From positions 1-31,105 of IMG/VR virus record IMGVR_UViG_3300032294_000336: a stretch of DNA of 31,105 nt. The stretch is one strand, 5' to 3'. Below are positions 1-31,105 of the stretch, piece after piece. The first letter of the stretch is position 1. Each line of letters starts with the position of its first letter. Under the pieces are notes generated by a model that searched no databases, was not told the origin of the DNA, and saw only the letters and a program-made list of their open reading frames with translations. The translations under genes and the position numbers were made by a program. The DNA comes from a virus.

Positions 1-881
1 AGGCATGGCTTGTGTTCTGCACAGGCGTGCAGCACGCACAGCACGTTGCCGATGCCATGCAGGCGCACGGCATCCCCGCAGCCTGCGTGACTGGCGACAC
101 GCCGAAAGCCAAACGCGAGGAGATCCTGGCCGACTTCAAGGCGGGAAAATTGCGTGCTCTGACCAACGCCAACGTGCTGACGACCGGGTTTGACCATCCG
201 GACATTGACCTGATCGCCATGCTGCGGCCGACCATGTCGCCCGGCCTGTACGTCCAGATGGCAGGCAGGGGGATGCGCGTAGCCCCTGGCAAGGCCGACT
301 GCTTGGTGCTCGACTTTGCCGGCGTGGTAGCCCGCCACGGACCGATCACGGCGGTGCAGCCCCCGAGCCGACAGGGCAAGGGCGAAGGTGATCCGCCGGT
401 CAAGATATGCCCCGAGTGCCATGAGCTGGTGGCCATCTCGGCCAAGGCGTGTTCCGCCTGCGGGTTCGTGTTCCCGCTGCCGCCGCCCAAGAAGCTGGAA
501 CTCCGGTCCGACGACATCCTTGGCCTGGAGGGGTCGGTTCTGGAAGTCGGATCGTGGAGGTGGCGCAAGCACATCAGCAAGGCCAGCGGGCTTGCCATGC
601 TGGCGGTGACGTACTACGGGCACGCTCTAAGCGATCCGTCCATCACCGAATACTTCCCCGTGCTGCATGAGGGCTACGCCGGCCAGAAGGCTCTAGCTGC
701 GGTCGCAAGCATCGCCAACGCATCGCAGGCCGATGGTGGCCTGTTCAGTCACCAGACACTAGAGGAGATCGCCTATGGTCTTTCGCAAGCCACCCCGCCG
801 TCGCGCATCGAGTACAAGCGAGACGGAAAGTTCCATCGAGTCATCCAACGAAGCTGGGCCAGAGTCGAGGCAGCGGCTTGA
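1..881 (+). CDS. SF2 (DEAD/DEAH-type) helicase, C-terminal part, 5' end outside window
   Basis: ATP-dependent DNA/RNA helicase of superfamily 2, probably used in phage DNA replication or recombination. Only the C-terminal RecA-like domain and a tail are present; the frame is open to the window edge (AWLVFCTGV precedes the first possible GTG at 12), so this is a partial gene. Motif IV-like VFCTGVQHA is followed by VTGDTP, motif V TTGFDHP (nt 180-200) and motif VI QMAGRGMR (nt 255-278) with its arginine finger. A CxxC...CxxC zinc ribbon follows (Cys codons at 408, 417, 450, 459), then about 140 residues without a recognised fold. The 3' end overlaps the VRR-NUC gene by 107 bases. The helicase assignment is firm; the substrate is unknown. 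Confidence 0.9.
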   Translation, partial: AWLVFCTGVQHAQHVADAMQAHGIPAACVTGDTPKAKREEILADFKAGKLRALTNANVLTTGFDHPDIDLIAMLRPTMSPGLYVQMAGRGMRVAPGKADCLVLDFAGVVARHGPITAVQPPSRQGKGEGDPPVKICPECHELVAISAKACSACGFVFPLPPPKKLELRSDDILGLEGSVLEVGSWRWRKHISKASGLAMLAVTYYGHALSDPSITEYFPVLHEGYAGQKALAAVASIANASQADGGLFSHQTLEEIAYGLSQATPPSRIEYKRDGKFHRVIQRSWARVEAAA

Positions 882-1221
882 GCGCGCCCGCTCCGAGCAC
901 CTAGAGCAGCGCGAGTTCGTCTCATGGTTTCGCAAGCGGTATGTGGGCGTGAGGATCATCGCCATCCCCAACGGCGGCATCAGGGGCGCAGCAGCGGGGG
1001 CAAGGCTCAAGGCCGAGGGCGTGTCTGCCGGCGTTCCAGATTTGTACATCCCGGCATGGAAGCTGTGGATTGAGATGAAGCGCGAGCGGGACTACAGCGT
1101 GTCGCGTGAGCAACGAGACTGGATTGACTACTTGCAGAGGATCGGAGATTGTGCGATTGTGTGTCGAGGGTTCAACGATGCACGCACACTAGTGCTTACA
1201 TGGAGAGGTGAAAGTGACTAA
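775..1221 (+). CDS. VRR-NUC domain nuclease
   Basis: Predicted PD-(D/E)XK-type nuclease of the VRR-NUC family (148 aa), a stand-alone form common in phages next to SF2 helicases and likely to act on branched or flapped DNA. The core reads AIPNGGIRG (res 63-71), EGVSAGVPDL (81-90, Asp89), IEMK (99-102, the ExK motif) and REQRDW (111-116, Gln113), the usual order of family motifs. The first 40 residues are Arg/Ser/Glu-rich and lie entirely within the overlap with the helicase. ATG 775 is chosen because GAGGAG lies about 8 bases upstream and there is no in-frame ATG or GTG before the nuclease core. It may form a functional pair with the helicase (inference from position). Confidence 0.88.
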   Translation: MVFRKPPRRRASSTSETESSIESSNEAGPESRQRLERARSEHLEQREFVSWFRKRYVGVRIIAIPNGGIRGAAAGARLKAEGVSAGVPDLYIPAWKLWIEMKRERDYSVSREQRDWIDYLQRIGDCAIVCRGFNDARTLVLTWRGESD

Positions 1222-1387
1222 AACCCGCAAAAACGAGTTCATGACGATCCGCCTGCCCGAGAGGGTGGCGGCAACGATCCGGGCAATGGCCGACGCTGAG
1301 AAGCGCAGCTATGCCAACCAAGTGTGGCACCTGATCGAAGTCGGTCTCAAGGCTGAGCAGGAGAAGGTCAATGCTAAGCGTGCTTAA
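1214..1387 (+). CDS. Ribbon-helix-helix (Arc/CopG-like) small DNA-binding protein
   Basis: A 57-aa protein from a GTG start with GGAG 8 bases upstream. An extended strand FMTIRLPERV (res 9-18) is followed by two helices, AATIRAMADAEKRSY and ANQVWHLIEVGLKAE, which is the RHH pattern of Arc-type repressors that bind operator DNA as dimers through the strand. Basic residues before the strand (TKTRKN) fit DNA contact. It overlaps the VRR-NUC stop by 8 bases and the next gene's start by 17, so translation is coupled. Likely a phage transcriptional regulator; its operator cannot be identified here. Confidence 0.72.
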   Translation: MTKTRKNEFMTIRLPERVAATIRAMADAEKRSYANQVWHLIEVGLKAEQEKVNAKRA

Positions 1388-1586
1388 CATCTTCCAGCGC
1401 AAGTCGCCCCGCGACATTGCCCAGGCGGAACTGGAAGAGGCCGTGCGCCAACTGCTGCTTGCCCAATCGGGCCAGGAGTACGCAGCGCGGATGGTCCAGT
1501 ACCACCAGGATCGCATCAAGAGACTCAAGGCGTATGTCGAGGCGAGCGCCCATGAAGGGGCGCAACGCGAAGGGGCGCAAGCATGA
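1371..1586 (+). CDS. Small helical phage protein of unknown function
   Basis: A 71-aa charged, almost wholly alpha-helical protein. Residues 14-60 (AQAELEEAVRQLLLAQSG, then a YAARMVQYHQDRIKRL stretch) show spaced Leu/Ile/Ala and look like a short coiled coil. Similar small helical proteins occur in early operons of many phages of proteobacteria, without assigned function. It overlaps the RHH gene by 17 bases, and its TGA overlaps the next ATG (ATGA). Confidence 0.65.
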   Translation: MLSVLNIFQRKSPRDIAQAELEEAVRQLLLAQSGQEYAARMVQYHQDRIKRLKAYVEASAHEGAQREGAQA

Positions 1587-1753
1587 GCAGCGATTCCTGG
1601 GCGCTCGTGGCCTTTTTGTGGGTCGTGGCCTCGTGGCTCACGCATGTGGTCACTTGCCTGTCGGAAGCCTCGTGGGGCTTCCTGATCGCTGGTGCTTTGT
1701 TCTTCCCGGTCGCTGTGATCCACGGCACGGGTGTTTGGCTGGGGGTGTGGTGA
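1583..1753 (+). CDS. Small membrane protein, two predicted TM segments
   Basis: A 56-aa hydrophobic protein rich in Trp and Val. Residues 5-24 (WALVAFLWVVASWLTHVV region) and 31-54 (WGFLIAGALFFPVAVI region) are long enough to cross the membrane, so an inner-membrane hairpin is likely. Start and stop are both ATGA/TGATG overlaps with neighbours, which supports it as a real gene although it is too short for most ORF lists. No family recognised. Confidence 0.6.
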   Translation: MSSDSWALVAFLWVVASWLTHVVTCLSEASWGFLIAGALFFPVAVIHGTGVWLGVW

Positions 1754-2034
1754 TGACTGACAAGCTACTGATCGACCGCGCAACGATTGCGCAGGCGCTG
1801 GAGTTTCTTGAAGCTGGCAACTTCGTGTACCCAACACAGTTGGCCACCGCCCTCCGCGCCGCGCTGGCAGAGCCTGACATTGACCCTGTGGATGAATATC
1901 GCAAGGGCTTCATTGCTGGTCAGATTGACATGCGCGACCGCCCAGCAGAGCCGGAGACGCCGTGCCGTCGCGCCATCTGTCAACGCGGCCCCGACGGGTA
2001 CTGTGCGCCTTGTCACGAAAGGATGTACCCATGA
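1753..2034 (+). CDS. Small phage protein with Cys-rich C-terminus
   Basis: A 93-aa protein. The N-terminal two thirds is helical, with LLIDRATIAQALEFLE (res 5-20) and a DEYRKGFIAGQIDM segment (about 59-72). The last 25 residues hold CRRAICQR, then YCAPCH: four Cys and one His, able to bind one zinc. The start at 1753 is chosen because it shares its A with the preceding TGA; a longer reading of the same frame back to 1417 would overlap two other genes. Its stop overlaps the next ATG. Function unknown. Confidence 0.62.
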   Translation: MTDKLLIDRATIAQALEFLEAGNFVYPTQLATALRAALAEPDIDPVDEYRKGFIAGQIDMRDRPAEPETPCRRAICQRGPDGYCAPCHERMYP

Positions 2035-2759
2035 CTGACCTACGAACCGCCGCCCAGCAGGCGCTGGAGGCGTTGCTGAACTTTCCAGACGACATATCAG
2101 ACGAAATGTTTGAATCAATCCGCGCCCTCAAGGCCGCGCTGGAGCAGCGGGAGCCGCTGTCTGCCGACGCCTTGGCCCGCGCGCTGGTGACGTCGCGCAT
2201 CATCGACCCCGCTGCAATCGACGACCCGGATGGGTACGACGACGGCATGACGCTGGCGCGAGTGCTGGGGCTGCACCGCAGGCTGATCGGCTTGTACGGC
2301 GCCGCTCAAGCACGCGGCGGCGATCTAGAGGAGCCGGCGCCCCCTCCTGAGGCACGGACCGAGGCGGAGAGAGTAGCGTACGCCGCTGGCTGGTGGGCGG
2401 CGCTGGCGCGGCGAGCCAAGCCGGCGCTGGTAGAGCAGATGGCCGCGCTGGCGCATGAGCCGAGGCCACGCCACACCCCGGGGCCCTGGCAGTACCTCTT
2501 CGAGGGCGGCACCGTTGCCTTCATCGTCGAGGCCGACGGGACGACCGTCGCCAAGCTCGCGACCGCCGAGAACACCACAGCGCACTCGGCGCTGCCGGCC
2601 AATGTGCAGTTGATGACCGCTGCCCCGGATTTGCTGCAGGCATTGATCGGCATCGTCGGCCTGTGGGACCACCACGCCAGCGCGCACGGCGACGGCGTCA
2701 TCTCACCGTTGCACCGGGCGGCCCGCGCCGCGATCGACAAAGCGGAGGGCCGGCCATGA
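2031..2759 (+). CDS. Phage hypothetical protein with HTPGPW / NVQLMTAAPDLLQAL motifs
   Basis: A 242-aa protein of apparently modular make-up. The N-terminus (TDLRTAAQQALEALLNF) is a helical phage motif. A middle Ala/Glu-rich helical region (about res 55-140) includes AAGWWAALARRAKP. The C-terminal module starts at RHTPGPWQYL and ends with NVQLMTAAPDLLQALIGIVG; this pairing of HTPGPW with an AAP-[ED]LL-xAL helix recurs in a large group of phage early proteins of unknown function. ATG 2031 forms an ATGA overlap with the upstream stop. Fusion of separate small modules is an inference. Confidence 0.7.
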   Translation: MTDLRTAAQQALEALLNFPDDISDEMFESIRALKAALEQREPLSADALARALVTSRIIDPAAIDDPDGYDDGMTLARVLGLHRRLIGLYGAAQARGGDLEEPAPPPEARTEAERVAYAAGWWAALARRAKPALVEQMAALAHEPRPRHTPGPWQYLFEGGTVAFIVEADGTTVAKLATAENTTAHSALPANVQLMTAAPDLLQALIGIVGLWDHHASAHGDGVISPLHRAARAAIDKAEGRP

Positions 2760-3169
2760 GCACTGTGACGACTCGGGCGCAGCGGCGCGAACTGCAACGG
2801 AAAAACGCCAAGATGCCGGGCGAATTGCGGCTCATCCCACGCGAGGAGTGGCCAAACCCGCAAGGCCCGCAGCGGCGTGTCTGGCGCTCGCGTGACTACC
2901 TGGTTCAGGAATTTGACGCGCCCGCGCCAGCTTGCGTGAGGCTTACCGTGAACCGGACGACGCTGACCGGCGACCGCTGGAGCGACAACCTGACGTGGGA
3001 CGAGCTGCAGGACATCAAGGCGCAGTGCGGGTACCCAATGGCTGTTGCCGTGGAGCTGTATCCGCCGGCCGGTGATGTGGTGAACGTAGCCAACATGCGG
3101 CATCTGTGGGTGCTGCGCGAGCCGCCCGCGTTCATGTGGCGTCGAGGCCAAGCGGAAGGCACGCCATGA
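2756..3169 (+). CDS. Conserved phage protein, DUF7694-like
   Basis: A 137-aa protein. After a basic N-terminus (TRAQRRELQRKNAKMP) it reads WRSRDYLVQEF, RLTVNRTTLTGDRW, LTWDELQDIKAQCGY, AVAVELYPP and NVANMRHLWVL, a series I associate with a conserved phage family (DUF7694) of unknown function. It looks like a small alpha/beta domain. The start at 2756 makes an ATGA overlap; an upstream in-frame ATG at 2663 is rejected because it lies within the previous gene. The family name is from memory and should be treated as tentative. Confidence 0.65.
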   Translation: MSTVTTRAQRRELQRKNAKMPGELRLIPREEWPNPQGPQRRVWRSRDYLVQEFDAPAPACVRLTVNRTTLTGDRWSDNLTWDELQDIKAQCGYPMAVAVELYPPAGDVVNVANMRHLWVLREPPAFMWRRGQAEGTP

Positions 3170-3657
3170 CCCCGCTTTACATCTTCGACCTGGACGGCAC
3201 GCTGGCGCTCACCGAGCACCGCCAGCACCTTCTGGACAACAAGGAAGACCCAGACCGCTGGCGCAAGTTCTTCGCTGCGTGCGTGGACGACCAGCCGAAC
3301 GTGCCGGTAATTCGCACCTTGCAATCCCTGCGCAAAGCCGGAGCCGAATGCTGGATCTGGTCAGGGCGCAGCGATGAGGTCAAGACTCAGACAGTCGAGT
3401 GGCTCTGCAAACACGGCTGCTTTGGAAAGCCAAACGGCTTTCTGCCCGCGTGGCCTTTTGGCGCACCGGAACGTTTTCGCATGCGCGCCGCCGGAGACTA
3501 CACGCCAGACGAGGATCTCAAGCGGCAGTGGCTGCACGATCTCGAGCAGCCGGAGTTTGCTCGCCTGACTGCCGTCTTCGACGACCGCGACAAAGTGGTG
3601 GCCATGTGGCGAGCAGCCGGCGTGCCTTGCTTCCAGGTCGCAAAGGGGGCGTTCTGA
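3166..3657 (+). CDS. HAD-family phosphatase resembling the polynucleotide kinase 3'-phosphatase domain
   Basis: A 163-aa HAD hydrolase, probably a 3'-phosphatase acting on nucleic-acid ends or nucleotides. HAD motif I FDLDGTLA (Asp8 nucleophile, Asp10), motif II Ser66 in WSGRSD, a motif III Lys near 119 (DEDLKRQW) and motif IV FDDRDKVVAMWR (Asp139/Asp140) are all present. The ending VAMWRAAGVPCFQVAKG closely follows the T4 PseT phosphatase C-terminus (VVEMWRRIGVECWQV). There is no P-loop kinase domain here and no ligase in the window. It overlaps both neighbours by 3-4 bases. The HAD fold is near certain; the nucleic-acid substrate is inferred. Confidence 0.85.
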   Translation: MTPLYIFDLDGTLALTEHRQHLLDNKEDPDRWRKFFAACVDDQPNVPVIRTLQSLRKAGAECWIWSGRSDEVKTQTVEWLCKHGCFGKPNGFLPAWPFGAPERFRMRAAGDYTPDEDLKRQWLHDLEQPEFARLTAVFDDRDKVVAMWRAAGVPCFQVAKGAF

Positions 3658-4055
3658 TGTGCATGGTCGACGACGCCGACGGCACCGTCACCGGCCTCGG
3701 GCCGGGGCGGTATGTGACCGCCCGCCGCGAGCACAAGTGCGCGGAGTGCGCGCGCCGCATCGGCACGGGAGAGCGGTATCTCCGCGAAACCTACGTCTGG
3801 GATGGCCGCATCACCGTGCACAAGACCTGCGGGCACTGCATGGTGGTTCGCCAGTGGCTGAGCGACGAGTGCGGCGGCTGGTGCTACGGCAGCGTCGAGG
3901 AGGATGCGTGCGACCACTCCAGCGGCTACGGCATGGACCTCGCACGGGCCGTGATCGGGATGCGCTGGCGGTGGCGCGGGCCGTCGGGGCGGCTGCTGCC
4001 GGTGCCGAAGCCGATCAAGACGGGCGACGAACTGCGCGCGCGGGGGGCGGCATGA
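3657..4055 (+). CDS. Phage protein with two CxxC pairs (putative zinc-binding)
   Basis: A 132-aa protein. HKCAECARRIGTGERYLRE is followed about 20 residues later by HKTCGHC, so two CxxC knuckles flank a GERYLRETYVWDG beta segment, the look of a treble-clef or zinc-ribbon domain. Further Cys/His lie in ECGGWCYG and CDHSSGYG. The C-terminus is Arg/Trp/Pro-rich. ATG 3657 overlaps the previous TGA; a second in-frame ATG sits two codons later. No named family recognised; nucleic-acid binding is only a guess. Confidence 0.62.
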   Translation: MCMVDDADGTVTGLGPGRYVTARREHKCAECARRIGTGERYLRETYVWDGRITVHKTCGHCMVVRQWLSDECGGWCYGSVEEDACDHSSGYGMDLARAVIGMRWRWRGPSGRLLPVPKPIKTGDELRARGAA

Positions 4056-4309
4056 CCCAAACCACCATGACCGGCGACGACTGGCTGTCGGACCGCGAGC
4101 GGTCCCGACGGAAAGCCGCCGACGCCAGGCTGGCCAAGGCCGAAAAACGCGCCGCCGCGGCGCTAACTGCTGCAGCAGACGCGCTCGACGACTGGATCCG
4201 CGCGCACTGCGACGTGCATGACGACCGCATGGGCGCAGCCGACGGGCGCCGCAGGCTGTCGGCCGACTGCCGGGAACTGGCCGGCTGGATCGAGGCTCGG
4301 CATCTATGA
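4052..4309 (+). CDS. Small helical phage protein
   Basis: An 85-aa protein, highly helical and charged. Residues 10-50 are Arg/Lys/Ala-rich with the run AKAEKRAAAALTAAADALDD, a probable coiled coil, followed by DWIRAHCDVHDDRMGAAD and a C-terminal RRRLSADCRELAGWIEARHL. It sits between ATGA overlaps on both sides (4052 and 4306). No function can be assigned. Confidence 0.55.
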   Translation: MTQTTMTGDDWLSDRERSRRKAADARLAKAEKRAAAALTAAADALDDWIRAHCDVHDDRMGAADGRRRLSADCRELAGWIEARHL

Positions 4310-4485
4310 CGCGCAGCCCAGTCGGTTTCGGACTTGCACACGTCAAACGAGAGGGCGACATCGTGGACCCCGAGTCGCTGACATGGGAGTGCGACGTCAA
4401 GACCTGCGAACACTGCCGAGCTTTCTACACGACATGGAAACAGAAGTACAAAGAACAAGAGGAGAGAAGGAATGAGCCGCGATGA
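4306..4485 (+). CDS. Short Cys-containing phage protein
   Basis: A 59-aa protein starting at the ATGA overlap with the previous gene. The centre reads LTWECDVKTCEHCRAFY, giving three Cys in a CxxxxCxxC pattern, followed by a basic/acidic helix YTTWKQKYKEQEERRNE. The last 14 bases overlap the next gene, whose Shine-Dalgarno (GAGGAG) is encoded in this tail. Probably real from position and spacing; function unknown. Confidence 0.55.
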   Translation: MTRSPVGFGLAHVKREGDIVDPESLTWECDVKTCEHCRAFYTTWKQKYKEQEERRNEPR

Positions 4486-4900
4486 CATCATCCGCGTGGC
4501 GCGGGAGGCTGGGTTTAAAATGACCCCCTACCGCTGGCTCGACCGCCGCATCGCAGCGCCGGGTCCGTACCTGACCTTGTGCTTGTCTGAGCAGGAATTC
4601 CATCACGCGCTACACAAACTCAAGGTGCACGCTCGGCCTAACTTCGTGAACCCGGGCGCGGACGCCACCACGCATCACATGACCAACGGCGGCGCGTCAA
4701 CGTGCATCGTCTGCCTGAAAGGCTATGAGGGTCGCAACCCCACTGAGGTCGCCGGGATGTTGGTGCATGAGGCCGTTCACATCTGGCAGGAATATTGCAA
4801 CATGATTGGCGAACGGAACCCCGGCACCGAGCAGGAAGCCTACGCTGTGCAGACCATCGCACAGGAGTTGATGGCCGAGTTCGCAAGGAGGATGAAATGA
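4472..4900 (+). CDS. Phage zincin-like protein with HEAVH motif
   Basis: A 142-aa protein. The C-terminal half carries MLVHEAVHIWQEY (HEXXH at res 99-103) and, about 18 residues on, a GTEQEAYAVQTIAQEL helix with Glu120/Glu122. HEXXH plus a downstream Glu helix is the zinc site of gluzincin-type metallopeptidases. Two further His pairs (FHH, THHM) lie earlier. Related proteins recur in phage early operons and have not been shown to be peptidases, as far as I know. A strong RBS (GAGGAGAGAAGGA) precedes ATG 4472. Catalysis is inferred from the motif only. Confidence 0.66.
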   Translation: MSRDDIIRVAREAGFKMTPYRWLDRRIAAPGPYLTLCLSEQEFHHALHKLKVHARPNFVNPGADATTHHMTNGGASTCIVCLKGYEGRNPTEVAGMLVHEAVHIWQEYCNMIGERNPGTEQEAYAVQTIAQELMAEFARRMK

Positions 4901-5103
4901 CCACCAAATCCGACCGCAACCTGCACACCTGCAACTACCACTGCACCCGACCCGAGTGCATCCTCGCCCAGCGCAACGAACTGCGCGACCGGCTGGCCCG
5001 GCAAAAGCCGCGCATCTGGGTCTACCGAGACAACCCCGGCATCACCACCGACCGCGAGCCGGGTAACAAAGACCTGTGGGAACCGTTGGGGAATATCGTA
5101 TGA
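4897..5103 (+). CDS. Small phage protein with Cys/His-rich N-terminus
   Basis: A 68-aa protein. The N-terminus reads NLHTCNYHCTRPECILAQRN, with three Cys and two His, then a helix (ELRDRLARQKPR) and a YRDNPGITTDRE segment. The combination of a Cys/His cluster and a short amphipathic helix recurs in small phage proteins with no known role. ATG 4897 forms an ATGA overlap with the zincin-like gene and the stop overlaps the next start. Confidence 0.58.
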   Translation: MTTKSDRNLHTCNYHCTRPECILAQRNELRDRLARQKPRIWVYRDNPGITTDREPGNKDLWEPLGNIV

Positions 5104-5453
5104 CCCGCCGCGTCGTAGTCAAAATCAACGCCATGAGCTACGCCAAACTCGTTGCCGCGCTCATCCAATGCCCGGCGACTGTGCAGGAACTGGCCGAGGA
5201 AACGGGCCTGCATCACCTGACCGTTTCGATCCATGTGCGTGCTTTGTACAAAGAGGGGGTCGTCAGGATCGGCGGCTGGGACCACGATTCAATGGGACGC
5301 CAGCAGATCAAAGTTTGGGCGTGGGGCAAGGGGGAGGATGCACCGAAGCGCGCGCCGCGAACGAATGCAGAAGCAAACCGCCGCCGCCGTGCGAGACTCA
5401 AACAACGGGAAATGGTGCGGCGTATGGCAGGGCAACTCAAGGAGGCAGCATGA
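5100..5453 (+). CDS. Winged helix-turn-helix DNA-binding protein
   Basis: A 117-aa protein. Helix 1 YAKLVAALIQC leads to a helix-turn-helix (TVQELAEETGLHHLTVSIHV, res 27-46, and ALYKEG) and a wing with beta strands VVRIGGWDHD and QQIKVWAWGKG. This is the MarR/ArsR-like wHTH layout seen in many phage early regulators. The last 35 residues are strongly basic (NRRRRARLKQRE), which would add DNA affinity. ATG 5100 shares bases with the previous TGA; ATG 5133 (MSYAK) is a possible alternative start. Likely a phage transcription regulator; target unknown. Confidence 0.7.
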   Translation: MTRRVVVKINAMSYAKLVAALIQCPATVQELAEETGLHHLTVSIHVRALYKEGVVRIGGWDHDSMGRQQIKVWAWGKGEDAPKRAPRTNAEANRRRRARLKQREMVRRMAGQLKEAA

Positions 5454-5647
5454 CCCGCGTAGAGCTTGACTTCTATGACGCTAGAGTCTTGCGTGGCGAA
5501 GCGGGGGTGCAGTTCTGGGTCCGCCAAAAACTGCGCGAGGCAGGTATTCCGCTTGGCCTGTGGGGTACAAACACGGTGGAACGCGGGGTTTTGACGTGGT
5601 GGGACGAGCCCGAGCACCGTGTTTTTGTATGGAAGGAGGCAGCATGA
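5450..5647 (+). CDS. Small phage protein of unknown function
   Basis: A 65-aa protein with GGAGG placed about 5 bases before ATG 5450 and an ATGA overlap on each side. The sequence alternates short strands and one helix: RVELDFYDARVL, FWVRQKLREAG, GVLTWWDEPEH, RVFVWKEAA, consistent with a small alpha/beta fold. No family recognised. Confidence 0.55.
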   Translation: MTRVELDFYDARVLRGEAGVQFWVRQKLREAGIPLGLWGTNTVERGVLTWWDEPEHRVFVWKEAA

Positions 5648-5907
5648 CTGACGACACAGGCGGGCCGGCGTTTCCGCCTCAGCATGACCCAGCAACGCAC
5701 CCAAGCGGCATGACCCTGCGCGATTACTTTGCGGCCCGCGCATCTGAGGAAGACATTCAGCGGCACCTCTTCACAGGACGCATTGTTGAGGTTGTAGTCG
5801 AACGCACAAACGGACGAAAGGAAATTGACAAGCAGCCCGAGTTCCAAACACGCGAGCAAGCGCGGTACGCGTTCGCCGACGCCATGCTGGCAGCGAGGAA
5901 GCAATGA
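5644..5907 (+). CDS. Small phage protein with GMTLRDYFAA motif
   Basis: An 87-aa protein. GPAFPPQHDP and GMTLRDYFAARASEEDIQ at the N-terminus, then EQARYAFADAMLAARKQ at the C-terminus, match a very widespread phage early-protein pattern (GMTLRDYFA ... YAxADAML). Between them is a beta-strand insert (IVEVVVERTNGRKEIDKQPE). The family is common in phages and prophages of proteobacteria; its function has not been established to my knowledge. GGAGG precedes ATG 5644. Confidence 0.68.
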   Translation: MTDDTGGPAFPPQHDPATHPSGMTLRDYFAARASEEDIQRHLFTGRIVEVVVERTNGRKEIDKQPEFQTREQARYAFADAMLAARKQ

Positions 5908-6128
5908 AACTCACGAAATGGATTCCCGGCAATGTCAAGCCCGTGCGGGTGGGGGTGTACCAGCGGGAGTACGACAACGGTGGGATGCTGCGCCCCATAT
6001 GGTACTGCTACTGGAACGGAGATTTTTGGTGTTTGTACGGCGAGACGCCAGAAGACGCCGACCTGTGTCGCAGTTTAAACAGCACCGCACAAACTCTCCG
6101 GTGGCGCGGGCTAGCGGAGAAACCATGA
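5904..6128 (+). CDS. Small Trp/Tyr-rich phage protein
   Basis: A 74-aa protein. KWIPGNVKPVRVGVYQREY, IWYCYWNGDFWCLYG and LRWRGLAEKP form a pattern of short beta strands that recurs in phage proteins described only as hypothetical. Many aromatic residues suggest a small beta-barrel or SH3-like fold. ATGA overlaps on both sides place it firmly in the operon. Confidence 0.65.
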   Translation: MKLTKWIPGNVKPVRVGVYQREYDNGGMLRPIWYCYWNGDFWCLYGETPEDADLCRSLNSTAQTLRWRGLAEKP

Positions 6129-6307
6129 GCGCTTGCATTCGCTGCCGCGAGTTCAACAGCAAGGTTCTGGACACTCGCAAACGACTGGCCGATGGCTGGG
6201 TGCATCGGCAGCGCTTGTGCCTCTCATGCGGTGAGCGATGGGAAACGGTCGAGGTGCCGGCTGATGACGTCCGACAAGGAAGCGACAATGAAACGCCGAC
6301 TCCCTGA
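6125..6307 (+). CDS. NrdR-like zinc ribbon protein
   Basis: A 60-aa protein that matches the N-terminal zinc ribbon of the NrdR repressor: CIRCREFNSKVLDTR, then HRQRLCLSCGERWETVEV. Four Cys (CxxC ... CxxC), the V-x-D-[ST]-R segment and the [RK]RxxC..CG.R..T.E ending are all present, while the ATP-cone domain of bacterial NrdR is absent. It probably binds nucleic acid; phages often carry such stand-alone ribbons. The last 12 residues (GSDNETPTP region) overlap the start of the next gene. Confidence 0.7.
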   Translation: MSACIRCREFNSKVLDTRKRLADGWVHRQRLCLSCGERWETVEVPADDVRQGSDNETPTP

Positions 6308-6419
6308 AGAAGCTCTCCCCGTCCTGCTGTTCACCGGGCTAGCCCTGGCCAGCATCGTCGGCCTGACGCTCGGGCTTATCGCCGCGATTGCGGTGACGAT
6401 TTTCAGGTGGTTGACGTGA
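6288..6419 (+). CDS. Small single-pass membrane protein
   Basis: A 43-aa protein: a basic start (MKRRLPEE) and one or two hydrophobic stretches from about res 9 to 40 (LPVLLFTGLALASIVGLTLG, then LIAAIAVTIF), so a membrane protein with a positively charged cytoplasmic end. AAGGA lies 8-9 bases before ATG 6288; an in-frame ATG at 6264 would add 8 residues. It is the last gene of the plus-strand operon, ending 2 bases from the stop of the convergent late operon. Confidence 0.5.
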   Translation: MKRRLPEEALPVLLFTGLALASIVGLTLGLIAAIAVTIFRWLT

Positions 6420-6421
6420 GA

Positions 6422-8401
6422 TCACTGAGCGCCCGCGCGCTCGCGCCGGATGGCGTCTTCAATCGCCGACTGGGCGGCGGGCTTGATTTCCTCGCCCATC
6501 GCTTCGCGAATGGCAGCCTCCTCGCCTGGGGGTGAGTAGATTGCCGTGGGCAGCGCGGTGGCGGTCCCTGCTTCTGTGGCGCTCGCACGCCGAGCTTGAG
6601 GAACGGCGCGTTGGTTGAAGTTTTCCAGCGCCCGCACAACTGCTGCGACGTCAGCCGGGTCGCTGGACATCAGCATGTCGGCCATCTTGGCAGCGGTCTT
6701 GTCATTGACTTGCGCTTTGTTCATAAAACGCAGCGCTGAGTTGGCAATCGACCGGCCCCAGCCAGTGCCGGTGGCCATGCTTTCAAGCGTGTCCATCAGC
6801 CAGCCGCCTCCCTCTTCGTTGATCTCGCGGATCATCTGAAGATTTTCAGCGGTATCGCTGCCGCCCAGCACGCGGCTCGCGGTTTTGAATAGCTGGCTCT
6901 CTCTAACCAGCGCCGACTTGAACAGATCAAACTGCGCGTCCGAAGCGAAAAGCGGGCGCAGTTTGTCCTGCATCTCGCGCGAGCCAATGATGCGCCCCGC
7001 GGTGTCCACGCTGGTTTTGGGTTCCATCGCGACGGAATACAGATTGCGCGCCACGCCGGTCTTGAACGCTTCCTTCTCAGCATCGCTGAACCCACGCACC
7101 AGCGCGGCAACCTCTTCATGTTTCATGCGCGGGAACTTCTCCATGCCCGAGCGCATCGCGTCCATAACTTCAGCATCCCCGCGATAGACCGCGCGCGCCT
7201 GTGCGTACTCAGGCACCGCTTGGTCTAGAGCATCCAGAAACTCATTTTTCTTCTGAACGTAGATTCGACCGAGCGAACTGGTCTTGCCAGTCAGCGTGTC
7301 CGTTTCCTTCTCAATCAAAGCGTCAAGCCCCCGCTTGACTTGATCCAGCACCTCGACGGTGGGTGCGAGGCGATCCACTGTTTCGCCGCTGACCGGATCA
7401 ACGACTTTTGCCATCGGCAGTTCGCGACCTTCAGCAGCGAGCAGTTTCTTCGCTTCTTGCACGCCTTGCTGGAACTGCGGCAACTCCAAAAACTTCAGAA
7501 CGTCAGGGTCAGCCACCTCGCCATGCGCATAGGCCGCGTCGTAGTAAGGCGCCGCCTTGGTTCGCATGGTCTGCCGCAGGTTGGCGAGGTCATCAAAATA
7601 GTCTCCAGGTTGCAGCGCGGTTTGCACCTGTTGCATGACGCGCTCGGGCGCCCCCGGCAGCGTAGCCGAGCCGGCTTTCTGCGCACCCATCACTTCTGTG
7701 ATGCGCTCGCTGCCTGTTCCGCCGGTCTTTGCCACGCCCCGCGCGCGGCGCTCCAGCGCGGGCGCGACGTTGGCGACCGTTGCTGGCACACCCACCGCGC
7801 GGTCACGCGCCACCGCCGCCTCGATCTGCTGCGGGGTCATGCCCGTGCGCGCGGCGCTTTCGGCGACCAACTGGGTGGCGCGCTTGGTCGCGCTCGCCTC
7901 GGTCGGGAAAAGACGACTGCGCAACCATCCCGCCGCGCCTTGGATGCCGCGCAGCGCGGGAGGCGTCGCCGCCCCCAACACCCCGCCCATCACGCTGCCC
8001 GCAATAGCCCCCGCTGCTCGATCCCCATCATCCGCATACCCTGCCCCGCTGACCGCGCCGGTAGTCGCTCCGAGCGCGCCCATTTTGGCCAGCGCGCCCA
8101 TCGCGGACCGTTGCATCTGCGCGGTCCCTACAGTCTGCGCGCCAGGGATCATCATTGCTGCCGCGCCTGGGATCATGCCGCCAGCAAACTCCGACACGCC
8201 TGCCGTAACAGGATATTGCTGGGAGAATCGGCCATACTCCCCGCGAATGCGCTGGAGCGCGTCTTCGTAGTTTTCTTGCCCGAGACGAGAGCGCAGCCAA
8301 GCTTCCGCCTCGTCGCCCCAGCCCATGCCCAGCCCTTGGCCGAGCGCAGCGCGGGTGCCACCGACCAATGCCTGCCCTGCGGTCAACGGTTTTTCGGCCA
8401 T
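6422..8401 (-). CDS. Putative internal virion / ejection protein (659 aa)
   Basis: Last gene of the late operon. Residues about 68-160 are Gly/Ala/Met-rich and hydrophobic (FAGGMIPGAAAMMIPGA, GALGATTGAVSGAG, AGAIAGSVMGGVLGAA), resembling the membrane-active segments of podovirus ejection proteins such as P22 gp16. The rest is helical and charged, with a tail of low-complexity Ala/Glu. It follows three other very large helical proteins, the usual place for internal virion proteins. ATG at 8401 overlaps the upstream TGA; a GTG one codon earlier (8404) is also possible. Ejection function is inferred from position and composition. Confidence 0.62.
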   Translation of the reverse strand: MAEKPLTAGQALVGGTRAALGQGLGMGWGDEAEAWLRSRLGQENYEDALQRIRGEYGRFSQQYPVTAGVSEFAGGMIPGAAAMMIPGAQTVGTAQMQRSAMGALAKMGALGATTGAVSGAGYADDGDRAAGAIAGSVMGGVLGAATPPALRGIQGAAGWLRSRLFPTEASATKRATQLVAESAARTGMTPQQIEAAVARDRAVGVPATVANVAPALERRARGVAKTGGTGSERITEVMGAQKAGSATLPGAPERVMQQVQTALQPGDYFDDLANLRQTMRTKAAPYYDAAYAHGEVADPDVLKFLELPQFQQGVQEAKKLLAAEGRELPMAKVVDPVSGETVDRLAPTVEVLDQVKRGLDALIEKETDTLTGKTSSLGRIYVQKKNEFLDALDQAVPEYAQARAVYRGDAEVMDAMRSGMEKFPRMKHEEVAALVRGFSDAEKEAFKTGVARNLYSVAMEPKTSVDTAGRIIGSREMQDKLRPLFASDAQFDLFKSALVRESQLFKTASRVLGGSDTAENLQMIREINEEGGGWLMDTLESMATGTGWGRSIANSALRFMNKAQVNDKTAAKMADMLMSSDPADVAAVVRALENFNQRAVPQARRASATEAGTATALPTAIYSPPGEEAAIREAMGEEIKPAAQSAIEDAIRRERAGAQ

Positions 8402-10845
8402 CACTGTTCTCCATCTGAGGGCGTGGTCATTCGGTAGCGTCCCGAAACGATGTCATCCAACCGCTTTTTCTGCGCTTGCTGAGCATTCTCAAGCGACTTG
8501 ACTGCGTTTTCCAGAATGCGCCTGCGCACTTCAATGCTCTTTGAGTCGAGGCCCGCGACGCTTTGTAAGAGCTTGATGTCGCTGTCGGAAAGTACACCCT
8601 TCATTTTCTCAGCAGCGCTAGAGATCATGGCGCTTTTCAACAGGTTTTCCTGTTCGCGGGTGTTTGCAATTTTGGGGTCTTTGCTCCCTGATTGCTCAAG
8701 CAGAGTGCGCCGCGTCGCGTCCATGATGGTGGTATCGAAGGTGTTTGGATTGATCTCCAAAGCACGCCGGAGATCGCGGGCAGCGCTTTCTGCGGTGCGC
8801 AGCGCGTCTTCAGTTTCAGAACGCAGCCTGAGTTCAGGCGGCGAAAGCTTTTGAGCCTCAGTGGCTTTGCGAGCAGACTCTTCCTGCTTGATGCCGAGAC
8901 CGGCTTGCGCTACACCAAGATTGCCTTGAGCGATTGCAAGCTGTGCCTGCTTAAACATCTCGCCGGAAGCAAGCTTGCGCTCAACATACGAACTCACAAA
9001 GTCGTTGTAATCCTTCGTGCCTGGAGAAAGGCCCATGTCCGCAGCCGCTTTCCCAGCCTCAGACTGCGGGCGACCGCTCTTCATGTATTCCATCAGCAGC
9101 GCACGCCGGTCTTTCATCTCCTCGCCAGCCAGACCACGCAGCGCCGCGACATCTTCGCGCGCCGCGCCCATGCGAGACTTGGCGACCTCCACCCCAAGTT
9201 GCCGACGCATTTGGTCGTCGGCCCGCTGCGCGGCGCGCTCCTCGGAACGATGCGCGGCAAGCTCCTTGCTCGCCATCCCCAGCGACTCACCAAAACTGCC
9301 CGTCCTGGTGGGCGCACCGAACGCTGCCGCGAGTCGGAAATACAATTCCGCTTTGTCCGGTTGCGCTCGTTCTCCGGTCGCAATCTGTTGGAGCATCCGC
9401 TCAAAATTCGCAGTCTCCTGCGCGGCTCGATCCCTCGCGGCCTTGAGTTCCGGCCCATAGGAGGAGGATTCCTGCCCCATGTACCGCTGAACCATGCTCA
9501 TCAAATCCATGGCCGGCTGAGACGGTGGCGTGCTGGCGGGCGGCGGCGGCGCAAGCGATTGGGCAGCAGGGATCGCAACAACCGGGGGTTGCGACTGATC
9601 AGGGACGAACGCTGGCTCAACGCTCCTGGGCAAAACAATTGCCGGCGCATCAGACCCAAGACTTAGCTCGGTCGAATAATCTCGGCTCCCGTCGTCGTCT
9701 TCCAGTCCCCCGCGAGCAAATCGCTTCACTGCGCCGCCGGAAGCATATTTCGCGAAAAGCCGATGCACCCCGCCGCCATGCGCGTACCCAGGGCTGGGGT
9801 CATACGAGGGATTCAGGAGTTGATACGCCCGATGCATTTCCTCGTCGGTTGCGCCTTGGGAACGTGCGCGCTCAATGATGTCTGCATCCGAAACCCCTTG
9901 CGCAGACAGCGTCCTGTAATAGTCCGCGAGCGCTTGCGGCGAGCGATCAAAAATGGTCCCGGCCGTCGGGGTCGTTGTGGTAGTCGGGGTGGTCGTAACA
10001 GGAGGCGTGGTGGTCGTTGGGGTCGAAGTCGTCGGGGTCGTCGTGGCAGGGGTCGTCTGATTTTGAATCACCAGATTGCGCCCAGCTTGCATTTGCGCGT
10101 CTGTGACTCCCTTGCTGCGCAGATGAGAAACCATTTCCCCTTCGGACATCCCTGCCGCAGTCGCCGCATTGTAGTAATCAGCGAGATTTTGCGCGGTGGG
10201 GTTGGCGGCGAGACTCGGGCGCATGGCGATTGCCGGCGCCTTGAGCGTGTTGCCCCAATAATTCCCTGTGGCGCCGAAGATGTCGCGGTTGCTGATCCCG
10301 TATCGCTCCTGAGCCGCTGCAATTTGCGCATCAGTCGGATTCGTTGCAGCAGCATCACGGATTTGCTGCTGTAGCGCGGGCATCCCAGCGCCAGCGCTGC
10401 TGCGAGCAAAATTCTCTGCTTGAGATCCGTACCCGGAATACCCTTGGCCGTAGCGAAACTGCGCCCCCATTGCGTTCCGAATGTCATAGTCGGAAACCCC
10501 ATATTTCGACTTGAGGTCGTTGATTTCCGTAATCGATGCCGTCGGGAACGATTTGAAATAGTCTTGGATTTGTTTATCCAGGGCTTCCTGACCGGCTCCC
10601 TTTGGCCCGAGGGCAGACTTTTGCGCCGGGGAGTATGTGGCGATTGTCGGGACGACTCGGCCGCGCGCCGTCGTGTCGTACTGCTCCCCAAGATAGAGCG
10701 GCGTGGACGAGACGCGATTCATGTAGTCTGTCCGATACCGTTCGTATGCCGCTTTCGTGGCATCCGTAGCGTCGGCAGGCACCGATCCCAGCGTTGCTGA
10801 TGCAACGCCCAGTTGTTTCATCAGCCGGTCAAGTTCCACGCCCAT
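8401..10845 (-). CDS. Large modular virion protein with Thr/Pro linker (814 aa)
   Basis: An N-terminal half built of short helical modules is joined by a Thr/Pro-rich linker (res 264-296). The element G-[VIM]-S-x-x-[DE]-[IM] recurs four times (GVSDYDI 116, GISNRDI 183, GMSEGEM 232, GVSDADI 317), and the block LADYY followed by a GxTDxxM helix appears on both sides of the linker. Residues 354-380 hold AHGGG, ASGGA and FARGG, a Gly-Gly motif shared with two other proteins here. The C-terminal 350 residues are charged coiled-coil helices. It lies between the 1136-aa repeat protein and the ejection-like protein, so an internal virion protein is likely. No named family recognised. Confidence 0.6.
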   Translation of the reverse strand: MGVELDRLMKQLGVASATLGSVPADATDATKAAYERYRTDYMNRVSSTPLYLGEQYDTTARGRVVPTIATYSPAQKSALGPKGAGQEALDKQIQDYFKSFPTASITEINDLKSKYGVSDYDIRNAMGAQFRYGQGYSGYGSQAENFARSSAGAGMPALQQQIRDAAATNPTDAQIAAAQERYGISNRDIFGATGNYWGNTLKAPAIAMRPSLAANPTAQNLADYYNAATAAGMSEGEMVSHLRSKGVTDAQMQAGRNLVIQNQTTPATTTPTTSTPTTTTPPVTTTPTTTTTPTAGTIFDRSPQALADYYRTLSAQGVSDADIIERARSQGATDEEMHRAYQLLNPSYDPSPGYAHGGGVHRLFAKYASGGAVKRFARGGLEDDDGSRDYSTELSLGSDAPAIVLPRSVEPAFVPDQSQPPVVAIPAAQSLAPPPPASTPPSQPAMDLMSMVQRYMGQESSSYGPELKAARDRAAQETANFERMLQQIATGERAQPDKAELYFRLAAAFGAPTRTGSFGESLGMASKELAAHRSEERAAQRADDQMRRQLGVEVAKSRMGAAREDVAALRGLAGEEMKDRRALLMEYMKSGRPQSEAGKAAADMGLSPGTKDYNDFVSSYVERKLASGEMFKQAQLAIAQGNLGVAQAGLGIKQEESARKATEAQKLSPPELRLRSETEDALRTAESAARDLRRALEINPNTFDTTIMDATRRTLLEQSGSKDPKIANTREQENLLKSAMISSAAEKMKGVLSDSDIKLLQSVAGLDSKSIEVRRRILENAVKSLENAQQAQKKRLDDIVSGRYRMTTPSDGEQ
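9958..10056 (-). repeat. Thr/Pro low-complexity linker repeat in the 814-aa protein
   Basis: About 33 codons made almost only of Thr and Pro (TTTPTTSTPTTTTPPVTTTP is typical), written on the plus strand as repeated GTCGT/GGTCG units. It separates two copies of the same helical module, so it probably acts as an extended flexible spacer. Such codon repeats can change length by slippage. Confidence 0.85.
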
Positions 10846-10857
10846 TTTTGTTTCCTC

Positions 10858-13800
10858 TTAGTTCGTGCGCGCCAGCCCGGTCCCAAACAGCGCTAGCTGA
10901 GCGATTTGCGACAGCGGCGATGCAGAATAAGTCTGCCCCGTCCCTTGCCCCTGCCCGCTTGTGGTTGTCGGGACGTAGGGGGCAATCCCGCGAAGCTGAT
11001 TGTTGAGCCACTCGACTTGCGAGCGCGGGTAATTGAGTTGCTCATAATACTGATTTTGCGCGGCGGTCAGTTCTGCCTGCTGTTGCCGTTGCTGCGCTTG
11101 TCCCGCTGCCTCTAGTGCGGCAACGTCTGCCGCGCGCAGCCCCTGTTCCTGCACCGCGAGTTGCGCCAGCGCGCCCGCCGCTGCCTGAGCCCGCGCTGCG
11201 TCAGCCCCGGCTGCCGTCGCAGCAGTCGCGCCCATGTTGGCGAGATTTGCCTGCTGAGTCGCCGTCAGGTTGCCCAGCGTCTGGGCCTGCTGACCGTATT
11301 GGCCCGCTGCGGTCAGTTGCTGGGCGTTGGCCTGCTGCTGGAGATTCGCGAGTTGACCCGCGCCTTGCAGGATAGCCTGTTGCTGAGCACCAGTCAGATT
11401 CCCGATGTTCAAACCGATTTGGCCCAACTGGCTCGCGCCTTGCAGTTGCTGGCCCACGGACGCCTGCTGCACATCCGCTAGCGCTCGGCCAATATTCAGC
11501 AAAGCAGCTTGTTGGGCGGTTGTCATTTGCCCCATCGTCTGCCCAGCTTGGCCGATCTGCGCGGCACCGGAGAGCCGCTGCGCAGCCTCGGCCTGCGCCG
11601 CAGCCGACTGAGCCTGCGCCGCTTGCAGCAACGCCGATTGCTGCGCGGCAGTCAGTCGCCCGGCCTCGACCCCGAACTGCCCGATCTGCGTGCCGGCAGT
11701 CAGTGCGCGAGCAAGATCGGCTTGTTGCGCTGCCTGCGCCGCCTGCGCCGCCTGCAATGACGCGGCTTGCTGCTGCGACCCCAACGTGCCCAGGGCCTGC
11801 CCCGCCTGAGATTGCGCCTGCGCCGCCGCAAGCGCGCGCGCCGCATCGGACGTCTGCGCGGCTTGCGTAGCCTGTGCCGCTTGCAATGAAGCGGCTTGCG
11901 CCTGCGTGCCCAGCCCACCCATCGTCCCCGCAAGCGCCGCCTGCGTCTGCGCTGCCCCCAGCGACCGTGCTGCGTCGGACGCCCGCGCCGCTTGTGCAGC
12001 CTGCGCTGCCTGGAGTTGCGCCGCCTGCTGCTGGGTGCCCAGCGTGCCCAGAGTCTGCCCGACTTGCGCCTGCGTCTGAGCCGCCGCAAGCGCCCGTGCC
12101 GCGTCCGTGGCCTGCGCGGCTTGCGTGGCTTGCGCTGCCCCGATCTCTGCCGCCTGCTGCTGCGAGCCGAGAGTCCCGAGCGTTTGCCCGACCTGAGCCT
12201 GCGTCTGCGCTGCTGCAAGCGCCCGCGCCGCGTCTGTGGCCTGCGCGGCCTGGGCAGCCTGCGCCGCGCTGACGCCTAGTTGCTGCTGGCCGAGCCCGGC
12301 TTGCGTTTGGGCCTGCCCGACGCCCAGCAAAGTCTGCGCCTGCTGATTGGCCAGTTGCCCAGCGGTCTGGCCCAGCGAACCGAGAGCTTGCATTTGCTGG
12401 CCAGTCAACTGCCCGGCTGTCTGCCCGAGTTGCGCATATTGCCCCGCACCCTGAAGCAAGCGCGAGATGTCGCCGCTAGCAATTTGCCCGGCTGTTGCGC
12501 CAAGCTGCCCCCTGCGCGCTAAATCCGCTTGCGATGCGCTGATCGCCTGCCCGTACCCCTGCTGGAGCGCGAGCGCTTGCTCTCGCAGAATTGCGTCCTG
12601 GGTATCTCGCAACGCGCGAGAACCAAACTCCCCCATGCGCCCAGACCCAAATTGGCCAGCTTTAATGAAGGCATCCGAAACAGCCGGCAAGAGGCTTTCT
12701 CGCAAATTGCGAGCGCCGCGCTGAGCAATGACGTCCAGCACGCCAGACTGGAACGGGTTGAAATACTGACCGAGATCGGCGGCGCTTGATTGCGCAGCGC
12801 TGCGCAGATACGGGTCTGCCGCAGCTATTGCCCGCTCAGCCAGCGCGGCGCTTGTCACGTCACCGGAAGCCCCGAGATAGGGCGCGGCGGCCTGCGTTGC
12901 GTCCATGCCGGCTGCGCGTTGTAGCGCAGGCGCGGCAGTCTGCAACGCATCCATCCCCGCAGCGCGGCCGAATGCCGTCTGTCCCGCCCCTAGGGCTTGC
13001 TGAGCAACATCGGGGCGCACATATCGACCCTGCTCCGCTTCCAGTCTGTTTGCCGTTTCGATGTCGCCGGCCGCTGCGGCACGCTGCGCAGCAACGCTCA
13101 GATACGGAGTCGCAGCAGTCAATCCGCCACGGGTTAACGAGGCGGCTTGCGATGCTGCAAGCTGCCCCGCAGTCTGAATATTGCCGGCCGCCTGCGCTCC
13201 ACTCACTGCCCCCGTCAGCATTGGCTGAGCAATGTCCAGGCCGCCGCGAGTGAGCGCGCCCGCTTGCGCCGCTTCCAGCCTGTTTGCCGTCTCGATGTCT
13301 CCCGCCGCTGCCGCTCGCTGCGCTGCGGGGCTGGCATATTCTCTCCCGATAGCCAGACCTGTTTGTTGCAGCGCAGCGTTTTGTGCCGCTCGCAGTTCAT
13401 CGGCGGTCTGCACCCGACCCGCTGCTGCCGCTTGTCCGGTTGCCTCATCAATCAGAGGGCGGGCAATCGACAGCCCCGATTGCGCCAACGCGGCGGCCTG
13501 ATCAGACCGCAGTTGCCCTGCGGTGTTGACCCCGGCTGCCTGCTGAATCATCCCCGTGCCAGCGTCGATACGCGGATTCGCCGCGCCAACTGCGCTCATC
13601 CCGACAGCAGCATTCAGATTCGGCGCGAGCGCTCGCGAGCCTGCCGCGTAATCAATGCCGCTCAATTGGCCAAGCTGCTGCTGGATGTAGCCTCCAGCGA
13701 CCGACGCTGGGTCGAGTCCCTGCGCCCGTGCGGCGAGTGGCGACAGTTGCGCCAGCGCGCCGCCGTAATTCATCCCAGAGAGCGCTGCTGACTGCTGGTT

Positions 13801-14268
13801 GAAATAAGGGGTCGCAGCCGCTGCGCCGCTCGTTGAGATAGCTTGCGAGAGATACGGGGAGTAGCTTGACGCCGGTTGCCCGTAATTGATGCCGCCGAGC
13901 AGATTCGACTGGGCGCCTAGCCGGTCCCTCGCGGCTTGCACCGGGTCCAGCCCCGTGGCCCTCGACAGATAGTCGTTCGCGGCCGACAAAGCACCCGCCC
14001 CGCCCGAGAGCCCTTGCAGCCCGGAGCGGGCTTCCGCGAGCCCAGGCGACCACGCTCCTTGATTTTCTCGGACCGCCCTGTAAGCGTCGGTTTGCAGGTC
14101 CGACATGCCCGCGACGGTCGGGAGCGAGTATGGTTGATACGGTGTGCTCGCAACATTCAGCGCGGCATTCACCTGATTGTAAATCGCTTCTTGCATCCAT
14201 CTCGGCGTTTCCGTCGAAGATGTCGTCGCCGAAAAAGACGACAGCGGCGTCCCTTGGAAAATGCTCAT
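10858..14268 (-). CDS. Giant Ala/Gln-rich tandem-repeat virion protein (1136 aa)
   Basis: Largest protein of the window. The N-terminus (res 1-60, TPRWMQEAIYNQVNAALN) is unique. Residues 243-413 hold four and a part copies of a 39-residue repeat (core AAGDIETANRLEAAQAG), and residues 649-1032 hold nine copies of a 43-residue repeat rich in Ala and Gln (core GQTLGTLGSQQQAA ... DAARALAAAQTQA). Between them, about res 500-600, a less repetitive part (FNPFQSGVLDVIAQRGARNL, FIKAGQFGSGRMGEFGSR) looks conserved. The C-terminus ends YYEQLNYPRSQVEWLNNQLR plus a Gly/Thr tail. It is predicted almost wholly helical and sits in the late region beside ejection-like proteins. A role as internal core, ejection-tube or tape-measure-like protein is inference. 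Confidence 0.68.
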   Translation of the reverse strand: MSIFQGTPLSSFSATTSSTETPRWMQEAIYNQVNAALNVASTPYQPYSLPTVAGMSDLQTDAYRAVRENQGAWSPGLAEARSGLQGLSGGAGALSAANDYLSRATGLDPVQAARDRLGAQSNLLGGINYGQPASSYSPYLSQAISTSGAAAATPYFNQQSAALSGMNYGGALAQLSPLAARAQGLDPASVAGGYIQQQLGQLSGIDYAAGSRALAPNLNAAVGMSAVGAANPRIDAGTGMIQQAAGVNTAGQLRSDQAAALAQSGLSIARPLIDEATGQAAAAGRVQTADELRAAQNAALQQTGLAIGREYASPAAQRAAAAGDIETANRLEAAQAGALTRGGLDIAQPMLTGAVSGAQAAGNIQTAGQLAASQAASLTRGGLTAATPYLSVAAQRAAAAGDIETANRLEAEQGRYVRPDVAQQALGAGQTAFGRAAGMDALQTAAPALQRAAGMDATQAAAPYLGASGDVTSAALAERAIAAADPYLRSAAQSSAADLGQYFNPFQSGVLDVIAQRGARNLRESLLPAVSDAFIKAGQFGSGRMGEFGSRALRDTQDAILREQALALQQGYGQAISASQADLARRGQLGATAGQIASGDISRLLQGAGQYAQLGQTAGQLTGQQMQALGSLGQTAGQLANQQAQTLLGVGQAQTQAGLGQQQLGVSAAQAAQAAQATDAARALAAAQTQAQVGQTLGTLGSQQQAAEIGAAQATQAAQATDAARALAAAQTQAQVGQTLGTLGTQQQAAQLQAAQAAQAARASDAARSLGAAQTQAALAGTMGGLGTQAQAASLQAAQATQAAQTSDAARALAAAQAQSQAGQALGTLGSQQQAASLQAAQAAQAAQQADLARALTAGTQIGQFGVEAGRLTAAQQSALLQAAQAQSAAAQAEAAQRLSGAAQIGQAGQTMGQMTTAQQAALLNIGRALADVQQASVGQQLQGASQLGQIGLNIGNLTGAQQQAILQGAGQLANLQQQANAQQLTAAGQYGQQAQTLGNLTATQQANLANMGATAATAAGADAARAQAAAGALAQLAVQEQGLRAADVAALEAAGQAQQRQQQAELTAAQNQYYEQLNYPRSQVEWLNNQLRGIAPYVPTTTSGQGQGTGQTYSASPLSQIAQLALFGTGLARTN
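11173..12324 (-). repeat. Nine tandem copies of a 129-bp (43-codon) repeat
   Basis: Copies begin at residues 649, 692, 735, 778, 821, 861, 904, 947 and 990 of the 1136-aa protein. All are 43 codons long except the fifth copy (res 821-860), which has lost three. The first five share DAARAL or a close variant near position 30 of the unit; the last four have drifted to a QIGQ/QLGQ ... LTxAQQ pattern yet keep the exact 43-residue period. Confidence 0.85.
13030..13542 (-). repeat. Four and a part tandem copies of a 117-bp (39-codon) repeat
   Basis: Copies begin at residues 243, 282, 321, 360 and 399 (the last is partial, to about 413) of the 1136-aa protein. The consensus is AAGxIxTAxxLxAxQAxxLT then RGGLxIAxP. 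Copies three and five share AAGDIETANRLEA exactly but with synonymous base changes, so the sameness is held at protein level. Confidence 0.82.
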
Positions 14269-16088
14269 CGTTTTGCTCCCGACAGGTAGGCCATCGGCTG
14301 TTTTGCATTCGGGCTGAATTTGCCGCGCGCGAGCGCTTTGCCCTTATGTTTGCGGATGTCGCGCCGCATGGAATCCAGCCTGCGCGCACCTTCATCGACC
14401 GACCCGTCGCCCAGCATGGCGACCGTTTCGGCGTCCATCACATATTCTCCATCGCTCAGCCGCGCATCAATCGTGTCGTCTCGGCCTGACCCGCCGCCGC
14501 GCACAAACCGCGCGACAGCACTCAGGGCGCCGCCGTTTGCATAAGCCATCCCGCCGCGCGCCAATTGCTGCGGCTCAGCGTATTGGGACTGCCGGGCGCC
14601 TCCGGTTCCGTACCCGCTTATCGCGGACCAGTTGCGCGCCATGAATTCGGGCAGACTCATATTCGCAGCGACAGCATCAGCCTGCATTCGGTCCCAGTCC
14701 CAGGCTACTGCCGGCCGAGCAAAAAATTCCTGCTTCTCGGGCGACAGCGTGGCGATGGCTTGCTGCACCGCAGGCGGGGCATTCTGCCCGCCCAGCGATG
14801 AAGCCAGCATCGCCGTGGTCGCAAGCCGATTCACGTTGTTTCCACCCAAGAGATTGCCCAGACCGCTGGACGCAGCCGGAGCGACTCCCGAGGTCACTGG
14901 AGCGACGATTTGCTCGGGGGCCGCGATGGTCCCGACATTCGTCGGCGCGAACGGCGCTCCGCGAGACGCTTGCCCAACGTCCAGCCCACCAGTAATTGGA
15001 AGAACATCCGGCAGCCCCGGCGCAGGCGGCGGCGGGGCAAACGGCGCCCCTCGCGGCTGGATGCTGTCCACGACTACGTCGGAAGGTTTCGCGCCCCACG
15101 AAATTTCGGGCACGAACTGCTTCGTCAGCCCCGCAGTCAGCCCGCCAGCGAGCGCTTCGCGAGGGCCAAACCCTGCCGTCAGCATGTTGCCTGCCGACTT
15201 GAATCCCTGGCCCAGCGCGGCAGATTCCATACCTGAGCCCATCGCGCCGAGACCGCCGCCAACAGCCCCCATGAGCGCCCCTCGCCCAGCCCCCTGCCCG
15301 GTCACTGCGCCCATCCCAGCGCCCACCAGCGCGCCACCGAGAACCGATTGCCCGGTCGTGCCCAATCCGAGATTGAGGCTATCCGAGACGGTTGAGCCGA
15401 CCGACGTGCCCAGCCCGCCTCCCAGCCCACCGAGCACGGCACCTTGAATCACGTTGCCGCCGCCTATCCCCGCGCTAACGCCACCGATGACGGCGCCGCC
15501 AAGCGCAGCAGCGGCAGCGGAGCCGGCCGTAGCGCCAAGCGCAGTCCCGATTGCTGTCCCGAGCCCTGGCGCCACAATGCTAAGAGCAATCGGCAGCACC
15601 GCGCTCAGGAACTTTTTGAGCTTGAAGAACTGCGGCAGCCCAGTTTGAGGGTTGAGGGTGCCTGCGCCCCCATGGGCTTTCAGCAACGCTGCTTCTTCCG
15701 GCGAGATGTGCGCGAGCATCGTGTCGCCCAGCCTCCCCTGCGCAGCAAGCGTCCGCACATTCATCAGTCCGCCGCGAGCCATGCGCGCCTGGGCACTGGA
15801 CCCGTCTTGCGCTCCATCGCGCAGCCGATAAAGCACCGCGAGCACTGACGCGATCACCAGAGGATCAAACTGCTCGGGAAGATCGCCCGGCTCGGCCATG
15901 TCGTCCGCAAGCGCCGCCGCCCGAATCTGCGGGTACGCACTCGGTCGCTTGATGGCGACTTCCATCAGCTTGATGAGTTCTGCGATGTGCTCCGTGGGCA
16001 CATCAGCCAGTTCTGCCTGAACCGCTTGCATGGCAGGCGCGAATTCGGGCGACTTGCTAGCAGCTTGAAGGATTTCGGTGATTTCCAT
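14265..16088 (-). CDS. Gly-rich virion protein with C-terminal DDTIDARLSDGEYVM motif (607 aa)
   Basis: Three regions. Residues 1-125 are helical, ending in MARGGLMNVRTLAAQG. Residues 155-300 are a long Gly/Ala run with repeated GxxxG steps (GLGTAIGTALGATAGSAAAA is typical), able to form glycine-zipper membrane helices. After a Pro-rich link, res 508-607 hold LARGGMAYANGGALSAVARF, then DDTIDARLSDGEYVMDAETV and a basic tail. The T-I/V-x-A-x-L-[ST]-x-GE-[YF]-V pattern also occurs in many phage tail and internal proteins. Its TGA overlaps the start of the 1136-aa gene. A membrane-active ejection or tail role is inferred. Confidence 0.62.
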   Translation of the reverse strand: MEITEILQAASKSPEFAPAMQAVQAELADVPTEHIAELIKLMEVAIKRPSAYPQIRAAALADDMAEPGDLPEQFDPLVIASVLAVLYRLRDGAQDGSSAQARMARGGLMNVRTLAAQGRLGDTMLAHISPEEAALLKAHGGAGTLNPQTGLPQFFKLKKFLSAVLPIALSIVAPGLGTAIGTALGATAGSAAAAALGGAVIGGVSAGIGGGNVIQGAVLGGLGGGLGTSVGSTVSDSLNLGLGTTGQSVLGGALVGAGMGAVTGQGAGRGALMGAVGGGLGAMGSGMESAALGQGFKSAGNMLTAGFGPREALAGGLTAGLTKQFVPEISWGAKPSDVVVDSIQPRGAPFAPPPPAPGLPDVLPITGGLDVGQASRGAPFAPTNVGTIAAPEQIVAPVTSGVAPAASSGLGNLLGGNNVNRLATTAMLASSLGGQNAPPAVQQAIATLSPEKQEFFARPAVAWDWDRMQADAVAANMSLPEFMARNWSAISGYGTGGARQSQYAEPQQLARGGMAYANGGALSAVARFVRGGGSGRDDTIDARLSDGEYVMDAETVAMLGDGSVDEGARRLDSMRRDIRKHKGKALARGKFSPNAKQPMAYLSGAKR

Positions 16089-16094
16089 GATGCC

Positions 16095-16331
16095 TCAACT
16101 CAATGCTTGCATGAACCGCTCGGCCCACTCGCGCCAGTCGGAAAACCAGTATGGATTAGGGAAATTTCGACCGAGCGATGCATTGTTGAGGAACTGCATT
16201 GCCCAATTTTGCCAATTGCTAGGGTCGTCCAACCGGCCAAAAGTCCCGTATGGGTCCAGGTCGAGAGAAACCTGATTGGCCCAATCGACCAAGTCCATGT
16301 GCGATGGCAGCGTGACATGAGGGCGGCTCAT
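16095..16331 (-). CDS. Small Trp-rich virion-region protein (78 aa)
   Basis: Aromatic, with DPYGTFGRLDDPSNWQNWAM, FLNNASLGRNFPNPYWF and WREWAERFMQAL. Its start overlaps the stop of the gp10-like hub gene (ATGA) and it precedes the large internal proteins, a place where short structural or assembly genes are common. No named family; the strong motif character and tight coupling support a real gene. Confidence 0.6.
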   Translation of the reverse strand: MSRPHVTLPSHMDLVDWANQVSLDLDPYGTFGRLDDPSNWQNWAMQFLNNASLGRNFPNPYWFSDWREWAERFMQALS

Positions 16332-17848
16332 CCGAGGTGCGTCCTATCAGCAGGCTCAATGTGCCCGATAATTTGACCCATCTGGTAGTTCCCGTAAACC
16401 GCATTCGATTCAAACCGAACCCGCAACTCGCGGCGCTGTTCCTTGAGCATGACGATTTGCTCATGCGGCACGCTCGCCGCCTCGGGGAACGTGAACGTGC
16501 TGCTCACGATCTCGGGCGCCCGCGCGTTCGCTCGGCCGGTCACCTGGACCGTCATCGGTCCAGACTGCACAAAATCCGGCTCAATCATGGTGATGCGCAA
16601 AGCCTCGTCTTGCCCCTGCGCCAGCGACGAAAGGTCTGCGGTCTCAAAGAAGCTTCTGATGGGCCGAATGTTGGGGCCGTCGTATTCGTCCGTGTACTGC
16701 TCATGGACCCAAACCCTGTAGCCTGAGCCGGTGTTTTCGGCCCCGGTCAGGATGGGCGCGGCAAACGAATTGTTGAACTGCCCGGCGCTGCGCCCATTGT
16801 TGGGCAATTCGGTGTCGTACCAAGTGTTCTCGCGAACATTGTAGATGACCGCATGGGTGCATTCGGTAGCGTCACCACGCGGGTAACACCACCAGATTTC
16901 CCCGTATCGCGGCACCTTGAACGCAAACACTTGATTCCTGCCGCGTGGGCTAATCCCTTCAAAAAAGTAGTTGAGATTCAACTGGTTGGGGACTTCTCGC
17001 ACCACACCGTTGAACATCAGAAACCGATCCACGCCGGCCCAGAAAAACACCCCGTCATAGTCCACCACGCACTGCGGCGAGATGATCGACGTGTCAGTGG
17101 CGATCACGTCAAACTGGAACGCAGAGGTGCCGCCAACAAATGTCGCCCTCACCACGGCGTCGTAGGCCCAGAATATGCCCGCAGGCGCACTGCCTGAGCC
17201 CGCGCGCAGGGGCATGGCCTTGATGAATTTTTGGCCCCACGGGCGCGCCACCCCAGACCCCGCGCCGGTCAGGTCCGTCGGGTCTCCCGGCACCGACCAC
17301 CCCACCACTCCGTCGGTCCCGTAAAAGAACAGGTACGGGTGCAGCGAGACGATGCCGCCGGTTGCGTTGGTGCCAGCCGGCAGCGTGATGGCGCTCAGAG
17401 TGCTGGTGCCCAGCACAGGCCCGTAAAAAATCTGCCCGCCAGCGTCGTTGCAGATGCATTCGCGGTTGGGGGCAACGTGCGCCAGCACATAGTTCTGCCC
17501 CAAGGAAGCGTCATACTGGTAATCGAACATCCACTGATTGTTGTCCGACGCTGTGATCCCGGCGGGGGTGCGGTCCGTCACAATCGAACTGTTTCCGGAT
17601 GCGTCGAGGGTGAACCGCTCCAACTTTGATGAACCGCCCGAGTGGCAGTAGACGAACAACTGCTGCGTGAACGTCGAAAACCCTCTGCTGACTTGAGTCA
17701 GGAACCGCTGCGTGGATCGATACCCGCCCATTTTGCGTGGCAAGCCACGCTGCCAACGCACCCACTGCCCATCGACGTAATAGTCGCCCTCGTATTTGGT
17801 GCCGTCCCGCTTGATGCCGGGGACAGATTTGAGAACGATGGTGGGCAT
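16328..17848 (-). CDS. Beta-rich tail hub / packaged-DNA stabilisation protein (P22 gp10-like)
   Basis: A 506-aa protein made of repeated short beta strands with aromatic corners (QLFVYCHSGGSSKLERFTLD, YLFFYGTDGVVGWS, VFFWAGVDRFLMFNG, GEIWWCYPRGDA, AVIYNVRENTWYDTELP). This is the beta-propeller-like pattern of the P22 gp10 family, which forms the hub that closes the DNA channel and holds tailspikes. The start is placed at MPTIVLKSVPG (17848), 2 bases after the previous stop; a longer frame to 18070 would lie within the fibre gene and has Arg-rich nonsense composition. The family call rests on fold pattern and context, not on a search. Confidence 0.62.
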   Translation of the reverse strand: MPTIVLKSVPGIKRDGTKYEGDYYVDGQWVRWQRGLPRKMGGYRSTQRFLTQVSRGFSTFTQQLFVYCHSGGSSKLERFTLDASGNSSIVTDRTPAGITASDNNQWMFDYQYDASLGQNYVLAHVAPNRECICNDAGGQIFYGPVLGTSTLSAITLPAGTNATGGIVSLHPYLFFYGTDGVVGWSVPGDPTDLTGAGSGVARPWGQKFIKAMPLRAGSGSAPAGIFWAYDAVVRATFVGGTSAFQFDVIATDTSIISPQCVVDYDGVFFWAGVDRFLMFNGVVREVPNQLNLNYFFEGISPRGRNQVFAFKVPRYGEIWWCYPRGDATECTHAVIYNVRENTWYDTELPNNGRSAGQFNNSFAAPILTGAENTGSGYRVWVHEQYTDEYDGPNIRPIRSFFETADLSSLAQGQDEALRITMIEPDFVQSGPMTVQVTGRANARAPEIVSSTFTFPEAASVPHEQIVMLKEQRRELRVRFESNAVYGNYQMGQIIGHIEPADRTHLG

Positions 17849-17850
17849 TG

Positions 17851-19053
17851 TCAGAACGTCCCGCCGTTGACCACTCCGCTCGGAGCGACCCCAAGCGCGG
17901 CATACGCTGCGGCTTGATTCGCCGCAGTGAAAATAGATGAGCCCGTGGCGGATGCGCCCAGGTTGATGAGCGCAGCGCCCGCGCTGGTGGCTCCGGTGCC
18001 GCCTTGGGCAACGGTCAGCGGCAGCGCCAAGCCGGCCGTGTCGGCTTTGAGAACGTCGGTGCCGTCGCAATAGAGAATTGACCGCGAATTCTGGGTGACG
18101 CTAACCCCGAGACCGCCGCCGGACGGCGACACCGTCAGGGTAAACGCACCAGTCGTTCGATTGTCAACCCAGTATTGCTGCACGGTTGACGGAACAACAA
18201 CCGTGCGATTGCCAGTCAGCAACCCCGTGAATCGATACGCCACTCGGTTGAGTTCACTGCCACTGAGCGTGTAGGTGCCAGTGCCCGCAACGCTGATGAC
18301 GGTGTAGTCAAACGCAAAAACCGCCGACTGCCCAAACCCGATAGTGAAAAAATTGGTGCCGTCGCACGCGATGATGGCGGATTCCCTGGGTTGAAAACTC
18401 AGGGTAGCTGACCCGTCAATCGTATTGAGGCCGCTCGGGGTGGCGACAATCGTGCCGGTGCCACTGTTGCGCAGATAGACAAACCAGTTGTCTCCGACAA
18501 CCGATGCGCTCGGCAGCGTGAAGGTGCCTGCGGCGCCGGTCCAGTTGTAGAGCTTGGCTCGGTCGTTCACGCCTGCGATGTAATTGGCGTTGAACGCTGT
18601 TACGGGCACCGACTGACTGAGCAGCGTGCCAACCGCTACGATGCCCGTTCCCGCGAGCGACGATGCGTTGACCTGACTGGTCGATGCGCCGTATTGGAGC
18701 GACTGCCAAGTGCCCGCTGCTGTCGCGTTGCCGGTCAGATAGACTTGCCATAGCGTGCCCGCCGCAACCGTGACAACCTGCGTGCCGGCAGAGTCGCGCA
18801 CAGTGAATGTGTTCGCGCCCCGGTTGTTGAACAGGATCGTGTTGCCGGTGCTGGTTTTGTTGGCTGCGGGCAGCCGGATGCTCAACCCCGAGGTGCTCGG
18901 GGTAACGTCCATGATGCGGGTGGCAAGATTCTGGTTGGTGGAGGTTTCCTCCGGCCAACTCAGCGTAATGTCCGCTGACAGCGCTAGCGCCGAATAGGAC
19001 AACTCGCTCGGGTAGATATTCGCGCCGCCGAAGACATCAGTGTAGGTGGTCAT
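17851..19053 (-). CDS. Tail fibre-like protein (400 aa)
   Basis: Low in Lys/Glu and rich in Thr, Ser, Gly, Ala and Val, with many short beta strands (NTFTVRDSAGTQVVTVAAGT, TLWQVYLTGNATAAGTW, GTFTLPSASVVGDNWFVYL). Near the C-terminus LTVAQGGTGATSAGAALINL is the collar-type motif typical of phage tail fibres. It ends in NGGTF, the same last residues (GGTF) as the fibre gene at 25628. Gene order places it between the adaptor-like protein and the hub. Probable receptor-binding or fibre-attachment protein. Confidence 0.7.
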   Translation of the reverse strand: MTTYTDVFGGANIYPSELSYSALALSADITLSWPEETSTNQNLATRIMDVTPSTSGLSIRLPAANKTSTGNTILFNNRGANTFTVRDSAGTQVVTVAAGTLWQVYLTGNATAAGTWQSLQYGASTSQVNASSLAGTGIVAVGTLLSQSVPVTAFNANYIAGVNDRAKLYNWTGAAGTFTLPSASVVGDNWFVYLRNSGTGTIVATPSGLNTIDGSATLSFQPRESAIIACDGTNFFTIGFGQSAVFAFDYTVISVAGTGTYTLSGSELNRVAYRFTGLLTGNRTVVVPSTVQQYWVDNRTTGAFTLTVSPSGGGLGVSVTQNSRSILYCDGTDVLKADTAGLALPLTVAQGGTGATSAGAALINLGASATGSSIFTAANQAAAYAALGVAPSGVVNGGTF

Positions 19054-19056
19054 GGT

Positions 19057-19689
19057 TTATGCCTCAGTGCGCGTGGCGCTGCGGTCCATGATGCGCTTCA
19101 GGTCTTCTCCGCTCAACGCTTGCGCCGCGCGATCATACATCGCCTGCCAAACCTGCAACCGCTCGTCTTTTTTCAAGAACGGCGCCGACTCCAGCAAAGT
19201 CGCGTACAGCAAAAGGTCTGGCGCGTACTCTGTCAGCCAGTTGGTTTGGTTGTCGTCTCCCAAAAACGCCGGCTGCTCATAATAGAGCACTTCCATCGTG
19301 AGCCCGGCGGTTGGAGTTGGCACCAGCAACCAGTGCTGATAATCGTAGTCAGCGTAGTACTCAGGCAGTTTTTGCTGAGACTCATCCGGCCAGTAGTTGC
19401 GGCAAGCCTCATACGGGCGCCCAAATATGGGCGTCCCATTGATGACGATGCTGATCGTGTCGCGCCAACGGTCGGGTTTCCGGTAGACGGGATTGCCCGC
19501 TTGCAGCGGCGTGGTGACCGCTCGAATGAACCCTTGGACTTTGAGTTCGCGCGCGATGCGCCGCTCGCCCAGCGTCACCAGACGCGGCAGTTGCTCGTAA
19601 ACGATTGCGTCGCTCTCGGCCGTAAATCCGCGCTCCAGGTATCGACGCAGATCGTCCAGCAACGAGTCATAGGTCATGCTGTAGCTCAT
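19057..19689 (-). CDS. Putative head-tail adaptor (SU10/P22 gp4-type)
   Basis: A 210-aa protein. Features are a helical start (YDSLLDDLRRYLERGF), EQLPRLVTLGERRIARELKV, then a beta region with YYADYDYQHWLLVPTP, MEVLYYEQPAFLGDDNQTNW, LLLYATLLESAPFLKKDERL and a final helix. This helix-beta-helix layout is that of phage adaptor subunits that sit under the portal. ATG 19689 follows GAGGGG by 5-6 bases; MTYDS four codons later is an alternative start. It is the only late gene preceded by a sizeable gap (76 bases), which holds a possible promoter. Confidence 0.6.
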   Translation of the reverse strand: MSYSMTYDSLLDDLRRYLERGFTAESDAIVYEQLPRLVTLGERRIARELKVQGFIRAVTTPLQAGNPVYRKPDRWRDTISIVINGTPIFGRPYEACRNYWPDESQQKLPEYYADYDYQHWLLVPTPTAGLTMEVLYYEQPAFLGDDNQTNWLTEYAPDLLLYATLLESAPFLKKDERLQVWQAMYDRAAQALSGEDLKRIMDRSATRTEA

Positions 19690-19734
19690 AGCCCCTCATC
19701 GGTTTGGCCGCTGTTTCAGCACGCACCCACCTGA

Positions 19735-19764
19735 ATTATGCCCCCGAACAAGGGCGGCAGGCAA
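19735..19764 (-). promoter_or_regulatory. Possible sigma70-type promoter before the adaptor gene
   Basis: On the minus strand, TTGCCT (19764-19759) is followed after 18 bases by CATAAT (19740-19735), giving 4/6 and 5/6 matches to the -35 and -10 consensus. It lies in the 76-base gap 19690-19765, the longest intergenic space of the late operon, and would drive the adaptor, fibre, hub and internal-protein genes separately from the lysis genes. A short imperfect GC hairpin sits inside the spacer. Evidence is by eye only. Confidence 0.35.
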
Positions 19765-19765
19765 T

Positions 19766-20263
19766 TCATTCCGCGCTGAAGAGCGATTGCTCGGCAGCCC
19801 GGCGTCGTACTAGGCCGGGCAGCTTGACCCCTTGGGCAAAAACCCAGCGCGAGAATTGTTCAGCCGCGCCGTCGTAATCCTCGTCCAGCAACCGGCGGCG
19901 CAGCGTGCTGATCTCCAAATTCCCTGGCCCCACATTGAACGAAAAGTCCACCAACGCGGCAAACATTTGCGGGGTCATCGGCACCGGGCATAGACGCCAC
20001 ACGGCGCGAGCGTGTTTGGCGAGGTCTTGCATCAGCCATTCGTCGGCTTCCTCGCGCGTGATAGCTGGGTACTTGCTGAGAGCCTCCCACTTCACTCGCG
20101 AAAGCAACCGCCCCCACCCCTGCGTAGGGAAGCCCACCGGGTCGTGGTACGGGTAAATCAACCCGTCGGCTCCCACTCGATGTAGCCCTTCAAACCGCCG
20201 GGCCAAATCGAGTGCGTGATCCAGCCAGTTAGCCGTCGCGTCGGGTGGTGTTTGCGCTGCCAC
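19766..20263 (-). CDS. Endolysin, phage lysozyme (GH24)
   Basis: A 165-aa muramidase that cleaves the peptidoglycan glycan backbone to release progeny. The GH24 triad is visible: Glu25 in RRFEGLH, Asp41 in YHDPVG and Thr47 in PTQGWG. The typical middle (FAALVDFSFNVGPGNLEIST) and the ending PGLVRRRAAEQSLF also match T4/P22-type lysozymes. There is no N-terminal signal or SAR helix, so export would depend on a holin. The start is GTG 20263, overlapping the holin-like gene by 35 bases; no in-frame ATG lies before the catalytic core. Confidence 0.92.
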   Translation of the reverse strand: MAAQTPPDATANWLDHALDLARRFEGLHRVGADGLIYPYHDPVGFPTQGWGRLLSRVKWEALSKYPAITREEADEWLMQDLAKHARAVWRLCPVPMTPQMFAALVDFSFNVGPGNLEISTLRRRLLDEDYDGAAEQFSRWVFAQGVKLPGLVRRRAAEQSLFSAE

Positions 20264-20786
20264 CGAAAACTGCCTTCATGGTGCGTTGGCCGAAGAAGTA
20301 CCCCAGGACCAGCAGGAGAACCGCCCAATCTTGCTCGGACCATGTCGCCAGGATCGCCGCCTCGCGCCCTTGGGCAATCGCGAGCGACTGGAAAAGCGTC
20401 CACTTGTAGGTCATGTAAAACCCGAATGCGGCATAGGTCACCACCGGCCGCACCATCCCAGTCACAAAGTCTAGGAACGCAAACAGGTATAGGACCGGGA
20501 CGACCACCCACGCGCCCCACGTTGTGCTGCTGACCCAGCTTTTGGATGCATCCAGAATCTGCACCCCGAATGACTGCTGCGGCGTGCGCAGCGTTTTCAT
20601 CTCCTCAATGTCGGCCTTGGCTGAGGTCTCTTCCATTCGCCACAGATGCTCCTGCGCGCCCTGTTTGAGCCGCAGTTCCATGAGCGCCAGTTCGTGCGAA
20701 AACTCTTGCTTGCGCTCAAACCACTTGAAGATTTGCGGCACCGCCGGCCCAAGAAAGCCCGTGATGAACGAAAGTAGCTCAAGCAT
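20229..20786 (-). CDS. Holin-like membrane protein (three TM segments)
   Basis: A 185-aa protein. After an N-terminal amphipathic or membrane helix (MLELLSFITGFLGPAVPQIF) comes a charged coiled-coil (res 24-68), then hydrophobic segments at about 91-111 (GAWVVVPVLYLFAFLDFVTG), 114-128 and 153-166 (WAVLLLVLGYFFG). It lies directly upstream of and overlaps the endolysin, so it is likely the holin or another lysis membrane protein. The start at 20786 (MLELL) is preferred; a frame 12 residues longer overlaps the upstream gene. The holin label comes from context and topology. Confidence 0.6.
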   Translation of the reverse strand: MLELLSFITGFLGPAVPQIFKWFERKQEFSHELALMELRLKQGAQEHLWRMEETSAKADIEEMKTLRTPQQSFGVQILDASKSWVSSTTWGAWVVVPVLYLFAFLDFVTGMVRPVVTYAAFGFYMTYKWTLFQSLAIAQGREAAILATWSEQDWAVLLLVLGYFFGQRTMKAVFGGSANTTRRDG

Positions 20787-21084
20787 GATGCCTGTACTCC
20801 GGGGGAAGTTGCGTCCGGTCATGCTCGCTCACATAGGCTCGCTCGCAGTGCCTGATCAAAGGCCACGCGCGGTCGCGCACGGCGAGCCACGCGTCCTGCG
20901 GCCAGAAGAGCCAGTCGATCGCGACCCACGCGATGCGCCAGCGCCCCCACCGTTGCTCGCGCTTGTCGCGCAGGCCCAGCCGGAACGCCCGCGCCGACAG
21001 CGTCTCGTCGGCCCAGCCGGCCAGGATCGCGTTCGCGAGTTGGTCAGCCGCAACGAAGACCTGATGCACCCAGATGCGTTTCAT
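20779..21084 (-). CDS. Conserved phage protein beside the lysis genes (101 aa)
   Basis: It reads VFVAADQLANAILAGWADET, LSARAFRLGLRDKREQRWGR, WRIAWVAIDWLFWPQDAW, then HCERAYVSEHDRTQLPPEYR. The pattern (QLxNAxLxGWxDET-SARxxR ... CxxAYxxExxRxQLPPE) recurs in phages near holin and endolysin genes. Function is not known to me; a hydrophobic Trp-rich helix at res 50-62 could touch the membrane. ATG 21084 makes an ATGA overlap with the DUF4376 gene; the longer open frame to 21471 is a shadow. Confidence 0.6.
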   Translation of the reverse strand: MKRIWVHQVFVAADQLANAILAGWADETLSARAFRLGLRDKREQRWGRWRIAWVAIDWLFWPQDAWLAVRDRAWPLIRHCERAYVSEHDRTQLPPEYRHHA

Positions 21085-21704
21085 GTCGCCTCGTAGATCG
21101 CCGGCCACGGGATTGCGGCGATGTTGAATGCGCCGGGGTTTGTTTGAGCCTGAGCAATGGCTTGCTGTGCGACCGCGAAAGTCGAGGTATCCTGCGACGC
21201 CGCAGCCTGGAAGATTTCCTGCGCCAGCGCCGGGGTCATCACCACGAACGACCCGTCCATGGTCTTCCATTGGATGTTGGCCGGCAGGTTTTGGCCCATC
21301 AAGATCAGGCCGATCTGCTGCGTGCGGCTGATCACGTCGGAGTGGTACCATTTGCCTCCGGCCCGGTAGCCACCCTCGTTCGTGCGCCTGTCGCGCTCGG
21401 CCTTGATGGTCGAGACAATCGCCTCGGTGCGCTGTTGCAGTTCTTGAGGGGTGGCAGCCCGTACCACCCATGTTTGCTGCCAGCGGCCCGCTATTTGCTG
21501 CGGCGCGCCTTCATCAATCGACTGGCTGATTTGATTGTGGTCCGGGCGCGGCGTAACTGCCACTGGATAAACACCCCATTGAGCAAGATCGGCCTCCGTC
21601 GGATTTGCAGGGAACGACACCGTGGGGTTGTCGCGGCGCAATTGCGTGATGCTGAAGGGGTACGTTTCGATCTGGCCGTTGCTGATTTTGATGTACATCG
21701 ACAT
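21081..21704 (-). CDS. DUF4376-like tail-region protein
   Basis: A 207-aa protein with two parts. The N-terminus (YIKISNGQIETYPFSITQLR, then a VSFP ... WGVYPV region) resembles phage tail-fibre assembly or chaperone modules. The C-terminus (res about 100-200) has ERDRRTNEGGYRAGGKWYHSD, SRTQQIGLILMGQ, WKTMDGSFVVMTPALAQEIF and is typical of DUF4376, found on phage fibre-associated proteins. AGGAG stands about 7 bases before ATG 21704. Likely helps fold or attach a fibre made by the neighbouring genes. Confidence 0.68.
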   Translation of the reverse strand: MSMYIKISNGQIETYPFSITQLRRDNPTVSFPANPTEADLAQWGVYPVAVTPRPDHNQISQSIDEGAPQQIAGRWQQTWVVRAATPQELQQRTEAIVSTIKAERDRRTNEGGYRAGGKWYHSDVISRTQQIGLILMGQNLPANIQWKTMDGSFVVMTPALAQEIFQAAASQDTSTFAVAQQAIAQAQTNPGAFNIAAIPWPAIYEAT

Positions 21705-21713
21705 TCGTTTCTC

Positions 21714-22712
21714 CTACGCTGCAAGCCGCAACGCGAGTTTATCCTGCAAGGCTTGACGCACCGCCGCCATCGGCGCATCCCAGTTGCCGTATTGGGTTTG
21801 CCGAAACAACCGAACCGTGTCGTACCAGACGGATTTTTCGCCCGGTTTTGCCCACGCATAGTACGGCATGACGGGCACGACAACCCACGTTTCTTTACCC
21901 AAGGCGGCGGCGAGGTGGGCAATGCTGGTGCAGGAAGTGATGACCAGATCAAGGCCCGCGAGGATGCTCGCGGTGTCATCAAAAGTCTTCATTTGATCGC
22001 GCAAATCAGCGAACGGCAGACCGTCAATCAAGTCTTCATCACGCTGCAAACTGTAAAGCGTCACACCTGGGATGTTGTGCAGATCAATCAGCGGCTGGGG
22101 GTCAAACCTTCGATGCTGCTGGTGCTCGAACTCGGGGTTGCCGGCCCACCGAATGCCGACTTTCACCGTGCCGGGTTTTGCGTACAAGGAGCGCGGTTCA
22201 GCAGTCAGATACGGCTGACTGGGGAAGTTGTGCGAGTCGTAGCCGAGGATGTGCGCCGCCGACATTGACGGCACCCAGTAGTCGTAGTGGACGTAAGGGG
22301 TTGCGCCGTTGTCGATGCAGATGAACCCGTGTCGGGAGAAAAGCGCCATCAGCGACGGGTGGCAAGAGATGACAACACGGGCTCCCCGGCTGGCAAAGTC
22401 CTGCGCAAACCGGAAGTTCATGACCTGATCGCCGAGCCCGTTCTCGCACCGGAACAGCAGCGTCTTGCCGATCAGAGGCTCATCACGCCAGATGGGGCCG
22501 GGGATGCGCGGCAGGCCAAAGACGTCAATGAACCTGCCCGCATCCATCATGGACAAGCCTTTGTTGAGCCTGCCATGCCTCATCTCATGCCAGCCGAGAT
22601 TGAAGACCACCCGCGCATCATCTTGCTCAGGGTAAGCGCGAAGAATGTCTTCGGACACTTCAGGGCGCCCGTTGATGCACGCAGCCAGCGCGATGTCGAG
22701 TGGGTGTTTCAT
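21714..22712 (-). CDS. Phage glycosyltransferase, GT9/TPR-type
   Basis: A 332-aa enzyme predicted to move a sugar from an NDP-sugar to an acceptor. The first 65 residues are helical and TPR-like. ENGLGDQVMNFRFAQ (res 90-104) is the Gly-x-Gly-Asp loop of GT9-type enzymes. The C-terminal Rossmann half has VGIRWAGNPEF (185-195), LYSLQRDEDL, and ITSCTSIAHLAAALGKETWV (258-277), the nucleotide-sugar site of heptosyltransferase relatives, then PYYAWAKPG and a WYDTVRLFRQ tail. ATG 22712 overlaps the TGA of the RCC1 gene (ATGA), so the two are translated together. Acceptor unknown: a virion protein, host envelope sugar or phage DNA are all possible. Confidence 0.8.
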   Translation of the reverse strand: MKHPLDIALAACINGRPEVSEDILRAYPEQDDARVVFNLGWHEMRHGRLNKGLSMMDAGRFIDVFGLPRIPGPIWRDEPLIGKTLLFRCENGLGDQVMNFRFAQDFASRGARVVISCHPSLMALFSRHGFICIDNGATPYVHYDYWVPSMSAAHILGYDSHNFPSQPYLTAEPRSLYAKPGTVKVGIRWAGNPEFEHQQHRRFDPQPLIDLHNIPGVTLYSLQRDEDLIDGLPFADLRDQMKTFDDTASILAGLDLVITSCTSIAHLAAALGKETWVVVPVMPYYAWAKPGEKSVWYDTVRLFRQTQYGNWDAPMAAVRQALQDKLALRLAA

Positions 22713-24856
22713 GGGTTTTTGAGGGCGCCAGGAGTTATAGAACCGGCCGCCATAGAGGCCGACTCCCAAGAGTTCAGCGAACCAATCTGTATAGGAGAAG
22801 ACTTGTTGACCTTCGTGCCGTCTCCTAGCTGGCCGACTGCGTTAGACCCCCATGCCCACAGCGTCCCGTCGGTCTTGACAGCAACTGCAAAAGAGCCCCC
22901 ACCGGCAACTTGCGCCCAGTTTGATAGAGAGCCAATCTGCACAGGAGAAGACTTGCTGACTATGGTTCCGTCTCCTAGCTGGCCGACTGTGTTAACCCCC
23001 CATGCCCACAGCGTTCCATTGGTCTTGACTGCGTAGCCAGCGCCCCCACCTCCAGACACTTGCGCCCAGTCAGACAGAGCGCCAATCTGCACGGGTGATG
23101 ACTTGCTCACCGTGGTTCCGTCTCCCAATCGGCCGGAAGTGTTCGTCCCCCACGCCCACAGAGTTCCATTGGTTTTGATTGCGTGGGCGAAAGTGTCGCC
23201 CCCGGCAACTTGCGCCCAGTCTGAAAGAGCACCGATCTGAACAGGAGACGATTTAGTGACAATGGTGCCATCGCCCACTCGACCATCAGTCCCAACACCC
23301 CACGCCCACAGCGTGCCATCGGTCTTGATTGAATACCCATTGGAATTACCAGCAGCAACTTGCGCCCAGTTTGAAAGAGCGCCAATCTGAATAGGAGAGG
23401 ACTTACTAACGGTAGTGCCATCTCCAAGCTGGCCGTTTGTTCCTGACCCCCAAGCCCACAAAGTGCCGTTGGTCTTGCGTGCGATTGCCATGGTGCCCAC
23501 AGACACTTGCGCCCAATCAGACAACGCGCCAATCTGGACCGGGGAAGACTTGCCCACCGTGGTGCCGTCTCCTAATCGTCCATCAGTCCCAACACCCCAT
23601 GCCCACAGCGTGCCATTGGCCTTGATTGCAACGACCGTATTGGCCACAGACACTTTTGCCCATTCTGCTAGGGAGCCAAGCTGAACCGGGGATAAAATTT
23701 CACCCCCCGGCAACCCTGTGCTGGGAGCCTCTCCCCATGCCCAAAGAGAGCCGCCGGTTTTGATAGCAATACCCGCAAAAACACCCCCAGCAACTTGCGC
23801 CCAGTCAGACAAAGCACCGATCTGCACGGGGGAGGACTTGCTCACCGCTGTGCCATCTCCTAATCGGCCGTTGATCCCCTCGCCCCACGCCCACAAAGTG
23901 CCGTTGGTCTTGACTGCGTAGCCCGTGGTGCTTCCTCGAACTTGTGCCCAATCAGACAGAGCGCCGATCTGCACAGGAGAAGATTTGCTAACTAAGGTGC
24001 CATCGCCTAGCTGGCCAGACGCCCCGTTACCCCACGTCCACAAAGTGCCGTTGGTCTTGACTGCGTAGCTAGAGTTGAACCCTGCTGCAACTTGCGCCCA
24101 GTCAGACAGAGCGCCAATCTGCACGGGTGATGACTTGGTGACCGTGGTTCCGTCTCCCAATCGGCCATCGCCCCCAAACCCCCAAGCCCACAAGGAGCCA
24201 TTGGTTTTGACTGCCAATGCAAAAGCGTTCCCCGCTGCAACTTGTGCCCAATCAGACAAAGCACCGATTTGGACGGGAGATGATTTGCTAACTAAGGTGC
24301 CATCGCCTAGCTGGCCAGTTGATCCTATTCCCCACGCCCACAAGGTGCCGTTAGTCTTGACAGCGACTGCAAAAGCGTTCCCCCCAGCAACTTGCGCCCA
24401 ATCAGACAACGCGCCGATCTGAACGGGTGATGACTTGGTGACCGTGGTTCCGTCTCCTAATTGACCATTGCTCCCAGGCCCCCAAGCCCACAAAGTGCCG
24501 TTCGTCTTGATTGCGTACCCATTAACATCTCCCGCAGATACTTTTGCCCAATCAGACAAAGCACCGATCTGAACGGGGGAGGACTTGGTGACGGCAGTGC
24601 CATCGCCTAGCTGACCGCTCGCGTTATCTCCCCACGCCCACAGCGTGCCTCCTGTTTTAACAGCTAACGCAAAATTGCTATTCTCCGAAACGCTAGCCCA
24701 GTCCGTTGCTGTACCTACCTGCTTGGGGTTGGTTTCGTTTCCGGCCTGCCCATTGCCAACCTGCCCCGAAGCATTGCTTCCCCACAGATACAGTTCATAC
24801 CCGACACCACCAGCAGGCACATTCCCGGCAGCCGCTTGCAGATGTTTCGACAGCAT
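22709..24856 (-). CDS. RCC1-repeat beta-propeller protein, probably tail-associated (715 aa)
   Basis: Almost the whole protein is fourteen RCC1-type repeats of about 50 residues, each starting LWAWG-xxxx-GQLGDG, then KSSPVQIGALSDWAQV and a VKTNGT strand. RCC1 repeats fold into seven-bladed propellers, so fourteen copies suggest two propellers in a row. Repeat 8 (EAPSTGLPGG) is degenerate and starts the second set. It lies within the fibre genes, between a fibre-like protein upstream and a glycosyltransferase that overlaps its stop. A receptor- or sugar-binding tail role is inferred; RCC1 domains also act in protein binding. The first 20 residues (LSKHLQAAAGNVPAGG) are not repeats. It starts 9 bases after the previous stop with a weak RBS. 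Confidence 0.8.
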   Translation of the reverse strand: MLSKHLQAAAGNVPAGGVGYELYLWGSNASGQVGNGQAGNETNPKQVGTATDWASVSENSNFALAVKTGGTLWAWGDNASGQLGDGTAVTKSSPVQIGALSDWAKVSAGDVNGYAIKTNGTLWAWGPGSNGQLGDGTTVTKSSPVQIGALSDWAQVAGGNAFAVAVKTNGTLWAWGIGSTGQLGDGTLVSKSSPVQIGALSDWAQVAAGNAFALAVKTNGSLWAWGFGGDGRLGDGTTVTKSSPVQIGALSDWAQVAAGFNSSYAVKTNGTLWTWGNGASGQLGDGTLVSKSSPVQIGALSDWAQVRGSTTGYAVKTNGTLWAWGEGINGRLGDGTAVSKSSPVQIGALSDWAQVAGGVFAGIAIKTGGSLWAWGEAPSTGLPGGEILSPVQLGSLAEWAKVSVANTVVAIKANGTLWAWGVGTDGRLGDGTTVGKSSPVQIGALSDWAQVSVGTMAIARKTNGTLWAWGSGTNGQLGDGTTVSKSSPIQIGALSNWAQVAAGNSNGYSIKTDGTLWAWGVGTDGRVGDGTIVTKSSPVQIGALSDWAQVAGGDTFAHAIKTNGTLWAWGTNTSGRLGDGTTVSKSSPVQIGALSDWAQVSGGGGAGYAVKTNGTLWAWGVNTVGQLGDGTIVSKSSPVQIGSLSNWAQVAGGGSFAVAVKTDGTLWAWGSNAVGQLGDGTKVNKSSPIQIGSLNSWESASMAAGSITPGALKNP
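22740..24796 (-). repeat. Fourteen tandem ~150-bp RCC1-coding repeats
   Basis: The repeat period is about 50 codons, and the conserved half (KSSPVQIGALSDWAQV) is nearly identical at DNA level in most copies, for example GCGCCAATCTG/GCACCGATCTG preceded by the CCCAGTCAGACA family on the plus strand. The variable part is the four-residue loop after WAWG (DNAS, PGSN, IGST, FGGD, NGAS, EGIN, VGTD, SGTN, TNTS, VNTV, SNAV). Such arrays can gain or lose copies by recombination and can also confuse assembly. Confidence 0.85.
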
Positions 24857-24865
24857 CTCGTTGCC

Positions 24866-25618
24866 TTAAACGTAGCTACCCACGACCGCTCCATAAAGCG
24901 TCGTGGAGACCTTCCAGAACACCAGTGTATTGGCAGCAGTCAGCGTGGGCGCGACGTTGCCAGCCGAAGTCACCCATGTGATCGTTGGCCAACTCACGGT
25001 GTAACTCACTCCATTGGTCAGCATAAGCACAATGCTCTGCCCCGCGCTTAGCGAGTCCGTAAACGTCGGGTTGCCCGTCAAGGCACAAGTCTGGATGCTT
25101 CCGTTGGTCGGGTTTAGCGCAATGCTGCCCGTCGTGCCAAGAGCAAAAACCTGCTCGGTATAACCCTTGTTCAGGGCCAGCGTCTCAGCAGTCTTGTTGG
25201 TGAGCGTCTGCGTTGCGTCGGTGCCGACCAGCGTCGTCGTCGCATCCGGCAGCGTGAGCGTGCGGCTTGCGGTCAGCGTAGTCGGCTGGAACGTGACACG
25301 GAAAGACGACGCTCCACCAGCGCGGCCTGCCAGCACGATCCCGTCATGCGTGCTGGTCGCCGTCCCGAACGTCTGTCCGGTCGCGTTGAAAAACGTATTC
25401 GCGCCCGTAAAAGCGTTGTTTGATGCAGCTACGACATCACCAGACGATCCCGCATTCGACGCCAGGAGTTTGACCGTTCCGCCGGCATTCTTGAAATACA
25501 AACGCTCGTCGGTCAGGTTGATGGCAAGCTCCCCGTCGGCAAGGTTGCCTGCGGTAGGAACGGCCGATGCGGTGGTCGTCCGATAAAGCTGAATGGGGGT
25601 GAAGTTTGTCGCTGCCAT
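24866..25618 (-). CDS. Tail fibre-like protein (250 aa)
   Basis: The N-terminus FTPIQLYRTTTASAVPTAGN then LADGELAINLTDERLYFKNA is the widespread phage fibre opening (QLYR..T....P....L..GELAIN..D..L...). The rest is Thr/Ala/Gly-rich beta sequence with SRTLTLPDATTTLVGTDATQ and LSAGQSIVLMLTNGVSYTVS. It is probably a fibre shaft or adhesin with a C-terminal beta domain. The RBS AGGGAA stands about 6 bases before ATG 25618; the gene begins 9 bases after the GGTF-ending fibre gene and ends 9 bases before the RCC1 gene. Confidence 0.72.
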   Translation of the reverse strand: MAATNFTPIQLYRTTTASAVPTAGNLADGELAINLTDERLYFKNAGGTVKLLASNAGSSGDVVAASNNAFTGANTFFNATGQTFGTATSTHDGIVLAGRAGGASSFRVTFQPTTLTASRTLTLPDATTTLVGTDATQTLTNKTAETLALNKGYTEQVFALGTTGSIALNPTNGSIQTCALTGNPTFTDSLSAGQSIVLMLTNGVSYTVSWPTITWVTSAGNVAPTLTAANTLVFWKVSTTLYGAVVGSYV

Positions 25619-25627
25619 GATGATTCC

Positions 25628-26785
25628 CTAGAATGTGCCGCCGTCCAAGGCCCCCCAAACAGGAGCGCTCGCGCCATTGCTGCGCAACACTTGACCCGCT
25701 GTCCCGTTGGCTAGAAACGCTGTCGCTCCTGCGCCAGTTTGATATGGGATATTGCTAGCGACCCCGCCGCTCAAGTTGGTTGCCGACCCTACGGACAGCG
25801 CCGACTGATTGGTTTTCTCCCACAAGTCGCTGGTCGAGTTGTAGGTGATGGTTTGCCCATTGGTGGGGTTGAGCACCGCCACATCGTGCAACTCGTCTAG
25901 CTCGTAACCGTTCTGCGGCTTGACGTAAATCTGTCCGTTGCCCGCGTTGGCGCGCTCCACCACGCCGATGTAGACGAGATGATTGGGGGCATACGGTTTG
26001 GTCGCGGTGACGCTGCCAGCAGTCGCCCCCAGGTAGACCGTGTCGCCTTCGTTGAATGCGCCCGTATTGATGCCGTCCAGCACGCCTTGCGTGATTATGA
26101 ACCCGTCGCCGTTGGTGGCGATGTTTTCCGCCACCAACCCGAGCGTCTTCGCGCTGGTGGCGTCTCCGGTGTTTTGAGCCAGTCGCACGCTGGCTCGGTT
26201 GCCCGTGGCTTGATACAAGTAGACTGCTTGCCCCTTGGTCAGCGGGGAGCCCTGCGCATTACGCACATAGGCAAACATCTGCAACCCGAGGTCTGCCGAA
26301 ACATTGCCGCCGCGCAAACCGACCTGCGGAACCCCGAAAGTGGCATCCCACGCAATTCGCCCGACCGCCGACGGTGGCGCTGCCGTCGTGTTTAAGTCGA
26401 TGAAGTCAGGTGTGCTGATGCCACCTGAAACGCCCGTCATGCTGGTGATGTCGCTGTTGGCTCCAGACGCAGCCGCAAGCAAGTTGGCGCGGGCGAGTGT
26501 TGCGTTGTCCGCGCCCGTTCCCCCGCTGGCAACCGCCAGCGTCCCGCCAAGCGTCATCGTGCCCACGGACGTAATGGGCGACCCGGTGACCGTTAGCCCT
26601 GTAGCACCGCCAGAAAGGCCAACCGAACTGACAGACCCTGCCGCCGCCAAAAGATCGCCGATGCGGATGCTGTAGTTCTGGCCATTGACGACCACAATGA
26701 CCAGAGAGTTCAGATCAGCAGTTGGCGCCGTCGGAAGCTGCGTGATCCGAATCGGGATCAGGTTGGACGGGACATCAAACGTCAT
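25628..26785 (-). CDS. Tail fibre / collar-fibre protein (385 aa)
   Basis: The N-terminal IPIRITQLPTAPTADLNSLV and YSIRIGDLLAAAG are a common phage fibre opening. Then comes LGGTLAVASGGTGADNATLA (collar-type motif), a central domain (QGSPLTKGQAVYLYQATGNR, VAENIATNGDGFIITQGVLD, NEGDTVYLGATAGSVT) and YVKPQNGYELDELHDVAVLN. It ends AGQVLRSNGASAPVWGALDG plus GTF. These motifs recur in phage fibres and tail-collar proteins. It starts 2 bases after the upstream stop. Confidence 0.75.
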   Translation of the reverse strand: MTFDVPSNLIPIRITQLPTAPTADLNSLVIVVVNGQNYSIRIGDLLAAAGSVSSVGLSGGATGLTVTGSPITSVGTMTLGGTLAVASGGTGADNATLARANLLAAASGANSDITSMTGVSGGISTPDFIDLNTTAAPPSAVGRIAWDATFGVPQVGLRGGNVSADLGLQMFAYVRNAQGSPLTKGQAVYLYQATGNRASVRLAQNTGDATSAKTLGLVAENIATNGDGFIITQGVLDGINTGAFNEGDTVYLGATAGSVTATKPYAPNHLVYIGVVERANAGNGQIYVKPQNGYELDELHDVAVLNPTNGQTITYNSTSDLWEKTNQSALSVGSATNLSGGVASNIPYQTGAGATAFLANGTAGQVLRSNGASAPVWGALDGGTF

Positions 26786-26787
26786 GG

Positions 26788-27096
26788 CTAGTACAGCACG
26801 AGGTAACCCTCGCCATCTTCCGTAGTGATGAAGATGTCACCAGATTCTTGAATCAAGCCAGAGGGCCGAGTCGCCAACGGTGTGTCAGGACGGGTAAATG
26901 GCAGAACGACTTGATCCGGGCGGCGAGGGGCCAGCCTGTAGGGATCATACTGATCGCGGTCTGCCTCGCACACCATCAAGCCAGGGTAATTCGGGTCGGG
27001 CGCCAGTTCCGACAGAAACATCTTGCGAGAACACCGAGCGCACAACCCAATTCCGTAAGTGGGCTGTCCAGACGGGTCGAGGAATCGGCCGCTCAT
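26788..27096 (-). CDS. Conserved phage protein with CARC zinc-knuckle-like motif (102 aa)
   Basis: It reads PTYGIGLCARCSRKMFLSEL, then YPGLMVCEADRDQYDPYRLA, followed by a Pro/Arg-rich stretch (RRPDQVVLPFTRPDTPLATR) and a short acidic beta tail. CxxC plus a later Cys and Asp may hold a metal. The same motif order is found in phage proteins between tail accessory and fibre genes. ATG 27096 overlaps the gp4-like gene's TGA; the longer frame to 27159 lies inside that gene. Confidence 0.62.
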   Translation of the reverse strand: MSGRFLDPSGQPTYGIGLCARCSRKMFLSELAPDPNYPGLMVCEADRDQYDPYRLAPRRPDQVVLPFTRPDTPLATRPSGLIQESGDIFITTEDGEGYLVLY

Positions 27097-28073
27097 TTGG
27101 TGTACGCCCCAATACCGGGATTGATCTGGATTGGAGACCCGTCGTTGTCGCCATCCCATGCGTCCTGAAAGGATGCGTCAGCGCGCTGCTCCAGAACAGG
27201 CACCAGATTGATATCCACCGTTGGCGTTTCTGCCGCCACTCGCGCAGCTAGCCCATTGATGATCGCATCCAGCCAACGGCGAGGAACTTCGACCTCTTGC
27301 CGAAGATTCTCGATGTCCATGATCTGCCGATGCCGCCACAGCACCAAAACGGCCTGCTCAGCAGCGGCATTGGGCGCGGGCCACAGATATACCACCGGAC
27401 GCGCCACGTTGCGCTGGAAGTAGTAGCTGTTGGGCCTCGAAGCAAAAATCTTGTTCGACTGATTGACGTAGGTGTCGCGGTTTAACTGGCCGAGCGGAAT
27501 GTCCTGCGGCAAGTTGCCCAGCGTAATGCTGCTGTAGTTCAGCGTGCCCGCCCCGGTCACGCGGAACCAATTCGCCGGCTGCGCGGCCGAAATGTCGAAC
27601 CAAGTAATCTCTCCGACCTCTGCCACTGGGGTCACCGTCCCCACCGCAGTCCACGCAGACCCGTTTTCGCTCGTCTCAAACGTCAAAGCTGTGGTCGCCC
27701 CCGACCACTTGACGCCGACGCTGCTGACCGTAATCGGCTCGCCGAACGATGTCGTGCGAGATGTGGAGGTGGTGTTTGTGACTCCCGTCAACGGCTGAAG
27801 CGTCCGATAGCTCAGATTGAGCACCTCCACCGTCCCGGTGGGGAGCGTCACCAGCGGTTGGTTGGCATACATGGGCAACAGCAGTTGCTCGATGCACCAA
27901 CTCGGTGTTCGCCGATTGGCGAGGTCGTCTAGCAGGAATTGCAGGCTTTTGAGAGCATATGCCTGCATTTCAGCGGTGATGGCTTGCGCGGGCAGGCGGC
28001 ACCGACGAAAGGCGTGCTCCACCACCAGCATCGCGCTGGTTGTTTCTAGCCCGACGCTGCCCGAGAAGGCCAT
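27093..28073 (-). CDS. P22 gp4-like tail accessory factor with inserted beta domain (326 aa)
   Basis: The N-terminus (ETTSAMLVVEHAFRRCRLPA, ITAEMQAYALKSLQFLLDDL, PSWCIEQLLLPMYANQPLVT, LPTGTVEVLNLSYR) and C-terminus (PNSYYFQRNVARPVVYLWPA, MDIENLRQEVEVPRRWLDAI, then ARVAAETP) match the helical core of the gp4-type adaptor that joins portal to tail. Between them, about res 96-187, is an inserted beta-sandwich-like domain (VGVKWSGATTALTFETSENG, WTAVGTV, ITWFDISAAQPANWFRVTGA) of the F5/8-discoidin or carbohydrate-binding type. The family match and the insertion are by eye. Confidence 0.65.
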   Translation of the reverse strand: MAFSGSVGLETTSAMLVVEHAFRRCRLPAQAITAEMQAYALKSLQFLLDDLANRRTPSWCIEQLLLPMYANQPLVTLPTGTVEVLNLSYRTLQPLTGVTNTTSTSRTTSFGEPITVSSVGVKWSGATTALTFETSENGSAWTAVGTVTPVAEVGEITWFDISAAQPANWFRVTGAGTLNYSSITLGNLPQDIPLGQLNRDTYVNQSNKIFASRPNSYYFQRNVARPVVYLWPAPNAAAEQAVLVLWRHRQIMDIENLRQEVEVPRRWLDAIINGLAARVAAETPTVDINLVPVLEQRADASFQDAWDGDNDGSPIQINPGIGAYTK

Positions 28074-28076
28074 GGG

Positions 28077-28607
28077 TTACCCCCGCTTTTTCGCAGCGCG
28101 TGATTCGCTCAGCGCAATCGCCACCGCTTGTTTCGGGCTTTTCACGACCTTGCCGTTTTTGCCCGAGTGCAGCTCGCCCGCCTTGAACTCGCGCATGACG
28201 GTGGCGATCTTGGCTTGCCCGCCCGTCTTCATAGGCAGCATCGGCTCGCGCGGGGCCACCGGCATGCGGCGGCGCATCGCGGTCAGCGGTGCAACAGGGG
28301 CTTTGACGCTTTCGCGTTGCATGGCCGCGCGTTTTTCCATCACCGGGGTGGAGACCACCTCGCGGCGGGCCATCGCCTTCACCTCGGGCATGCCGCCCCG
28401 TGCGAGTTTGGTCGGGGGCTTGCCAGGGTGCATTCCCTTTTCGTGCTTGTGGACCGCAGCTTTGATCATCGCTTTGTCCTGCGCGATGTCAGCCGCGCCG
28501 CCCTCAGCGTAGCAGGAAGCAGCCTTCCCGCCACGGGCGTAACCCTTGACGAAAGTTTTCTGCGGGCCGAAATCGAACTCTTTCACATACTTCAGAGTCT
28601 TGCCCAT
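28077..28607 (-). CDS. Phage protein with C-terminal DUF6496 domain and Gly-Gly motifs (176 aa)
   Basis: A very basic protein. The N-terminal part carries GYARGGKAASCYAEGG and the segment DKAMIKAAVHKHEKGMHPGK, then KLARGGMPEVKAM. The last 45 residues (IATVMREFKAGELHSGKNGK, then a VVKSPKQAVAIALSES helix) match DUF6496, a domain frequent in phage and bacterial proteins with unknown function. The ARGG/AEGG motifs are shared with the 607- and 814-aa proteins. ATG 28607 (MGKTLK) is taken as start; the open frame continues upstream only through the holin-like gene. Confidence 0.68.
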   Translation of the reverse strand: MGKTLKYVKEFDFGPQKTFVKGYARGGKAASCYAEGGAADIAQDKAMIKAAVHKHEKGMHPGKPPTKLARGGMPEVKAMARREVVSTPVMEKRAAMQRESVKAPVAPLTAMRRRMPVAPREPMLPMKTGGQAKIATVMREFKAGELHSGKNGKVVKSPKQAVAIALSESRAAKKRG

Positions 28608-28614
28608 TGCGTCC

Positions 28615-28821
28615 TCACTCTTGGTTCTTGCGCCCGGTCCAGCCGCGCACAGTGTCGGTTTCCCAAATGCGCAGCCCGGTCCAAAGGATCGTGAAAAGAG
28701 CCGCAATCGAAGGCAGCATTTCCATCAGTGCTCCCACTACGGTAGCCACCGAAAGCACGTCCAGAATCTGCTTACCGAGGTCGTCTTCGGCCGCTGTCTT
28801 GATCATGTGCAGCTTCCCCAT
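28615..28821 (-). CDS. Small holin-like membrane protein (68 aa)
   Basis: A charged start (MIKTAAEDDLGKQILD) is followed by a hydrophobic helix from about res 22 to 50 (LSVATVVGALMEMLPSIAAL, then FTILWTGLRIWE) and a basic tail (RGWTGRKNQE). The segment LPSIAALFTIxWTxxRIxE is seen in short podovirus proteins labelled holins. It is not next to the endolysin; the other candidate holin is at 20229. AGGGACC precedes ATG 28821. Holin function is inferred. Confidence 0.58.
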   Translation of the reverse strand: MGKLHMIKTAAEDDLGKQILDVLSVATVVGALMEMLPSIAALFTILWTGLRIWETDTVRGWTGRKNQE

Positions 28822-28852
28822 GGTCCCTGGCTCACGCGGATTGAGGTGGCGA

Positions 28853-29020
28853 TTAGGTTGTCAGCGCTTCCAGAGCCGAAAGCGTGGCCTGCGTCGAAGC
28901 GGTGTCGGCGTCGAGCGCGGCGACGTACTGAACGTCTCCACGGGCCACCGCGCCGGCTCGCTGTTGCGCGTTGAAAGCGAGCCGGTTGCGCAGCATGATG
29001 ATGAGGTCAGCGATACTCAT
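28853..29020 (-). CDS. Small helical phage protein (55 aa)
   Basis: MSIADLIIMLRNRLAFNAQQ, then RAGAVARGDVQYVAALDADT and ASTQATLSALEALTT: two helices with a turn. The same layout (a SI-DLI-xL-xxRLA start, RGD turn, then an E/D-T-xxTLxxL helix) is frequent among short phage proteins. AGAGGAACGAC gives a good RBS before ATG 29020. It sits 10 bases after the upstream gene and is too short to show in many ORF lists. Confidence 0.65.
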   Translation of the reverse strand: MSIADLIIMLRNRLAFNAQQRAGAVARGDVQYVAALDADTASTQATLSALEALTT

Positions 29021-29030
29021 GTCGTTCCTC

Positions 29031-30269
29031 TTACTGGGCTACGAAGCCCTGTGTGCTTGCGTACACTGCACCCGCACCGGACGCGGTAGCCGTCTGAATC
29101 TGCATCGCCGTGTTAATCGACCCCCGCAACGGCACCGGGAACTCGATGTAGCGCGGCGCAGCCCCCGTCGTCGGAATGCGCTGCATCCAGAGCACTTTGT
29201 GGAACGTCGCCGTCACACCCGTGCCGCTGATGGCCAGCGTTGCACCGCCCCGAGTGGCCGAGAGCGTGATGGTCGTCGTCGAGGGCACCGTCAGAACGTA
29301 GTACGTCACGCCCGTCGAAATGCCCGTCACGGTGCTCGCCGTGAAGACCACCGCGTCACCGACCAGCAGGTTGTGCGTAACCGAGACGGTCAGGGTGTTC
29401 GAAGCGATGGTTTGCGACGCGCAGGTCAGGTCCGGTTCGCGGATGCGGAGGTCGGTCGCGTTGGTCAACGCCTCGGAGTACAGATCGATAGCCGTGAGGT
29501 AGTTGCGCAGCAGCGCACCCGCAGCCTCCTTGATCTGCAACGGGGTCGCGGTGTTCACCAGCCCACCCACGTTGGCAGGCGTCTGCCACGACACCTCAGG
29601 GATTGAGTACGGCGACACCACCGCCGCCGCGCTGGTGGTCATCGTCAGTCGCGCCGCATCACCCGCAATGAGCGTCGTCGGAGCCACCGCCGAGCGCACC
29701 ACACCACCCACCGTGAGCGGGTTGGCACTCGCCGCAGCGTCTTCCGCCGCACCGCCGCCCGTGATCGCCGTGACCGTGCTGACCGTGGTGACGGTAGTGA
29801 CCGTACCCACCGAAGTGACTGCGCCGCCCTGCAACACGACCGGAGCCGCTGCGCTCATGTCGCCCGCCGGCCGCGCCAGCATCTCCACGCGCTCGCGCTC
29901 GTAGTCGAAGATGCGAACGAAGCTCAGCCGCAGATCAGTGCGCCGAATGACGCCACCACCGCAGTTGGTCGTCGCGAAGTCCGCCGGCAGCGCCCGCTGA
30001 CTTGGGAACGGCAGCACCAGCGTGAGCGTGGAACTCGCCACATTGGCGATCTTCCACGGGCCATCTACACCGAGGCTCGTCGTGCCGGTCACCGAATCAC
30101 GCACACCGACCAGTTCGACCAGATCGCCGATGGTCGTTGCAGGAGCCGCCCACGCAGCCGAGCCAATCAGCACCAGTTGCCGGGTGCCGTCACTGAGCGT
30201 GCTCAGGGAAGCGGATTGCGCCGTCTGCGCCACTGCGCCCAGCGCCGACATCAGATTGCCGCCTTGCAC
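29031..30269 (-). CDS. Virion protein (412 aa from GTG), N-terminus probably lost at the junction
   Basis: Thr/Val/Ala-rich beta protein. It opens QTAQSASLSTLSDGTRQLVL, has LSFVRIFDYERERVEMLARP, a repetitive TSVGTVTTVTTVSTVTAIT linker, then SWQTPANVGG and a C-terminal beta domain (NTLTVSVTHNLLVGDAVVFT, STGVTYYVLTV, ATRGGATLAISGTG). It is probably a capsid-decoration, neck or tail-associated protein. The first usable codon is GTG 30269 without a clear RBS, and the frame runs on upstream (GGYVARVQGG) into DNA that encodes an aminotransferase on the other strand, up to a TGA near 30345. The true start is therefore likely missing. Confidence 0.62.
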   Translation of the reverse strand: MQGGNLMSALGAVAQTAQSASLSTLSDGTRQLVLIGSAAWAAPATTIGDLVELVGVRDSVTGTTSLGVDGPWKIANVASSTLTLVLPFPSQRALPADFATTNCGGGVIRRTDLRLSFVRIFDYERERVEMLARPAGDMSAAAPVVLQGGAVTSVGTVTTVTTVSTVTAITGGGAAEDAAASANPLTVGGVVRSAVAPTTLIAGDAARLTMTTSAAAVVSPYSIPEVSWQTPANVGGLVNTATPLQIKEAAGALLRNYLTAIDLYSEALTNATDLRIREPDLTCASQTIASNTLTVSVTHNLLVGDAVVFTASTVTGISTGVTYYVLTVPSTTTITLSATRGGATLAISGTGVTATFHKVLWMQRIPTTGAAPRYIEFPVPLRGSINTAMQIQTATASGAGAVYASTQGFVAQ

Positions 30270-30290
30270 CCGGGCGACATAGCCGCCATT
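30264..30290. other. Junction between phage and bacterial chromosomal DNA
   Basis: Left of here the minus strand is a GC-rich phage virion gene; right of here the plus strand is an aminotransferase with lower GC, many TTG Leu and AAA/GAA codons. Recognisable aminotransferase sequence begins at IAAIPRSGIRDFFE (ATA at 30279), while the phage frame is still sensible to GGYVARV (about 30272-30287). GCCGCC occurs at both ends of this stretch, so a few bases of microhomology are possible. No tRNA, integrase or att-like repeat is seen. Confidence 0.7.
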
Positions 30291-31105
30291 CCGCGTTCGG
30301 GGATCCGCGATTTCTTCGAACTCGTGCAGGGGCGCGACGATGTCATTTCATTGGGCGTGGGCGAGCCCGATTTCGCCACGCCGTGGCACATTCGCGAAGC
30401 TGCGATTTATTCGTTAGAAAAAGGGCAGACCAGCTACACCTCCAACTTGGGCTTGTTGAGTTTGCGCAAAGCGATTGCCAAGTATGTGAGTGGATTTTTT
30501 CACGTCGATTACCAAGCCGAGAAAGAAATCTTAGTGACGGTGGGAGTGAGTGAGGCGATCGATTTGGCCTTGCGCGCCTTGATCAATCCGGGCGATGAGG
30601 TCATTTATCATGAGCCTTGTTACGTTTCCTACAGTCCGAGCATCGTCATGGCCTATGGCAAACCGGTATCGGTAGTGACCAAAAAAGAAGATGGATTTTC
30701 GCTCAAGCCCGAAGCCCTCGCAGCGGCGATCACGCCGCGGACGCGGGTGTTGATGTTGAACTTTCCGACCAATCCGACAGGAGCGTGTGCGGCGAAAGAA
30801 GACTTGGAAGGGATTGCGAAGTTGTGCATCGAGCACGATCTGATCGTGATGAGCGATGAGATCTACAGTGAGTTGCGCTACGACGAAGAAGAGCACGTGA
30901 GCATTGCGTCCGTGCCGGGCATGCGTGAGCGGACGATTTTGTTGCATGGTTTTTCCAAGGCCTTCGCGATGACGGGATTCCGATTGGGCTATGCGTGTGC
31001 GCCGCAGCCGATCATCGAAGCGATGATGAAAATTCACCAGTATGCGATGCTATGCGCGCCGATCATGAGTCAGAATGCGGCATTGGAAGCATTAGAAAAC
31101 GGTGG
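30279..31105 (+). CDS. Class I/II PLP-dependent aminotransferase, both ends missing
   Basis: About 275 residues of a fold-type I aminotransferase that moves an amino group between an amino acid and a 2-oxo acid in the cytoplasm. Visible are SLGVGEPDFATPWHIREAA, GQTSYTSNLGLLSLRKAI, VTVGVSEAIDLALRALINPG, MLNFPTNPTGA (substrate/PLP Asn), VMSDEIYSELRYD (Asp and Tyr) and HGFSKAFAMTGFRLGYACAP with the PLP lysine at 30957-30959. The N-terminus begins at AAIPRSGIRDFF without a start codon of its own (only a TTG at 30264 in presumed phage DNA), and the 3' end leaves the window. Base and codon use differ from all upstream genes; Verrucomicrobia/Opitutus-like relatives come to mind but cannot be tested here. 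Confidence 0.88.
   Translation, partial: MAAIPRSGIRDFFELVQGRDDVISLGVGEPDFATPWHIREAAIYSLEKGQTSYTSNLGLLSLRKAIAKYVSGFFHVDYQAEKEILVTVGVSEAIDLALRALINPGDEVIYHEPCYVSYSPSIVMAYGKPVSVVTKKEDGFSLKPEALAAAITPRTRVLMLNFPTNPTGACAAKEDLEGIAKLCIEHDLIVMSDEIYSELRYDEEEHVSIASVPGMRERTILLHGFSKAFAMTGFRLGYACAPQPIIEAMMKIHQYAMLCAPIMSQNAALEALENG

Follow-up and report, generated by a model that had tools for sequence, protein, structure and literature searches.

What is an RCC1 protein, a type best known from eukaryotic regulators and some bacterial surface or secreted proteins, doing among the fibre genes of a phage? The window, a whole IMG/VR virus contig of 31,105 bases, carries an ORF of 715 aa that runs from an ATG to a TGA on the minus strand (24856..22709); the original prediction had given no strand. 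It is built of 14 units, each opening with L-W/Y-x-W-G and nearly all 49-50 aa long. The array is far beyond chance, and the profile search bears out the family: in the genome search PF00415 matches 13 stretches above its curated cut-off, and on the 715-aa protein it reaches E = 1.4e-123.

The original prediction spoke of fourteen near-identical units. Their number stands, but only about eleven are near-identical: repeat 8 (aa 371-416), already singled out as the odd one, has 46 aa and no GQLGDGT motif, and divergence also marks repeat 1 and the latter half of repeat 14. The relatives L086 and L089 likewise have their odd repeat at position 8, as does, by inference, L246, whose 5' end is cut. 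In-frame deletions at the 7/8 repeat junction occur in two near relatives, and a count of 12 repeats in one; these apparent 12- and 13-repeat forms, among L086, L087 and L089, reflect either assembly collapse or a tolerance for imperfect propellers.

The gene was also placed correctly within a fibre cluster, as three surrounding ORFs have PHROG fibre or tail matches (24866-25618, 21081-21704 and 17851-19053). The 385-aa fibre-like protein upstream has no convincing family match of its own, a PDB sequence search with the 250-aa fibre protein returned nothing useful, and a promoter and terminator scan stayed at chance level. We argue below that the 715-aa protein is probably a fibre-tip adhesin, which would dock onto the fibre and bind a receptor.

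Table 1. Features of the RCC1 locus, in coordinates of the window.
Feature	Coordinates	Strand	Basis
Upstream fibre-like protein, 385 aa	25628..26785	-	Same cluster; longer in relatives
Fibre protein, 250 aa; C-terminal ~100 aa are the constant part directly upstream of plug modules	24866..25618	-	PHROG fibre matches
RCC1 protein, 715 aa, 14 repeats, two predicted seven-bladed propellers	22709..24856	-	ORF, PF00415, model
N-terminal peptide MLSKHLQAAAGNVPAGG, aa 1-17, proposed docking plug, common to non-RCC1 fibre-tip proteins	24806..24856	-	Pattern scan and loci
Predicted propeller 1, aa 18-366, repeats 1-7	23759..24805	-	VIA Z 50.3, rmsd 1.7 over 349 residues, HERC2 RLD2 7q40_C
Predicted propeller 2, aa 367-715, repeats 8-14	22712..23758	-	VIA Z 46.2, rmsd 1.9 over 339 residues, RPGR 4jhn_C
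Odd repeat 8, aa 371-416, first blade of propeller 2	23609..23746	-	Repeat comparison
GT9-like glycosyltransferase gene, 332 aa	21714..22712	-	ATGA overlap with RCC1 stop
DUF4376 / tail fibre-associated protein, 207 aa, downstream of glycosyltransferase gene	21081..21704	-	PF14301 E 7.9e-15; PHROG tail

Predicted fold and variable loops

The AlphaFold2 (AF2) model, obtained from an alignment of 38 rows of 14-repeat proteins, has a mean pLDDT of 82.5 and two separate domains, and pLDDT drops only at the N-terminus, around the junction (350-390) and in the final residues; at a pTM of 0.52 it does not fix the mutual arrangement of the two propellers. A 9-row alignment yielded a poor model (pLDDT 50.7), probably because rows with differing repeat numbers were misaligned. 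Foldseek matches to the model reach a TM of 0.89 by target length, and in structural alignment residues 18-366 and 367-715 each cover one complete single propeller. A UVR8 profile match at positions 358-702 (E 5e-75) covers propeller 2.

Repeat numbers elsewhere point the same way. Viral RCC1 stretches number at least 600; exactly 7 repeats are found in 149 of the 220 non-redundant viral RCC1 ORFs, 14 in 24 and 21 in 6. Among the larger ORFs, 37/67 hold a multiple of seven (binomial p 6e-15 against 1/7), and a free repeat number is rejected by this clustering. The model, the alignment of each half and the census together support the two closed seven-bladed propellers that the original prediction had suggested.

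Variability falls on the four residues after WAWG, as had been proposed, and also on about four residues after V-A-G-G, forming two loops on one face. Amino-acid change there is about ten times that in the rest of the protein at equal synonymous divergence. pN/pS is 0.68-0.81 in the loops versus 0.07 elsewhere, the loop values being below 1 and so no proof of positive selection. As a sequence pattern, this variability is consistent with binding to the host surface and a role in host range.

Proposed attachment peptide, module exchange and fibre fusions

The first 12 residues of the protein, the proposed plug, follow the pattern M-[LI]-x-K-x-L-x-A-A-A-G-N, which occurs in 19 viral stretches where about one is expected by chance. 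Behind it lie RCC1, Laminin_G_3, DUF7483, SPRY or WD-like domains, and in 16 plug loci the preceding gene terminates in the fibre C-terminal domain, with a gap of -4 to +9. In related phages the same fibre gene is followed by the same plug on laminin-G, DUF7483 or other propeller modules. The RCC1 gene lies in a fibre cluster, and its product joins a conserved stretch, the proposed attachment, to a distal part that can be exchanged.

T7-like phages in culture (PollyC, a phage of a Pseudomonas isolate) have RCC1 as the C-terminal end of the tail fibre itself. PollyC gp38 and SeaP3_12, encoded between internal virion protein and holin/terminase genes, carry RCC1 at the C-terminus, and their N-terminal part is that of a fibre, matching PHROG fibre families (E down to 1.7e-66) and PF03906 (E 7e-5). 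These fusions, together with module swapping behind a constant N-terminal peptide, support the earlier suggestion of a host-binding tip.

We propose that the RCC1 protein would sit at the far end of a podovirus tail fibre as its host-recognition module, docked by its plug peptide to the C-terminal domain of the upstream 250-aa fibre protein. Its two propellers would present rings of hypervariable A-B and C-D loops on one face, as contacts for a glycan or protein of the host surface. The module is exchangeable, with laminin-G, DUF7483 or WD-like propellers taking its place behind the same peptide in related phages. One observation against this reading comes from 121Q-type jumbo phages, whose RCC1 arrays are not located near annotated fibre genes and have no glycosyltransferase annotated close by.

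The PHROG label (DNA, RNA and nucleotide metabolism) implies another role, that of condensing or organising DNA within the phage capsid. This is also suggested by papers on jumbo and Vequintavirinae phages, one of which argues from the binding of nucleosomes by eukaryotic RCC1 (PMC7247149). RCC1 relatives have been found by proteomics, without localisation, in virions of W70 (PMC11370258), phAPEC6 (PMC7247149) and GAP32 (in PMC5259590), and the published virion proteins are filed as DNA-condensing. The protein described here is neutral, however (pI 6.8, 38 basic and 38 acidic residues), and begins with MLSKHLQAAAGNVPAGG rather than with a basic tail for nucleosome binding; its gene lies behind a fibre gene, homologues are fused to T7-type fibre N-termini, and it swaps with lectin-like modules. 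Charge and gene context disfavour a DNA-binding protein, and DNA condensation seems to us highly improbable.

We also consider it quite unlikely that the protein is a decoration, on fibre, collar or capsid, that gives the virion a weak and general hold on mucus, particles or extracellular polysaccharide rather than being its specific receptor-binding tip. Some phages do have propeller arrays of up to 84 repeats, which resemble multivalent surface coats, and phages CBB and phAPEC6 bear hair-like appendages (PMC5259590, PMC7247149). At the present locus, by contrast, the gene sits behind one fibre gene and is swapped as a single module, variability is restricted to one set of loops, and PollyC has its RCC1 domain at the C-terminal end of the protein that takes the T7 gp17 fibre position.

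An intracellular inhibitor of a host protein, outside the virion, would have a precedent of the same fold in BLIP-II, which aligns to propeller 1 at Z 29.4. BLIP-II binds proteins tightly through its loops. The fibre-gene context, the fibre fusions in cultured phages and the virion proteomics of relatives make such a role hardly credible here.

The adjacent glycosyltransferase

The gene immediately downstream, a glycosyltransferase partner absent from the original prediction, introduces a linkage that is new here. Glycosyltransferase genes accompany 89 of 138 viral RCC1 loci versus 4 of 179 other viral loci, all four being copies of RCC1 loci; the count is 57/72 for non-redundant viral RCC1 loci and 1/73 for bacterial ones. 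In the reverse test, homologues of the enzyme stand directly behind an RCC1 gene in 76/76 testable viral loci. The linkage spans podoviruses and T4-like cyanophages, and swap loci with LamG or DUF7483, fetched by their neighbouring genes, do not carry the enzyme. A literature search for RCC1 with glycosyltransferases in phages found nothing relevant; in one apparent match, RCC was a culture-collection code.

Family matches of the enzyme are weak: TIGR02193 at E 0.0056 for the 332-aa protein, and PF01075 at E 1.3e-4 for the relative L081 (21.8 bits, against a cut-off of 22.0). A G-x-G-D motif is present, with G92, G94 and D95 invariant in 15 homologues; its Asp, in the N-terminal lobe, is presumably catalytic by analogy with WaaC. 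Some homologues also carry a sulfotransferase domain. Membership of the BAHT family (TibC/Aah), whose hallmark is a four-cysteine iron finger in the C-lobe (PMC4358343), was rejected: the last cysteine is C261, none is invariant in the 15 homologues, and the last 70 residues hold no cysteine, so the finger is absent.

We tentatively suggest, at slightly less than even confidence, that this GT9-like enzyme adds sugar to the propeller inside the infected cell, either while virions assemble or earlier, to give a glycosylated adhesin; both its activity and its substrate are our inference. Each repeat has a Ser-Ser-Pro motif, and its first position is S/T in 91% of cases where the enzyme gene directly follows the propeller gene, in 79% for phage propellers where no enzyme was seen and in 31% for bacterial ones. 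As a glycan acceptor the motif is suggestive only, since ancestry could also explain these frequencies.

For this step alone, there is a rather unlikely alternative, namely that the host surface is the enzyme's target, whether to exclude superinfection or to mask the receptor, and that its linkage to RCC1 comes only from a shared receptor. Phage glycosyltransferases that change the O-antigen are well known, GT9 enzymes typically act on lipopolysaccharide, and genes for binding and modifying a receptor may stay linked. Linkage to other tip modules would then also be expected, but the enzyme follows the RCC1 fold and not the receptor-binding position, as the 4/179 other loci, all RCC1-locus copies, indicate.

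Wider meaning and known counterparts

With the propeller a likely fibre tip and the enzyme, in phages, seldom found without such a propeller, a group of proteins labelled 'chromosome condensation' is probably host-recognition gear. Published work takes the presence of RCC1 proteins in virions to indicate DNA packing, and annotation places them in DNA metabolism; the genes around them, the swapping of modules and the T7-type fibre fusions argue for host recognition instead, which alters how host range is read from RCC1-bearing phage genomes. It is possible, if not quite probable, that an RCC1 adhesin and a GT9-like enzyme, fused to a sulfotransferase in some lineages, form a widespread phage cassette for a glycosylated, sometimes sulfated tip, and that much of the PHROG category 'regulator of chromosome condensation' is host-recognition machinery. 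If true, phages would have a new route to building or varying their tips, through a glycosyltransferase, in some cases with a sulfotransferase, dedicated to the virion adhesin next to it.

That category includes phrog_4219, phrog_7220 and phrog_16766, with W70_237-239, the phAPEC6 RCC1-like proteins, GAP32 gp001 and PollyC gp38 as members. An RCC1 protein (UTS52180) is also encoded by a cultured phage of a laboratory cyanobacterium, Synechococcus phage BUCT-ZZ01, which grows on Synechococcus elongatus PCC 7942. The 715-aa protein shares their repeats (best match phrog_4219, E 7e-78). Most members are single propellers without the AAAGN peptide, filed under DNA metabolism, whereas ours has a double propeller, a fibre plug and a glycosyltransferase partner. 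Eukaryotic RCC1, HERC2 RLD, UVR8 and RPGR have the same fold, the model halves aligning at Z 43-50, but the phage protein shows no sign of Ran exchange or DNA-binding function; to our knowledge, Ran is absent from phages and bacteria. The bacterial BLIP-II, also a seven-bladed RCC1-like propeller with a protein ligand, differs from the phage double propeller in being a single-propeller secreted inhibitor with no fibre plug.

The proposed pairing of a repeat-built surface adhesin with a modifying GT9-like transferase recalls AIDA-I/Aah and TibA/TibC, adhesins with their own BAHT-family heptosyltransferases (PMC4358343). Those adhesins are beta-helix autotransporters and not beta-propellers; the phage cassette, unlike theirs, has the adhesin first, and its enzyme lacks the four-cysteine iron finger of Aah and TibC. 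A counterpart by description is gp38 of T2/S16, a fibre-tip adhesin encoded, like the RCC1 protein, by a separate gene directly behind the fibre gene. The gp38 gene is small, and its product, too, has a constant N-terminal attachment and variable ligand-binding loops. The system described here would differ in its RCC1 double beta-propeller in place of the gp38 fold, its podovirus setting and its glycosyltransferase partner.

Repeat architecture and predicted fold

The window, 31,105 bases long, is a complete IMG/VR virus record. Its gene set is podovirus-like and includes P22-type stabilisation protein relatives, an endolysin and fibre genes. As had been proposed, the RCC1 protein carries fourteen repeats: 14 units were counted, each opening with L-W/Y-x-W-G, and a Pfam RCC1 search gave 13 matches (E 1.4e-123). 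Repeat 8 is indeed the odd one, with 46 aa and no GQLGDGT; all other units measure 49-50 aa.

Features of the window
Feature	Coordinates	Strand	Remarks
RCC1 protein ORF, 715 aa	24856 to 22709	minus	
GT9-like glycosyltransferase gene, 332 aa	22712..21714	minus	start overlaps RCC1 stop as ATGA
Stabilisation protein	16328-18070	minus	
1136-aa protein	10858-14268	minus	many degenerate AQAAQATDAARALAAAQTQAQ repeats, without PHROG match
Aminotransferase-like ORF	30177-31103	plus	phrog_5879 (E 2e-44); runs past right window end

The stabilisation protein is ~105 aa longer in three other viral loci (L086, L206, L218), through either an insertion there or a deletion in the window near residues 175-177. 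The 1136-aa protein is possibly an internal or ejection protein; the aminotransferase-like ORF, which runs against the direction of the structural genes, may represent either host DNA or a carried metabolic gene.

The original suggestion of two seven-bladed propellers is supported by an AF2 model, structural alignment of each half and a repeat census. Built from 38 homologues of ~14 repeats each, the model has a mean pLDDT of 82.5 (50.7 with a nine-sequence input) and is weak chiefly at residues 1-18, 350-390 and 707-715; its pTM of 0.52 does not fix how the two halves are arranged with respect to each other. VIA-align matched residues 18-366 to HERC2 RLD2 (Z 50.3, rmsd 1.7 Å, 349 residues) and residues 367-715 to RPGR (Z 46.2, rmsd 1.9 Å, 339 residues). 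The predicted division between the halves coincides with the boundary of repeats 7 and 8, making the odd repeat the first of propeller 2. The census covered all complete viral ORFs with at least three RCC1 repeats (220 non-redundant): 149 have 7 repeats, 24 have 14, six have 21 and three have 28, and multiples of seven account for 37 of the 67 ORFs with more than seven (p 6e-15 versus one in seven). In many phages at least two single-propeller RCC1 genes adjoin one another. Some near relatives have 12 or 13 repeats, a shortfall that may reflect assembly collapse or be real. In two RCC1 genes (L087:10730-12718 and L089:363-2462) in-frame deletions lie where repeats 7 and 8 meet; both rejoin at QLGDGTINPRSS.

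Synonymous divergence is flat along the unit (pS ~0.5), whether the window phage is compared with its nearest relatives or the repeats with one another. In these comparisons amino-acid change peaks at positions 6-9, the loop after WAWG already predicted to vary, and at 38-43 (after V-A-G-G), partly also at 17-19. The two main loops have pN/pS of 0.68 and 0.81 versus 0.07 in the framework; values below 1 indicate relaxed or diversifying change, short of proven positive selection. From the predicted strand order (WAQVA, YAVK, LWAWG, SPVQIG), the variable positions would form the A-B and C-D loops on one face of an antiparallel meander, with the conserved KTNGT and ALSDW turns on the other.

Module exchange behind the fibre gene

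The placement among fibre genes recurs in other phages: in near relatives a 250-aa fibre gene homologue directly precedes the RCC1 gene. When the N-terminal plug, M-x-x-K-x-L-x-A-A-A-G-N, was turned into a degenerate DNA pattern, it matched 19 viral stretches (~1 expected by chance in the collection), each time opening a frame of at least 190 aa. What follows is RCC1, three Laminin_G_3, DUF7483, LamG + SPRY + DUF7483, or WD-like propellers. In 16 of 19 loci the gene that stops where the plug begins shares the fibre C-terminal domain (gap -4 to +9); another ORF ends there in two, and one locus is cut. The constant part is thus the putative docking peptide plus fibre end, and the distal part is exchanged; this is the behaviour of host-recognition modules. 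A non-fibre ORF (KDQA.NRRSN...) ends at the plug in L256 (7319) and L265 (3548); by its look it is of homing-endonuclease type, and it was perhaps inserted between fibre and tip gene.

Other recurrent N-termini also carry RCC1 modules. QYSGIW..AxxAGTWP, probably a second docking peptide, heads tandem single-propeller arrays (L024, L039, L077, L384 and others) as well as non-RCC1 proteins in L192, L206 and L225.

PollyC and Ppr_SeaP3, two cultured Pseudomonas phages, have their RCC1 gene between a transglycosylase-containing internal virion protein and holin/terminase genes, where T7 has gp17. The N-terminus of its product is of fibre type (matching PHROG fibre families, E down to 1.7e-66, and PF03906 at E 7e-5, just below cut-off); a coiled-looking stretch follows, and the RCC1 domain forms the C-terminus. 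Position and N-terminus together support the fibre reading independently. PollyC gp38 matches phrog_4219, the family with the DNA metabolism label, over its full length (E 0). The W70 virion contains three phrog_4219 members (141-233 spectra; PMC11370258), and six 'DNA condensation' proteins are listed for the phAPEC6 virion (PMC7247149), both without localisation; GAP32 has one such protein (PMC5259590). A DNA-packing role was suggested for W70 (PMC11370258) and phAPEC6 (PMC7247149). Around the 121Q-type RCC1 arrays no fibre gene or transferase is annotated; the family may therefore serve several purposes. One (L497 9090-23256 = 121Q 117089-131255) holds over a dozen RCC1-like genes and fragments, several apparently broken or split.

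A putative transferase gene coupled to the propeller gene

Unexpectedly, the RCC1 gene is coupled to what, judged from sequence, is a dedicated glycosyltransferase. The 332-aa product weakly matches heptosyltransferase I, a relative matches Glyco_transf_9 (E 1.3e-4), and G-x-G-D is invariant among 15 homologues. Its profile matched 89 of 138 viral RCC1 loci, metagenomic contigs included, versus 4 of 179 loci without RCC1; the latter were fetched via the window phage's neighbouring genes, which makes them a control for that phage's relatives rather than for phages at large. The four hits duplicate loci that do have RCC1; their RCC1 frames, being identical, had been dropped in de-duplication. 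A reverse search from the transferase, independent of these controls, found RCC1 immediately upstream, at most 300 bases away, in 76 of the best 80 of 312 matches; the other four loci start at or near a contig or locus edge, one with an RCC1 fragment. Homologues with RCC1 upstream are separated from it by a median of 29 bases. When the count is restricted to one locus per 70% cluster, each showing 2 kb behind RCC1, the transferase is present in 57 of 72; among bacterial RCC1 loci it accompanies 1 of 73. Longer homologues (~590 aa) are Sulfotransfer_3-transferase fusions, and others carry TPR repeats. BUCT-ZZ01 and S-SRM01, both cultured cyanophages, also have the two genes side by side. In S-SRM01 the pair is followed, a few genes on (L420 14171-18555), by genes for a sulfotransferase, a glycosyltransferase and a nucleotide-sugar epimerase, which may constitute a modification island.

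Most economically, the transferase would modify the propeller encoded by its coupled gene, a reading to which we give somewhat less than an even chance; that it acts on the host surface instead seems rather unlikely. Ser-Ser-Pro in the C-D loop, nearly constant in phage propellers but not in bacterial ones, is a candidate modification site, though ancestry may explain it instead. Membership of the BAHT family (Aah/TibC) was rejected, as the phage enzyme lacks the iron finger present there. The proposed arrangement resembles that of AIDA-I, modified by Aah, and TibA, modified by TibC: in each, an adhesin is coupled to its own modifying transferase (PMC4358343).
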